Source: Bdellovibrionales bacterium
GTDB taxonomy: Bacteria; Bdellovibrionota; UBA1018; CAIMNF01
DNA: 51,671 nucleotides
NCBI GenBank assembly: GCA_018969905.1
Contig: JAGWXK010000005.1
Span: forward strand, 1 to 51,671
Direction of reading: 5' to 3'
The notes under the pieces were generated by a model. It searched no databases and was not told the DNA's origin. It saw only the letters and a list, made by a program, of their open reading frames with translations. The position numbers and the translations under genes are program-made. Below are positions 1-51,671 of this stretch, piece by piece (the stretch's first letter is position 1; each line of letters opens with the position of its first letter).

Positions 1-1
1 G

Positions 2-313
2 AGTGTGGAGATGAAGATCGGATTTGATGGCAATTATCTTGGTGTCAGCGTAACCGATCACTTTGGATCTCTTGATCGCACAAGGTTGCTGAATCATGTG
101 TCGATCAATTATCGCAATCAGGAGTATCGGCTCAGGCAGGGCGGAGCGGGAGCCGGTCTGGGGCTTTCGACCATTCTAAACACAGGTGGGAGCCTTCTGT
201 ATCATTGTGAGGATGGCCGGCGCACGGAAGCGATCCTGATTTCCAGGGTCTTTGAGAGCTACCGGGATTTTCGGGCACAGTTCCGTTTCTTTTCGGCCAG
301 GTTTTATGGATAA
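2..313 (+). CDS. C-terminal fragment of a HATPase-like ATP-binding protein (5' end outside window)
   Basis: The frame is open to the left edge, so this is the tail of a gene that begins upstream; the first possible start (GTG at 5) is probably internal. About 100 residues are visible. VSVTDHFGSL resembles the G1 box (DxGxG-like), and GAGAGLGLSTI resembles the G2 box of GHKL/histidine-kinase ATPase domains, as in serine-kinase anti-sigma factors or sensor kinases. The stop codon overlaps the ATG of maf by a few bases, so the two are probably co-transcribed. Without the N-terminal part I cannot say whether it is a kinase, an anti-sigma factor or a stand-alone ATPase. The domain assignment rests on two short motifs. 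Confidence 0.5.
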   Translation, partial: SVEMKIGFDGNYLGVSVTDHFGSLDRTRLLNHVSINYRNQEYRLRQGGAGAGLGLSTILNTGGSLLYHCEDGRRTEAILISRVFESYRDFRAQFRFFSARFYG

Positions 314-905
314 CAGAATCATTCTTGCTTCGGGTTCACCAAGAAGAAAGCAGCTTTTAAGGATGTCGGGTGTTTCCGTTCGAGTGCATCAGCCGGATGT
401 CAATGAGGATATTCTGCCCGGGGAGAGGCCTGATGCCATGGTCAAGAGACTTGCGGAAGAAAAGGCCCGCACAGTTTTGAAGCGCCTTAAGCTCAAGAAA
501 GAACCTCAAATTGTCCTCGCTGCTGACACAACTGTTGTAAATGCTACGGGTAGAATCCTGGGAAAGCCGTCAAGTCGTAAAGAGGCTGTCAAAATGCTCA
601 GATCACTTCAGGGCAAAGACCATCATGTCTTCACTGGATACGCGATTCTGATCGGCACCTCCGAGAAATTATTCCGGAGTAAGTTTCGCGTGGTAAAGAC
701 CCGGGTTCGAATTCGAAAGATGACTTTGCGCGAAATCGTGGATTACGTTGATCTCGGAGAGAGTTTCGACAAGGCTGGTGCTTACGCAGCCCAAGGCTTT
801 GGCATGTCAATCATCGAGAACATCCATGGAAGTTATACCAATGTGGTTGGTCTGCCGATGGCACAAGTTCTAATGGATTTGAGGAATTTCGGTTGGGATC
901 CTTGA
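306..905 (+). CDS. maf: Maf-family nucleoside triphosphate pyrophosphatase
   Basis: This is a 199-residue cytosolic house-cleaning enzyme that hydrolyses non-canonical or surplus NTPs (dTTP/UTP type in the YhdE branch) to the monophosphate and PPi. The N-terminal signature SGSPRRKQLL lies at residues 9-18. The acidic LAADTTVV segment and the C-terminal ESFDKAGAYAAQGFG motif are both present, and the length is normal for the family. The ATG at 306 is chosen because the family signature begins a few residues later; an upstream in-frame start would add an unconserved tail. It overlaps the preceding ATPase-like gene and the following yggS gene, which suggests one operon. The assignment is firm; the substrate subfamily is inferred from the motif. 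Confidence 0.93.
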   Translation: MDNRIILASGSPRRKQLLRMSGVSVRVHQPDVNEDILPGERPDAMVKRLAEEKARTVLKRLKLKKEPQIVLAADTTVVNATGRILGKPSSRKEAVKMLRSLQGKDHHVFTGYAILIGTSEKLFRSKFRVVKTRVRIRKMTLREIVDYVDLGESFDKAGAYAAQGFGMSIIENIHGSYTNVVGLPMAQVLMDLRNFGWDP

Positions 906-1555
906 GTCTGATTCTTTCCGAGATTGATCGTTTGTCAAAGGTTTCGGGTAGAGAAAAGGCACCGACACTCATGGCGGTGAGCAAGTTTCAGTCTTTGGAG
1001 AAGATCCAGGATCTTTATCGGCAGGGACAGAGAGTTTTCGGAGAAAACTACGTTCAGGAGTTAGTGACGAAAAAAAAGGCACTTGAAGATCGCGGAGTGC
1101 GGGATCTTGAGTTTCACTTTATCGGAAAGCTTCAGACCAACAAGGTTAAGGTTCTTCTTCCCCATGTGAGAGCGATCCATTCGGTCGACTCCCAACGCTT
1201 GATCGAAGAAATTGAAAGGCGTGCGGAGGCTGCCATATTGCGACCCGAGATTTATCTTCAGGTAAACATTGATTCCGAGTCAAGCAAGGGAGGCATATCG
1301 GTTGGTGAGATGGATTCAATCTGTCGGTTTCTCTCGAACTGTCGTAGTTTGATTCCGGTCGGCTTGATGGCGATCCCGGATCCACAAAAAGATCCCGAGT
1401 CTGCATTTCGCAGGATGAGTGAGCTTTCAGAGAGATTTCACGAGATCTTGGGATCTGGACTTTCGATGGGAATGTCGCGGGACTATCCGGCTGCAATTCG
1501 TCATGGGGCTACGATCATTCGAATGGGTACTGCTCTTTTTGGTAGCCGAGAATGA
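893..1555 (+). CDS. YggS/PLPBP pyridoxal 5'-phosphate homeostasis protein
   Basis: A 220-residue PLP-binding protein of the YggS/PROSC family. It has no known catalytic activity and buffers the PLP pool in the cytosol. Visible family motifs are MAVSKFQ (the Lys that would form the Schiff base), VFGENYVQE, FHFIGKLQTNK, VNIDSESSKGG, GLMAIP and the C-terminal RMGTALFGSR. The start is a TTG at 893, seven bases after GAGGA (881-885), and lies inside the end of maf; a second TTG at 902 is possible. The gene overlaps maf by 13 bp, so translation is probably coupled. In many bacteria this family sits beside proline-biosynthesis or cell-division genes; here it is beside maf. Confidence 0.92.
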   Translation: MGSLSLILSEIDRLSKVSGREKAPTLMAVSKFQSLEKIQDLYRQGQRVFGENYVQELVTKKKALEDRGVRDLEFHFIGKLQTNKVKVLLPHVRAIHSVDSQRLIEEIERRAEAAILRPEIYLQVNIDSESSKGGISVGEMDSICRFLSNCRSLIPVGLMAIPDPQKDPESAFRRMSELSERFHEILGSGLSMGMSRDYPAAIRHGATIIRMGTALFGSRE

Positions 1556-1601
1556 TTTACAGGGTGCATCCCGGCCCCAGTCGAAGTCCAATCGGGGGAT
1601 G

Positions 1602-1631
1602 TTGACCACTTATCTATTAATTTCATTTACT
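1602..1631 (+). promoter_or_regulatory. Possible sigma70-type promoter for the lipoprotein at 1716
   Basis: TTGACC at 1602-1607 and TTTACT at 1626-1631 are separated by 18 bp, in a 160-bp gap after yggS. The -35 is a good match and the -10 a 4/6 match. It would give a leader of about 75 nt before the ATG at 1716. It was found by eye and not tested. Confidence 0.35.
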
Positions 1632-1715
1632 TACAAATGCCCGAACTTAAATCGTTTTTGGCACAGAACGTGCTCCGACGGTGTCGTGGGTTAAAACCTA
1701 CAAAGAAGGAGCCAC

Positions 1716-2453
1716 ATGAAACGTTCGATTCAATATCTCATCACACTCTTGGCGCTCGGCATGGGGCTATCCGCTTGTCGCAGCACAACCACGGTTTATC
1801 AAGATCCGTACTATAGGGCTTGGTACGACGTGTATGGGTATTATTGCGGGGAGGGTTATCCTACTGCTGGATGTAATTTTTATGCCGATGGGAGTAAAAT
1901 TCTGATGAGTGAAGATCCCTACTATCGTTCGGGTGTCACTCTCTATAACGATTATTGGACCTATACCGACTCTTTTGGCTATCGAAGGTCGTATTTGGGC
2001 TTTGCATGGCTGAGTCCTTCCGGAATTCTCTATGATCAATTTGGTAATGCGTTGAACGAGGCCGATGCAGATGCCATTTCGGCTGATGTAATCACTGCAG
2101 CAGCTGAGAGGGAGATGGAGATTCAGGCTTCAGCGGGAAGAGCGCTTGCACAAAAATATGCTTTAAATGAGGCTCGAGGCATTGAAATTTCAAAGACCCT
2201 GCAGGACTGGGCAAAGCTTGGGAAGGACCGAGCGCGCACAGAAGCAGATATTGTCGATTTTTCAAAAAGACTTTTTGGGGTGAGTGCCAGCCGAGCGGAG
2301 AGCGCTCTTGCTGTAGCGATGACCACACGAAGCTTGAAGGCCGTCGAAGAATTGAATGTGGATGTTGCCGCATACTGGGGTACTACCCCCGAGGTATCCA
2401 AGCAGATCCTGCATCAATGGTATCGGGATGAGGCCAAGGCGCTTGGCTATTGA
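1716..2453 (+). CDS. Tyr-rich outer-membrane lipoprotein, unknown function
   Basis: I do not recognise this 245-residue protein. It opens with a lipoprotein signal peptide: basic start, hydrophobic stretch and lipobox LSAC at 18-21, with Cys21 as the acylated residue. Arg follows the Cys, so the outer membrane is likelier than the inner. Residues 22-110 are rich in Tyr, Gly and Asp and contain a repeated DPYYR element (DPYYRAW and DPYYRSG). From about 115 to the end it is predicted helical and charged. AAGGAG precedes the ATG at normal spacing. It has its own possible promoter upstream and a strong terminator downstream, so it is probably a single-gene unit. Confidence 0.8.
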   Translation: MKRSIQYLITLLALGMGLSACRSTTTVYQDPYYRAWYDVYGYYCGEGYPTAGCNFYADGSKILMSEDPYYRSGVTLYNDYWTYTDSFGYRRSYLGFAWLSPSGILYDQFGNALNEADADAISADVITAAAEREMEIQASAGRALAQKYALNEARGIEISKTLQDWAKLGKDRARTEADIVDFSKRLFGVSASRAESALAVAMTTRSLKAVEELNVDVAAYWGTTPEVSKQILHQWYRDEAKALGY

Positions 2454-2484
2454 CGGATTCAATGGCTGTGTTTCTGTTTTGAGA

Positions 2485-2517
2485 GGGCGCGGATGAAACC
2501 GCGCCCTTTATTTTTTT
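2485..2517 (+). terminator. Rho-independent terminator of the Tyr-rich lipoprotein gene
   Basis: GGGCGCGG (2485-2492) and CCGCGCCC (2499-2506) form a perfect 8-bp GC stem with a 6-nt loop, followed by a T-rich tract, TTTATTTTTTT. The T-tract also contains the last codons of the convergent oxygenase gene. Confidence 0.9.
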
Positions 2518-3350
2518 AACAGACCAATCTCAAGAAGCCTCTGTTTCAGGTAGTCTCCGGCAGTCACTCCGTCTGAAAGGACTACATTCGACCTTGGGTG
2601 CAGGAAAAGGGGCATCGAGTATCGAGGAAGTTTTGCCTCGGCCCCGGTTGGGTTCACGACTCGATGAGTGGTGGATTTGTAATAGCCTTTTGAGGCAAGT
2701 TGTAACATGTCTCCGGCATTGATCGCGATGCTGCCCGGGTCGCAGGGCACTTGGTGCCACGCACCCTGGGTGTCTCGAACTTCCAATCCTGCAGCGGTTG
2801 CCGAACAAAGCAGCGTAATCAGATTTATGTCTTCATGCGGGGCGGCCCGAATCGCACCCGATTCCTCAGATCCCTTAAGAGGTGGGTAGTGAATCACTCG
2901 AAGCAGATTTTCCTCTGAGCCCACTACCATTTCAGAAAGGGGCATGGTGAATCCGCTTCTTACGTTCTCTGGTGAGGCTTTTTGGACCCAGTCCAAAAGC
3001 TCACGCCCCATGGTTACGAGTTGGTCGTAAAGCTTCCAGGTTCCAGTTCGTAGGTTTTCCGGGAGTTCGGATCTGGGATATACATGAAAGAACTCTTTCA
3101 GATCCTTGATTGGACTATCTTTGGCGTTTTCGGAGCGAAAAGGGAAGTATCCTGCCTGCGACTCCGGTTTAAATGTGTATTGATGTTTGGAGTCATCCGC
3201 AAAAAATTCGGACCATTTCGAATACACTTCGGAAACAAGCGTGGAGGCGATCGGGTGATCTGTGATCACGGCAAAGCCTGTGGTTTTGAGAGAGTGGCAA
3301 AATCTTTCCGGGGCTTCGGGAGAACCATACTTTATCTTCAATACATCCAT
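2508..3350 (-). CDS. 2-oxoglutarate/Fe(II)-dependent oxygenase, isopenicillin N synthase-like fold
   Basis: A 280-residue cytosolic non-haem iron oxygenase. The iron triad is visible as H172-E-D174 (PHEDINLITLL) and H229 (THRVVNP). The RxS motif that binds the co-substrate carboxylate is R243-Y-S245 in PRYSMPLFL. The N-terminal region with TGFAVITDHP matches the DIOX_N part of the IPNS/gibberellin-oxidase superfamily, and the length fits. The ATG at 3350 is chosen because GGAAG lies 4-5 nt before it; a longer reading would add 17 unconserved residues. The substrate cannot be told from sequence, and no biosynthetic genes sit next to it. It is transcribed away from the BrkB-family gene across an 84-bp gap. 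Confidence 0.85.
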   Translation of the reverse strand: MDVLKIKYGSPEAPERFCHSLKTTGFAVITDHPIASTLVSEVYSKWSEFFADDSKHQYTFKPESQAGYFPFRSENAKDSPIKDLKEFFHVYPRSELPENLRTGTWKLYDQLVTMGRELLDWVQKASPENVRSGFTMPLSEMVVGSEENLLRVIHYPPLKGSEESGAIRAAPHEDINLITLLCSATAAGLEVRDTQGAWHQVPCDPGSIAINAGDMLQLASKGYYKSTTHRVVNPTGAEAKLPRYSMPLFLHPRSNVVLSDGVTAGDYLKQRLLEIGLLKK

Positions 3351-3434
3351 GGCACTTCCATAACATCCGAAGTGTCGGAAAACAACGGAAATGCCTCGCA
3401 TTTCGGCCGTTTTTGGCGGAAACTGTACCCAATC

Positions 3435-4709
3435 ATGTCCATCAGGGAGCGTAAGCTAGCAAAACTCAACAAGGCCATACTTCGTCACCATGATGTCAGG
3501 GCAGGATCTATTCGAGCCTTGCCGAGGCTTTGGGCGACGGTCCAATTGCTGTTCTCGATGTTGCATTATGAGTTTCTGAAGAATGACGTGGCAATCCGGG
3601 CACAATCTTTGTCCTATTTTACGCTTTTTTCGATTCTGCCGTTGATCGCCGGGATCTTCCTGATTCTTGGTTTTTTCTCGCAATGGGGCCCCGTTCAAAA
3701 AGAATTCGAGGACCTGATGGCGGGTCTGCTTGGATCCATTCCCGGGGAACAGCGAGCCTATTTGCTCGCATATATTTTTCAATTCAAGGATCAATATCTG
3801 CAAAATCTATCTCAGAAAAGCGGAACGATCGGTGTGTTTGCTGTCCTAGTGCTTCTTTGGATTGGGGCGAGGGTGTTCTTCAATGTTGAATCCCTGATGA
3901 ATCGAATCTGGTCGGTTCGTGCGGAGCGGACATGGTTTGATAGAATCAAGAACTTTGTCGTTACGATGGTTTTTCTCCCGCTGATCTACGCACTGGTCAT
4001 TTCCTTACCAAAGATTATTGAGCGCTATGGGAATCGACAGGCTGGCATTTTCCTGGATCAGGGCCTACTGATCCTGGTGATATTTGCAACTCTGCTGGCG
4101 ATCCTTAAGGGCTTTCCAAACACGCGGGTTTCCTGGAGGAGTGCCGTGTTCGGAGCCATTTCGGGGACCCTTGGATATGCCATCGCCAACACGGTTCTTC
4201 GAATCTATTTTCGCTTTGGTACTGATACCGCCTACGGAAAGGCGGGAGTTCTGCCGGTTTTTGCTTTCTTCATCTATGTGGGTTGGTTGATCTTTATTTT
4301 CGCGGTTGAGGTCAGTCTTCTTGTCGAGCGTGGCGCGCAGATGATCGAGCGGAGACTCCCGGGAACCTCACTTGGCTCCGCCTTGGTTCTTGAGAGAGTT
4401 CTCAGGGTTCTCAACGAAAAATTTCTGGACAAGTCCGGACCCCAGGATTTGAAATCCCTCGCTCAGGCGCTTCATCTAGGCGTGGGCACGATTGAAACGG
4501 CCATCGAGTACCTGGAAAGAAAATCTTCTGTGGTTCGTATCCGGGCTGAGGGCTCTCGGGGGGAGGATAGGTACACCATTTCAAAAGCATTCTCAGAAAA
4601 TGATCTCGATGATCTTTTGAATGAGTATCTTCAAGTCGAGAGGATCGGACGATATTTTGACGTTGGGGGACTGATTCGCAGACTGCGCAGCGGTCAAAGA
4701 AGATCTTGA
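3435..4709 (+). CDS. YihY/BrkB-family inner-membrane protein with C-terminal winged-helix-like tail
   Basis: A 424-residue membrane protein. After a basic cytosolic N-terminus (about 1-45), six hydrophobic segments run from about residue 60 to 300, with the family hallmark AQSLSYFTLFSILPLIAGI near the first and GVLPVFAFFIYVGWLIFIF near the last. The C-terminal 120 residues are soluble and resemble the winged-helix extension of longer BrkB proteins. The family was once mis-annotated as RNase BN; its real role is unsettled. The reading frame is open for 350 bp upstream, but that part lies antisense to the oxygenase gene, so the ATG at 3435 (MSIRERKLAK) is taken as the start. Confidence 0.85.
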   Translation: MSIRERKLAKLNKAILRHHDVRAGSIRALPRLWATVQLLFSMLHYEFLKNDVAIRAQSLSYFTLFSILPLIAGIFLILGFFSQWGPVQKEFEDLMAGLLGSIPGEQRAYLLAYIFQFKDQYLQNLSQKSGTIGVFAVLVLLWIGARVFFNVESLMNRIWSVRAERTWFDRIKNFVVTMVFLPLIYALVISLPKIIERYGNRQAGIFLDQGLLILVIFATLLAILKGFPNTRVSWRSAVFGAISGTLGYAIANTVLRIYFRFGTDTAYGKAGVLPVFAFFIYVGWLIFIFAVEVSLLVERGAQMIERRLPGTSLGSALVLERVLRVLNEKFLDKSGPQDLKSLAQALHLGVGTIETAIEYLERKSSVVRIRAEGSRGEDRYTISKAFSENDLDDLLNEYLQVERIGRYFDVGGLIRRLRSGQRRS

Positions 4710-4811
4710 TGTGTGTCAAAAAAAACACATCTCACATTTTCAAAATCCTTTGTGTACCATTGTAAAGGTTTGAAAAAGCCGCCACGAGGGCGGTCTGGAG
4801 GAGTGGGAATC

Positions 4812-5186
4812 ATGGGACAGAATCAAAAGAAACTGTTTGAAGAATGCAAGATGAAGCTTTTGAAGACGCGCGAGGAGACCTTGAATGGTTTGAAGTCGCT
4901 TGATCCGTCCCTTGCCACTGAAATGGTGGGTGATGAAGCCGATCTTGCCTCGGCTCACATTAGTCAGACCCAGGCTCTCAACCAAAGAGACAAGCTCCTG
5001 CACAAGATCAAGGAGATTGATGAAGCGCTTGCTCGAATGGAAAACGGAACCTACGGCATCTGCGAGGAAACCGGTGAAAACATCGAAGAAAAGCGGTTGA
5101 TTGCAATTCCTTGGACCCGATTGAGTCTTGAGGGTGCCGAGGTTCGAGAACGGGAACAAAAAAGGTACGATCAAAAGCTTGCGTAA
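4812..5186 (+). CDS. DksA/TraR-family regulator with a degenerate zinc site
   Basis: A 124-residue protein with the DksA architecture: a coiled-coil hairpin (about 5-75) whose tip carries D41-E-A-D44-L-A46, the DxxDxA motif needed for action in the RNA polymerase secondary channel. The C-terminal finger follows, but only the first of four zinc cysteines remains: C84 is kept, and the others are T87, S105 and G108 at exactly the canonical spacing (CxxC-x17-CxxC). The fold may be held without metal, as known for zinc-free DksA2 of Pseudomonas. The ATG at 4812 follows GGAGGA (4797-4802), though a frame extends upstream. A zinc-competent paralogue lies at 26404-26799. The family call is firm; the in vivo role is inference. 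Confidence 0.88.
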   Translation: MGQNQKKLFEECKMKLLKTREETLNGLKSLDPSLATEMVGDEADLASAHISQTQALNQRDKLLHKIKEIDEALARMENGTYGICEETGENIEEKRLIAIPWTRLSLEGAEVREREQKRYDQKLA

Positions 5187-5210
5187 GCCACTATTCTGAT
5201 CTGATTTAAG

Positions 5211-5240
5211 TTGCCTATTCTGCGGATTTGTTTTTACGAT
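5211..5240 (+). promoter_or_regulatory. Possible promoter placing the start site at the ATG of the ICMT-like gene
   Basis: TTGCCT (5211-5216) and TACGAT (5235-5240) are each about 4/6 matches, with an 18-bp spacer. The ATG at 5247 lies only 6 nt after the -10 and has no Shine-Dalgarno sequence, so a leaderless or near-leaderless mRNA is possible. Weak evidence taken alone. Confidence 0.3.
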
Positions 5241-5246
5241 CCCTGC

Positions 5247-5855
5247 ATGTCAATTCTGACGAATCCAACCTTGAGGACGTTCTTTTCTGGCCGCCGCAGG
5301 TTCCAGTTGGCCTGGGTTTTCGCGGTCTTTTTGATTTTCAGCGCTCGCCAATTTCCATCGCTTCCTGGGGTGGTTCTCTGCTTCGCTGGGGCGACTCTCA
5401 GGTTTCTTGCCAGTGGCTATCTGAGAAAGGAGGCCAAACTTGCGGTGGGAGGCCCCTATGCTCATACAAGGAACCCGCTCTATCTTGGAACTTTTCTCAT
5501 GGCCCTCGGAGCAACCCTCAGCGTTGGGGCCTATGGTTTGACGGCGGTAATGGCCATTGTGTTCTTTTTCAATTATCATTATGTGATTCAGCATGAAGAG
5601 GCCAAATTGCCCTCCTATTTCGGCGAGGCATACCACCAATACTGCGATCTGGTTCCGCGGTTTTTGCCAAGATGGACTGCCCCGAAAAGGAGCGATTTGG
5701 AGAGGATCAATCCAGCACCAGAAGTTTATCGTTTCTCGATGAGGCTTGCGAACCAAAATCGGGCCTTCGAGGCATATGCTTCATTTTTCGCCTTGATTGC
5801 CGGGATGGCGGTTTTGGTTCTGATCAAGAATAAACTGGGTTTTATTTATTTGTAG
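5247..5855 (+). CDS. Isoprenylcysteine carboxyl methyltransferase-like (ICMT/PEMT) membrane protein
   Basis: A 202-residue integral membrane protein. The SAM-binding signature of the ICMT/phospholipid-methyltransferase family is clear: GPYAHTRNPLYLGTF, then HEEAKLPSYFGEAYHQYC leading to VPRFLP. About five hydrophobic segments are present, the last near the C-terminus. Bacterial members methylate lipid or small-molecule acceptors that are mostly unknown; the substrate here cannot be inferred. The ATG at 5247 is preferred over the TTG at 5211 because the TTG would add a short unlikely tail. Neither has a good ribosome-binding site. Its 3' end overlaps the end of the convergent permease gene by 10 bp. 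Confidence 0.82.
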   Translation: MSILTNPTLRTFFSGRRRFQLAWVFAVFLIFSARQFPSLPGVVLCFAGATLRFLASGYLRKEAKLAVGGPYAHTRNPLYLGTFLMALGATLSVGAYGLTAVMAIVFFFNYHYVIQHEEAKLPSYFGEAYHQYCDLVPRFLPRWTAPKRSDLERINPAPEVYRFSMRLANQNRAFEAYASFFALIAGMAVLVLIKNKLGFIYL

Positions 5856-6880
5856 AGGAGTGGCTGTAGCTCCAGATAAATGATCTTGAGAATTGATGCG
5901 ATTGGAACCGCAAGAAGCATTCCTGCAATTCCGTAGAACTCCTGACCCACGGCTACCGAGAGCAAAAGGGTGAGAGGGGTGAGGTTTACGATTCTCGCCA
6001 CGAAAATGGGGAACACGAGGAAGTTGTCGATGAGATTCACCGTGATCAACAAGATTACCGCTGGCCAAAAGAGATGTTGATGGGCGGAAGAAAAGGCAAA
6101 AACCAAAAGCGGTGGGGCGGCTCCGATCATCGGTCCCAGGTAAGGAATCAGGTTCAGGAGACCTCCGATCAACGCAAAAAGCCCGGCATATGGAGCTTTG
6201 ATTAAAATCAAGCCGAGATACGTCATGAACCCGAAGAGTAGGGCTTCGAAGAGTTTGGCGCGCAAGAACGTCCCCAGTGCAACCGAGATCTTTGCGATCA
6301 CGGAGATCACGGTCCGGGAAAATCGTTTTGGGATCAACTGAAGATACAGGTGCGTGAATTTTTCTCCGTCCTTAAGGATGAAAAAAGAAAAAACCGGCAC
6401 AAGAAGAGCCGCAGATGCAAGGTTCCCAATCATTGCTGGAATGTGGGTCAGCGCCCACGTTCGAATCTGTGAGATCCACTGGATGATGCCTTGATGAGTG
6501 CCAAGGTCAACATCGATGGCAAATTGTTCTTTGAGGCGAGCCTCAAGTTCATCGACTTTGGAAAGCACAGCTTCGCTGAGAGAGGGGAGAGAGTCAATGA
6601 AGCCGGACCATTGCACTGAGATCACCTGAATGAGGCGGGTGACACCGAAAAGAAAAAACAAGGTGAGGAATGCGTAAACAATCAGGATCCCCCAAAGTTT
6701 TGGGATTTTTCTGGACGAGAGAAACTGGATCACCGGACTGAGGATCAAGACGTTCAAAATGGTGAGGAGGGTTACCGCACGTAGGGATGAGGTAAAAAAT
6801 AGAACAGAAATCAGGAAAAAAGTTACAAAAAAGAGAAAGCCGAGCTGGAGTCTTTCCTTATGTCTGGATTCGGTTGTCAT
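5846..6880 (-). CDS. AI-2E family (PerM/TqsA-like) permease
   Basis: A 344-residue inner-membrane protein with about eight transmembrane segments in the family pattern: two N-terminal helices (about 12-50), one at 62-85, a soluble amphipathic insert (about 90-145), then a helix-rich C-terminal half containing LLNLIPYLGPMIGAAPPLL and FVARIVNLTPLTLLLSV, both family signatures. Members include TqsA (AI-2 export), PerM and Na+/H+ antiporters, so the substrate stays open. It starts at ATG 6880, divides from the small protein gene at 6892 by only 11 bp on the same strand, and may be co-transcribed with it. Confidence 0.88.
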   Translation of the reverse strand: MTTESRHKERLQLGFLFFVTFFLISVLFFTSSLRAVTLLTILNVLILSPVIQFLSSRKIPKLWGILIVYAFLTLFFLFGVTRLIQVISVQWSGFIDSLPSLSEAVLSKVDELEARLKEQFAIDVDLGTHQGIIQWISQIRTWALTHIPAMIGNLASAALLVPVFSFFILKDGEKFTHLYLQLIPKRFSRTVISVIAKISVALGTFLRAKLFEALLFGFMTYLGLILIKAPYAGLFALIGGLLNLIPYLGPMIGAAPPLLVFAFSSAHQHLFWPAVILLITVNLIDNFLVFPIFVARIVNLTPLTLLLSVAVGQEFYGIAGMLLAVPIASILKIIYLELQPLLYK

Positions 6881-6891
6881 GAAGGGTGAAA

Positions 6892-7119
6892 TTACTGGGC
6901 CAAGCTCTGACAGCCAACCCAGGTTTTATCGTAACCATAGGCGCACTGCGGGGCCTTGGTGATATCAGTCGGGGCCACGGTTGGAATTTCCGGTTTGTAG
7001 CGGGTGGACGCGCCCATAAGGGCGTTCTCAGCCATATCCACAAAGAAAAAAGCGAGAATCACTCCAGCCGCAGCGAGCATTAAACCAACAATCGTTAGAC
7101 CCTTGACTTGTGTGTTCAT
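6892..7119 (-). CDS. Small single-pass membrane protein, unknown
   Basis: About 75 residues. MNTQVKG is followed by a hydrophobic helix (about 7-27) ending in FFFVDMAENAL, then a short hydrophilic tail with PEIPTVAP and two cysteines near the end (CAYGYDKTWVGC), which could form a disulfide if the tail is periplasmic. A start at 7131 (four residues longer) is equally possible; neither has a textbook ribosome-binding site. It precedes the AI-2E-type permease by 11 bp and probably shares its transcript. I do not recognise a family; the hydrophobic pattern and tight spacing support it being a real gene. Confidence 0.6.
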   Translation of the reverse strand: MNTQVKGLTIVGLMLAAAGVILAFFFVDMAENALMGASTRYKPEIPTVAPTDITKAPQCAYGYDKTWVGCQSLAQ

Positions 7120-7263
7120 GATGGATTCCATTTAGCACAGCTTAGCGTAAACCGGCAGCATGGTCGAAAAATAAAACGGTTTCGATTGAAAACGCTCTGA
7201 AAACAAGAATATCCTTTCGTTTTGGCTCAGAGCAATGATAATATCCGACACGTTAAGTCGAAT

Positions 7264-8808
7264 ATGAGATCCCTTTTAAACACCCAGATCTTTCTCCTTC
7301 TTATGTTCTTAGCGCCCTTCGGGGCAGTTGCTGGATCCTCTCTCTGGACGCTTGATCTTCCAGATGAGTTGCCAGCTGATCCGGAGACTCTCAAAACGTC
7401 GATAAAGAATCCAGCTTCAGGTCTCTCCTGGGGCGAATACTTCAAGCGCAATCCACGATTGAATAACATGAAACTCGGACTCAGATTTGGCGCGTCGCAA
7501 GTTCTTTCGAAAAATGAATCCGAGCCCATGCTCCCCGCCTCAATCACCAAAATATTCACAGCAGCCGCCGCACTCAAGTACCTCGGGCCCGACTATCGAT
7601 TCGAAAACTCATTTTCCGGTGGTCTGCATCGCGAAGCGTTTCTTCTTCGCAACCCCGTATTCAGGATCTCAGGTGACCCGACCTGGGGACATGAAGCTTT
7701 TGAGGGCGGTCTTGAATCCACATCCGAGAATCTGAGGCAGCGTTTGTCCGGAGTTGTCCGGCTCCTACGCGAAGCGAATGTGCAGAGGGTTCAAGGACCA
7801 ATCCTGATCGAGTCGCTTCGTCCAGCCCTCGCCGAGACTGTTCGGCCTGCTGGCTGGCGTGATGCATGGAAGCTCGAATGCATGGCGGTGTTTCAAACCG
7901 AGTTTCAGGCAAATGGAAACTGTGGTCAATTCGTGATCCGCTCCCTCAGCCGTTATGGTTGGGTCACGGATGGTGTGAATGTGCCCGTGAGGGTAAAGCT
8001 TTTGAAATCAAAGGAGGGGGCGAACAATATCAAGGTCGCTCCGATCATGGATGAGCGCGGTCGAATCCAGGAGTATGTTTTTTCCGGGTACTTTGCGAAT
8101 GGTCCCGTGACCTTTGACCTTCCGGTGCACCAGGGCGCGGAATGGCTCCGCAACCTTTTTGTAAAAATGCTGAATGATGCGGGCATAAAATACGACGAAG
8201 CACCTGGTGATTTCGTCCCGAACGCCCCTTTTGAGCCGATTGAAGCCGATTTATCCTCCCGGCGGATGCTCGAAATCCTGCAGCAGGCGCTTCCCTACAG
8301 CATCAACGGAGTGATGGATCGAATTTTCCTGGAGGTTGGCTTTCGTATGGGGGAATCGGGTTCGGTAGCATGGATGACGGAAATGATTAGGGATCTTGTG
8401 GGCAACGAGGCACTGATGACAGGGGTCAGGATGGAGGATGGAAGCGGGCTCAGTCTGCTCAACCGAATGAGAGCAGACGTTCTGTATGAGTACATCTCGA
8501 GGCTAAGGAATGAAGAATATTTCGAGGACTTGTTCTCCTCTCTCGCGGTCGCAGGAAAGTCTGGCACCCTTTTGAATCGAGCCACCCTGGTAGCTTCGAG
8601 TCACACCTACGGTCGAATTCATGCAAAAACCGGAACTTTGAACGGGATCACGAATCTCGCTGGCTATTTTCTCTCTGGGCCAGGCGCCACACCCGAACCC
8701 TTTGTGGTGCTGAGTGAGTCAGGCTTTTCGGCTGGTGCTGCACGCCCATTGATTGACGGAATTGTAGTGAATTTCGCGGCTCAAAACTCGGGTAAAGTGA
8801 AAAATTAA
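7264..8808 (+). CDS. dacB: D-alanyl-D-alanine carboxypeptidase/endopeptidase, PBP4 (S13) family
   Basis: A 514-residue periplasmic penicillin-binding protein that trims or cleaves cross-linked murein peptides. A signal peptide covers about 1-23 (MRSLLNTQ, hydrophobic core, AVAGS). The three active-site motifs come in family order: S93-I-T-K96, S346-I-N348 and K455-T-G457. The long insert between the first two motifs is the hallmark of the S13 class and explains the size. The ATG at 7264 is chosen because it starts a normal signal peptide; there is no good Shine-Dalgarno sequence. A GATAAT -10-like element lies at 7237-7242. It fits the murein theme of the two transglycosylases in this window. 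Confidence 0.93.
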   Translation: MRSLLNTQIFLLLMFLAPFGAVAGSSLWTLDLPDELPADPETLKTSIKNPASGLSWGEYFKRNPRLNNMKLGLRFGASQVLSKNESEPMLPASITKIFTAAAALKYLGPDYRFENSFSGGLHREAFLLRNPVFRISGDPTWGHEAFEGGLESTSENLRQRLSGVVRLLREANVQRVQGPILIESLRPALAETVRPAGWRDAWKLECMAVFQTEFQANGNCGQFVIRSLSRYGWVTDGVNVPVRVKLLKSKEGANNIKVAPIMDERGRIQEYVFSGYFANGPVTFDLPVHQGAEWLRNLFVKMLNDAGIKYDEAPGDFVPNAPFEPIEADLSSRRMLEILQQALPYSINGVMDRIFLEVGFRMGESGSVAWMTEMIRDLVGNEALMTGVRMEDGSGLSLLNRMRADVLYEYISRLRNEEYFEDLFSSLAVAGKSGTLLNRATLVASSHTYGRIHAKTGTLNGITNLAGYFLSGPGATPEPFVVLSESGFSAGAARPLIDGIVVNFAAQNSGKVKN

Positions 8809-8820
8809 AGGGAAGATCGG

Positions 8821-10731
8821 TTGACAAAAATGGCAAAAGAAAGTGACGTTATTACCATGAAAATCCAGAACATCAGATTCCCGGAGTACCTCAAAAACGA
8901 GACCCTCAGGCGTTGGGTTTCAGAAACCGCCGCACTGGTGGAGCCCAGGGATGTTTATTTCTGCGACGGGTCCGACGAGGAATACCGCCGCCTCTGTGAT
9001 GAGATGGTTGCCGCGGGAACCTTGAAGCGATTGAATGAGGCAAAGCGCCCCGGAAGTTTTCTCGCCCTCTCGGATCCGTCGGATGTGGCGCGAGTCGAGG
9101 ATCGGACTTACGTGTGCACCAGAAATCACGAAGATGCAGGTCCAAACAACAATTGGATGGATCCGGTTGAGATGAAAAAAACACTCAATCCGCTTTTGAG
9201 GGGATGCATGAGAGGAAGAACCATGTATGTCATCCCTTTCAGCATGGGGCCTATCGGTTCCCCTATTTCCCAAGTCGGGGTCGAGATCTCCGATTCACCC
9301 TATGTGGTGGTGAATATGAGAATCATGACCCGTATGGGACGAAAGGTTTTGGATGTACTTGGTGACCGGGCCGATTTTGTCCACTGCCTTCATACTGTGG
9401 GCGCGCCTCTTGAGCCCGGAAACAAGGATGTGGCTTGGCCTTGCAATAAAGAATTGAAGTACATCACTCACTTTCCGGAGGACAAAACCATCATCTCCTA
9501 CGGTAGCGGATATGGTGGGAACGCGCTTCTTGGGAAGAAATGTTTTGCTCTTCGAATTGCCTCTTTCATGGGACGCCAGGAGGGGTGGCTCGCGGAACAC
9601 ATGCTGATACTCGGAGCTGAAAGCCCTAAAGGCGAGAAAACCTATGTGGCTGCCGCATTTCCAAGCGCCTGCGGAAAGACTAATTTCGCCATGTTGATCC
9701 CGCCCAAGACAATGAACGGTTGGAAGATCACAACGATCGGTGACGACATAGCATGGATCAAACCCGGAAAAGACGGTCGCCTTTATGCCATCAATCCCGA
9801 AGCTGGATATTTTGGAGTTGCTCCGGGCACCTCGCTTCGAACCAATGAGAATGCGATCAAGACCATTTCAAAAAACACGATTTTCACTAATGTCGCCCTG
9901 ACAGAGGATGGCGATGTGTGGTGGGAGGGGCTCAGTGATCGTCCTCCAACCAGGCTTACGGATTGGCAGGGTAATCCGTGGACTCCGGAAATTGGAAAAG
10001 AAACCGGGAAAAAAGCCGCGCATCCAAACGCGAGATTTACGGCGCCGGCAGGTCAATGTCCTTCCATTGATCCGAATTGGGAGAATCCCGAGGGGGTGCC
10101 GATCAGTGCGTTCATTTTTGGTGGGAGAAGAGGCACAACCGTTCCTCTGGTAGTGGAGCCCAGGGATTGGGAAAGTGGGGTGTATTGGGCTGCAACGATC
10201 GGATCCGAAACCACTGCTGCAGCTGCAGGAGCGGTAGGGCAGGTTCGTCGTGATCCTTTTGCGATGCTCCCATTTTGTGGTTACCACATGGGTGATTATT
10301 TTCAGCATTGGCTGAATATGGGCACGGGGTTGCCCCGCCCGCCGCGTATCTTCGGTGTCAATTGGTTCAGAAAAGGTCCAGATGGAAAATTCATGTGGCC
10401 CGGTTACGGTGAGAATATGCGGGTGCTGGAATGGATCATCGGTCGTGTGCAAGGTATTGCGCACGGAAGGGAAACCGAGATCGGGATCGTGCCTCGTTAC
10501 TCGGATTTGAACTGGAGTGGAATGGACATGAGCGAGCTTCAGTTTGAGGCGGTCTCAAAGATCGATCGGGAGGAGTGGTCGCAGGAGTTGAGGCTTCAGA
10601 GTGAGTTGATCGAAAAATTGAACAGCAGAATTCCAAAGCGGTTTCATGAGATCCACAAATCCCTTACTTCCCGGTTTGAATCAAAGTCAGCATCATCCAA
10701 GGCCGGTAGCGCATCATCACTGATGCTCTGA
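8821..10731 (+). CDS. pckG: Phosphoenolpyruvate carboxykinase (GTP)
   Basis: A 636-residue cytosolic enzyme converting oxaloacetate plus GTP to phosphoenolpyruvate, CO2 and GDP, the entry step of gluconeogenesis. The GTP-class motifs are present: P-loop PSACGKTN (281-288) with the reactive Cys284, GDDIAW (307-312) for the second metal/nucleotide site, and [10 protein letters not shown] further on. The length is slightly above the usual 600-620 because of a short N-terminal extension. A TTG at 8821 is taken as the start because AAGGGAAG lies 5-6 nt before it; an ATG at 8830 is the alternative. It follows dacB by 12 bp. The 3' end overlaps the convergent acyltransferase gene by 15 bp. Confidence 0.96.
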
Positions 10732-11541
10732 GTTCATTGCCACCCTTTTTGCGGGGATCCCGCCCCAGGTTTCTCCGGCGGGGACCCGGGATTTTGGAAG
10801 GACTACGGAATTGGGGAGAATTTTGGCCCCTTCCCCGATCACTGTGTCTGCCATGATGATTGCTCGTAGTCCAATGGTAGCTCCCTTTTTGATCAGAACT
10901 GGTGCAGTGATCAGGTAGCCGCGAACGGCATAATGAGCAACGATGGTTGCGGACCCACCGATGGTCACTTCATCTTCAAGAGTGATGAGTCCCGGATCGC
11001 TGATATTGCTGGTATTGATTTGTGTGCGCGTCCCGATCTTCATTCCCATCCTGCGATAGAAAAAAAGGTTGAATGGTGTGGGTGTGATCCAGTCGAGAAA
11101 GGTGTACCGTACAGAATAGGTAAAAATGTTGTGCATAAACCAGGGAAACACCTTCGTGGAATAATAGGGTCCACGAAAGGGTTTCAATTGTCCGAGAATG
11201 ATCCGATTCGCCAGCGGTACCACAATGATTGAGCTGAACCCAAAGATCAGAAATGCCGTGAATATTGCGAATCCTGTGATCGGTAGCGCGACCCCGGATG
11301 AGAATTTTCGCCCGAACTCAAATATGCGAAAACCTGCAGCAATTCCAGGAGCGGCGGCAAATCCGAGTAGAGTGGCAATCAAAAGATATAGGGCACCAAG
11401 AGTGATGGCCAATATGGGATGTTGATATTTGCGCAGTAGTCTTTCATAGCAGCCTCTTGGTCCTTTGAATTCTGAACCCTGAGGATTTGTATTCTCAAAA
11501 GGTTTCACGGTTTGGATCCTAGCAAATGGGGAGGGGGTCAC
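10717..11541 (-). CDS. Membrane-linked left-handed beta-helix (hexapeptide) acyltransferase-like protein
   Basis: A 274-residue protein. Two or three hydrophobic segments occupy about residues 42-120. The C-terminal third (about 170-268) is a hexapeptide-repeat region with turns such as [24 protein letters not shown] and VIGEGAKIL, closing with the typical GIPAKRV motif of acetyltransferases. The layout resembles the C-terminal part of Pls/PosA-type proteins and colanic-acid acetyltransferases. The acceptor is unknown; a surface glycan or lipid is a reasonable guess. The start is a GTG at 11541 because no ATG occurs in frame before the hydrophobic part. The gene converges on pckG. Confidence 0.7.
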
Positions 11542-11667
11542 GCCCCATGAAATTGAGGTTGGCGGGGTGTGTTAAAAAGTATTTGTTTTCAGGGATTTGA
11601 CGTTTCCTGAATATTTAACTCAAGTTTAGTCAAGAACCTGCCGATCAGTCACTCAGGAGGATTCATC

Positions 11668-11892
11668 ATGGGAAAAGGAAAAAAACCGGAAATGGAAGTT
11701 GTGGGAGCGGAAGGGTGTAAGTGTGGGGGTTGCAAAAAGCCTCAGTTCAGATTCACGTTCTGTTCCGAGCACTATGATTGGTTCAAATTCGGATTGATCA
11801 CCAAAGCTGGTCAGAAAGTTACCGATTTTGATAAAAAGTTCGATCACTTCGTGGCTTACCAGGAGCGCATGAAGACCGCAAAAGCAGCATGA
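11668..11892 (+). CDS. Small Cys-rich putative zinc-binding protein
   Basis: 74 residues. CAGGAGG just upstream makes the ATG at 11668 convincing. The N-terminal part is basic (MGKGKK). It then carries C17, C19, C22, C32 and H35 in the pattern CxCxxC-x9-CxxH, which could bind zinc or iron. The following segment, HYDWFKFGLITKAG, is aromatic and unusual, and the C-terminal end is a charged helix. There is no signal peptide or membrane segment. I do not recognise a family. It is alone on its strand between a divergent acyltransferase gene and a structured intergenic element at 11912-12087, and the two could share a transcript. Confidence 0.7.
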   Translation: MGKGKKPEMEVVGAEGCKCGGCKKPQFRFTFCSEHYDWFKFGLITKAGQKVTDFDKKFDHFVAYQERMKTAKAA

Positions 11893-11911
11893 ACAATTAG
11901 AGCACCTTTAT

Positions 11912-12037
11912 CCCTGTGCGATGATCCGGAGGTGGGCGCGCAGGGAAGCCGGCTTTGGGTCCCTCGATCCCGGACCCGAAAAGATGTCTCGCCCTGTAAA
12001 CCAGGACAGAGACTCCAAGGCTGTACCCACCACCTCC
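11912..12037 (+). ncRNA. Candidate structured RNA element, family not recognised
   Basis: This 217-bp gap holds more pairing than chance intergenic DNA usually does. A closing stem pairs GGAGGTGG (11928-11935) with CCACCTCC (12030-12037). Inside, AGCC/TTGG (11947-11950, 11955-11958) can pair with CCAA/GGCT (12015-12022). This encloses two hairpins: GGGTCC/GGACCC (11957-11962/11972-11977) and GTCTC/GAGAC (11986-11990/12009-12013), the latter with an inner CCTG/CAGG and loop TAAAC. A rival hairpin, CCCTGTGCG/CGCGCAGGG (11912-11920/11937-11945), would place the 5' arm of the closing stem in its loop, so two folds exclude each other. It does not match tRNA, tmRNA, RNase P, SRP RNA or common riboswitch signatures I can check. 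Strand and boundaries are inferred from neighbours. Confidence 0.45.
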
Positions 12038-12044
12038 TCAGAGC

Positions 12045-12087
12045 GAAGGCTCGAAAGATGCGAAAGTTTCGTGTCTTTCGAGCCTTC
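12045..12087 (+). other. Strong 14-bp perfect hairpin upstream of the hydrolase gene
   Basis: GAAGGCTCGAAAGA (12045-12058) pairs perfectly with TCTTTCGAGCCTTC (12074-12087), and an inner CGAA/TTCG extends the stem. No T-run follows (AATATTCTATT), so it is not a classical intrinsic terminator. It ends 22 bp before the hydrolase ATG and may cap the upstream RNA or protect a transcript end. Confidence 0.7.
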
Positions 12088-12094
12088 AATATTC

Positions 12095-12100
12095 TATTAT
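12095..12100 (+). promoter_or_regulatory. Possible -10 element just ahead of the hydrolase start
   Basis: TATTAT matches the -10 consensus at 5 of 6 positions and ends 9 nt before the ATG at 12110, which has no Shine-Dalgarno sequence. Any -35 would fall inside the preceding hairpin and is not recognisable. Confidence 0.3.
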
Positions 12101-12109
12101 CAATGAATC

Positions 12110-12871
12110 ATGAAGTGGTTGATTCTACGAGGATTGGTAAGAGAGCAAAGACATTGGGGGGAGTTTCCAAATCATCTGAGGGATTCATTGAGGGAGAGGG
12201 ATCCTTCGGTGGAGATTCATATGCTTGATTTTCCCGGTTTCGGAACCGAATCCGATCGCCAGTCACCGTTCACTATTGATGAGATTGTGGATGATGTGAG
12301 GTTTCGTTGGAAAAATGTAAAGTGCGATCCCGAAGAGACCTGTTATCTCCTTGCGGTCTCCCTGGGGGGCATGGTGGCGATGAACTGGGTGTCCCGCTAT
12401 CCGGATGACTTTCACGGCTTGGCTCTCATCAACTCGAGCGCTACTGGACTCAGCCCTGTAACGAAACGGCTGAAGCCAAGGAATTATTCCAGAATTCTAT
12501 CTCTTTTTGCTAGCAGGGATGTGAAGACCCGTGAGCGAAAAATACTCGAAATGACAACCAACCTGAATGGAAAAAGCTTAGAGTTTCTTGCGCAAAAACA
12601 TGCTGGATTTGCGGAAAAGGTCAGGAAAAAAGACGCATTGGCGCAAATCGTTTCCGCCCTTAGGTTCAGAGCGCCCTCTGAAATCCTTGTCCCGCTAATG
12701 GTTCTTGGAGCCAAGGGAGACCAGCTGGTGGATGTTTCCTGCTCGGAGCAAATTGCAAAGAAATACGGAGGTCAACTCGAGTTGCATGAAACAGCGAACC
12801 ATGACCTCGCCACAGATGACAGTGCATGGGTCGTCAACAAACTTAAAGAATGGATTGTGGCAAATACTTGA
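12110..12871 (+). CDS. Alpha/beta-hydrolase fold protein
   Basis: 253 residues, cytosolic, no signal peptide. The catalytic triad can be read as S84 in the nucleophile elbow AVSLGG (82-87), D204 in AKGDQLVD and H231 in ETANHDLAT. The first small residue of the elbow is Ala instead of the usual Gly, which the fold tolerates. The N-terminal LRGLVREQRHWG resembles the oxyanion region of BioH and MenH-like esterases. The substrate is unknown. The ATG at 12110 gives a normal start of the first beta strand (MKWLILRG) but has no ribosome-binding site; a TATTAT element sits 9 nt upstream. It ends 11 bp before the end of the convergent gene. Confidence 0.8.
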   Translation: MKWLILRGLVREQRHWGEFPNHLRDSLRERDPSVEIHMLDFPGFGTESDRQSPFTIDEIVDDVRFRWKNVKCDPEETCYLLAVSLGGMVAMNWVSRYPDDFHGLALINSSATGLSPVTKRLKPRNYSRILSLFASRDVKTRERKILEMTTNLNGKSLEFLAQKHAGFAEKVRKKDALAQIVSALRFRAPSEILVPLMVLGAKGDQLVDVSCSEQIAKKYGGQLELHETANHDLATDDSAWVVNKLKEWIVANT

Positions 12872-12882
12872 TCAAGGAAGGA

Positions 12883-14052
12883 TCACAGGCCTGGAATGCG
12901 ATGCCATTCCCACCAGGAGTCTTTTGATTTGGAGGAGTCATTCTTTTCAAGAAACTTGAACTTCATTCCTTCAGGGGTTTTCTTTAGCTGAATTGAGGCA
13001 CCATCCGGGAGGGCGAGGATCTTCTCGGTCTCTTCCATTGAACTTAGGAATTTTCCGATTCCGGCTTTTCTCAATGAAAGTGCGATTTCCTCCGGGGAGT
13101 GGCCAAGACTGAAATCAAACTTGAAGAACTTAGGGTCGTAGGGAATTCGAATGCGATCACTCAAGGAAACCAGACAGAAGTTAGGGGGAAAAGTGGAGGG
13201 AAGTTGCGGTGGGCATTCCATTTTCCCAAGATTTTCAATGAGATCCTTTGGAATGCAAAATTCAATGAAGCGATTGCGGATTTCAGAAAGGCGTGCGAGA
13301 TGTTTTTTTTCCGTAGGCATTTTCCGGAAGAGAAGAGTGTCGTAATGACGAACGAATCTGCCAATCGGGCCCGAATACTTTTTGCAGCTGCCAAACCCCG
13401 GATTCAGGGTGGACCTCAGGTCGTTTGGACTCAAATCCCAGAACGCCTCAGGATCCACAAAGAACCCCCCATTCATCTCCGGATGATTCAGGGCGTAAAT
13501 GCGGCCCTCCTGTCCAATGCGGAAGCGATATTTTTTTGATCCGAATTTCAATTCATTCAGCCTTCCTGCCTGGAAATTGAATTCCGAACGCGGCTCCTTA
13601 CCCAGCCAATCCTTTAGAATGGACCCGGCGGAAGGTGTGACGAATCTTGACCAATCCCCCGAACTGGCCGACTTCGGAAAATGGCGTCCGAGCGGCGCAT
13701 CCGATAGAAACAGGTATCCCGGCCCTTCGAGCTGCCCATCTTTGAAGGTCCGTTCCTCAAGTGTTCCGGGATCTCCGAAGCGGATCTCCCGCCCATTTCG
13801 GAGTGAGTCCTTAACGGCGGCGACTCTTATGATTTCAGACTGTGATGAGAACTGAATCAAAAGCCCTTGGTAGAGCCCGGAGGGATCCTTGCATGATGCC
13901 CACAAAGGACGCTTGTTTGATGGATAGAAACTGCGTTCTGTACCCTCGGGACATGGCGGAATCTCAATGCTTCTCGCATGTGATGGCGTCAGGAGGTTGA
14001 CGGCAATCAGATAGGATAAGATCAGTTGATGAGGCAGAGACATGAGGTTCAT
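12883..14052 (-). CDS. Secreted protein of unknown function with MORN/YwqK-like stretch
   Basis: A 389-residue protein with an N-terminal signal peptide (hydrophobic run about 7-22, then PSHARS). A start three residues later is equally possible. Residues about 55-120 contain phrases such as LRNGREIRF and FKDGQLEGPGYLFL, which look like the short hairpin repeats of MORN or YwqK-type antitoxin-like proteins, but only two or three copies are convincing. The C-terminal 150 residues are rich in charged and aromatic residues and have six or so cysteines spread along the chain (for example CPPQLPSTFPPNFCL), fitting an exported, disulfide-bonded protein. I do not recognise a function. It is divergent from the coiled-coil gene at 14120. 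Confidence 0.65.
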   Translation of the reverse strand: MNLMSLPHQLILSYLIAVNLLTPSHARSIEIPPCPEGTERSFYPSNKRPLWASCKDPSGLYQGLLIQFSSQSEIIRVAAVKDSLRNGREIRFGDPGTLEERTFKDGQLEGPGYLFLSDAPLGRHFPKSASSGDWSRFVTPSAGSILKDWLGKEPRSEFNFQAGRLNELKFGSKKYRFRIGQEGRIYALNHPEMNGGFFVDPEAFWDLSPNDLRSTLNPGFGSCKKYSGPIGRFVRHYDTLLFRKMPTEKKHLARLSEIRNRFIEFCIPKDLIENLGKMECPPQLPSTFPPNFCLVSLSDRIRIPYDPKFFKFDFSLGHSPEEIALSLRKAGIGKFLSSMEETEKILALPDGASIQLKKTPEGMKFKFLEKNDSSKSKDSWWEWHRIPGL

Positions 14053-14119
14053 TTTGACTCGATTCCGGAGGTATGGAAAGATATTTGAGTGACTTCAGAG
14101 TCTATGGAGGGACGAGTCA

Positions 14120-15187
14120 ATGGCAGTAAATTCAAGTGCTCAAAACACGATCAACCCGCAGCTCTTGCAACAGCGCCTACAGGTGCGAGAGCAGGAAATC
14201 AATGGTCTCAAGATTCAGAATCGTCACCTGTTGAGCCAAATTGAAGAACTGGAGAAGCAGGCCAAGCCGAATCAGATCGACACCCAGTTTGTCGCCGATG
14301 AGGTGAGAAAGCATCTTGAGCCGGTCATCCAGCACCTTTCGGGTACGATCGCTTCATCTTTTGAAATGCTTCAAAGCACCATGCGCGGAATTTACCAACA
14401 AAGCCAGCGATCCCAAAAAGCGGTCGAGGACATGTCCGCATACACCCGTGAGCTTGAGGTGCGCCTGAATGATCAGCGAAAACAGGATCAAAATTTTTAC
14501 CAGGATCGGATTTTTTCTATGATTGGAAATTTCACGGATCGCCTGGAGCGACAGATTGAGATCCGATTGAAATCCCTTGGTACCGTAGAAGTGCTTAATT
14601 CCAAACAGAATGAAATCCTGAATGAGCTTGAGTGCTTGAAGAGTTCTTTCAATGGTGTGCAAAAAAATTCGGAAGCCAGCAAGGGTGAAATCTCTCGAGT
14701 TGAACGGAACTCGGGTGAGATCAATCAAAAGTTGGTCGATGTACAGGTTCAAACTCAAAGTGCTCTTGAGTTGATACGAGATGCTCTACAGCAGATCCAG
14801 AACCATCGGGCGGAATTCAAGTTGATCAGAGCAGAGCTGAAAATGACCGTCGATCACATGAATTCACTGATTTCTCGAGTTGAGGAAGAGCGCTCCGTGT
14901 CGGATGATTCGCTCAATCAGCAGTCGGGTGAAGTCCTCATCCGCAATCTCGTGGAGCAAAAGCAAAAGGAGATTGATGGCATGGAGAAGAGCCTCGATCA
15001 GGAAAGCGGAGGGAAGGCGCAGGAAGATGCAGCTGTCATACTTTCTTTGTTGCGCGCACAGAAGGATCAGCTTCAGAAAGTCGCAGATCAGGCAAAAACC
15101 TATCTACAAGAGAGCGTTCTCAGGGGCTCTGATTCCAAAGAAGCCGGGATTTCTCATTCTGAGATTCCAGGAGAAAACAACCGATAA
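14120..15187 (+). CDS. Long coiled-coil protein, first gene of an overlapping four-gene unit
   Basis: 355 residues with no membrane segment or signal peptide. A first coiled coil is likely at about 15-60 (LQVREQEINGLKIQNRHLLSQ region) and a second, longer one at about 65-330, with heptad-like spacing of Leu/Ile and many Gln, Glu, Lys and Arg. The C-terminal 20 residues look disordered. GGAGGGAC just upstream makes the ATG at 14120 convincing. The stop overlaps the ATG of the next gene (TAATG), implying translational coupling to the HAMP-like membrane protein. A structural or scaffold role at the inner face of the membrane is plausible, but the sequence does not show it directly. Confidence 0.75.
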   Translation: MAVNSSAQNTINPQLLQQRLQVREQEINGLKIQNRHLLSQIEELEKQAKPNQIDTQFVADEVRKHLEPVIQHLSGTIASSFEMLQSTMRGIYQQSQRSQKAVEDMSAYTRELEVRLNDQRKQDQNFYQDRIFSMIGNFTDRLERQIEIRLKSLGTVEVLNSKQNEILNELECLKSSFNGVQKNSEASKGEISRVERNSGEINQKLVDVQVQTQSALELIRDALQQIQNHRAEFKLIRAELKMTVDHMNSLISRVEEERSVSDDSLNQQSGEVLIRNLVEQKQKEIDGMEKSLDQESGGKAQEDAAVILSLLRAQKDQLQKVADQAKTYLQESVLRGSDSKEAGISHSEIPGENNR

Positions 15188-15705
15188 TGGAAAAGCCACC
15201 CAGAGTGGTACCGAGACCGAAGTTCCATCCGCCAGCACCCGAGAAAGACCGTGTACGGCCTGTCTGGTACAAACGTCAGTACCTGGTATATCCCAGGTTT
15301 CAGTTGACCTTGATTATTTTGAATACCCTCATCACGACGGGTTTGTTCACCCTGACGGTGTTTTTGGTGATGAGAAGTCACCTCTTCCTTGAAACGCTGG
15401 TTCGCCAGACACGCCTTCCCGCTCAAGGATTGTTCATTCAATTGATGACGGAACAGCTTCGAACGCTGATATTCTATATGGTTGTAGCGTTTGTGGTTGC
15501 GGTTTTGTCAACAGCAGTACTTACGATGTTGATTTCACATAGAATGGCGGGACCCATCAAAAGGTTGAATGGCTTTTTTTCACAAATTGAAAAGACCGGG
15601 GAGTTCCCACAAGAGATTCGTTTCAGAGACGGCGATTTTTTTCAGGAGCTGCCGCCAAGAATCAATCAAGCCTTCCTTGCGATCAAAAAAAGATGGCTCC
15701 GTTGA
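15187..15705 (+). CDS. Two-helix membrane protein with HAMP-like domain and no output domain
   Basis: 172 residues. A basic, Pro-rich N-terminus (about 1-35) leads into a first membrane helix (about 38-60), a short external loop (about 62-88), a second helix (about 92-115) and then a segment that fits the HAMP pattern: MAGPIKRLNGF, then EKTGEFPQEI and RFRDGDFFQEL, ending NQAFLAI. Sensor kinases and chemoreceptors carry this linker, but here the protein stops right after it, so the signal must pass to a separate partner. The preceding coiled-coil protein, whose stop overlaps this start, is the obvious candidate. It overlaps the RCC1 lipoprotein gene by 13 bp. Confidence 0.75.
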   Translation: MEKPPRVVPRPKFHPPAPEKDRVRPVWYKRQYLVYPRFQLTLIILNTLITTGLFTLTVFLVMRSHLFLETLVRQTRLPAQGLFIQLMTEQLRTLIFYMVVAFVVAVLSTAVLTMLISHRMAGPIKRLNGFFSQIEKTGEFPQEIRFRDGDFFQELPPRINQAFLAIKKRWLR

Positions 15706-17981
15706 AAAACGCATTCTTCAGGAAGTTAAGCATTCTCCTTCTGCTCTCCTTCACTGGATGTGCCGAAATGAGGGCGCTGGTGACTGTTTTGTTTTCAAAG
15801 TCCACCGCATTGAGCACCTCGGCTTTTGAGTTTGATGAAATTCACTCCGGTGAGGGTGTGGTTTGCGCGAGTTTCGCTGATAAATCCCTGAGGTGTCTCG
15901 GTTCTGGAAACCAGGGCAATCTCGGGACGTTCAACTCGGCTCCTGTCGATATTGAGGCACCGATAAAGTCTGTGGCGACCGGAAAAGGGTTTACATGCGT
16001 GATTTCGGGTGTTGATTCCAAGCTTTTCTGTTTCGGAACCAACGATTCCGGACAGCTGGGCAGTCCAGAGGTCCGGGGTGGATTCAAGGCTGTTCCCGTC
16101 ATTGATACTGAAAATGGAGGGCGGCAGGTCTCGGGGGCTAAAGAGGTCACAGCAGGGGATCGCCACGCTTGTGCGCTTCTCAGTTCAGGAAAAGCCGTTT
16201 GCTGGGGGGCTAATTCACACGGGCAGCTTGGAAACACGAAGATCGATGGACCGGGAGCGAGGGCGGTTCTCGAGGGCGAGAGGAATCCGCGTCCGATTGC
16301 GGGGGTGAAATCTATTGTTGCGGGAGCAAACTCAACCTGCATGATCCTGCGCGACGACTCTGCGGTTTTTTGTTTCGGGGAAAGATTCGGAGTGAAGAAA
16401 AATTTGAACTGGGTTCCAGAAAAAGTCGAGATTGAGAAAAACTCAGGAACCCTCAATGAAGTGAAACAAATCGGAGTCGGGCGGGGCTTTGGGTGTGCGG
16501 TCACCAAGGCATCGAGGGTCTTTTGTTGGGGAAGAAATACCTCAAATCAGCTTGGTCTGATGAATCCATCTGAAGGACTTTCAAGGGCAACTGAGGTTCA
16601 GATTGGCTACCCCGCTCCCGGACCGCTTTCCGGCATCGTGCAGATTTCGGTTGGAGATTCGCATTCTTGCGCGATTCATCGTAATGATAGAAGTGTTTAT
16701 TGCTGGGGAAAAAACGATCAGTATCAGCTGGGAAACACCTCTACACGGGGAATGACCGAACAGGTGGCATTGGGCCCGAACAACCTTTCCCTGAAGGAGG
16801 TAAAGGAGGTTAGCGCGGGATATGACCGCAGCTGCATCATCTCTATGAGAGATGAAGTTTTTTGCTGGGGCAATGGAGCAAACGGGATGCTCGGGGCTCC
16901 GACTGAGTCATCCATTTATCCGACGAAATCATTGGATTCCAATCTTGAACCCATTGTCAGTGCAGTAAGTATTTCAACGGGTTTTGACCATTCCTGCATG
17001 ATCGATCAAAGATCCCGATTGTATTGCTTTGGACTGAACTCCCATGGGCAGTTGGGTTCAGCCAGGTTTGCCGGGCGGATCCTCGATAAGAGCGGAAAAA
17101 TCATCGAAAACGTGAGCTCTTTTGACACTTTCGGGACAAGAACCTGCCTTGTGTTCGGAGAAAAAAAGACCCTCGGGTGTTTCGGGAGTATGAATCCGGA
17201 ATTCCCGGTAAAGGGATCCAGGGGAGTTGGTGTCAGTCCGCTTGAAATCATAAAGGATGGAGAGTCACTTTCCGGGGTGGCAGGAGTATCTCTCTCCGCC
17301 AATCAGGTCTGTGTAATTGACGGGTCACAGAGGATTTCCTGTTGGACCGAGACGGATTCCTCGGCTGTTCCGTACTCTCCCTCGCTGCCATCAGGGCCAC
17401 TGAAAGATCTTTGGCAAGTGCGATCCCAGGGGCGGCATGGATGTGCCCTGACTCAGGATGCCGGTGAGATTTTCTGTTGGAATGCGGAGTCATCCGCTCC
17501 GGACAAATTGGCGGATCAAGCAATGACAGGAGAAGGCTCATCAAAAGAGTTCATTCAAATTGAGCTGAGCAAGGATCGTATTTGCGGAGTTCGTGGGTCG
17601 TCACGTGATTTGTTTTGTGGTTCGTTAGGGGATGGCGGTAAAGTTTTACTTGAAAGACAAAAGGATTCGGCTGGTTCTCCCGTGAGGCAGGTGCTTGCGC
17701 TGAGCGCTGGGGGACAGCATTTCTGTGCTATTCTTGACTCCGGAGAGCTATGGTGTTGGGGAAACAATTCTTCGGGTCAACTAGGCTTGAAAAATCTCAA
17801 GGAAACAGCAGTTCCCACATTAGTGGCATTTGAGGATTCAAGACTCAAAAAACTCAACAAGGTAAGCGCTGGAGAAAGACATACATGTGTGGCGAACCCG
17901 CAGGATCCGGCTTTGTTCTGTTTCGGCGAGTCATTCTTTGGTGGAAGTCACTCCGTTGATCCAGTAGAATACCCGCTATGA
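15693..17981 (+). CDS. RCC1-repeat lipoprotein (about 14 repeats, two propellers)
   Basis: 762 residues. The signal peptide ends in the lipobox SFTGC with acylated Cys23, so the protein is anchored to a membrane. The rest consists of about fourteen RCC1-type repeats, best seen as AGDRHACALLSSGKAVCWG, VGDSHSCAIHRNDRSVYCWG (in part) and AGGQHFCAILDSGELWCWG. Fourteen repeats would make two seven-bladed beta-propellers. Most repeats hold a pair of cysteines about 12-15 residues apart (GxxxxC and CWG or CFG), suggesting a disulfide in each blade outside the cytosol. Repeats 9-12 are the most diverged. The ATG at 15693 lies in the end of the HAMP-like gene. The ligand is unknown; RCC1 propellers usually bind proteins or glycans. 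Confidence 0.88.
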   Translation: MAPLKNAFFRKLSILLLLSFTGCAEMRALVTVLFSKSTALSTSAFEFDEIHSGEGVVCASFADKSLRCLGSGNQGNLGTFNSAPVDIEAPIKSVATGKGFTCVISGVDSKLFCFGTNDSGQLGSPEVRGGFKAVPVIDTENGGRQVSGAKEVTAGDRHACALLSSGKAVCWGANSHGQLGNTKIDGPGARAVLEGERNPRPIAGVKSIVAGANSTCMILRDDSAVFCFGERFGVKKNLNWVPEKVEIEKNSGTLNEVKQIGVGRGFGCAVTKASRVFCWGRNTSNQLGLMNPSEGLSRATEVQIGYPAPGPLSGIVQISVGDSHSCAIHRNDRSVYCWGKNDQYQLGNTSTRGMTEQVALGPNNLSLKEVKEVSAGYDRSCIISMRDEVFCWGNGANGMLGAPTESSIYPTKSLDSNLEPIVSAVSISTGFDHSCMIDQRSRLYCFGLNSHGQLGSARFAGRILDKSGKIIENVSSFDTFGTRTCLVFGEKKTLGCFGSMNPEFPVKGSRGVGVSPLEIIKDGESLSGVAGVSLSANQVCVIDGSQRISCWTETDSSAVPYSPSLPSGPLKDLWQVRSQGRHGCALTQDAGEIFCWNAESSAPDKLADQAMTGEGSSKEFIQIELSKDRICGVRGSSRDLFCGSLGDGGKVLLERQKDSAGSPVRQVLALSAGGQHFCAILDSGELWCWGNNSSGQLGLKNLKETAVPTLVAFEDSRLKKLNKVSAGERHTCVANPQDPALFCFGESFFGGSHSVDPVEYPL

Positions 17982-19519
17982 TTCAGAGCTGGGCAAGAAC
18001 CCCCGCAGCACTTTTGGTGCTGCTCCTCTTTTATTCCTTTTTTCTTTGGAAGTTCAGTATACCCATGACCGGAGACCAGAAGGTTTACCTTACTGTTGCC
18101 ATGGAAATGAGGGAAAAGGGAGAGTGGTTGATTCCCCATCTTTTCGGCAAACCGAATTTTTTGAAGCCGCCACTCCAGTATTGGTGCACCATTCTCGGCT
18201 GGAATGTATTTGGATTTGGGTTGTTTGGCGCACTCATTCCTTCCGTGATTGCCATGATTGCAGCCGGATTCCTGGTGAAAAGAATTTCCAACTCCAAAAC
18301 CTGGATACCATGTGTTTTTTTTGGCTCCACTCTTGCTTCAATGACCTATGGAACTACAGCCCAGATGGAGATCTGGATTGTTCTGTTTTATCTCCTCTCC
18401 TGGCACCTGATTCTGAGTGACAAACCGGGCCTTGCCCTTACCGTTGTGGGGATCATGTCGTGGATCAAGGGTCCGCTTTACTCCGTACTTTGGGGTTTAG
18501 GATGGATTCTGCATGAGGTGGTTTCCGGCCGCTGGCAGGGTTTGTATTCGTGGAAAACGATATCTAGAGTGACATTTGGTTGCGCGGTGGGCCTGTCCTG
18601 GTTTTTTCTTGCGGGTTTGAAGTTCCCGGATGAGGTACTGGGGGTTTTTTTAAAAAGAGAAAACATCGAAAAGTTAAATACCCCTTTGGGATCCCCAACG
18701 GGTTTGTGGTTTGAATTCCTTGTCACTTTGTGGCCCCTTTTGCCCTGGTTGATGATCAGTCTCCTTTGTCGGGAGAACCGCAGGCGGATTGCTGGGAAGG
18801 GCTCCTTCTACTTGTGTTTCGCGCTTTTTCCGGCACTATTTTTTACTTTTTTCCCGTATCGTGTGGGGACGTATCTCTACATTTTGACCCCTCTCATGAT
18901 CTGGTGGATGAGTGAACGTCCTGTATCGCCTCAGGCGGGAGGACTGCGAGTAGTGTTGACGTTGGTTGTTTTTACTGCGGCTCTTCTGGCACTCTTTCTT
19001 GTCCGTCTGAGTCTCGGTCACTGGATTTCACCATTGCTTGCGGTTTTTGCGCTGGCATCAACGGCATTCTGGGTATTCGCACATTTGAGGCTGAATTCAT
19101 CATTGGTGGGACTGGCAAGCCTCCTTTTGGTTAGTGCGGTAAGGCTTGGCGGGGTGGAGCTTGGAAGTCGCGATCTGGAGGGATTGAGAATCGCTTCCGG
19201 GGAAGGTTCCACTCCAATCGCTTATTTGATGGAGGGCGAAGACATTTGGCATGAGGTCGGTCTGGTCTCCAGCGCACTTGGTCGACGCATTTCCTTATTG
19301 AGGGAGCAAGGCGAAATTCAGCCATTCCTTAAATCCGGGGGGAAGATGATTCTGGCAGAGGAACAACTTGGGCTAGGTGAGGGTTTGATTTGCAGGGATT
19401 GGAGTAGGCTTAAGCGCCGCATGAAATTTCCACTGAGAGAGTTGATTGTGGAGGGCTTGGACTACAATTTACCCAAGTTGCACCGTACCTTCCGTATTTG
19501 CTGGCTACCCGAAACTTGA
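17978..19519 (+). CDS. GT39/ArnT-like membrane glycosyltransferase (PMT_2 family)
   Basis: A 513-residue polytopic inner-membrane protein with about eleven hydrophobic segments. The N-terminal signature of dolichyl/undecaprenyl-phosphate-sugar-dependent transferases is clear: an acidic residue in TGDQKVYLTVAMEM (D33, with Gln replacing the second acidic residue), then GKPNFLKPPLQYW (KPP at 63-65). Such enzymes take a sugar from a polyprenyl-phosphate carrier and pass it to lipid A, a protein or another lipid on the periplasmic side. The ATG overlaps the RCC1 gene stop by 4 bp, so it is translated with it. A modification of the RCC1 lipoprotein or of LPS is a possible link, but is inference. 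Confidence 0.85.
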   Translation: MIQSWARTPAALLVLLLFYSFFLWKFSIPMTGDQKVYLTVAMEMREKGEWLIPHLFGKPNFLKPPLQYWCTILGWNVFGFGLFGALIPSVIAMIAAGFLVKRISNSKTWIPCVFFGSTLASMTYGTTAQMEIWIVLFYLLSWHLILSDKPGLALTVVGIMSWIKGPLYSVLWGLGWILHEVVSGRWQGLYSWKTISRVTFGCAVGLSWFFLAGLKFPDEVLGVFLKRENIEKLNTPLGSPTGLWFEFLVTLWPLLPWLMISLLCRENRRRIAGKGSFYLCFALFPALFFTFFPYRVGTYLYILTPLMIWWMSERPVSPQAGGLRVVLTLVVFTAALLALFLVRLSLGHWISPLLAVFALASTAFWVFAHLRLNSSLVGLASLLLVSAVRLGGVELGSRDLEGLRIASGEGSTPIAYLMEGEDIWHEVGLVSSALGRRISLLREQGEIQPFLKSGGKMILAEEQLGLGEGLICRDWSRLKRRMKFPLRELIVEGLDYNLPKLHRTFRICWLPET

Positions 19520-19544
19520 CAGCGATTTTGCACAGGATTAAAAA
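19516..19544 (+). promoter_or_regulatory. Good sigma70-type promoter just ahead of the FmdB-family gene
   Basis: A perfect TTGACA (19516-19521), which overlaps the stop codon of the GT39 gene, a 17-bp spacer and TAAAAG (19539-19544, 4/6). The predicted start site falls at about 19551, one or two bases before the ATG at 19553. This is the best promoter by eye in the window and implies a leaderless message. Confidence 0.55.
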
Positions 19545-19552
19545 GTTCAGGT

Positions 19553-19768
19553 ATGCCGTTGTACGAATATTTGTGTGAAGCCTGCGACAATGCATTTGAG
19601 GTCACTCAGGGATTTAATGATGCTCCTTTAAAAAACTGTCCTAAATGTGGGGGCGAAGTAAAGAAACTGATGAGTCTCGGCGGCTTTGCCTTGCGTGGAA
19701 ACGGTTGGTTCAGCACGGACTACAAAAAGAATCCAAACGAAAACAAAGGAACCTCCTCCGGGAGTTGA
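19553..19768 (+). CDS. FmdB-family zinc-ribbon protein
   Basis: 71 residues. MPLYEYLCEACD opens the standard FmdB/CxxC_CxxC regulatory domain; the zinc cysteines are C8, C11, C29 and C32 (NCPKCGGEV). The C-terminal part (about 45-71) is Gly/Asn/Lys-rich and probably disordered, as usual in this family. The founding member was proposed to regulate formamidase genes; most members have no known function. There is no clear ribosome-binding site, but a strong promoter-like pair ends 8 nt before the ATG. The following glycosyltransferase begins 6 bp after the stop and is probably co-transcribed. Confidence 0.9.
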   Translation: MPLYEYLCEACDNAFEVTQGFNDAPLKNCPKCGGEVKKLMSLGGFALRGNGWFSTDYKKNPNENKGTSSGS

Positions 19769-19774
19769 ATTGCG

Positions 19775-20626
19775 ATGGATGTTTCCAAATCCGGGCGGGT
19801 TGCGGTGGTCGTTACGACCTACAACAATCCGAGGAGTCTTGAACTCTGCCTCCTTTCATTGAGGGACCAGAGATTTAAGGACTTCGAAGTGCATGTTGCG
19901 GATGACGGTTCCGGGGAAAAAACTCGCGAGCTCCTTTTGCGATTGAAGCGTGAACTGCCGTTTGAGATCTACCACCATTGGCATCCGGATGAGGGCTATC
20001 GTAAGGCAAAAATCAACAACTCGGTTTTCCGTGACTTGGATCCCGCGAGGATCAGGATCGTGGTTTGCATTGATCACGATGTCGTTTTACACCCCCTCTT
20101 TCTTGAGGATCATTTCAGGATGCACCAGAAAGAGGGGTTTGGGCCGTTGTTGTTCATGGGTCGAAGGGTTGATCTAGGGCCTTGGTTGAGTGGGAGAATC
20201 AACGCAGAAAACGTATTTCGATTTCAAAGGGGCCTATCGGCAGGACTCTTCCTTTCCGCTCTTCGTGGAGAGACCAAGAATATTCTTCGTTCTTTCCGGC
20301 TTGAGGGGCCACCTTGGCTTCTTGCCCTTTTGAAGCGCGACCGTGTTTATGATCTACTGGGTTCCAACTATTCCATCGATCTGAAGAGTCTCCGTGATGT
20401 GAATGGATACAATGAGGATTACAAAGGTTACTGGGGAGAAGACGGAGATCTCTTCGTGAGGATTCGAAACAAGGGGATCAAGTGTATTGGGGTGATCGGG
20501 TACGCCATTCAGTGGCACATCTATCACGACAGAATCCCCGAGACACCCGAGCATGTCAGTGCATACAAAGCGCTTCTTTCGGATACTGAATACATGGAAT
20601 GCAGGAACGGAATCCTGAAAAAATAA
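19775..20626 (+). CDS. GT2-family glycosyltransferase
   Basis: 283 residues, soluble or membrane-associated at the inner face. It has the GT-A fold order: VAVVVTTYNNPRSLELCL (10-26 region), the nucleotide-binding ADDGS (42-46), the metal-binding D100-H-D102 in VVCIDHDVVL, and an acidic catalytic motif WGED (220-223) in the galactosyltransferase-like C-terminal part. DEGYRKAKINN (72-82) is typical of the chondroitin/hyaluronan-type and LPS-core members. The donor and acceptor cannot be told. It follows the FmdB gene by 6 bp and ends close to the end of the convergent glutamine synthetase gene. With the GT39-like gene it suggests a surface glycan or lipid modification role. Confidence 0.88.
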   Translation: MDVSKSGRVAVVVTTYNNPRSLELCLLSLRDQRFKDFEVHVADDGSGEKTRELLLRLKRELPFEIYHHWHPDEGYRKAKINNSVFRDLDPARIRIVVCIDHDVVLHPLFLEDHFRMHQKEGFGPLLFMGRRVDLGPWLSGRINAENVFRFQRGLSAGLFLSALRGETKNILRSFRLEGPPWLLALLKRDRVYDLLGSNYSIDLKSLRDVNGYNEDYKGYWGEDGDLFVRIRNKGIKCIGVIGYAIQWHIYHDRIPETPEHVSAYKALLSDTEYMECRNGILKK

Positions 20627-20629
20627 ATC

Positions 20630-22855
20630 TCAAGAAAGAAAAAGCATTTCCCGGTATTTTGGAAGAGGCCAGAAATCGTCAGCAACCATGGTTTCCAGCG
20701 CGTCACACTGGGTACGAAGGGATTCCATTGCTGGCTTCAACTCTTCAGCGACCTTTTCGGCTTTCGCTTCCTCACTCTCCATGGATCGAATCTGCGTCAG
20801 TGTTCGATCCATGCGTTTGAGTTCTGCCTGGGCAAGTGACAGGGTTTGGTAGAGCTTTGAAAGCACCTCGACTTGTGGCGCCTGAAGCCCCAAGGCTTTG
20901 CCCGCGGCAACCCCCTCGGCCAGAATCGTGGTGTACTGATAGGCAGCAGGAAGGATCTGTGTCTCTGCGATTGTCTGGAGAGTCTCTCCCTCGATCATCA
21001 CTTTCTTGTTATAAATTTCAATTCTGACGTGAAAGCGCGACCTGATTTCTTCCTCAGAAAAAACCTTCAGTCCGGAGAGGAGTTTGATTGATTGAGGACT
21101 TGCGATTTCATGCAATGCCTCGGGTGTGGTCTTGAGATGAGGCAAGCCACGCTTTTCCGCCTCCTTTACCCAATCGTCCGAATAACCATTTCCCTCAAAC
21201 CGCACCGCCTTGGTTTCCTTGATCGCTTCCTTCACGACGGAGAAGATCGCCTCTTCCCTGGATTTGGAGGTCTTCATCTTCTCGGTCAAAGAGGCTGTGA
21301 TTTCATTGATTCCATCCGCGACCGCACAATTCAGCAGAGTTACGGGCAGCGAGCAGGAGGCGGAGGCGCCGACCGCTCTGAACTCAAACTTGTTTCCGGT
21401 AAACGCAAAAGGAGATGTTCGGTTGCGGTCTGTATTGTCCTTCATGACCGTGGGGAGTCTGCTCACGCCGAGACGAATGACGGCCTCGGTGTAATTGAGA
21501 TCCTTGTGTGTGTCTTTTTCAATCTCGTTCAGCATGTTGTCCAGCATATTGCCTAGAAACACGGAAATGATCGCAGGTGGTGCCTCGTTTGCGCCGAGTC
21601 GGTGATCGTTTCCGCTCGATGCGATCGCCGCACGCAAAAGACCGGCATGTTTATGAACACCCTTCAGTGTTGCCATCAAAAAGAGAAGAAATCTGAGGTT
21701 CTGATGCGGAGTCTTGCCTGGCTCCAGCAGGTTGATCCCCTCGATTTCCGAGCCTCCCGATGAGACCATCATCGACCAGTTATTGTGTTTTCCGCTTCCG
21801 TTTACCCCCTTGAAGGGTTTTTCGTGAAGCAGAAGCTCGAAATCGTGTTTTTTTGCAACACGCTTTAACACCTCCATGGTGATGTGGTTGTGATCAATTG
21901 CGACATTCGCTTCCTCAAAAATCGGTGCAGTTTCAAATTGCATCGGCGCAACTTCGTTGTGACGGGTTTTGGTGGGAACTCCAAGCTTGAAGAGCTCTGT
22001 TTCGGCTTCGTTCATGAACGAAAGTACGCGCGCAGGAATGGATCCGAAATAATGATCTTCCAATTGTTGACCCTTCGGCGGATGTGCCCCAAGAAGAGTC
22101 CTTCCGGTCATGACGAGGTCCGGCCGCAGGGTATAGAACGCTCGATCGATCAGGAAATATTCTTGCTCTGGCCCAAGTGTGGTGGTGACTGCTTTTGCGT
22201 CTGTATCGCCCAAAGCATGGAGAAGTTTGCAGGCGCTCTCGGAGAGCGCCTCATTGCTCCGGAGGACGCCGGTCTTTTCGTCAAGAGCGTCACCATGGTA
22301 ACTGATGAAAACCGAGGGAATGCAGAGAGTTCGGGTTGGTCCGATTTCGGCTAGAAAAATGGGGGAGGTGGGATCCCAAGCAGCATACCCCCTGGCTTCG
22401 AAGGTCGTTCTCATTCCTCCTGAGGGGAAGCTTGAAGCATCCGGCTCGGATTGAATGAGTTGTGCTCCGGAGAAACGCTCGATCGGAGAGCCGCTGCTGT
22501 CAACAGTGAGGAAGGCATCATGTTTCTCGGCCGTGCTGCCTGTTTGAGGCTGAAACCAATGGCAATAGTGGGTTACGCCATTTTCCAGTGCCCATTCTTT
22601 CATTGCATGTGCGAGGGCGTTTGCAACTTCCAGATCCATCTTCTTTCCAGAATGGCTGGTCTGAACGAATCGTTTGAAAATGTCGGTCGGAAGCTTCTGC
22701 TTCATTTGCTTAAGGCCGAAGGTGTACTGGCCATAAAAATCCGAAATTTTCAGCTGGTTTCCGTTTTCATCCCTCGGGGGGTCTGTCATCACTGGTTTGC
22801 GGGTGTTGACTGTTTGTAGGGCCTGAAAACGGGGTTGAGATCCGGAATTTGCCAT
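20630..22855 (-). CDS. glnN: Glutamine synthetase type III
   Basis: 741 residues, which matches the large GSIII (GlnN) class and not GSI (about 470) or GSII. It makes glutamine from glutamate, ammonia and ATP in the cytosol. Visible GSIII features are an N-terminal beta-grasp part, GVTHYCHWFQPQTG, EKHDAFL, TLGPEQEYFLID (glutamate/metal site), NGSGKHNNWSM, FAFTGNKFEFRAVG and a long helical C-terminal extension absent in GSI. The ATG at 22855 is chosen because GGGAGG stands right before it; an upstream start would add 11 residues. A promoter-like pair lies at 22879-22907. No PII or other nitrogen gene is in view. Confidence 0.95.
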   Translation of the reverse strand: MANSGSQPRFQALQTVNTRKPVMTDPPRDENGNQLKISDFYGQYTFGLKQMKQKLPTDIFKRFVQTSHSGKKMDLEVANALAHAMKEWALENGVTHYCHWFQPQTGSTAEKHDAFLTVDSSGSPIERFSGAQLIQSEPDASSFPSGGMRTTFEARGYAAWDPTSPIFLAEIGPTRTLCIPSVFISYHGDALDEKTGVLRSNEALSESACKLLHALGDTDAKAVTTTLGPEQEYFLIDRAFYTLRPDLVMTGRTLLGAHPPKGQQLEDHYFGSIPARVLSFMNEAETELFKLGVPTKTRHNEVAPMQFETAPIFEEANVAIDHNHITMEVLKRVAKKHDFELLLHEKPFKGVNGSGKHNNWSMMVSSGGSEIEGINLLEPGKTPHQNLRFLLFLMATLKGVHKHAGLLRAAIASSGNDHRLGANEAPPAIISVFLGNMLDNMLNEIEKDTHKDLNYTEAVIRLGVSRLPTVMKDNTDRNRTSPFAFTGNKFEFRAVGASASCSLPVTLLNCAVADGINEITASLTEKMKTSKSREEAIFSVVKEAIKETKAVRFEGNGYSDDWVKEAEKRGLPHLKTTPEALHEIASPQSIKLLSGLKVFSEEEIRSRFHVRIEIYNKKVMIEGETLQTIAETQILPAAYQYTTILAEGVAAGKALGLQAPQVEVLSKLYQTLSLAQAELKRMDRTLTQIRSMESEEAKAEKVAEELKPAMESLRTQCDALETMVADDFWPLPKYREMLFLS

Positions 22856-22878
22856 AGTACCTCCCAATGGACCCGCGC

Positions 22879-22907
22879 ATTCTTCCACTGAAATCCTCGA
22901 TTTTCAA
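22879..22907 (-). promoter_or_regulatory. Probable promoter of the glutamine synthetase gene
   Basis: Read leftward: TTGAAA (22902-22907, 5/6), a 17-bp spacer and AAGAAT (22879-22884, 4/6), giving a leader of about 20 nt with GGGAGG before the ATG at 22855. It lies in the 59-bp gap after the rRNA methyltransferase gene, so glnN can be expressed apart from the upstream operon. Confidence 0.45.
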
Positions 22908-22914
22908 TGGGAAC

Positions 22915-24078
22915 TTAATACATTCTAAAAATCGAGAATCTGGACTCGAGTCCCCCGTTGCGAAGATCAAAATGCTTTTCAGATTTCAGCCCGACGGAAT
23001 GGAGAAGTTTTTTCTCGGATGTGATGATCGCCGCGGTCCAGTTCTTGTACTGATGTTTCAACGTTGAGCCAATGTTGCGGTACAGGGGAATTAATGTCTC
23101 GATTTCATTCAGGCGGACACCGTAAGGGGGATTGGTGACGATCAATCCTTTTGGTTGAGACGCCTTCGTGGATTCGAACCGGCAGGTGGTCAGGTGAACC
23201 AAATGACGGAAGCCTGCGTTCTCCAAATTGGATCGAGTTAGCTCTACCGCCTCAGGGTTTTGGTCGGCGCCGGAGAGAAACGGTAACCTGGTCGGCTCCA
23301 AGATCCGTTCGGAATTCACCTCATCAAATATTTTCTGAAAAAGCTCGGGATCATGTTGAAGCCAGGCAAAAAAGCCGAAACGTCGACGGTATAGACCGGG
23401 TGCTGTTCGGGTGGCGATCATTGCGGCTTCAATCAGAATTGTTCCCGATCCGCAAAAAGGGTCGTAAAAAGCAAAACCCTCGTTACAGAAATACTGCCAT
23501 CCCGAGAGCAAAAGCAATCCTGCGGCGAGGTTCTCCTTGATCGGGGCCTCTAGGGTTTCCGCCCTGTAACCGCGTTCATGAAGACTGGGTCCGGAAAGAT
23601 CGAGATATACCTTCAGGATCTGATCGTGCAGGTGCAGGCGAAGCGTGATGTCCGGTTCCTCCCGATTTACCGAGGGACGCTCGAGGCCCTTGTTTCGGAA
23701 GTGATCCACAATGGCATCTTTGGCCTTGAGCGCCCAAAATTGCGCATTTACGGGAATCCGTCGCTCCTTGGTTTCGCTCGCCGTGAGGTAGATTGCGAAG
23801 GAAGAGGTGGAGTCAAAAACCTCGTGCCATGGCATTTCCGCAATTGCGCAATAAAGCTCTTCCGGCTTGAAAATTTTTTTGAATCGAGCAAGAAGGAGAA
23901 GAACCCGCGAGGCGGTACGAAGCTTCAAGTTTGAGAGATACGCTGTTCTTAAATCGCCTTCGAACTCAACTCCACCCGGATAGGTAGCCGTAATTTTCGC
24001 AGGTAGCTTTTCGATTTCCTTGCCTAAAACTTCGTCCAAGCCGCCCGGGCAAATGGCAAAAAAGGTGAGCTTGTTCAT
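22915..24078 (-). CDS. THUMP-domain class I methyltransferase, RlmL/YpsC-like (23S rRNA guanine-N2)
   Basis: 387 residues. The N-terminal THUMP RNA-binding domain (about 1-165) begins FFAICPGGLDEVLGKEI. The Rossmann methyltransferase follows: YDPFCGSGTILIEAAMIA is the SAM-binding motif and IVTNPPYGVRL the catalytic NPPY motif for guanine N2 methylation. Length and order match single-domain RlmL/YpsC proteins that modify G2445 of 23S rRNA, without the RlmK half found in E. coli. The start codon overlaps the stop of the small lipoprotein gene (ATGA), so the two are coupled. The exact target base is inferred from the family. Confidence 0.9.
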   Translation of the reverse strand: MNKLTFFAICPGGLDEVLGKEIEKLPAKITATYPGGVEFEGDLRTAYLSNLKLRTASRVLLLLARFKKIFKPEELYCAIAEMPWHEVFDSTSSFAIYLTASETKERRIPVNAQFWALKAKDAIVDHFRNKGLERPSVNREEPDITLRLHLHDQILKVYLDLSGPSLHERGYRAETLEAPIKENLAAGLLLLSGWQYFCNEGFAFYDPFCGSGTILIEAAMIATRTAPGLYRRRFGFFAWLQHDPELFQKIFDEVNSERILEPTRLPFLSGADQNPEAVELTRSNLENAGFRHLVHLTTCRFESTKASQPKGLIVTNPPYGVRLNEIETLIPLYRNIGSTLKHQYKNWTAAIITSEKKLLHSVGLKSEKHFDLRNGGLESRFSIFRMY

Positions 24079-24218
24079 TTTGAGCTCGCAGACGGGGAGG
24101 GTGAGGAGCTTGGGCGGGCTTCATCCGGCATCGGAGGGAAACCATACAGCGGCATCGGGGGCTTTTTCACTCCGCACGAGTAAAGGAGTAATAATAGGAG
24201 CATGGAGATCCGTTTCAT
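24075..24218 (-). CDS. Small Pro/Ser-rich lipoprotein
   Basis: 47 residues. MKRIS, six leucines and the lipobox LYSC (Cys15) make a compact lipoprotein signal. The mature part is only about 32 residues, with KKPPMPLYGFPPMP and a Ser/Pro-rich tail. It resembles the tiny LptM/YifL-like lipoproteins (KxPLxxP after the Cys), known in E. coli to assist LptD; homology here is only a pattern match. The start at 24218 is chosen for the signal; an ATG at 24233 overlaps the stop of the upstream gene. It lies between the repeat-bearing outer-membrane protein gene and the methyltransferase gene in one leftward unit. Confidence 0.7.
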   Translation of the reverse strand: MKRISMLLLLLLYSCGVKKPPMPLYGFPPMPDEARPSSSPSPSASSK

Positions 24219-24226
24219 TGCTTGAT

Positions 24227-25501
24227 TTACCATTTTACGGCCAGTCCGATGGCGATTCGGTCCAGGCCAAGATCCCCCCGAAGATACCACTGCGGACCAA
24301 TATTATAAAGCAAACCCATTCCGATATTCGGTTGAATTCCTTCCAGGATGGAGAGCCCGATTTCGTTTGCCTTATCCGAGGAGATCACCCAATTGAACTG
24401 AGCTCCGACATGCGCAAGCAGCGCGAATTTAGGAGTGAATTGGAGCGTGTACAAGAGCTCCGATCGAATCGGGATCACATCATAGTTGTCAAAGGTTCCA
24501 GTCAGGTTGACCCTGGAATAGTACCCAAGCCCGAATTCCAGTGAAAGCGAATCCTGCGGTGCGTGCCCCTTGAACCAAAGGTCTCGATCGATGATTTCAT
24601 TGTAATAGGCGGTGAATCCGTTATGGCCCGTGCCAGGGATCGAAAACCCCGACATGTTCATGAAACGCCCTACGCTCAAACCCGCCATATGTTCGAACTG
24701 AATCGCAGACTCATGCTCTTCAATTCCGGGACCTCCGCGGGTGGCGCCCGTCTCCTCACCACTTGACTGCTCCCCCGAGGAGACATCACGGGGGCTGGTG
24801 GAGGCATCAAGTTCCTCGTCGAATCGATCCAAAGATCCTGAGACAACCGGTGTCTCCGTGTTCGGATCTTCGGGTCCACTGATGCCGAGAAGAGCCGGAG
24901 CGTTGGGATCGGCAGGCTCCTGCTCTATGGGAGTCTCAACTTGATTGGTTTTTTCTGGTTCCGAGGCGGCTGTTGTAGCTTCTGGTGCCGTTGTAGGAGC
25001 TTCACGCGCGGCCATCGGAGCCTCTGGCGCGGTGGTGGGAGCTTCTGGCGCTGTTGTAGGATCTTCCCTTGCAATCCTCGGAGCTTCCGCGGGAGATGAC
25101 TCGGACTCCGGAGGTGAAACCAGGTCCGCAACCTTTTCTGCCGCGAGATATTTTTTCTCCAGTTGAAGTCGGCCTTCTTGGTCATATCTTCGGATTCTCT
25201 TCGCAATGATCTCTTTTGACCCGGAGTCGGTCTTCAAAACCCGGAATGCCATGACTGGACGGTCCCCGATCTGAACAAGAAGGAGATTCCCTGTACGGGG
25301 TAGGTCGCTTTCAAGTTTGAAACGATAGACCCTGCCGGAGCGGCTGATTTCCTTTGGCGTGATTTCGAGTTGTCGTGCGTCGATGGAGGGTAGATTTCCC
25401 GCCATGGCTGTAAGCCGGAATCTTTCACCCGAAAAAATGAGGAGGCAGGCAAAAAACAAACTTTGACGAACAAAGTGTTTTGTCTTCAAACTAGTCTCCA
25501 T
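24227..25501 (-). CDS. Exported protein with a repeat-rich linker and a C-terminal beta-barrel-like domain
   Basis: 424 residues. A long signal-like N-terminus (hydrophobic about 13-24) leads to a small domain (about 35-115), then a low-complexity linker (about 130-245) of Pro, Ala, Glu and Thr with a sevenfold-periodic repeat, and a C-terminal region (about 255-424) whose alternating Gly/aromatic strands (LSLEFGLGYYSRV, GMGLLYNIGPQWYLRG) and terminal IGLAVKW suggest an eight-strand outer-membrane barrel. The ATG at 25501 is used; one at 25516 is less likely because it would overlap the divergent gene. Function unknown; it heads the leftward unit with the tiny lipoprotein. Confidence 0.72.
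   Translation of the reverse strand: METSLKTKHFVRQSLFFACLLIFSGERFRLTAMAGNLPSIDARQLEITPKEISRSGRVYRFKLESDLPRTGNLLLVQIGDRPVMAFRVLKTDSGSKEIIAKRIRRYDQEGRLQLEKKYLAAEKVADLVSPPESESSPAEAPRIAREDPTTAPEAPTTAPEAPMAAREAPTTAPEATTAASEPEKTNQVETPIEQEPADPNAPALLGISGPEDPNTETPVVSGSLDRFDEELDASTSPRDVSSGEQSSGEETGATRGGPGIEEHESAIQFEHMAGLSVGRFMNMSGFSIPGTGHNGFTAYYNEIIDRDLWFKGHAPQDSLSLEFGLGYYSRVNLTGTFDNYDVIPIRSELLYTLQFTPKFALLAHVGAQFNWVISSDKANEIGLSILEGIQPNIGMGLLYNIGPQWYLRGDLGLDRIAIGLAVKW
24959..25084 (-). repeat. Six tandem 21-bp units encoding a heptapeptide repeat
   Basis: Six consecutive heptads of the type APTTAPE (variants APRIARE, DPTTAPE, APMAARE, ATTAASE) lie in the linker of the outer-membrane protein. The DNA units are similar but not identical, so they arose by duplication and have drifted. 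Copy-number change would keep the frame. Confidence 0.8.
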
Positions 25502-25509
25502 TGTAGCGT

Positions 25510-26424
25510 ATGGCACACAAAGCTTCCATTTTTTTGCTCCTTCTGTTCACTCCATCGGTTCACGCCGGAGTGGGTCCCTCCTTTGAGAGTGAGTTGCGTG
25601 ATGCCATTGCGAAAAATGATTGGGAGGCTCAGGTTTCGCTGTTGCAGCCGAAAAAGGGTCAAAATTTTGAACAGGATCTGCAGCTCGCTAAAGCCCTTTT
25701 GCAGTCGGAAAAGAGAATCGAGAGTTTAAAGGTTCTTTCCACTCTGTATTTGTCCGGCAGGGAAGAGCGGATTACCAAATTGATTCATACCGCCAGTGAG
25801 ATGTTCTTCGGGCAGGAGACATCCAATCTTTTTTTCGAAGGGGTACGGCTTCTCAGCATCGGAAAGTTTGCCGATGCTAAGGATCGCCTCGATCAGGCGA
25901 ATTCGAGGGAACCTGGAAATGTTCTCGTGAATACGAGATTGATTCAGGCCGAAATCCTCACGGGTGCGGTAGATGCGGCGTCAATTCGCCTCAAGGAGGT
26001 AGTGGCACTGGTTCCGCCTTCGCCTGAGTTGCGGGCGTTTACTTTGAAGCTTGCCTTGCTCAATGATGATAAGAAATCGTCAGAAAAAAGAAGCCTACAG
26101 GTGCCGAAACGACCTTACCCGACGGCACAGGTTCCTTTTGTCTTCACGCTCGAGACTCTCAAGCGACTAGGAAAGGCAGAGGAGATCAGATCGATTTCAG
26201 GCTCTCTCCTCAAGGATCACCCTAAGTGGACCTATGCAATGGTTTGGGCGTATTCCAGTGGACTGATTCCTGATCCAATGAAGACCAAGCTGAAAGTGCA
26301 AATCGACCGCGATTTGAACAATCGCGATCGATTTGAAAAGGGTCTTGAGAGGGAAATGTCCGAAACCCAGCACTTCTGGGTGGGCTACATTTCCTTTGAC
26401 GAGTTAGTGAATAACTCCCGATGA
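25510..26424 (+). CDS. Exported TPR-like protein of unknown function
   Basis: 304 residues. MAHKASIFLLLLFTPSVHAG is a clean signal peptide with likely cleavage after HA. The mature part is entirely helical and low in Pro until residue 200. It has TPR-like helix pairs, for example SELRDAIAKNDWEAQ, LQLAKALLQSEKRIESLKVL and LLSIGKFADAKDRLDQAN, so a protein-interaction scaffold in the periplasm is likely. The start is 8 bp from the start of the divergent outer-membrane protein gene, leaving no room for two separate promoters between them. Its 3' end overlaps the convergent dksA-like gene by 21 bp. The partner is unknown. Confidence 0.72.
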   Translation: MAHKASIFLLLLFTPSVHAGVGPSFESELRDAIAKNDWEAQVSLLQPKKGQNFEQDLQLAKALLQSEKRIESLKVLSTLYLSGREERITKLIHTASEMFFGQETSNLFFEGVRLLSIGKFADAKDRLDQANSREPGNVLVNTRLIQAEILTGAVDAASIRLKEVVALVPPSPELRAFTLKLALLNDDKKSSEKRSLQVPKRPYPTAQVPFVFTLETLKRLGKAEEIRSISGSLLKDHPKWTYAMVWAYSSGLIPDPMKTKLKVQIDRDLNNRDRFEKGLEREMSETQHFWVGYISFDELVNNSR

Positions 26425-26799
26425 GGGTGTCGGACCGCTCAAGCGGATTGAACCGCTTTCTTTCTCGAAGATTTCCTGGCAATCCAGGCACAAGGTCGCA
26501 TCCGGACGAACGCGGAGGCGTTTCACGGGGATTCCTGCATCACACTCCTGGCAGATGCCAAAGGTACCGGCCTCTATTCTTTGAAGGCTCGTATTGATCT
26601 GAGCAAGTTCGACTTTCCAGTGGTGGCTCATTCGTTCCTTTGTAAACCATTCGCCCTCCACATCAGATCGGTCGATGACATCCTTCATCGACTGCTCTTC
26701 TTCCTGAGCGGTGTGTTTATTCAAGGCCTGGAGGTTCAAAATCGTCTTTTTCTTGGCCAAAAGCTCGGACTTCAGCTGAGATACGGTTTTCGGATTCAT
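26404..26799 (-). CDS. DksA/TraR-family regulator with intact zinc finger
   Basis: 131 residues. The C-terminal zinc finger is complete: C83 and C86 (GICQEC), then C104 and C107 (LCLDC), in the exact CxxC-x17-CxxC spacing. The coiled-coil tip reads D43-R-S-D46-V-E48, so the last position of the DxxDxA motif is Glu instead of Ala. In E. coli DksA, changes at this tip reduce activity. AAGGAG lies five bases before the ATG at 26799, and a promoter-like pair is further upstream. It is the mirror image of the paralogue at 4812, which has the tip but lost the zinc. It acts, by family, in the RNA polymerase secondary channel. Confidence 0.9.
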   Translation of the reverse strand: MNPKTVSQLKSELLAKKKTILNLQALNKHTAQEEEQSMKDVIDRSDVEGEWFTKERMSHHWKVELAQINTSLQRIEAGTFGICQECDAGIPVKRLRVRPDATLCLDCQEIFEKESGSIRLSGPTPSSGVIH

Positions 26800-26830
26800 G
26801 GAATCTCCTTTTTGTTTTTTGCGAGCCGTT

Positions 26831-26859
26831 TATTTAGAGGGTTTCCTGTTTAAAGTCAA
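26831..26859 (-). promoter_or_regulatory. Possible promoter of the zinc-finger dksA-like gene
   Basis: Read leftward: TTGACT (26854-26859, 5/6), a 17-bp spacer and TAAATA (26831-26836, 3/6 and AT-rich). It would start the message about 25 nt before the ATG, leaving room for the AAGGAG site. Confidence 0.4.
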
Positions 26860-26952
26860 TAAAACCCAAAAAGAGTGCCTCAGGCCGCGCATGTTCAATC
26901 AATTTGACTGACATTTAGCGTTGTAAGTCGGAGTTTTGAGGCTCCATGATGT

Positions 26953-26980
26953 TTGAATTACTACCTGTATCGGTTAGAGT
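26953..26980 (+). promoter_or_regulatory. Possible promoter of the SPFH-domain gene
   Basis: TTGAAT (26953-26958), a 16-bp spacer and TAGAGT (26975-26980), followed by AGGAG before the ATG at 27002. Moderate matches only. The rest of the 200-bp gap shows no other structure I can support. Confidence 0.3.
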
Positions 26981-27001
26981 CCTGGCAACAGGAGACATGA
27001 T

Positions 27002-27940
27002 ATGGGTTTTTTCATCTTTATCGTTTTTGCGTTGTTTTTGTTGATGGGCTCGTTCGCGACCGTGCAACAGGGCACTGTGGCGGTGCTTACGATTTTTGGG
27101 AAATACTCCCGGATTCTGAGGCCGGGACTCAACGTGAAGATTCCCTTCATTGAGTCTGTTTTTTCAAGAATCTCGCTTCAGAACCAATCAGTCGAACTGC
27201 AGTTCCAGGCAGTGACTCAGGATCAGGCGAATGTGAATTTTAAAGCAATGCTTTTGTATTCCGTGATGAACTCTGATGAAGAAACCGTGAAGAATGTCGC
27301 ATTCAAGTTCATGGATTACCGAAGCTTCATGCAGACCCTTGCTCGAAGTGTTGAGGGAAGCATTCGCTCCTTTGTTGCGACCAAGCGGCAGTCCGAGATC
27401 CTTTCACTTCGGGGTGAAATCACCCTGGCCGTTAAGGACAACATGGATCAACACCTTGCGGAATGGGGGTATCACCTGATCGACCTTCAGGTGAATGATG
27501 TGACCTTTGACGAAGAAGTGATGCGAAGCATGAGCAAGGTGGTTGCCGCAAACAACATGAAGGCGGCAGCAGAGAATGAAGGGCAGGCGCTACTGATCAC
27601 AAAAACCAAGGCCGCGGAAGCGGAGGGAAATGCAATCCGGATTCAGGCCGAGGCCGAAATGAACGCAGCCGTTCTTCGGGGACAAGCAGTGGCGAGGTTC
27701 CGTGAGGAGGTTGCAAAAGGGATGAGTGCTGCTGCGGGGGAAATGCAACGGTCGAACCTCGACTCTTCATTCATCCTGTTCAGCATGTGGACGGAGGCCT
27801 TAAAACAGATCAGCGAGAACGCAAAAGGCAACATGATGTTTTTTGATGGATCGGTGGATGGAATGCAGGCAAATCTTCGAAACCTGATGGCACTCAATTC
27901 AAAAACGCTTTTTGATCAAGGGGACAGCAGTGGAAAATGA
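27002..27940 (+). CDS. SPFH/Band 7 (stomatin/prohibitin-like) membrane protein
   Basis: 312 residues. One N-terminal membrane helix (about 2-20) is followed by the Band 7 domain (about 22-200): TVQQGTVAVLTIFGKYSRIL, GLNVKIPFIES, and the repeated alternation of strands and helices. An Ala/Glu-rich coiled coil (about 185-245, with EAEGNAIRIQAEAEMNAA) follows, which drives the ring-like oligomers of this family. SPFH proteins organise membrane microdomains and often regulate FtsH or pair with NfeD; neither partner is encoded beside it here. AGGAG precedes the ATG. The FKBP gene begins inside its 3' end. Confidence 0.9.
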   Translation: MGFFIFIVFALFLLMGSFATVQQGTVAVLTIFGKYSRILRPGLNVKIPFIESVFSRISLQNQSVELQFQAVTQDQANVNFKAMLLYSVMNSDEETVKNVAFKFMDYRSFMQTLARSVEGSIRSFVATKRQSEILSLRGEITLAVKDNMDQHLAEWGYHLIDLQVNDVTFDEEVMRSMSKVVAANNMKAAAENEGQALLITKTKAAEAEGNAIRIQAEAEMNAAVLRGQAVARFREEVAKGMSAAAGEMQRSNLDSSFILFSMWTEALKQISENAKGNMMFFDGSVDGMQANLRNLMALNSKTLFDQGDSSGK

Positions 27941-28268
27941 TTTAAGAGTTTTGGATGTGGTCGTCGGTTCCGGGAAAGAAGCCGTGAAGGGCGCCCTGAT
28001 CCGCGTCCATTATGAGGGTACTTTCGAAAACGGGAAGAAGTTCGATTCCTCCGTGGATCGAGGAAGAATGCTGGAGTTCGTGCTTGGCGCAGGTCGGGTA
28101 ATCAAGGGTTGGGATCAGGGCTTGATTGGAATGAAGGTCGGAGGAAAACGTCAGCTTTTCATTCCGGCTCACCTTGCGTACGGGGATCGGGCGGTCGGGC
28201 CGATCCCGCCAAACTCGAATTTGAATTTCGTGGTGGAGCTTTTCGAGGTGCTTACCAGGGACGAATGA
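27930..28268 (+). CDS. FKBP-type peptidyl-prolyl cis-trans isomerase
   Basis: 112 residues, the size of a minimal FKBP12-like domain. Active-site residues are visible in VHYEGTFENGKKFDSS, the core VIKGWDQGLIGMKVGGKR, and the C-terminal LAYGDRAVGPIPPNSNL with FVVELFEV. It speeds prolyl isomerisation during folding and has no signal peptide, so it is cytosolic. A GTG at 27930 is chosen as start because AAGGGG stands 7 nt upstream and the domain begins right after; a longer TTG start adds six residues. It overlaps the SPFH gene by 11 bp, which suggests coupled translation. Confidence 0.93.
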   Translation: MENDLRVLDVVVGSGKEAVKGALIRVHYEGTFENGKKFDSSVDRGRMLEFVLGAGRVIKGWDQGLIGMKVGGKRQLFIPAHLAYGDRAVGPIPPNSNLNFVVELFEVLTRDE

Positions 28269-28375
28269 CTTCAGAAGGGGCGGTTTTTATTCAGAAATGG
28301 AATTTTTAGGTTGGCCGGCTTTACATTTACATTCGAACGTCCTAATTTCTGGCCAAAAAATAGAGGAAGGTGCGC

Positions 28376-29020
28376 GTGGGGACTCAAAAGATTTTTATCG
28401 CAGTAGCCGGAAACATCGGAACCGGAAAGACCACTCTGACCCAAATGCTTGCAGATCGATTCAAGTGGGATGCACACTTCGAGTCCGTTTCCGACAATCC
28501 CTATCTTTCAGATTTTTATAACGACATGAAGCGTTGGAGTTTTCCCCTTCAGATCTATTTCATGACCCATAGGGTGGGTGCGCATCAAAGAATCACAGAT
28601 GGTACTGCATCAGCGATTCAAGATCGGACCATCTACGAGGATGCAAATATCTTTGCAAGGAATCTTTTCGAGCAGGGTCTGATGGAAGAACGGGATTACC
28701 GGAATTATCTGGAGGTGTATCGGGTCGTGACCAGCGCACTTCAGCCACCAGTGCTCATGATCTATCTCAGAAAGTCTTTGGGGCGACTGAAGGAGCAGAT
28801 CAAAAAGCGCGGCCGGGATTACGAGCAGGACATGCCATCTGATTATCTTTCAAACCTGAATCGATACTATGATGAGTGGATTGAACGATATACGATCGGC
28901 AAGAAGCTCGTGATTGACAGTGATGATCTTGATTTTGTCGCAAACCCTGAGGACTTCGATTCCATTTGCGACCGTGTTATCGGCTCTCTTGACCAACAAG
29001 ATCTCTTTCTTTCCCGCTGA
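28376..29020 (+). CDS. Deoxynucleoside kinase (dGK/dAK type)
   Basis: 214 residues. It phosphorylates deoxynucleosides from salvage with ATP. The P-loop GNIGTGKTT lies at 12-20. The conserved FESVSDNPYL, the DRTIYEDANIF motif (the Asp-Arg pair and Glu that bind the sugar and base) and the lid ending in RGRDYEQ are all present, so it belongs to the dCK/dGK family and not to the thymidylate kinases. A GTG at 28376 is taken as start because GAGG is 8-9 nt before it; a GTG at 28370 would abut the Shine-Dalgarno sequence. The gap before it (about 107 bp) shows no clear feature. Confidence 0.9.
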   Translation: MGTQKIFIAVAGNIGTGKTTLTQMLADRFKWDAHFESVSDNPYLSDFYNDMKRWSFPLQIYFMTHRVGAHQRITDGTASAIQDRTIYEDANIFARNLFEQGLMEERDYRNYLEVYRVVTSALQPPVLMIYLRKSLGRLKEQIKKRGRDYEQDMPSDYLSNLNRYYDEWIERYTIGKKLVIDSDDLDFVANPEDFDSICDRVIGSLDQQDLFLSR

Positions 29021-29042
29021 GAGTTTGTTTGAATGGTGGAAT

Positions 29043-29681
29043 ATGCGAATGACGAGTACTTTTGTACCGATCTTGTTGCTTGCTTGCCTGATTTCTTGCG
29101 CTTCCGCACCCGAGGCCGCGCCTGTCGCTGCACCTGTGGCTGCTCATCACGACCCGGAACTTGATTCCGATCCGAAGGACGGAAAAACCAAGTACCAGAT
29201 CATCGTCGACTCCTTTGATCGGGCCAGTCGTCGGCCAGAGGTGAATGACTTTGATTCTCTCGATGAGTTCAGGCTGAAAACCAGATGTTTCATGACCCAA
29301 TCTTCTGCTCCCGATTCCATGTCAGAAGTGGTGATCCGTCAAATGCCTGTAACTCGTTCAGGTACTCCATCGTATGGACCTCTTTTTCCGGGTGAGCGTG
29401 AGAGGGTGGAAACGGTTTTGGTGCTGGGAAAAAACACAGCATGGGTGAACAGTGCGAACCTCACGAATGAAAAGCGTCAGGTTTTTGAGGTCCACTCGCT
29501 GGGAAGCACTCTTGTCATCCGGATCAATGAGAACCAGTTTGGGATTTACGAGGATTTTGGCAACCCCGCCGAAATTTGGCTTCGGAAGGGGATCGATGGA
29601 AATATTTTCTTCAAGGTCTTCAAGATTGACGCTGGGCGCAATCGCAATGAGGCTTCTGTTGGGTACTGCTTTAGAATGTAA
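29043..29681 (+). CDS. Lipoprotein of unknown function
   Basis: 212 residues. The signal ends in LISC, with Cys19 acylated, followed by a short Ala/Pro linker (EAAPVAAPVAAHHDP). From about 50 onward it is a compact domain with a beta-rich end (VFEVHSLGSTLVIRIN, FGIYEDFG, IWLRKGIDGNIFFKVFKID) and only two further cysteines, one in RCFMTQ near the middle and one in VGYCFRM at the C-terminus, which could bond. No family is recognised. The ATG at 29043 is preferred, with GGTGG just before it; another at 29049 is possible. It follows the kinase gene by 22 bp. Confidence 0.75.
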   Translation: MRMTSTFVPILLLACLISCASAPEAAPVAAPVAAHHDPELDSDPKDGKTKYQIIVDSFDRASRRPEVNDFDSLDEFRLKTRCFMTQSSAPDSMSEVVIRQMPVTRSGTPSYGPLFPGERERVETVLVLGKNTAWVNSANLTNEKRQVFEVHSLGSTLVIRINENQFGIYEDFGNPAEIWLRKGIDGNIFFKVFKIDAGRNRNEASVGYCFRM

Positions 29682-29739
29682 ATTCAAAGAAATTAAAGAT
29701 TTACTTGGTTCCCACCGATGAGCGCGGTGGAGGCCAAAT

Positions 29740-30711
29740 ATGGACCAATTTCTCGGGCGAAAAATGAAATTCGCAGTGCTGATTTTTGCGATTCTTCTGG
29801 TATCAGCGTGTTCCTCGTCCTCGGTGGATCAGAGCGAGGGAGCACCCGAAACCGCCGCCAGCACAGAGATGATGAGTGATGATCCTCAGTCGGGGGATGC
29901 CGTGGCATCTTCGGATGGTGCACCTCTCGCAGAGGCCAATACAGATGCCGTTCCGCCAATACCCGAGGAGGAAACGCCACCTCCTCCCGCGGATCTTGCT
30001 TCAGCTCCGACCGAGGCCGAGCCCGCACCTGCTTCGGATGTCGCAGTGGCCTCGGCAGACACATCGGTTCCTCCGCCAGCCATTGAGACTCCGGATGTGG
30101 ACGTGGAGTCCAAACCTGCTGTTTCCGAAAATCCAAGTCTTGCAGAGGAGCCCGCGCCGACCGCATTCAAGGCAACGGAAACGCCCCCGCCAGCACCTTT
30201 GGAAGAGCCTACCCTGGCGTCCTCTGGTTCGACCGGGGTCTCTGGTGAGGTCACCCGTTACCGGGTAAAGAGAGGAGATACTCTCATGAAGATCGCCTTC
30301 GAAAACTACGGTGACCTTTACCGTTGGAAGGAGATTCTCGATGGGAACCAGAATGTGCTGAAGGATCCCAACCAAATCGCCCCGGGTACTTTTCTGATGC
30401 TCAGTGGAGCGGGAATGGTCACGATCGAGAGGAATGGTGAGAAGTATCTGATTAAAACCGGAGATACTCTTGGTCTAATTTCAAATGAGGTCTATGGAAC
30501 CAAGACAAAGTGGAAAAAGCTTTGGGAGAACAATCGTCAGTTGATCAAAAATCCAAATCGGATTTATGCCGGATTCAATCTGTATTATATTCCAGAAGGC
30601 AGGATGACTCGAGATCAATCCCTTCCATTTAATGGCTCCCCTGATCCCGAGCAGGTAGCAACAGGTCCCGCTACCGGTGATGCAGAGCGGGTTCCGAACT
30701 CGCAGCAATAA
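29740..30711 (+). CDS. Lipoprotein with two LysM domains
   Basis: 323 residues. Lipobox VSAC ends at Cys24. A long Ala/Pro/Glu/Ser-rich linker (about 25-170) spans the periplasm. Two LysM domains follow: one at about 173-222 (RYRVKRGDTLMKIA ... APGTFLML) and one at about 235-285 (YLIKTGDTLGLIS ... YAGFNLYYIP), which bind the glycan chains of murein. The protein could therefore tie the outer membrane to the wall. The ATG at 29740 is used because GGAGG lies 7 nt before it; an ATG at 29764 would still give a full lipoprotein signal. No enzyme domain is present. Confidence 0.9.
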   Translation: MDQFLGRKMKFAVLIFAILLVSACSSSSVDQSEGAPETAASTEMMSDDPQSGDAVASSDGAPLAEANTDAVPPIPEEETPPPPADLASAPTEAEPAPASDVAVASADTSVPPPAIETPDVDVESKPAVSENPSLAEEPAPTAFKATETPPPAPLEEPTLASSGSTGVSGEVTRYRVKRGDTLMKIAFENYGDLYRWKEILDGNQNVLKDPNQIAPGTFLMLSGAGMVTIERNGEKYLIKTGDTLGLISNEVYGTKTKWKKLWENNRQLIKNPNRIYAGFNLYYIPEGRMTRDQSLPFNGSPDPEQVATGPATGDAERVPNSQQ

Positions 30712-30767
30712 ATCACCAAAATCCACTTGGATTCAACCTATGTTCCTTGTTAACCTCAGGGACACAT

Positions 30768-31298
30768 ATGGAAAGCCTAAAAAATCGTAATTTCAATCCG
30801 GATACCGTTCCCGGCGAATACAATGTTGTAGCTCTTTGGACTCGTTTCCGCGGAGAAAGAATCAAGGCGGGGTTATTTGCAGGGATCTTCGCGGGAGCGA
30901 TGATGCAGGTTTTTGGGATGATCTATGCGGCAAGCCAGGGCATGGATATCACCACACCGATGCGAATTTCCGCCCTTCCGATACTTGGCAATGAGGCCTT
31001 GGCCTATGCCTCTGGCTCCGGGATTGCGGTGGGGTTGTTCATGTTTTTTCTTCTTTGTTCGGTATTGGGAACTACCTACGCACATTTCACGGGCACCAAT
31101 CACAAGTGGAATCGGCTCGGAATGGGTTTAACATGGGGCGCGTATTCCTGGATCTTCATCACTTGTTTGTTCAGTCCCGCGTTCCGCGCTTATGAAGAAG
31201 CAGCCATCTCCCGCGGTGTGATGTTCTTTGCGTGGATGGTGTTTGGGATTTCCCTGATGAGTGTGGCTTGGTTTGACAAAAAAGGTCCTCAAAAATAA
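30768..31298 (+). CDS. Four-helix inner-membrane protein, unknown
   Basis: 176 residues. After a soluble N-terminus (about 1-38) come four hydrophobic segments at about 40-60, 80-105, 118-140 and 148-168. The first has closely packed small residues (AGLFAGIFAGAMMQVFG). No conserved charged residue inside a helix points to transport. AGGGA lies before the ATG at 30768. The stop codon at 31298 directly abuts the end of the convergent HldC gene. I do not recognise the family, but the frame, start site and hydrophobic pattern make it a confident gene. Confidence 0.75.
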   Translation: MESLKNRNFNPDTVPGEYNVVALWTRFRGERIKAGLFAGIFAGAMMQVFGMIYAASQGMDITTPMRISALPILGNEALAYASGSGIAVGLFMFFLLCSVLGTTYAHFTGTNHKWNRLGMGLTWGAYSWIFITCLFSPAFRAYEEAAISRGVMFFAWMVFGISLMSVAWFDKKGPQK

Positions 31299-31772
31299 TC
31301 AGGGACCTCGTTTGGCCTTTGCCAAAATCCGTGTTGTGCTTCTGCCTTCGAGAAAGGGAATGGTCTTCACTACCCCGCCTGAGGCTATGACCTGTTCATA
31401 ACCGACGATGGTCTTTACCTCATAATCCCCCCCTTTTACCAGGACGTCGGGCTTCAGTTTTTTTATCAGGCTCAATGGCGTATCTTCACGGAAGGAGGTA
31501 ACAAAACTTACGGACTCCAGCGCGCCAATGACTTTTGCACGATCAGAAAGTCGATTGATAGGCCTTCCAGGGCCCTTTAAACGCTTAGTGGATGCGTCTG
31601 TGTTCAAGGCAACCACAAGGATGTCTCCAAGGTTTCGGGCTCGCTCCAGGTACGTCACGTGGCCCGCATGAACAATGTCAAAGCAACCATTGGTAAAGAC
31701 CACTTTGGCGCCTTTTCTTTTCTTCAGTTCACGGGCCAAAGCACCTGGGGAAAGAATTTTTTCTCGGATCAT
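31299..31772 (-). CDS. rfaE2: D-glycero-beta-D-manno-heptose 1-phosphate adenylyltransferase (RfaE2/HldC type)
   Basis: 157 residues, one cytidylyltransferase-like domain that joins AMP to heptose-1-phosphate to make ADP-heptose for the inner core of LPS. The HxGH nucleotide-binding motif is H35-A-G-H38 in TNGCFDIVHAGHV, and the second signature near the C-terminus is EGRSTTRIL. It corresponds to the C-terminal half of bifunctional HldE; the kinase half is not in this window. Its ATG overlaps the stop of the RDD gene by 4 bp, so it is the last gene of a leftward operon. It supports a diderm with heptose-containing LPS. Confidence 0.93.
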   Translation of the reverse strand: MIREKILSPGALARELKKRKGAKVVFTNGCFDIVHAGHVTYLERARNLGDILVVALNTDASTKRLKGPGRPINRLSDRAKVIGALESVSFVTSFREDTPLSLIKKLKPDVLVKGGDYEVKTIVGYEQVIASGGVVKTIPFLEGRSTTRILAKAKRGP

Positions 31773-32440
31773 GGAGTCTGAATTTTTTGCTTAAGTTGGA
31801 TTTTTCCGAGTCGATCCTGAGGCCTGAAGTAAAGACCTAGTCCGAAACAAAGGATGCCCGTCATGAAAACCATGGAACGGAGGAAGAGGGATTTGTGATT
31901 CCTTTGGAACTCCAGTTGGAAAAAGGCCTTCCCAATGGTGTTTTCAAAGAGCACTTCCTGAAGACCAATGAAGATCCATTGAGAGAAAAGAAAGAAAACC
32001 AGGAATTGGGGCAGGCTGTCTTTGACGATGCCAAAATCAATCTGGAACTGAAATAAAAACAAAGCCGCGAGATTGGTTCCAATCCAGAAACTGGCGTGAA
32101 TCACCGAGTCGAGAAGATAGGCAAAACTCCGCTGCCGCAGCAGTGATGGCTCAGAGGCAGGCATGACTTTTGGAGTCGTCTGAATTGCACGTGATGGAGT
32201 TGCCGTGCGGATTGCGGTAGCACTTGAAATCGATGGATTCTGAAGCTGTCGGGCTGTCTTCAGCTGTGGTCGAACCTGTGGCGGGATTTGGGTGGTGAAT
32301 CGCGGTCGGCCAGCGGCAGTGGCACCCGCACCCATCTGGGGTTTCGACTTGCTCTCTGGAGCATAAGGAAGTCCATCCGAAAACGGATGAAAGCCCATTC
32401 CTTCATGAAGAGGTTTGAATTTGATTTTCCCATTTTCCAT
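31769..32440 (-). CDS. RDD-family membrane protein
   Basis: 223 residues. The N-terminal 100 residues are soluble and low in complexity, with many Pro, Thr, Ala and Arg. The RDD domain begins with RQRSFAYLLDSVIHASFW (the Arg and Asp that name the family) and has three hydrophobic segments (about 112-135, 143-165, 190-207), with the typical TIGKAFFQLEF between the second and third. Members are thought to be transporters or anchors, mostly uncharacterised. It overlaps the end of rsmE by 38 bp and hldC by 4 bp, so it is part of the same operon. Confidence 0.85.
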   Translation of the reverse strand: MENGKIKFKPLHEGMGFHPFSDGLPYAPESKSKPQMGAGATAAGRPRFTTQIPPQVRPQLKTARQLQNPSISSATAIRTATPSRAIQTTPKVMPASEPSLLRQRSFAYLLDSVIHASFWIGTNLAALFLFQFQIDFGIVKDSLPQFLVFFLFSQWIFIGLQEVLFENTIGKAFFQLEFQRNHKSLFLRSMVFMTGILCFGLGLYFRPQDRLGKIQLKQKIQTP

Positions 32441-33200
32441 AGTGTTCCCCGACCAGAATTGAAATCCCCAGCAAAGCAGCGGTTTCCGCCCGCAAAATCA
32501 ATGGACCCAAGTGCACTCTATTTATCCCTTTGTTTCCAGGTACCGTCAATTGCAAAAGCCTGCTGCGCTCACTCGCGCTGAAGCCACCCTCAGGACCGAT
32601 CAGAAGGGAAACCCCTGCAAGGCGGGGGCTCTGATCCGCCCGCAAATGTGCCGAAAGATGAGAATGTGGTTCGGCCGTAATGGCAAGAGCCTCGTCAAGC
32701 CAATAAAGAGGGCCGGATGATAGACTCAGGCTTTCGAGGGCTCGGGGTGGAAGAATTTCCATGCGGTCCAGTCTTCCGCACTGTTTGAGTGACTGATCCG
32801 CGATTTTTTGCCAGCGGTCAATGAAGGTTTCAGCTCCTTTTTTGTGGATCTTCACTACGGTGAACTCCGACTCAACTGGGGTAAGGCTTCTTACCCCGAG
32901 TTCGACCGCTTTTTCGACAACCCACTCCATGGCCTCACCCTTTAGGATGCTCATTTTCAAATGAATCGGCAAAGAGAGAAGCTTCGGGTTGGTCGTCGGC
33001 GAGGCCGTCAATTCACCGAACACCTTTTTGTCACGAAAAACGAGTCTGGCCGGGGCGCACTTACCTGTCCCGTCCATTAGCTCCACCAGGTCTCCCGGAC
33101 CGAGTCTCAATACTGATGTGAGATGTTTGACTTCACCTTCTGGGATTTCAATCAAGGAGCTCCGGTGGGGAGAAAGATCTTCGCAAAGTGCCCTGCGCAT
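32403..33200 (-). CDS. rsmE: 16S rRNA (uracil-1498-N3)-methyltransferase
   Basis: 265 residues, a SPOUT-class enzyme that methylates U1498 of 16S rRNA. It has an N-terminal PUA-like domain (about 1-75; LTSVLRLGPGDLVELMDG) and the SPOUT knot with the signature LLIGPEGGFSASE, followed by HLGPLILRAETAAL, which binds SAM. MSILKGEAMEWVVEKAVELG is also family-typical. The ATG at 33200 is 5 bp after the stop of the substrate-binding protein gene. The 3' end runs 38 bp into the RDD gene. The assignment is firm. Confidence 0.95.
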   Translation of the reverse strand: MRRALCEDLSPHRSSLIEIPEGEVKHLTSVLRLGPGDLVELMDGTGKCAPARLVFRDKKVFGELTASPTTNPKLLSLPIHLKMSILKGEAMEWVVEKAVELGVRSLTPVESEFTVVKIHKKGAETFIDRWQKIADQSLKQCGRLDRMEILPPRALESLSLSSGPLYWLDEALAITAEPHSHLSAHLRADQSPRLAGVSLLIGPEGGFSASERSRLLQLTVPGNKGINRVHLGPLILRAETAALLGISILVGEHYGKWENQIQTSS

Positions 33201-33205
33201 CAGAG

Positions 33206-34324
33206 TCAGTTTAACTGAAGGGTGCTTAAAAAGCGAAAGGAATCATCTGAAACGACAACCCCCTCTTTTGGTGTGCGGATTCTTTTGGAAAGCAAAACCC
33301 CGTGATTCCAGGAAAAGAGCGGAATCAGGGGGAGATCCTTGCGGAGGACGGGAAGGATTTCCTCGAGTGTGGTCGCCCCATTGGCTCGAATCCGACGGTC
33401 CAAATCCGGGCTGGAGTAGGAAAAGTAGTTCCTTCTTCCACCCGTTGCAAAGAAGTCCAAAACAGGTTCGACAGAGGAGCTTCTCGGAATTCGTGATCCA
33501 AAAAAGTCAAAGTCCGAGCGATTCAGCTTACTGAAAAACAAGGAGGGCTCCAAGGGGATGATGTCGACCGCAATCCTGATTTTTTTCAGGGCATCCCGGA
33601 TCAACATGGCGAGTTCGGATCCCTCGCGGACCGGGGTGGTGAGATATCGCAAAGTGAATCGCGACTCCTCGCCGGATCGCGAAAATCCAGCCTGATCGAG
33701 CTCAAGGTTGGCACCAACAATGTCAGCCTGAAATTCGAATCCTGGCACGGGTTCCACGAAGCCGAAATATTTTGCCCGAATCCACAGCGGAACTGGGATC
33801 GCTTTCTGAATTGCCCGGCGCACCGCAAGATTGGAGAGGATCGGACTGCGAAGATTGAAGCCCAGGTAGGAGATGTGAAACCCCTTCGAAAGGCTGACTT
33901 TGGCACCGGCACGCCTGAAGAAGTCGGTTTTTGAGAGGGACATGGTATCGAAGAGCACGTCGCATTTTTCTGAATCAAACAAAATTCCACGTGTAAGATC
34001 GTCACGGATCACTCGAAAATGCAGTTTGGGACTTCGTGGATCCGGGGGAATCAGGATAAACCGGTCCAATGTGCTGTCCGCGGAAACGCTGTACTTCTCC
34101 TCGTGGATCAAGGGAAGGATCTTCCTGGCCATGACGTCAGGCTTTTGACCGGGAGTAAGCGTATTCGGTGGACGATCGATCAGTATGACGATGCTTGTTT
34201 TTCGGTTATCCTGATTTCGGGGCAGGTTTGAAACCATCATGATTCCGAATAAAAAAAACAAAACCAGGGGCCATGCGATCTTGTTTGTTTTTTTTGTTTT
34301 TTTTGGTTCCACGCCCCTCACCAT
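33206..34324 (-). CDS. Short solute-binding protein of the peptide/nickel (SBP family 5) type
   Basis: 372 residues, shorter than typical family-5 binding proteins (about 500), mainly because the start of lobe I is reduced. A basic N-terminus (KKTKKTNK) precedes one membrane segment (about 16-32), so it looks membrane-anchored instead of a lipoprotein. Family phrases are SYLGFNLRSPILSNLAVRRAIQKAI (in part), VEPVPG and the C-terminal PLIPLFSWNHGVLLSKRI. No ABC permease or ATPase genes are nearby. The ATG at 34324 lies inside the divergent transglycosylase gene; a GTG at 34312 with AGGGG is an alternative. The ligand is unknown. Confidence 0.75.
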   Translation of the reverse strand: MVRGVEPKKTKKTNKIAWPLVLFFLFGIMMVSNLPRNQDNRKTSIVILIDRPPNTLTPGQKPDVMARKILPLIHEEKYSVSADSTLDRFILIPPDPRSPKLHFRVIRDDLTRGILFDSEKCDVLFDTMSLSKTDFFRRAGAKVSLSKGFHISYLGFNLRSPILSNLAVRRAIQKAIPVPLWIRAKYFGFVEPVPGFEFQADIVGANLELDQAGFSRSGEESRFTLRYLTTPVREGSELAMLIRDALKKIRIAVDIIPLEPSLFFSKLNRSDFDFFGSRIPRSSSVEPVLDFFATGGRRNYFSYSSPDLDRRIRANGATTLEEILPVLRKDLPLIPLFSWNHGVLLSKRIRTPKEGVVVSDDSFRFLSTLQLN

Positions 34325-35405
34325 AGCTCAAGAGGGACGCTTTCAAAAGTTGGGAGTGAAGTTGGACGCATGGGCGGAATCGCAAGTTCTTTTCTGGAAA
34401 AAAATATACATCGAATATAACACCTTTGATCATGTGATTCATGACTCCATGAATCTTCGGCATGTTTATGCTGTGACACAAGATCCCGAATCGGTTAAAA
34501 GAGAGGAGCGTGCGGTTCGAGCCCGACTTTTGCGACTCTCCGAAATGCAAAAAGGATCGATTGAAAAAGAAAAGTTGGATCCTGGCTTGATCCGGATTTA
34601 CGAGGCGATGGATGCCGTGGATGATCCGAGGGTTTACAGCTTTGCCGCCAACCCCGAGCGAATCAGGGTGCAGACCGGATTGAAGGATCGGCTTGAGACC
34701 GCTTTTCTGACTTCGAAAAAGTATCTTGGAAGAATGCGGGAAATTTTCGCTGAAGAGGGTGTTCCTGAGGAACTGGTGCTGCTGCCCTTTGTGGAGAGCG
34801 CATTCAATTCGGAGGCGCGATCCAAAGTGGGAGCCACCGGAATCTGGCAATTCATGCCGAAAACCGCGATCAAGGACCTTCGTGTGACTGCATCGATCGA
34901 CGAAAGGCATGATCCGCTCAAGTCCACCCGTGCGGCGGCAAGGTTTTTAAGAAAAAATCATGAACTGCTCCAAAACTGGGGGCTCGCGATCATGGCCTAC
35001 CACCATGGGGCGGGTATGGTTCAGAAAGCCATTCGCAAGGTGGGAACACGGGACCCGGTAACAATCATCCGGACATTTAAGGATCCAAGCTTCAGGTTCG
35101 CGTCTCGGAATTACCTGTTCGAATTTCTTGCAATGTGCGATGTGGCCGATCGTCGGGGTCCTCTCTTTAGGCCGGCGCCTGATCAGGGATTGCCCCAATT
35201 CATCACAGTGAGTTTTCAGAACAAAACTTGGGCAAAAGACATCCTGCAACGATATCGTTTGAATGAAGAGGAAATCCGGATCCTGAATCCCCATTTCCGG
35301 GAACCGATCTGGAGTAGCGAGAATCCCATCCCCGCGCATTATCCCGTAAGGCTTGCCGGGATTACGCTTGAGGAGTTCCGCAGGCTTGAGTATCCTGAGC
35401 GCTGA
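34239..35405 (+). CDS. MltD-like membrane-bound lytic transglycosylase
   Basis: 388 residues. A signal peptide (about 1-30) with a Phe-rich core, then a helical domain (about 35-170) and the SLT domain. The catalytic Glu is at about residue 185 in PFVESAFNSEARS, with KVGATGIWQFMP and AIMAYHHGAGMV completing the goose-lysozyme-like site. MltD proteins usually end in LysM domains; this one has instead a degenerate C-terminal tail. It cleaves murein glycan strands to 1,6-anhydro ends in the periplasm. The first 86 bp lie on the antisense of the substrate-binding protein's N-terminal codons. The udk gene follows at 6 bp. Confidence 0.9.
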   Translation: MIPNKKNKTRGHAILFVFFVFFGSTPLTIAQEGRFQKLGVKLDAWAESQVLFWKKIYIEYNTFDHVIHDSMNLRHVYAVTQDPESVKREERAVRARLLRLSEMQKGSIEKEKLDPGLIRIYEAMDAVDDPRVYSFAANPERIRVQTGLKDRLETAFLTSKKYLGRMREIFAEEGVPEELVLLPFVESAFNSEARSKVGATGIWQFMPKTAIKDLRVTASIDERHDPLKSTRAAARFLRKNHELLQNWGLAIMAYHHGAGMVQKAIRKVGTRDPVTIIRTFKDPSFRFASRNYLFEFLAMCDVADRRGPLFRPAPDQGLPQFITVSFQNKTWAKDILQRYRLNEEEIRILNPHFREPIWSSENPIPAHYPVRLAGITLEEFRRLEYPER

Positions 35406-35410
35406 CACCT

Positions 35411-36031
35411 ATGCCAATGTACATCATCGGGATCGCTGGAGGTTCAGGCTCCGGAAAAACGACCTTTACTCAGAAAGTTTTAAGCCAGGTCAATGATTCC
35501 AAGGTTGGAGTTCTTCATCAGGATTCGTATTATCTTCCTCGTCCTCCGACGCATCTCAAGATCAACAATGAGCTCAACTTTGATCACCCTGAAGCCTTTG
35601 ATTGGGAGCTTTTCAGGTCTCATCTCGAACAGGTGCGCGAAGGCAAACGGATCGAAAGTCCCGTTTATGATTACAACAGCTCGCGTCGCACCGCTAAAAC
35701 CCAAAGTGTAGGGCCATGCAAGGTTCTGATCGTGGAAGGAATCTTCACGCTATGGGATGAATCCATTCGTAGTCTCTTTGACTTGAAGTTTTATCTTCAC
35801 GTGGAATCCGACATCCGCTTCATTCGCAGATTGTTTCGCGATCTGAAGGACCGGAATCGGACATTGGATGACATTATCCGGCAGTACTACGATACAGTCA
35901 GGCCCATGCATCAGCTGTATTTGGAGCCCACAAGGCAGTATGCGGACATCATTGTGGGTGAGGAGACGGACACGGCGGCGGCGATGCTTTCTGCAATGAT
36001 CAAACAGAAATTGTACGAGTTGAAGTCATGA
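35411..36031 (+). CDS. udk: Uridine kinase
   Basis: 206 residues, cytosolic. It phosphorylates uridine and cytidine with ATP or GTP in pyrimidine salvage. The Walker A motif GGSGSGKTT lies at 10-18, then HQDSYYLPRP (substrate Asp), NFDHPEAFDW, SPVYDYNSSRR and RLFRDLKDRNR (lid). Length and order match E. coli Udk. The start is ATG 35411, or the ATG two codons later. There is no strong Shine-Dalgarno sequence; translation may be coupled to the preceding mltD-like gene. Its stop overlaps the rnj start by 4 bp. Confidence 0.95.
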   Translation: MPMYIIGIAGGSGSGKTTFTQKVLSQVNDSKVGVLHQDSYYLPRPPTHLKINNELNFDHPEAFDWELFRSHLEQVREGKRIESPVYDYNSSRRTAKTQSVGPCKVLIVEGIFTLWDESIRSLFDLKFYLHVESDIRFIRRLFRDLKDRNRTLDDIIRQYYDTVRPMHQLYLEPTRQYADIIVGEETDTAAAMLSAMIKQKLYELKS

Positions 36032-37695
36032 AGGGTGCTGTCAGAATCACTCCGTACGGAGGCTTGGGCGAGATCGGCATGAACTGCATGCTGATTGAGA
36101 CCGCGCGGTCTGCAATTCTTGTCGACTGCGGATTGATGTTTTCCGAGCTCGATCATTTCGGAGTTGAGTTCATCATTCCGAATTTCTCACATCTCCTGAA
36201 GAAGAAAGACAAGATCAAGGCGATTTTTGCCACTCACGGGCACGAAGACCACATCGGGGCGATTCCTTTTGCGATCAAGGCTGGCATCCGCGTGCCGATT
36301 TATGCCTCCCATTTTACAAGCCTCATGGTTCGCGAGCGACTGAAAGAGGCCGGACTTGAAACTGCGGTGCCTCTCAATGTGATGAGCCCGGGCGGCCCAA
36401 TTGAGATCGGGGACATGACCATCACTCCGGAACGGGTGAATCATTCGATCATCGATTCCTGTGCGCTTTTCATTGATACGCCGATTGGAAAGATCATTCA
36501 CACCGGGGACTTCAAGATGGATCCTTCGCCTCATTTTGGTGATGTGATGGAGTGGAATGTATTCCGTAAGTCCGGGGATAAAGGGGTTCTTCTGCTGATG
36601 TCGGATTCCACCAACGTGGAGCGTGAGGAAGAGGGAATCCAGGATGAACACATCTCGGTGAAACTCGAAGAGGTTTTCGCAAAGGCAAAAGGCTTGATCC
36701 TGGTTTCGATGTTTTCGTCCAACGTGGGGCGGATGGCAAATCTCTTCAAGCTTGCCGAAAAGATGGGCAAACGCATCGCCCTAACTGGGCGAAGCATGGA
36801 GCAGAATGTGCGCCTTGCAATGGAGCATGGTGCAATCTCGTTTCCGCGTTCGCACATGATCTCGATTGATGAAATCGATCGATATGACCGGAATCGGGTG
36901 CTGGTGCTTTCCACCGGGTGCCAAGGGGAACCGAGATCCGCGCTCAATCGCATCGCGCATGATGAGCACAATTATGTTTCTCTCACCGAGGATGATCTTG
37001 TGATTCTGAGCTCAAGTCAGATTCCGGGGAACGAGATGCCGATCAGCAAGCTGATCAATGAGTTGTTTAGGCGGGGTGCGCACGTGCTTTACGATGCGAT
37101 CGAGGATGTGCACACGAGCGGCCATGCCACGAAGCCCGAGCTTAAGAAAATGATCGAAATGGTGAAGCCCAAGTTTTTTATACCCATTCACGGTGAATAC
37201 CGGCATCTGGTGCATCATGCGAATCTTGCGGCTGAGACCGGGGTCGAGGAGCGCAATGTTTGTGTGATTCAGAATGGCGAGGCGATCGAGATTTCTCCAA
37301 ATGGAATCGAGATGGTGGAAGAGGTGACGGAGCTTAGGGTTCTGGTGGATGGGCGCGAGGGAAATGAGATCACCAAAGACCTCCTGCGTGACCGCAGACG
37401 TCTGGCTGAAACCGGGGTTGTGATCTGTATGCTTGCGCGCGAAAAGGAGTCGGGAAAGATTCTGACCAAACCCGAAATCCACGCAAAAGGCCTCGTAAAT
37501 GAGAGTTTTGAGAGCTGGCTCATTGATGAGGCATTGACTGTCGTGGATCAGGTGCTTTCGGTTTACAAAAAGGAACTACGCCAGGGTGTGATTGATCCTG
37601 ATCTTGGAGAGAACATCCGCATCGAGCTCAGGCGTTTTTTTGAGCGCAATGTCGGGAAAAAACCGACCGTTGTACCCTTGATCATGGATGTGTGA
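36028..37695 (+). CDS. rnj: Ribonuclease J
   Basis: 555 residues. A metallo-beta-lactamase/beta-CASP nuclease with 5'-3' exo- and endonuclease action on RNA. The zinc motif H70-G-H72-E-D74-H75 is complete (FATHGHEDHIGAIP), followed by HTGDFKMD, the beta-CASP part with MFSSNVGRM and GRSMEQNVRLA, and the conserved HTSGHATKPELK and PIHGEYRHL. A C-terminal RNase J dimerisation domain covers about 450-555. RNase J is the main mRNA decay enzyme in many bacteria lacking RNase E; whether E is absent here is not visible. ATG overlaps the udk stop (ATGA). Confidence 0.95.
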   Translation: MKGAVRITPYGGLGEIGMNCMLIETARSAILVDCGLMFSELDHFGVEFIIPNFSHLLKKKDKIKAIFATHGHEDHIGAIPFAIKAGIRVPIYASHFTSLMVRERLKEAGLETAVPLNVMSPGGPIEIGDMTITPERVNHSIIDSCALFIDTPIGKIIHTGDFKMDPSPHFGDVMEWNVFRKSGDKGVLLLMSDSTNVEREEEGIQDEHISVKLEEVFAKAKGLILVSMFSSNVGRMANLFKLAEKMGKRIALTGRSMEQNVRLAMEHGAISFPRSHMISIDEIDRYDRNRVLVLSTGCQGEPRSALNRIAHDEHNYVSLTEDDLVILSSSQIPGNEMPISKLINELFRRGAHVLYDAIEDVHTSGHATKPELKKMIEMVKPKFFIPIHGEYRHLVHHANLAAETGVEERNVCVIQNGEAIEISPNGIEMVEEVTELRVLVDGREGNEITKDLLRDRRRLAETGVVICMLAREKESGKILTKPEIHAKGLVNESFESWLIDEALTVVDQVLSVYKKELRQGVIDPDLGENIRIELRRFFERNVGKKPTVVPLIMDV

Positions 37696-38803
37696 GGGTT
37701 TGCGGCTCTGGACTTCGGTGATAGGGGGTGAAGTTGTTTTTTAGAAATGCCGCTTTATCATCCCGGTACGAGGAAACGACCCCGACTTTGTGCCAGAGAC
37801 GAATGATCTCCCAGGCTCCGTCAAACTGATAGGGAAGAAACCCTGAGCGAGCGGAACTTGGATAAAGGTGGTGGTTGTTGTGCCACTCACCCGCAACATA
37901 CCCTGGCCACACTTGATTGATGGATTGGTCCTTGCGATTGAAATCGATTCCATCCTTGCGCTTGTCGAGCCCCCTGCCGTGTCCATCGAAATTATAAGTT
38001 CGAACCCCGAAAGCCCAGACCCCTGCCATTCCAAAAATGGCGATCGCAAGCGGAATCCCCCCGATCCAGTAAAACAGGAGAAAGTGCGTGATCCAGTTTG
38101 CTGCAAAATGAAAAACCGTTCTAGCCGGGTGTGCTACCGTTCCCCATCGCAGGTATTGCTGGAAGGAATTGGGCTTAACTCCCGTGTGTTCCACCATTCG
38201 AGCCACTCGAAGATAGTCGCTTTCACTTAGGGTTCTTGAAATGGTTTGATGATTTGCATCCGCAAGAAAACAGTAAAGCCAACCACCATTCACATTGTAT
38301 GGATCCCATGGTCCTTCCGAATACTTGTGGTGAACATGGTGAGAAACAATATAAATCTCTTCGGGAATCACCTTGATGACCAGATTCCGTGCCAGAAAGA
38401 GCCAGAACCGGTTCTTGAATTTGAATGCCCGATGGGTCCCGTAGCGATGCAGATAAATGGTTCCGTGAGTGCCCATCAGAACCATGCTGTAAACAAAACC
38501 CGCGAAAAAAAGTTTCCAGCTGAAGTACTTCAGGAAAAAGGTCACGAAAAAGGGAACGAAGCAAACTGCCGCGAACCAGCTCAGGGACACAAGCCAGTTC
38601 CGCCGATCCCGGAACAGGTTCAGTCTGGAAAAAAACTCCCGCCAGATCTGGGCATGGGTGGGTCGCGTGAACCCGCCGTTCGCGTCTGCAAATCCATAAT
38701 GAGGGCGCTCAAGAACCGTTTGAAGCAGACACATCGGAACCTCCCAAGGTGGAATTAGCTTAGGGCGAGTCACCCCTGCTTTCCTAATGAAATCTTCCTC
38801 CAT
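37682..38803 (-). CDS. Membrane fatty-acid (acyl-CoA/acyl-lipid) desaturase
   Basis: 373 residues. The three histidine boxes that bind the di-iron site are intact: HRYGTH, HHVHH and HNNHH near the C-terminal third. Four hydrophobic segments are grouped in two pairs as usual for the delta-9 type family. It introduces a double bond into acyl chains using oxygen and an electron donor, and so controls membrane fluidity. The ATG at 38803 is preferred; a TTG at 38824 adds seven residues. The gap to the divergent leuS gene is only about 60 bp. The 3' end overlaps rnj by 14 bp. Regiospecificity is not visible. Confidence 0.9.
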   Translation of the reverse strand: MEEDFIRKAGVTRPKLIPPWEVPMCLLQTVLERPHYGFADANGGFTRPTHAQIWREFFSRLNLFRDRRNWLVSLSWFAAVCFVPFFVTFFLKYFSWKLFFAGFVYSMVLMGTHGTIYLHRYGTHRAFKFKNRFWLFLARNLVIKVIPEEIYIVSHHVHHKYSEGPWDPYNVNGGWLYCFLADANHQTISRTLSESDYLRVARMVEHTGVKPNSFQQYLRWGTVAHPARTVFHFAANWITHFLLFYWIGGIPLAIAIFGMAGVWAFGVRTYNFDGHGRGLDKRKDGIDFNRKDQSINQVWPGYVAGEWHNNHHLYPSSARSGFLPYQFDGAWEIIRLWHKVGVVSSYRDDKAAFLKNNFTPYHRSPEPQTLTHP

Positions 38804-38850
38804 TCGCCGGTTTTCAGCGATCAAAGGGCCTGTTCATCAGGGTGCGTTTT

Positions 38851-38859
38851 TGCTAGCGT
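38851..38859 (+). promoter_or_regulatory. Possible extended -10 element ahead of leuS
   Basis: TGCTAGCGT fits the extended -10 pattern TGnTAnnnT. It ends 6 nt before the leuS ATG at 38866, which has no Shine-Dalgarno sequence. There is only a weak -35 match (TGTTCA, 38831-38836). Confidence 0.3.
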
Positions 38860-38865
38860 CGCCTC

Positions 38866-41289
38866 ATGGCATATCAACCGAATTTGATTGAGCCCAAGTG
38901 GCAGGCCCACTGGGAAAAGAACCAAACCTTTAAAACCGAAGCGACCTCGAAAAAGCCCAAATACTATGTGCTGGATATGTTTCCATATCCATCCAGTACC
39001 GGCCTCCATGTGGGGCACCCCGAGGGCTATACCGCAACCGACATCATGGCTCGCTACAAGCGCGCCAAGGGTTTTAATGTCTTACACCCCATGGGTTGGG
39101 ACGCCTTCGGGCTTCCTGCCGAGCAGTATGCCATCAAGACCGGTCAGCACCCCGCAGTCACCACTAACCAAGCCATCGATAACTTTCGTCGGCAGTTGAA
39201 AATGCTGGGTTTTAGTTACGACTGGAGTCGGGAGATTGCGACTTGTGATCCGAAGTACTACCACTGGACCCAATGGATTTTTCTGAAGCTGTATGAGAAG
39301 GGGCTTGCCTATCAAACCGAAGTGGCCGTGAACTGGTGCCCGGAACTTAAGACCGTTCTTGCAAACGAGGAAGTGGTGGATGGAAAGAGTGAGCGCGGCG
39401 GGCATCCGGTTTTTCGCGTTCCGATGAAGCAGTGGATGCTCAAGATCACCGATTATGCCGAGCGTCTGCTTCAGGATCTTGATGGTCTGGATTGGCCAGA
39501 AAGCACAAAGGAGCTTCAACGAAACTGGATCGGGAAAAGCACCGGGCTTCAGATCAAGTTCAAGGTGGATGGAACCTCGGATACTTTTGAGATCTTCACC
39601 ACAAGACCGGATACTCTTTGGGGGGTATCGTACATGGCTCTTGCGCCCGAGCATCCGCTGGTATCGAAAATCACAACCAGCGCCCAAGCTGCAGCGGTAA
39701 AAAAATATCAGGAAGAGGCATCTCAAAAATCAGAGGTTGCGCGCCAGGACGCATCGAAAGAGAAATCCGGCTGTTTTACAGGCGCATTTGCAATCAATCC
39801 CGCAAATGGTGAGAAGGTCCAAATCTGGATTTCAGATTATGTGCTCATGACCTACGGCACGGGCGCGGTGATGGCGGTGCCGGCGCACGATGAGCGGGAT
39901 TTCGAATTTGCAAAAAAATTCAACCTACCCATCAAGACCGTCGTCTCGGGCGGGAAAGAGGGCGAATGTTTTTCCGGCGAGGGAGTGAGTGTTGACTCGG
40001 GCTTCATCACGGGGCTCAAAACTCCGGATGCGGTAAAAAAAGTAATCGAGTGGGCGGAAAAAGAAGCCCTTGGCCGTGGGACAGTAAAATACAAACTCCG
40101 CGACTGGTTGTTCTCGCGCCAACGATACTGGGGCGAGCCATTTCCGATCAAAAAAGACAAAACAGGCAAGATCATCGCGCTTAAGGACAATGAACTTCCC
40201 GTGACTCTCCCGGATGTGAAGAGCTATGAGCCGACCGGAACCGGCGAGAGTCCTCTTGCGGGAATCACCGCTTGGCGCGAAATGAAGGATGAAAAAACGG
40301 GCGAAATTTACCTTCGAGAAACCGACACGATGCCGGGTTCAGCGGGATCTTCCTGGTATTTCCTACGGTACATCGATCCTCACAATGAAAAGGCTCCATT
40401 CAGTCCCGAAAGCGAGAAGTACTGGATGCCGGTGGATCTTTATCTCGGAGGAGATGAGCATGCGGTGGGGCATCTGCTCTACTCGCGCTTTTGGATGAAG
40501 GTTCTTTTTGATTGCGGAGTGGTTTCGCACAAAGAGCCGTTTCAGACGCTGGTGCATCAGGGAATGATTCTCGGAGAAGACGGCGAGAAGATGTCCAAGT
40601 CGCGCGGAAACGTGATCAATCCTGATGATGTTGTGAAGGAATATGGCGCCGATACGCTTCGAATTTATGAAATGTTCATGGGTCCGCTCGAAAAAGACAA
40701 GCCCTGGTCCACTCAGGCGATTGAAGGCACCTTCCGATTTTTGAATCGCGCCTATCGGCTCTTTTTTAATGAGGACCGCGCCAACGGAAACGACACACTC
40801 AAGGTGGTGGAGCGGGCCCTTACGCCGGAAGATGAGAAAATCCTTCATCAAACCGTGAAAAAAGTCACCGATGATATCGAAGGCATGCGTTTCAATACCG
40901 CGATCTCGACCATGATGGTGTTTGTGAACCACTTTACCGCATTCGAGCAAACCCCAAAGTCAGCAATGAAAGTGTTCGTTCAGCTTCTGGCTCCGTTTGC
41001 GCCGCATTTGGCGGAAGAGTTTTGGTCGGTTCTTGGCGAAACCGAAGCTCTGTCGTATGCGCCGTGGCCGACCTACAATCCGGAACTCGTAAAGGCTGAT
41101 ACGGTAACGATAGCGGTACAGGTTCTCGGAAAGCTCCGCGGAACGCTCGAGGTGGAGCCCGGAACCGAACAGCCAAAGCTTGAAGCGCTCGCCAAGGAAA
41201 ATGCCGCCATTTTCCGGTTTCTGGAAGGCAAGCAGATTGCAAAGGTGATCTATGTGCCCAACAAGATCCTGAACTTCGTGGTGAAGTGA
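38866..41289 (+). CDS. leuS: Leucyl-tRNA synthetase
   Basis: 807 residues, class I synthetase that charges tRNA-Leu. The HIGH-type motif is H48-V-G-H51 in [14 protein letters not shown], and the KMSKS motif ([10 protein letters not shown]) stands at about residue 575. The CP1 editing domain lies between, with [13 protein letters not shown] and [15 protein letters not shown] for hydrolysis of mischarged tRNA. The C-terminal anticodon-binding and tail regions are present; overall length is slightly below the E. coli enzyme (860). The ATG begins [13 protein letters not shown], the standard family N-terminus, so the start is firm despite the lack of a ribosome-binding site. Confidence 0.98.
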
Positions 41290-41411
41290 GGGGCTTGTCG
41301 GCTCCCTGACGGCGAGAAAAAAAAGGGATAAATTTGCCGCGTCAGAATGGGCAAAGCCTGCCGATTTCGCGATCTCCATTCCGGTTTAGAATTGGAATCA
41401 GGGAGTGAGTC

Positions 41412-41570
41412 ATGAAGGATTTCGGAACGCTTGAAAGATTTGCACTGATCGGAGCCGTTTTCTTTTTTTCCATCGGCATTGGATTGATTGTCGACGGGAA
41501 GAAGCTCTTTTTGCATCAGCTCGAAGTTTCGGAGCGGGTGAATTACCAGAACACTCTCAATCCGTATTGA
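41412..41570 (+). CDS. 52-residue single-pass membrane protein, unknown
   Basis: The frame starts ATG after GGGAGTGAGTC and encodes MKDFGTLERFALIG, a hydrophobic helix with FFF and GIGLIVDG, then KKLFLHQLEVSERV and a stop. One membrane segment (about 11-28) with a basic C-terminal flank is visible. It lies 122 bp after leuS on the same strand, before the terminator of the tRNA gene. No family is recognised. The start site, reading frame and hydrophobic pattern make it a plausible small gene, not a random frame. Confidence 0.6.
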   Translation: MKDFGTLERFALIGAVFFFSIGIGLIVDGKKLFLHQLEVSERVNYQNTLNPY

Positions 41571-41580
41571 TCTTTGGGCG

Positions 41581-41638
41581 AAAAAAAACCCCGTTCCATT
41601 TCGAAGTGCCGTTAAAGCAAGATCGTGGGGGAACGGGG
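41581..41638 (-). terminator. Terminator of the tRNA-Asn transcript
   Basis: Read leftward: CCCCGTTCC (41630-41638) and GGAACGGGG (41589-41597) form a perfect 9-bp stem with a 32-nt loop, followed by eight Ts (41581-41588). It lies about 60 bp downstream of tRNA-Asn. Confidence 0.75.
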
Positions 41639-41697
41639 CTCTTAGGTTGGATGTAATTTCTAATGGATGTTTTTTCGGCCAACACTAAAATAAAAAA

Positions 41698-41772
41698 TGG
41701 CTCAGGAGGAGGGATTCGAACCCCCGACCAATCGGTTAACAGCCGATTGCTCTACCACTGAGCTACTCCTGA
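41698..41772 (-). tRNA. tRNA-Asn (GTT), CCA encoded
   Basis: Read leftward it folds as a full cloverleaf: acceptor TCAGGAG/CTCCTGA, D-arm GCTC/GAGC with AGTGGTA, anticodon stem ATCGG/CCGAT with loop CTGTTAA (anticodon GTT, Asn), and T-arm with TTCGAAT. The discriminator is G (41701) and the CCA end is encoded (41698-41700). A TAAAAT -10-like element lies 8 nt upstream (41781-41786). Confidence 0.97.
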
Positions 41773-41780
41773 ATCGTATT

Positions 41781-41786
41781 ATTTTA
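41781..41786 (-). promoter_or_regulatory. Likely -10 element of the tRNA-Asn gene
   Basis: Read leftward, TAAAAT (5/6) lies 8 nt before the mature 5' end of the tRNA. No good -35 stands at 16-18 bp; TAGACA is found 21 bp upstream. Confidence 0.45.
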
Positions 41787-41811
41787 AGTAACGAAAAAAG
41801 AAATCGTTGTC

Positions 41812-41817
41812 TATACT
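41812..41817 (+). promoter_or_regulatory. -10 element that places the Slt start codon near +1
   Basis: TATACT (5/6) ends 7 nt before the ATG at 41825. No Shine-Dalgarno sequence precedes that ATG, so the mRNA may begin at or next to the start codon. The -35 is poor. Confidence 0.35.
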
Positions 41818-41824
41818 AAATTTC

Positions 41825-43531
41825 ATGCCTGAAAACCGCTCCTCAATGCTTGTGTGTTTTTGCCTTCTTTTGCCGGTTTTTTGCGGATTTTCACACGCTA
41901 AACCCCAGCCACTTCGAAGTGTTTTTGAAGAGCCTGAAGCGCCGACCAAAAAGGGCAAGAAATCTAGAAAATCGCTTCCGAAATTGAATGAGGAATATCG
42001 ATTGCTGGCTCGGGCAAGGGATGTGCTAGAAAAAAAATCGGCAATCTCTGCACTCGAGTCCGTCCAAAGGGAATTGCTACTCGCAAAACTGAAATCCGAA
42101 ATCAAGCCCTTGGAAAAGGAGTTCGAAGAACTGTTTTTTGCGCTTGAGATCAGGAAGGGGGCCCTTCTTTCAAAAAGAAAGAGTTGGAACCAGGCGCTCT
42201 CTTCGTTTCAAAGAGGGGTTCAGGGGCTGGGAACATTCAAATGGCCCTACTATTGGCGCGAAGAAGCCACCCAGGGGCTTTCCGCCATTTGCAAACGCGA
42301 TCCTCAAGAGCTGTGTTTCCAATTGGCGCGGAGAGTTTTGGATGTGTTTCCCAAGGCTGCCAATGAAACCAAGGAGCTTCGGGAGTTGGGGATTCCGGAA
42401 GCGGTTCCCCCCGTTGATTTCGGAGGAGATCGGCTCTCCCAGGCTTATTCCGAAAAGATTGAAAAGGATGAAGAGGCCTTCCGGCAACTTCTGGATTCTT
42501 ACCTGAAGGGTCTGGATAGCGACCTGATTCGGGAAGTTCGGGAATTTTTGGAGCTATTTCCGAAATCCGCACTCCGTTTCAGGGCCAACTTTCTTCTGGC
42601 CGAGGTGTTGAGTCGTGGAGGCAGCAAAAAAGAGGCGGAGTCCATCTACCAAGGAATCATCGAACAGATTCCTCTTAGTTACTATTCAATCGTTTCGAGC
42701 GAGCGACTTGGGGTGGATCTCAAGGCCAGGGTTTCGGATGCGCCTCTTCTCATTGATCCGGAATCACAGGAGTTGGGTGCGCTGGAAAAGGCATCCCTTC
42801 AACGCGCGCTCGACCTGATGAGACTCAAGGAGCGGGCTGGTCTCGGATTCGAGCTTGAGAATTTTTCAAAGGTACGGAACTACAATTCCGACTTTCTGAT
42901 CTATCTCATGAAGATTGCCTCCGATGGGGGCCAGGATCTTTTGGCCTTCCGTTTTGCAAACGAGCTGATTCAAAGAAAATACCCGAAGATAGCATCCAAA
43001 GAGATTCTTGAGATTTTGTTTCCGGACAGCTTCCTTACAGATGTGCAGGTTGAGTCGATTCGCGCAAAGCTCGACCCACTCCTTGTGTTGAGCCTGATCA
43101 AGCAAGAGTCAGGATTCAAGGCGGATGTGATTTCAAGTTCGGGTGCTCTGGGACTCATGCAGCTTATGCCATTTACCGCAGTGGATGTGCAGAAAGATTT
43201 GAGGCTGGCCTCACTCAGGGATCCGTTGATCAACATCGCGGTAGGGGTTCGATATTTCCAGACTCTGATTGAGAAATACGAGGGGAATCCTGCGTTGGCG
43301 CTTGCGGCTTATAATGCGGGACCCCATCGCGTGGCCAAGTGGCGAAAGGACGCTGCGCCCTCTTGGTCTGTTCTGGATTGGATTGAAGCGATTCCATTTA
43401 AGGAAACCAGGGACTATGTCACCTCGATTCTCCGGAATCGATATTGGTATCAGGTAAAGAATGGGGTGACCCCTGTAAAGATCACTGAACTTAAGGGATT
43501 GACCGCTCTTCAGAACGTGGATAAAAACTGA
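41825..43531 (+). CDS. Slt70-like soluble lytic murein transglycosylase
   Basis: 568 residues. A signal peptide (MPENRSSMLVCFCLLLPVF, then SHA) sends it to the periplasm. A long helical superhelix (about 60-410) precedes the SLT domain: catalytic Glu at about 428 in SLIKQESGFKAD, then SSSGALGLMQLMP, DPLINIAVGVRYF and ALAAYNAGPHRV. This order, long alpha-ring plus C-terminal SLT, is that of Slt70. It degrades murein from strand ends to 1,6-anhydro-muropeptides. The ATG at 41825 is taken as start; an upstream TTG (41807) adds six residues and overlaps the -10-like TATACT. The start lies 53 bp from the divergent tRNA gene. Confidence 0.92.
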   Translation: MPENRSSMLVCFCLLLPVFCGFSHAKPQPLRSVFEEPEAPTKKGKKSRKSLPKLNEEYRLLARARDVLEKKSAISALESVQRELLLAKLKSEIKPLEKEFEELFFALEIRKGALLSKRKSWNQALSSFQRGVQGLGTFKWPYYWREEATQGLSAICKRDPQELCFQLARRVLDVFPKAANETKELRELGIPEAVPPVDFGGDRLSQAYSEKIEKDEEAFRQLLDSYLKGLDSDLIREVREFLELFPKSALRFRANFLLAEVLSRGGSKKEAESIYQGIIEQIPLSYYSIVSSERLGVDLKARVSDAPLLIDPESQELGALEKASLQRALDLMRLKERAGLGFELENFSKVRNYNSDFLIYLMKIASDGGQDLLAFRFANELIQRKYPKIASKEILEILFPDSFLTDVQVESIRAKLDPLLVLSLIKQESGFKADVISSSGALGLMQLMPFTAVDVQKDLRLASLRDPLINIAVGVRYFQTLIEKYEGNPALALAAYNAGPHRVAKWRKDAAPSWSVLDWIEAIPFKETRDYVTSILRNRYWYQVKNGVTPVKITELKGLTALQNVDKN

Positions 43532-43550
43532 ACCGAAGGGTGGGTTGTTT

Positions 43551-44525
43551 ATGTCCATGCAGCGTTTACGTGAGTGGGTTCTTCTTTCGGGAAGTTCAAA
43601 TCCCGATCTCTCCAATCTCATTTCAGAACGTCTCGGTCGCCCGCTTGGAAAGGTCGAGATCCGGCGTTTCAGTGACGGGGAGATCTTCGTCGAGATCAAG
43701 GAGAATGTGAGGGGTCGAGCGGTATACTTGATCCAAAGCACTTGTGCACCCGTCAACGATTCCTTGATGGAGGTTCTCGTGATGCTCGACGCTTTAAAAA
43801 GAGCAAGTGCGAAGGAAATCAATGTCATCATTCCCTATTACGGATATTCAAGACAGGATCGAAAAGTTTCTCCAAGAACTCCTATCAGTGCCAAACTGAC
43901 CGCGGATCTCTTTACGGTAGCGGGAGCAACGAGGGTGATTTCCGTGGATTTGCATGCAGGTCAGATCCAAGGATTTTTCAATATTCCTTTCGATAACCTC
44001 TATGCCATGCCGGTGATTCAGAAGTATCTTCAGGACAACATCCCGGAAATCAAGGCAACCGGGGGCAAGGAGATTGTCATCGTCAGCCCGGATGCAGGCG
44101 GGGTGGAGAGGGCGCGCGCGTTGGCAAAAAGGCTTGATGCCGGAGTTGCAATCATAGATAAGCGAAGAACCGGACCGAACGTGGCAAAAGCCATGAATGT
44201 CGTTGGGGATGTAAAGGACAAAGTCGCGATCATTCTGGACGACATGATCGATACGGCAGGTACGCTTACCGAGGCTGCCAATGCCGTACTTTCTCATGGT
44301 GCGCGCGAGGTCTATGCCGCCGCTTCACATGGTGTACTCTCCGGGCCCGCAATCGAGAGAATCCGCAACTCACGAATCAAAAAGGTGATCGTCACCGACA
44401 CGATACCCTTGAAAGAAGAAGCAAGGGATTGTGAAAAGTTCGCACGTGTCTCGGTAGCGCATTTGCTTGCCGAAGCGATTTACCGGATTCACAACTATGA
44501 TTCCGTAAGCTCTCTTTTTACCTGA
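43551..44525 (+). CDS. prs: Ribose-phosphate pyrophosphokinase
   Basis: 324 residues. It makes PRPP from ribose 5-phosphate and ATP for nucleotide, His and Trp synthesis. Signatures: RRFSDGEIFVEI, YGYSRQDRK (ATP site), VDLHAGQIQGFF, VSPDAGGVERARALA, and the PRPP loop ILDDMIDTAGTL. The ATG at 43551 follows GAAGGGTGGG at good spacing; an ATG two codons later is possible. It leads the unit prs-pth-ychF. The gene for ribosomal protein L25 that often sits between prs and pth is absent. Confidence 0.97.
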   Translation: MSMQRLREWVLLSGSSNPDLSNLISERLGRPLGKVEIRRFSDGEIFVEIKENVRGRAVYLIQSTCAPVNDSLMEVLVMLDALKRASAKEINVIIPYYGYSRQDRKVSPRTPISAKLTADLFTVAGATRVISVDLHAGQIQGFFNIPFDNLYAMPVIQKYLQDNIPEIKATGGKEIVIVSPDAGGVERARALAKRLDAGVAIIDKRRTGPNVAKAMNVVGDVKDKVAIILDDMIDTAGTLTEAANAVLSHGAREVYAAASHGVLSGPAIERIRNSRIKKVIVTDTIPLKEEARDCEKFARVSVAHLLAEAIYRIHNYDSVSSLFT

Positions 44526-44534
44526 GGGATGCCA

Positions 44535-45134
44535 ATGAGGATTGTCGTAGGTCTCGGAAATCCCGGCCCCCAATATGAGTCTACCCGGCACAACATTGGC
44601 TTTTTGTGTCTGGACTATCTTGTTGAGAAGTGGAGGGCGCAGGGGCCGGTCATCAAAAACAAGGCGGAGGTGTACACTGCTCAGGTGAATGGGGATCAGG
44701 TCCTGTTGATTAAACCCCAAACATTTATGAATCTCTCGGGGCGTGCGGTTTCTCCATTTTTTGCCTTTTACAAATGCACTCCTTCAGATCTGGTTGTGCT
44801 TCATGACGAACTCGATATCGCTCCACTGGAGATCCGCTTCAAGACAGGAGGGGGGGCTGGTGGGCACAACGGGCTCAAATCAATCGACGAATGTCTAGGT
44901 GCCGAACAAAAGGAATATCATCGAGTCAGACTCGGGATCGGGCACCCCCGCAACTTCAACTCTCGCATGGATGTTGCCGACTATGTTCTGGGTCAGATTC
45001 CCGACGCGGAGTGGGAGGGACTGGAAGCCCTTTTCGAAAAAGCCGAAGAGGGAATCCGGCTTGTTTTTCAGGGTAAAATCGGTCAGGCCATGAACAAATT
45101 CCATGGACGACCCAAGGGTTCTCAAGATAAATAG
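44535..45134 (+). CDS. pth: Peptidyl-tRNA hydrolase
   Basis: 199 residues, cytosolic esterase that frees tRNA from peptidyl-tRNA dropped by ribosomes. The N-terminal VVGLGNPGPQYESTRHNIGF carries the catalytic His19; KPQTFMNLSG and HDELD follow, then GGGAGGHNGLKS, RLGIG and DYVLG. Length is normal. The ATG at 44535 has GAGGG 7 nt before it; an ATG at 44529 is too close to that site. It begins 9 bp after prs. Confidence 0.96.
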   Translation: MRIVVGLGNPGPQYESTRHNIGFLCLDYLVEKWRAQGPVIKNKAEVYTAQVNGDQVLLIKPQTFMNLSGRAVSPFFAFYKCTPSDLVVLHDELDIAPLEIRFKTGGGAGGHNGLKSIDECLGAEQKEYHRVRLGIGHPRNFNSRMDVADYVLGQIPDAEWEGLEALFEKAEEGIRLVFQGKIGQAMNKFHGRPKGSQDK

Positions 45135-45143
45135 TCAGGATCT

Positions 45144-46244
45144 ATGAGTTTACAATGCGGAATCGTCGGACTTCCCAACGTCGGAAAAAGCACCATCTTC
45201 AATGCCCTAACCAGCGCCAAGGCGGAGGCTGCGAACTATCCGTTTTGCACCATTGAGCCGAACACCGGAATCGTGAAGGTTCCAGACCCAAGACTTGAAC
45301 AGATTACCAAGTACATTCCCCCTCAAAAGCTTGTTCCTGCAATCATGACTTTTGTCGACATTGCCGGGCTGGTTCGAGGAGCTTCCAAGGGCGAGGGTCT
45401 TGGGAACCAGTTCCTGGGCCATATCCGGGAAACGGATGCGATCGCCCATGTGGTTCGCTGTTTCAATGATTCGAACATCGTACACGTGGAGGGATCGGTC
45501 GATCCTATTCGGGACATTGAGACGATCGATACCGAACTTGTTCTTTGCGATCTTGAGGCGGTTTTGAAAAAGCTCACCAATTCCCAGAAACAGGCACGGG
45601 CAGGAGATAAAAAAGCGGCGGCACTTGTGGGTGTGCTCGAAAAGATCAAGCCCATGCTGGATCAGGGTAAGACCGTGCGGGCGTGCGGCTTGAGTCCGGA
45701 AGAAAAAGAGATTGTTCACGACATGCATTTTCTGACCATCAAGCCGGTAATGTATATTGCGAATGTAGATGAAGCTTCGATTGCCGATCCGTTCGCCAAT
45801 GAGTATGTGAAAAAAGTAGTGGAACATGCAAAGAGGGAAAATGCCCCGGTGGTTCCCATTTGTGGAAAGATCGAGTCAGAAATAGCGGAGCTTGCCGAAG
45901 AGGATAAAAAAGGTTTTCTGGCTGATATGGGTATGGAAGAGCCTGGATTAAACCGGGTCATTCGGGCTGGATATGACCTGCTTGGCTTGCAAACCTATTT
46001 CACTGCCGGCGAGCAGGAAGTTCGCGCTTGGACCATTCATAAGGGATGGAGGGCGCCACAAGCGGCAGGGGTCATCCATACCGACTTCGAGCGAGGCTTT
46101 ATCCGGGCTGAGGTCTTCCATTATGATGATCTCATGAAGCATCACTCGGAAGCCAAGATCCGCGATGCGGGTCTGTTGCGACTCGAAGGCAAGGAGTATG
46201 TGGTGCAGGACGGGGATATCATGCACTTTCGCTTCAATGTATGA
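45144..46244 (+). CDS. ychF: YchF/OLA1-family ATPase
   Basis: 366 residues. A translation-linked P-loop NTPase of the Obg branch that prefers ATP. The G1 motif is GLPNVGKST (9-17), G3 DIAGLVRGASKGEGLGNQFL (in part), and NVDE replaces the NKxD guanine motif, explaining the ATP preference. The C-terminal TGS-like domain with HTDFERGFIRAEV is present. CAGGA precedes the ATG. It follows pth by 9 bp; the pth-ychF pairing is common in bacteria. Confidence 0.97.
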   Translation: MSLQCGIVGLPNVGKSTIFNALTSAKAEAANYPFCTIEPNTGIVKVPDPRLEQITKYIPPQKLVPAIMTFVDIAGLVRGASKGEGLGNQFLGHIRETDAIAHVVRCFNDSNIVHVEGSVDPIRDIETIDTELVLCDLEAVLKKLTNSQKQARAGDKKAAALVGVLEKIKPMLDQGKTVRACGLSPEEKEIVHDMHFLTIKPVMYIANVDEASIADPFANEYVKKVVEHAKRENAPVVPICGKIESEIAELAEEDKKGFLADMGMEEPGLNRVIRAGYDLLGLQTYFTAGEQEVRAWTIHKGWRAPQAAGVIHTDFERGFIRAEVFHYDDLMKHHSEAKIRDAGLLRLEGKEYVVQDGDIMHFRFNV

Positions 46245-46261
46245 GCCTGGACGGATCTCAA

Positions 46262-46723
46262 TCAGAGATCCAGGAGCCCGACATCGGTTTCGGAGCTTGT
46301 CTGACGGATCATCTGCTCGAATTCCATCAGTAGATCCTCCGAAGTGATGATTCCACGGATTTTTCCTGAGAGTTCCGATTCAACCAGAAGAGCGGATATC
46401 TTCTCTTTGATCAAAATCTGAAGAACCTGAGTGATGGGGGTTGAGAGATCCACGGTGTGGGGTGGCCAACTCATGAATTCCCGGACCTTGCGGTGTGGTG
46501 AGAGCACTATTTCCGTCCCCCCCGCTACACTCCGAACCACCATGGCTCGCTGGATGTCCCGATCACTGAGGATTCCAATCACATCACCCTTGGAGTCGGT
46601 TACCGGCAGGTGCCGAATCCTTCTTTGCAGCATCAGATCACTCGCTTTCTGAAGGGAGTCGTTTTCGGCAATCGTAAGGGGATGTTTGGTCATCAATTGT
46701 TCCAGCGTTTTCATTCGATTCAT
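46262..46723 (-). CDS. Two-CBS-domain protein
   Basis: 153 residues made almost only of a CBS pair (Bateman module), about 5-65 and 75-140. CBS1 begins LEQLMTKHPLTIAEND and holds RRIRHLPVTDSKGDVIGILSDRDI; CBS2 has VREFMSWPPHTVDLSTPI and IRGIITSEDLL. Such modules bind adenosine nucleotides and sense energy state, and stand-alone ones regulate unknown partners. The ATG at 46723 is chosen because GGAGG lies 6 nt before it; the frame also extends upstream without a better start. It is divergent from the outer-membrane protein gene across 134 bp that holds a palindrome. Confidence 0.9.
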   Translation of the reverse strand: MNRMKTLEQLMTKHPLTIAENDSLQKASDLMLQRRIRHLPVTDSKGDVIGILSDRDIQRAMVVRSVAGGTEIVLSPHRKVREFMSWPPHTVDLSTPITQVLQILIKEKISALLVESELSGKIRGIITSEDLLMEFEQMIRQTSSETDVGLLDL

Positions 46724-46794
46724 CAAGACCTCCGTCGTCTGAACGGAGGTTAGCCCGGATGAAGTTTCTTGAATATGATCGGGCACAAGTTCTT

Positions 46795-46810
46795 CATGAT
46801 CCTGATCATG
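46795..46810. promoter_or_regulatory. Perfect operator-like palindrome between the CBS and outer-membrane genes
   Basis: CATGATC-CT-GATCATG, 7-bp arms with a 2-bp centre, in the middle of the divergent intergenic region. A near-half-site TATGATC (46774-46780) lies 20 bp to the left. It may bind a dimeric regulator of one or both genes. No regulator gene is beside it. Confidence 0.4.
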
Positions 46811-46857
46811 TTCAGACCTGGCATCAAAATTGCTTTTCGGGTGTTCGAGGAGATTTT

Positions 46858-47514
46858 ATGAAAATACGTCAATATGCAGGCATCTTTATTCTCTCTGTTG
46901 GACTCGCGAACCTGGCGGCCGCTCAGGACCGGGGGAGGGCTGTGATTAGCGAGGGGCGGGAGTATGAAGAGCATGCCTTAAAGAGTCAAAAGTGGGGCTT
47001 TACGCCACAGCTTGGTGCACTGGTTTACGAAGATCCCTCCGGTGCAGCAACATCGAGGGCTACTGTTGGGGCTGCCTTTGATCTGAATCTTACGGATCAG
47101 ATTCTTGGAGATGATCCAATGGGAAGCTACATTGGTCTGAGTCTTTCCGCGCTTTATGCACATCCGGGGGCCAATAACGCGAATTTCTTTGGGACAAGCT
47201 CCGGTGCGGGGGGCGGCTCCAATCTTCTTCAGATTCCATTGGACGTGAAAATCGGAGGTTACCTCTCTGACAGCATGAGGTTTACCGTGAGGGGAGGGGG
47301 GAACATCATTTATCGGAGTAATGCGAGCTCGATCAATCTTGGTGCAGGGTCTGATTCCACTGGTCCTCTCTGGAAGGTTTATCCAAATGTGGGGCTTGAA
47401 GGTGAATTCAAGGTGGGACCAAGCATCAGTATCATGGCCAGACCCGACTTAACTATCACACCGGGAAAAAACCTTTTCGTTGCGATGATTGGAGCGACCT
47501 TTCTTGGATTTTAG
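46858..47514 (+). CDS. Outer-membrane beta-barrel-like protein
   Basis: 218 residues. Signal peptide MKIRQYAGIFILSVGLANL ending AAAQ. The mature protein alternates short polar and hydrophobic strands with many Gly, Ser and Asn turns, for example TPQLGALVYED, GSYIGLSLSALYAH, DSMRFTVRGGGNIIY and the closing LFVAMIGATFLGF, whose C-terminal Phe is typical of barrels folded by BamA. About eight strands are likely. GAGGAG lies before the ATG at 46858. Function unknown; it may be a small porin-like or OmpA-barrel protein. A terminator hairpin follows at 47523. Confidence 0.78.
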   Translation: MKIRQYAGIFILSVGLANLAAAQDRGRAVISEGREYEEHALKSQKWGFTPQLGALVYEDPSGAATSRATVGAAFDLNLTDQILGDDPMGSYIGLSLSALYAHPGANNANFFGTSSGAGGGSNLLQIPLDVKIGGYLSDSMRFTVRGGGNIIYRSNASSINLGAGSDSTGPLWKVYPNVGLEGEFKVGPSISIMARPDLTITPGKNLFVAMIGATFLGF

Positions 47515-47522
47515 TTTCTTCC

Positions 47523-47557
47523 GGGCCCGACAAGACTCTTTTCAAGTCGGGCCCTTT
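47523..47557 (+). terminator. Likely terminator after the outer-membrane protein gene
   Basis: GGGCCCGAC (47523-47531) and GTCGGGCCC (47546-47554) form a perfect 9-bp stem, then TTT. The T-tract is short, so efficiency is uncertain. Confidence 0.65.
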
Positions 47558-47573
47558 GAAGCAAACTTCCAAC

Positions 47574-48293
47574 ATGAACTCAAGAGCGACTTTTTTTGTT
47601 TCGATTTTCACGGCCTTGCAATGGATGAGTCCGGGTGTTTTACGGGCGGATTCTTTCGAGCGCAAAGTGACTGTGAGCGGCGAATGCAATCTCGAGGTGG
47701 AGCCAGACCGCGGAAGCGTCATCATGGTTGCCGACGCACAAGCACCTGATGCGAAGACCGCCATCAAGAGAGCCACCGAACTCCATGAAAAACTTCGCTC
47801 AGACCTAAGGAAAAGCAAGGTCAAAAATCTTGAATTGACCCAAGCCGAGTACAGTGTTCAGGAAGTAACGGCGTGGGAGAACAACAAAAGCGTCAGCAAA
47901 GGGTTTCAGTGTAGGATCGGACTCCGAGCCGTAACTCCAGAGATTTCCGCAATGGGCGAAGTGCTTGCGATTGCGGCTGATGCCGGGGTTCGCAATACGC
48001 ACTCCTTGCAGACATATCTCTCGGAAGGGCGAGTTCTGGATCAGAAAAAAAACTGTCTGGTCATTGCGGCAAAGAACGCCCGTGAAAAGGCAACCGAGCT
48101 TGTCAAAGCTTTGGGCGGGCGGCTTGGGTCTGTACTCAAAATAGAGGAAAAATCCGGAGCTGAACCACAGCCCGGTCCTTTCATGATGGAAAGTGTGCCC
48201 ATGAGGTCCAAAGCGATGCCTGCTCCGACGATAGAGGCTGCAAAACAGAACATACACCATGAAGTTTTGGTGACTTTCCAGATCGAGGTTTGA
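47574..48293 (+). CDS. SIMPL (DUF541)-domain exported protein
   Basis: 239 residues. A signal peptide (MNSRATFFVSIFTALQ ... LRADS) leads to the SIMPL fold: RKVTVSGECNLEVEPDRGSV, then AIKRATELHEKLRSDLRK, and a C-terminal segment with AKNAREKATELVKALGGRLG and VLVTFQIEV. The family forms channel-like or ring oligomers in the envelope (for example E. coli YggE and Brucella BP26) and is linked to oxidative stress, but a clear mechanism is not known. The ATG at 47574 starts a good signal; a TTG at 47556 is less likely because it falls in the terminator's T-tract. It has no strong ribosome-binding site. Confidence 0.9.
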   Translation: MNSRATFFVSIFTALQWMSPGVLRADSFERKVTVSGECNLEVEPDRGSVIMVADAQAPDAKTAIKRATELHEKLRSDLRKSKVKNLELTQAEYSVQEVTAWENNKSVSKGFQCRIGLRAVTPEISAMGEVLAIAADAGVRNTHSLQTYLSEGRVLDQKKNCLVIAAKNAREKATELVKALGGRLGSVLKIEEKSGAEPQPGPFMMESVPMRSKAMPAPTIEAAKQNIHHEVLVTFQIEV

Positions 48294-48299
48294 TTTTTC

Positions 48300-49193
48300 T
48301 CATTCCGCTTTGGAGCTCATTCCGACTCCGATCATGGAGATCAGAAGGGCACAGCCGGCAAGCAGTTGGATCTTTCCAAGGTGAAGGTCAAGAAAGATTG
48401 CGTTGATCGCAACTGCAGTAAGCGGAAAGGACAGCTCGAGAAGTGTGGCGCTCGAGGCGCTTACTTTTTTCAAACCCCGATAATAAAGATACACTCCGAA
48501 AAAACCAGGAATGATCGCCATGTATGCGATGGAGCGCAATACACCCGACTGCCCCCAAACGAATGGGACCTCAATCGCTGAGGCGGGGAATCGGCGCATC
48601 AGCACCAGGAGCAGAATGAGACCGGATGCAAAACGCCAAAAGGAAAGCGCGGCGGGATTGGCCCGGCCCAGGCTGGCCTTTCCGATGACGGTTGAAGTGG
48701 CCCATAAAACGGCCGCAAGAAAGGCGAGAGCCGCACCGTGGTTTGCCTGACTCAGGAGGCTGGAGAGGCGAACGCCTTCTGGAAAAGTGAGAAAAAAAGC
48801 GCTGATCAGTGCGAGTGTGGCCCAAAGGAAAAAAGTACGTGTGATCCTCTCTCCAAGAAAAAGCCATGAAAGCCCGATCACGACAAGGGGTTGGATTTTC
48901 TGAAGGAGAATGGAAACACTCGGATTGACGAGACGGAAGCTTTCTGTAAAACACAAGGTGGCAAGTACGGAACCAAAAACCCCGATCAATGCGGCACCAA
49001 GAGTCTGGGATAAGCCCATGAAAAAATCACGAGGGGCAAACCACATCAGCCAGATGAAGCTGGCCAATGTCGCAATCAAATGTTCAAAATAAACGATGGT
49101 GATTGCCGAAATCTCCTCCAACAGAGGCTGACGGAAAAGGGTGTCGGTTGCCCAGAGCCCCGCGCCTAGGAAGACAAAAAGAGCGTTTCGCAT
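48300..49193 (-). CDS. EamA/DMT-family transporter
   Basis: 297 residues with ten hydrophobic segments in two five-helix EamA halves (about 1-140 and 150-290). Family features are the opening FVFLGAGLWATDTLFRQP, ILLQKIQPLVVIGLSWLFLGERI at the end of the first half, and KKVSASSATLLELSFPLTAV in the second. Such proteins export metabolites or amino acids, or take up nucleotide-linked compounds; the substrate is unknown. The ATG at 49193 lies 28 bp inside the end of trmFO, so translation is coupled to it. Confidence 0.9.
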   Translation of the reverse strand: MRNALFVFLGAGLWATDTLFRQPLLEEISAITIVYFEHLIATLASFIWLMWFAPRDFFMGLSQTLGAALIGVFGSVLATLCFTESFRLVNPSVSILLQKIQPLVVIGLSWLFLGERITRTFFLWATLALISAFFLTFPEGVRLSSLLSQANHGAALAFLAAVLWATSTVIGKASLGRANPAALSFWRFASGLILLLVLMRRFPASAIEVPFVWGQSGVLRSIAYMAIIPGFFGVYLYYRGLKKVSASSATLLELSFPLTAVAINAIFLDLHLGKIQLLAGCALLISMIGVGMSSKAE

Positions 49194-50509
49194 GATTTCA
49201 TCCAGTTTTTGAAATAGACGGGCGCCTGTTTGGAGAGGGTTTCCCTGAGTGCATCCTTCTTTAGACCCTCGGTACCCTCAAAGAACTTTGGATCAAAGAG
49301 TGCGAATTGAATGTTGTTCGGCTGATAGCGGTCAGGATCCGATGCCGTCACATGAGAAAGGAGGGCCCCCAATGCGGTGTTGGACGGAGGAGCGGAATGG
49401 GCTCGATTTTGGATTCTGGCATGAATGAAAATCGCCGCAAGCATGCCGCAAGCTGCCGACTCAAGATAGCCCTCGACCCCGGTGATTTGGCCTGCGAGGT
49501 ATACGCGGGGATGACCCTTGAGTGAAAGATCAGGACGAAGAGCTTTTGGCCCGCAAACAAAGGTATTTCTGTGCATGGAGCCCATTCGCAAAAACTCGGC
49601 ATTTTTAAGCGCGGGAATCAAGCGAAGGGCCTTCATTTGTGAGCCGTATTTCAGGCGGGTTTGGAAACCCACAATGTTGTAAGCTGTCTTGGAGCGATTC
49701 TCGGGCCTAAGTTGTACCGCTGCATGAGGCCTTCGACCTGTGGATGGATCAGTCAGACCCACGGGTTTCATGGGACCAAATCGAAGTGAGTCGCGCCCCG
49801 TTGCGGCGATGGCTTCAATTGGCTGGCATCCCTGAAAGTATTTTTCTTTCTCGAAGTTTTTTGTAGGAACCATCTCGCCAGCGAGAATTGCATCAATAAA
49901 TGCGTCATATTCTTCTTTTGTGAGAGGGCAGTTGATGTAGGCTTCCTCGCCGCCCTTGTCATACCGATTCGCAGTGAAGGCAGATGCCATATCAATGCTG
50001 GAAGCTTCAATGATGGGCGCGATTGCATCATAGAAGTAAAGATCATCCTGCCCTGTTGCTCCAGCGATCCAGGAGGTGAGGGAGTCGGAGGTCAGTGGTC
50101 CACTGGCAATGAGGGTTATTTCATCTGGGCCTTCAAATGGCTTGTCTACCTCTCCAGTTTCGATGGAAATATTGGTATGGGATTTGAGTTTTCCGGTGAT
50201 GAAGCCAGAAAACACATCCCGATCGACGGCCAGTGCTTCCCCCGCAGGGACCTCGGCGAGCATTGCCGCATCCAGAACCAAGGAGCCGACCATCCTCATT
50301 TCAGCCTTCATCATTCCCGGTGCAGAGACCGGGGATTTGGACTTCAGCGAATTCGAACAAACGAGCTCCGCGCATTGGGAGGTTTTATGGGCCGGGGTGG
50401 TTTGAAGTGGGCGCATCTCGTGAAGAACAACGCGAACACCCCGTTCCGCCAAAAACCAGGCAGCTTCGGAACCGGCGAGGCCTGCTCCAATAATATGAAC
50501 CCTTTGCAT
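49166..50509 (-). CDS. trmFO: Methylenetetrahydrofolate-tRNA-(uracil-54-C5)-methyltransferase
   Basis: 447 residues. It makes m5U54 in the T-loop of tRNA with 5,10-methylene-THF and FADH2, in place of SAM-dependent TrmA. The N-terminal FAD motif GAGLAGSEAAW starts at residue 8; then RPLQTTPAHKTSQCAELVCS (conserved Cys), GEALAVDRDVF, NCPLTKEEYDAF, ATGRDSLRFGPMKPVG and the C-terminal QITGVEGYLESAACG follow. Length fits the family. The ATG at 50509 abuts AAAAAGG with no real spacing, and a TTTAAT -10-like element lies 9 nt upstream. It is divergent from xerC by 26 bp. Confidence 0.97.
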   Translation of the reverse strand: MQRVHIIGAGLAGSEAAWFLAERGVRVVLHEMRPLQTTPAHKTSQCAELVCSNSLKSKSPVSAPGMMKAEMRMVGSLVLDAAMLAEVPAGEALAVDRDVFSGFITGKLKSHTNISIETGEVDKPFEGPDEITLIASGPLTSDSLTSWIAGATGQDDLYFYDAIAPIIEASSIDMASAFTANRYDKGGEEAYINCPLTKEEYDAFIDAILAGEMVPTKNFEKEKYFQGCQPIEAIAATGRDSLRFGPMKPVGLTDPSTGRRPHAAVQLRPENRSKTAYNIVGFQTRLKYGSQMKALRLIPALKNAEFLRMGSMHRNTFVCGPKALRPDLSLKGHPRVYLAGQITGVEGYLESAACGMLAAIFIHARIQNRAHSAPPSNTALGALLSHVTASDPDRYQPNNIQFALFDPKFFEGTEGLKKDALRETLSKQAPVYFKNWMKSCETLFLSS

Positions 50510-50518
50510 CCTTTTTGA

Positions 50519-50526
50519 ATTAAACT
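50519..50526. promoter_or_regulatory. Overlapping divergent -10-like elements between trmFO and xerC
   Basis: TTTAAT on the minus strand (50519-50524, 5/6) and TAAACT on the plus strand (50521-50526, 4/6) overlap. Each ends 9 nt before its gene's ATG. The -35 elements are weak on both sides. The 26-bp gap allows only one polymerase at a time. Confidence 0.35.
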
Positions 50527-50535
50527 AATTGGAGT

Positions 50536-51462
50536 ATGCCAGCAACCGTAAAGGATTGGATTGATGCATTCCTCGAATACGGCATCAACGAAAAGAATTG
50601 GTCCACTGAAACCCGTCGTGCTTATGAGAATGATTTGCATCAGTTTGCGGATCATTTGATGCAGGAATTCGAAATCCAGTACGGATCCGAGCTTGTTCAG
50701 ATACAGGCTATTCATTTTCGGTCCTTTACGGCTGATCTGATGAAACGAAATGAAAACATTTCTGTTGCAAGAAAAATGAGTGCTTTGCGTACTTTTTTCA
50801 AATACCTCAAGCGCAAGGGAGTGGTTGATCGGAATTGGCTTGCGTTGATCCCTTCGCCCAAGATCGACCAGAAACTTCCGGTTTTTTTCAAGATCGAGGA
50901 GATCCTGGAGCTCCTTCGAGCTCCCGATTGTAGCAATTGGACGGGGTTACGGGACCGCGCTCTGATTGAAGTAATGTATGGGTGCGGACTCAGGGTGAGT
51001 GAGGTTGCGGGGCTCAAGCGGGGTGCCTTGGAGTCCAAATCGGGGTGGGTCCGGATCATGGGGAAAGGGCGCAAAGAACGGTGGCTGCCCGTGCCGGAGC
51101 TTGCTCTGAACGCAATCGCGGAATATCTTGAGGCACGGCCAGAGCCCCAAGATCCCGAATGGGTTTTTTTGGGATACCGAGGGACCCCTCTCACTGAACG
51201 TGGCATTGCCCTCATTCTCGCCCGACAATTGATGAAAGCCGCAACGCTTTCACCTGAATGGATCGACCGGAATCGCCAGATTTCCCCCCATGCACTCCGT
51301 CACAGCTTCGCAACCCATCTTCTGAGTGCCGGAGCGGATCTGAGGAGCATCCAGGAGCTCCTGGGGCACTCCAGACTCTCCACCACCCAGCGCTATACCC
51401 ATTTGAATCTCGGGGAGATTCAGGATTCATATCTCAGAGCCCACCCTCTTTCAAAAAAGTAA
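50536..51462 (+). CDS. xerC: Tyrosine recombinase XerC/XerD type
   Basis: 308 residues. It resolves chromosome dimers at dif with a partner recombinase. The N-terminal SAM-like core-binding domain (about 5-95) precedes the catalytic domain with R153 (GCGLRVSEV), K177 (GKGRKERWLP), H252 and R255 (HALRHSFATH), H278 (ELLGHSRLSTTQ) and the nucleophile Y287 (QRYTHL). The length and insert-free body are those of XerC/D and not of phage integrases. The start ATG at 50536 has GGAG too close to serve well and a TAAACT element 9 nt upstream. Which Xer it is (C or D) is inferred from the trmFO neighbour, a pairing known in Firmicutes. Confidence 0.93.
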   Translation: MPATVKDWIDAFLEYGINEKNWSTETRRAYENDLHQFADHLMQEFEIQYGSELVQIQAIHFRSFTADLMKRNENISVARKMSALRTFFKYLKRKGVVDRNWLALIPSPKIDQKLPVFFKIEEILELLRAPDCSNWTGLRDRALIEVMYGCGLRVSEVAGLKRGALESKSGWVRIMGKGRKERWLPVPELALNAIAEYLEARPEPQDPEWVFLGYRGTPLTERGIALILARQLMKAATLSPEWIDRNRQISPHALRHSFATHLLSAGADLRSIQELLGHSRLSTTQRYTHLNLGEIQDSYLRAHPLSKK

Positions 51463-51488
51463 AAGTTCGTGTCTACTAGGGGCCGCAA

Positions 51489-51671
51489 ATGGACTTCAAT
51501 TTTATCGTCGATTTTCTGATCGATTACTATGGGCCGATCCCTTATTTGGCGATCTTCCTGATTCTCCTTGCGTGCGGTCTTGGTGTTCCGATTCCCGAGG
51601 ACATCACTCTCATTGCGGGGGGAATTCTCACTTACTACGGTGTCTGTGATGTTTGGCTTATGATTGGAGTG
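51489..51671 (+). CDS. DedA-family membrane protein, N-terminal part (runs off the window)
   Basis: Only the first 61 residues are visible. MDFNFIVDFLIDYYGPIPYL leads into the first hydrophobic segment, with the family motif GLGVPIPEDITLIAGG, in which the Glu (P-E-D) is typical of DedA/SNARE-associated proteins needed for lipid flipping and envelope homeostasis. AGGGG lies 7 nt before the ATG. The stop and remaining domain are outside the window. It begins 26 bp after xerC and may share its transcript. Confidence 0.85.
   Translation, partial: MDFNFIVDFLIDYYGPIPYLAIFLILLACGLGVPIPEDITLIAGGILTYYGVCDVWLMIGV

Follow-up and report, generated by a model that had tools for sequence, protein, structure and literature searches.

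The gap downstream of a small-protein gene in a Bdellovibrionales genome contains a real and well-supported RNA family, which is new and absent from Rfam 15. This gap, located in the 51,671-nt stretch of contig JAGWXK010000005.1 (assembly GCA_018969905.1) that was analysed here and is called the window, is predicted to be the 3′ untranslated region (3′ UTR) of an mRNA that encodes a small C-C-C-H protein and is transcribed with sigma28, and it ends in an order-specific module composed of a hairpin, a mostly unpaired C-rich 20-nt motif and an intrinsic terminator. We lean slightly towards reading this module as a sigma28-controlled, 3′-UTR-derived regulatory RNA that acts on Shine-Dalgarno (SD) regions.

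The conserved module and its distribution

All features described here lie on the forward strand. The small gene (11668..11892; 74 aa, with the pattern C-x4-C-x9-C-x2-H and homologues in the phylum) is preceded by the SD sequence AGGAGG (11655..11660) and is found directly upstream of the RNA element, both presumably on the same transcript. The region that follows (11893-12109) folds at -85.8 kcal/mol, compared with -61.0 +/- 4.7 for shuffled sequences (z = -5.3; 0 of 200 shuffles as good), although this z-score owes part of its size to the long terminator hairpin at 12045-12087. In a search of the window against Rfam 15, the sole match at the gathering threshold was a distant tRNA and the relaxed threshold added nothing other than miRNA matches to the terminator hairpin that are due to chance, leaving no match for the element; BLAST against plasmids gave none either. 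A preliminary description of this DNA had proposed a structured RNA of no assigned family and suggested searching Rfam and related genomes; the fold energy and the Rfam result agree with that proposal, and the interval given there did not include the terminator hairpin.

In a BLAST comparison against 58 relatives, most of the gap matches two congeners only, and a stretch of 20-odd nucleotides (query 128-149) matches most genomes. This stretch corresponds to the 20-nt motif at 12020..12039 (GCUGUACCCACCACCUCCUC / GCTGTACCCACCACCTCCTC), which contains the anti-SD sequence CACCTCCT. The complementarity to SD sequences previously pointed out for ACCTCCT is supported and sits in the most conserved part of the element. 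Allowing 0-2 mismatches, the motif is found in 34 of the 291 sampled genomes of the phylum (22 genera), all belonging to one order of Bdellovibrionota and mostly with zero mismatches, while a reversed control pattern gave five scattered matches. The element was not found in the sampled genomes outside the window's order. Within the order, the first 12 letters are present in 47 of 55 genomes and 30 of 34 genera, usually once, and the later part is variable (ACCTCCTC, CACCTC, CCTCCTC or ACCACCTCC). When about 85,000 GTDB species genomes were scanned for exact copies, 26 loci came up, nearly all from metagenome-assembled genomes labelled Bdellovibrionales, Oligoflexia, Bacteriovoracaceae or similar, and 24 of the 26 have the small gene directly upstream. 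A record under the name Nitrosovibrio also has this small gene and is probably mislabelled. Two larger, fragmented genomes placed in the window's genus (G003 and G006) contain neither the small gene nor the motif, possibly as a result of lineage loss or binning problems.

The motif usually occurs as a single copy between a hairpin and the terminator, and it is predicted to be less paired than its surroundings (unpaired fraction 0.58 versus 0.41 for the context). A coding function for the motif was rejected, given that its spacing from the stop codon does not preserve frame and that its letters are invariant.

When all possible 5′ partners were searched, a helix ending exactly 4 nt 5′ of the motif was recovered in most loci. 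In most families its 5′ arm begins 5 nt before the stop codon of the small gene (AAG[UUGCG-stop...]), and in most genera the hairpin contains that stop codon. In the window's genus the 5′ arm begins 47-94 nt after the stop; the window's counterpart, H3 (about 11984..12015), was assigned by covariance model and covariation. Compensatory changes, which the preliminary description had named as a test, are plentiful in this hairpin: among 41 distinct sequences both sides changed in 8 of 9 pairs, with 67 both-sides-changed cells versus 30 +/- 4 in shuffles and a covariation score of 0.403 versus 0.180 shuffled and at most 0.120 slid, figures to be read with the caveats that the 5′ anchor of the genus members was picked by best helix and that the 5′ arm is also coding in other families. 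The choice of stop codon tracks the partner strand (GCGUAG/CUACGC, GCCUGA/UCAGGC, GCGUGA/UCACGC and GCGUAA/UUACGC). R1, a covariance model built on the hairpin and the motif, matches the window at 11981-12039 (E = 9.8e-11) and, with few exceptions, gives one strong match per genome within the order; outside the order there was no convincing match, the weak ones having E values of about 1e-3 or worse. A short partial match in G061 (E = 2e-5), on a contig different from the one with its small-gene copy, was judged to be chance. A CUG/CAG mini-stem closing the motif was also considered and dropped, as it is not kept in other families.

At 48 of 49 loci the motif is succeeded by a strong hairpin (the one exception is masked), and 45 have a T-rich tail. 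In the window this is a 20-bp intrinsic terminator hairpin (12045..12087), whose T tract is weak in the window species. The element has two properties expected of a 3′-UTR-derived sRNA: it is placed in the 3′ UTR downstream of a coding sequence and ends in an intrinsic terminator at 48 of 49 loci, and it carries a conserved seed predicted to be mostly unpaired. If the hairpin and terminator served only to protect the 3′ end, stabilising a short mRNA with no regulatory role, a motif flanked by hairpins on both sides would be expected, but 20 nearly invariant, mostly unpaired letters across the order would be left unexplained; we regard this as very improbable.

An alpha/beta-hydrolase gene is located 3′ of the element in the window (12110-12871), and a neighbour of this kind occurs in family f1 only. 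The position of the element directly upstream of this gene would suit a riboswitch or attenuator, and the preliminary description had envisaged a switch-like layout ahead of it. However, termination precedes the gene, and the core of the element is common to loci where unrelated DNA follows. We give this explanation almost no credence: a leader of the hydrolase gene is rejected by synteny and terminator, and the hydrolase is a neighbour in its own right, not a gene under the element's control.

Additional hairpins in the window's genus

Members of the window's genus have a longer 3′ UTR, which carries a hairpin, H1, together with a second covarying hairpin, H2. The 9-bp stem of H1 (11912..11945) is formed by CCCTGTGCG (11912-11920) and CGCGCAGGG (11937-11945) and includes one G-T pair; among congeners the stem sequence is replaced, pairing is preserved in most, and the loop stays G-rich. 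H2 (11954..11980) is supported by covariation in 10 congeners. The G-rich, SD-like segment of the H1 loop, GGAGGTGGG (11928..11936), is complementary to the motif, such that GGAGGTGG (11928-11935) and CCACCTCC (12030-12037) can form an 8-bp closing stem (-17.6 kcal/mol) with two hairpins, 11954-11980 and about 11984-12015, between its arms. The 9-bp hairpin, the closing stem and the two inner hairpins are all present where the preliminary description had placed them.

The loop and motif are complementary in most, not all, congeners. Contiguous pairing of 7-9 bp is found in six of nine tested members, and the other three show no excess over shuffled loops. A strong closing stem is present in 6 of 10 members of the window's genus and absent in other families, so it is not the core of the element but a local addition, which probably masks the motif in cis. 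Across relatives, the motif-adjacent hairpin is conserved alongside motif and terminator, and the closing stem is confined to one genus.

Nor do the two folds described earlier as mutually exclusive appear to exclude each other. Because the 5′ arm of the closing stem is a segment of the H1 loop and the 3′ strand of H1 follows directly, the geometry would allow both helices to coexist as an H-type pseudoknot. The element is not a riboswitch, and switching between two exclusive folds is not a conserved property of it. A CsrA-sponge function was set aside for H1, as the GGA of its loop is not retained in all congeners.

The sigma28-type promoter and possible targets

In the window, the small gene is preceded by a sigma28/FliA-type promoter, TCAAG-N16-CCGAT (11620..11645), recognised as a sequence match to the FliA consensus. 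The general pattern, TTAAG/TAAAG/TCAAG-N15-17-CCGAT, precedes 59 of 89 homologues of the small gene, compared with 0.008 expected per region. The mapped FliA consensus of Bdellovibrio bacteriovorus attack-phase genes is TTAAG-N16-CCGATA (PMC3627812). A FliA gene is encoded in the window's genome, which together with the promoter match places the element among candidate sigma28-dependent sRNAs. In the congener G002 the pattern is found before 34 of 2214 predicted genes, including two flagellin genes and one motA-like gene (names judged from the sequences). The small gene is probably switched on with the flagellum. Since the same promoter also precedes small-gene homologues without the motif, the association with sigma28 probably predates the RNA element.

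The segment CACCUCCU within the motif is identical to the anti-SD sequence of 16S rRNA, and the motif could therefore pair with ribosome-binding sites. No conserved full-length antisense target was found: complementary sites with up to three mismatches are about as frequent as for the reversed control, and the 12-nt complement recurs at the element itself only, bar scattered single matches. In a target ranking over 2.36 Mb of G002, the pairing of start regions with the motif did not exceed that with composition-matched shuffled motifs, and no target is put forward. Hfq (PF17209), whose presence would be expected for an Hfq-dependent sRNA, was detected in none of the 55 genomes of the order (0 of 55), although control genomes behaved as expected; an unusual Hfq could be missed by this search. 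Both the lack of a target and the apparent lack of Hfq, the most widespread helper of sRNAs, speak against a regulatory RNA of this kind.

A plausible mechanism for a regulatory RNA can be put together from these observations. The 3′ end could act after processing into a small RNA or while still attached to the mRNA. Its ACCACCUCCUC segment would pair with ribosome-binding sites that are rich in G on other mRNAs, whose translation would fall as the cell becomes flagellated. Where the hairpin holds the stop codon, as in most genera, it could be opened by ribosomes that complete the small protein, and processing at this point would release the small RNA. The hairpin inserted in the window's genus displays GGAGGUGGG and could mask the motif in cis through the pseudoknot, tuning its activity. 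With Hfq undetected, pairing probably does without it or relies on some other protein, perhaps, speculatively, the co-encoded one. In a broader and decidedly doubtful version, protein and RNA would form one module, in which the sigma28-driven transcript imitates the 3′ end of 16S rRNA and thereby reduces translation initiation in general during swimming, with the stop-codon hairpin coupling translation of the small protein to RNA activity. The stop-codon hairpin makes this specific coupling model directly testable.

The target could instead lie within the same transcript, with the motif pairing with the SD of its own mRNA and limiting translation of the small protein. The icaR 3′ UTR of Staphylococcus aureus is a precedent for such a cis-acting arrangement (PMC3868564), and the own SD region often complements the motif, with 8 nt (GAGGAGGT, -21.3 kcal/mol) in three congeners. 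However, the excess is small (-14.7 kcal/mol for the motif with its own start regions versus -13.0 for start regions matched in SD strength), the place of the best internal partner differs between species, and changes in the SD are not visibly matched to motif variants. We consider a cis-acting role unlikely.

Known systems and the small protein

As a candidate RNA acting on SD regions in trans, the element has precedents in the anti-SD sRNAs alpha-r14 and CcsR of alphaproteobacteria (PMC10746234, PMC10253847). It shares with them an ultraconserved, unpaired anti-SD motif and, with the CcsR loci, the order of small-protein gene, RNA and Rho-independent terminator; CcsR1-4 are co-transcribed with the small protein CcaF1. 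The element does not belong to these families. The motif of the alpha-r14/cuckoo/CcsR group, CCUCCUCCC, is placed in repeated hairpin loops, whereas CCACCACCUCCUC is present here in one copy, and where CcsR/CIN1 loci have a DUF1127 gene, the gene here encodes a C-C-C-H protein without a Pfam or NCBIfam family. The alpha-r14/CcsR promoter is of the RpoH or RpoD type rather than the sigma28 type, the phylum is different, and only the present element has a hairpin that overlaps the stop codon in most genera. This looks like an independent case of a small-protein gene combined with an anti-SD RNA, here under the motility sigma factor and apparently free of Hfq.

A precedent for the promoter exists in the sigma28-dependent UTR sRNAs of Escherichia coli (PMC10578931). 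UhpU, MotR, FliX and FlgO are likewise UTR-derived and under a sigma28-type promoter, but they have no sequence relation to the element and were studied with Hfq, which was undetected in the window's order. The icaR 3′ UTR also contains a C-rich motif able to pair with an SD; it acts on its own SD, whereas the own-SD complementarity of the element appears to be weak on average and not conserved. Closer in phylogeny, the attack-phase sRNAs of B. bacteriovorus and its merRNA come from the same phylum, and some are controlled by FliA. Unlike the element, merRNA contains a c-di-GMP riboswitch. The element represents a new RNA family, with strong comparative support, in an uncultured lineage related to predatory bacteria, among which few regulatory RNAs have been characterised.

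Pairing with SD sequences alone is an insufficient explanation of the motif, in which GCUGUACCCACC is strictly conserved beyond the anti-SD part. The invariance of this half points to a further partner, which could be an RNA or a protein. The motif might be a binding site for a protein, either the co-encoded C-C-C-H protein or another RNA-binding one, and this protein would govern how stable the transcript is or how it is processed. Such a site would account for an invariant half that exceeds the needs of SD pairing and for the lack of a recurrent complementary site, and the small protein is encoded alongside the motif. However, homologues of the small protein occur in 128 of the 291 genomes across the phylum, many without the RNA motif, and comparison of its predicted fold with the PDB gave nothing that hints at binding to RNA. 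We hold the protein-site explanation to be rather improbable and retain the regulatory RNA acting on SD regions as the preferred reading.

The small protein is zinc-finger-like, with four invariant Cys/His residues arranged as C-x4-C-x9-C-x2-H, and the Pfam and NCBIfam searches assigned it to no family. AlphaFold gave a model of moderate quality with two helices (pLDDT 75.6), which found no match in comparison with the PDB. The protein (11668-11892; loci L050-L138) ends in KVA or KAA in most of the phylum, even where the motif is absent. This ending resembles a protease-recognised tail, and the small protein might be short-lived.
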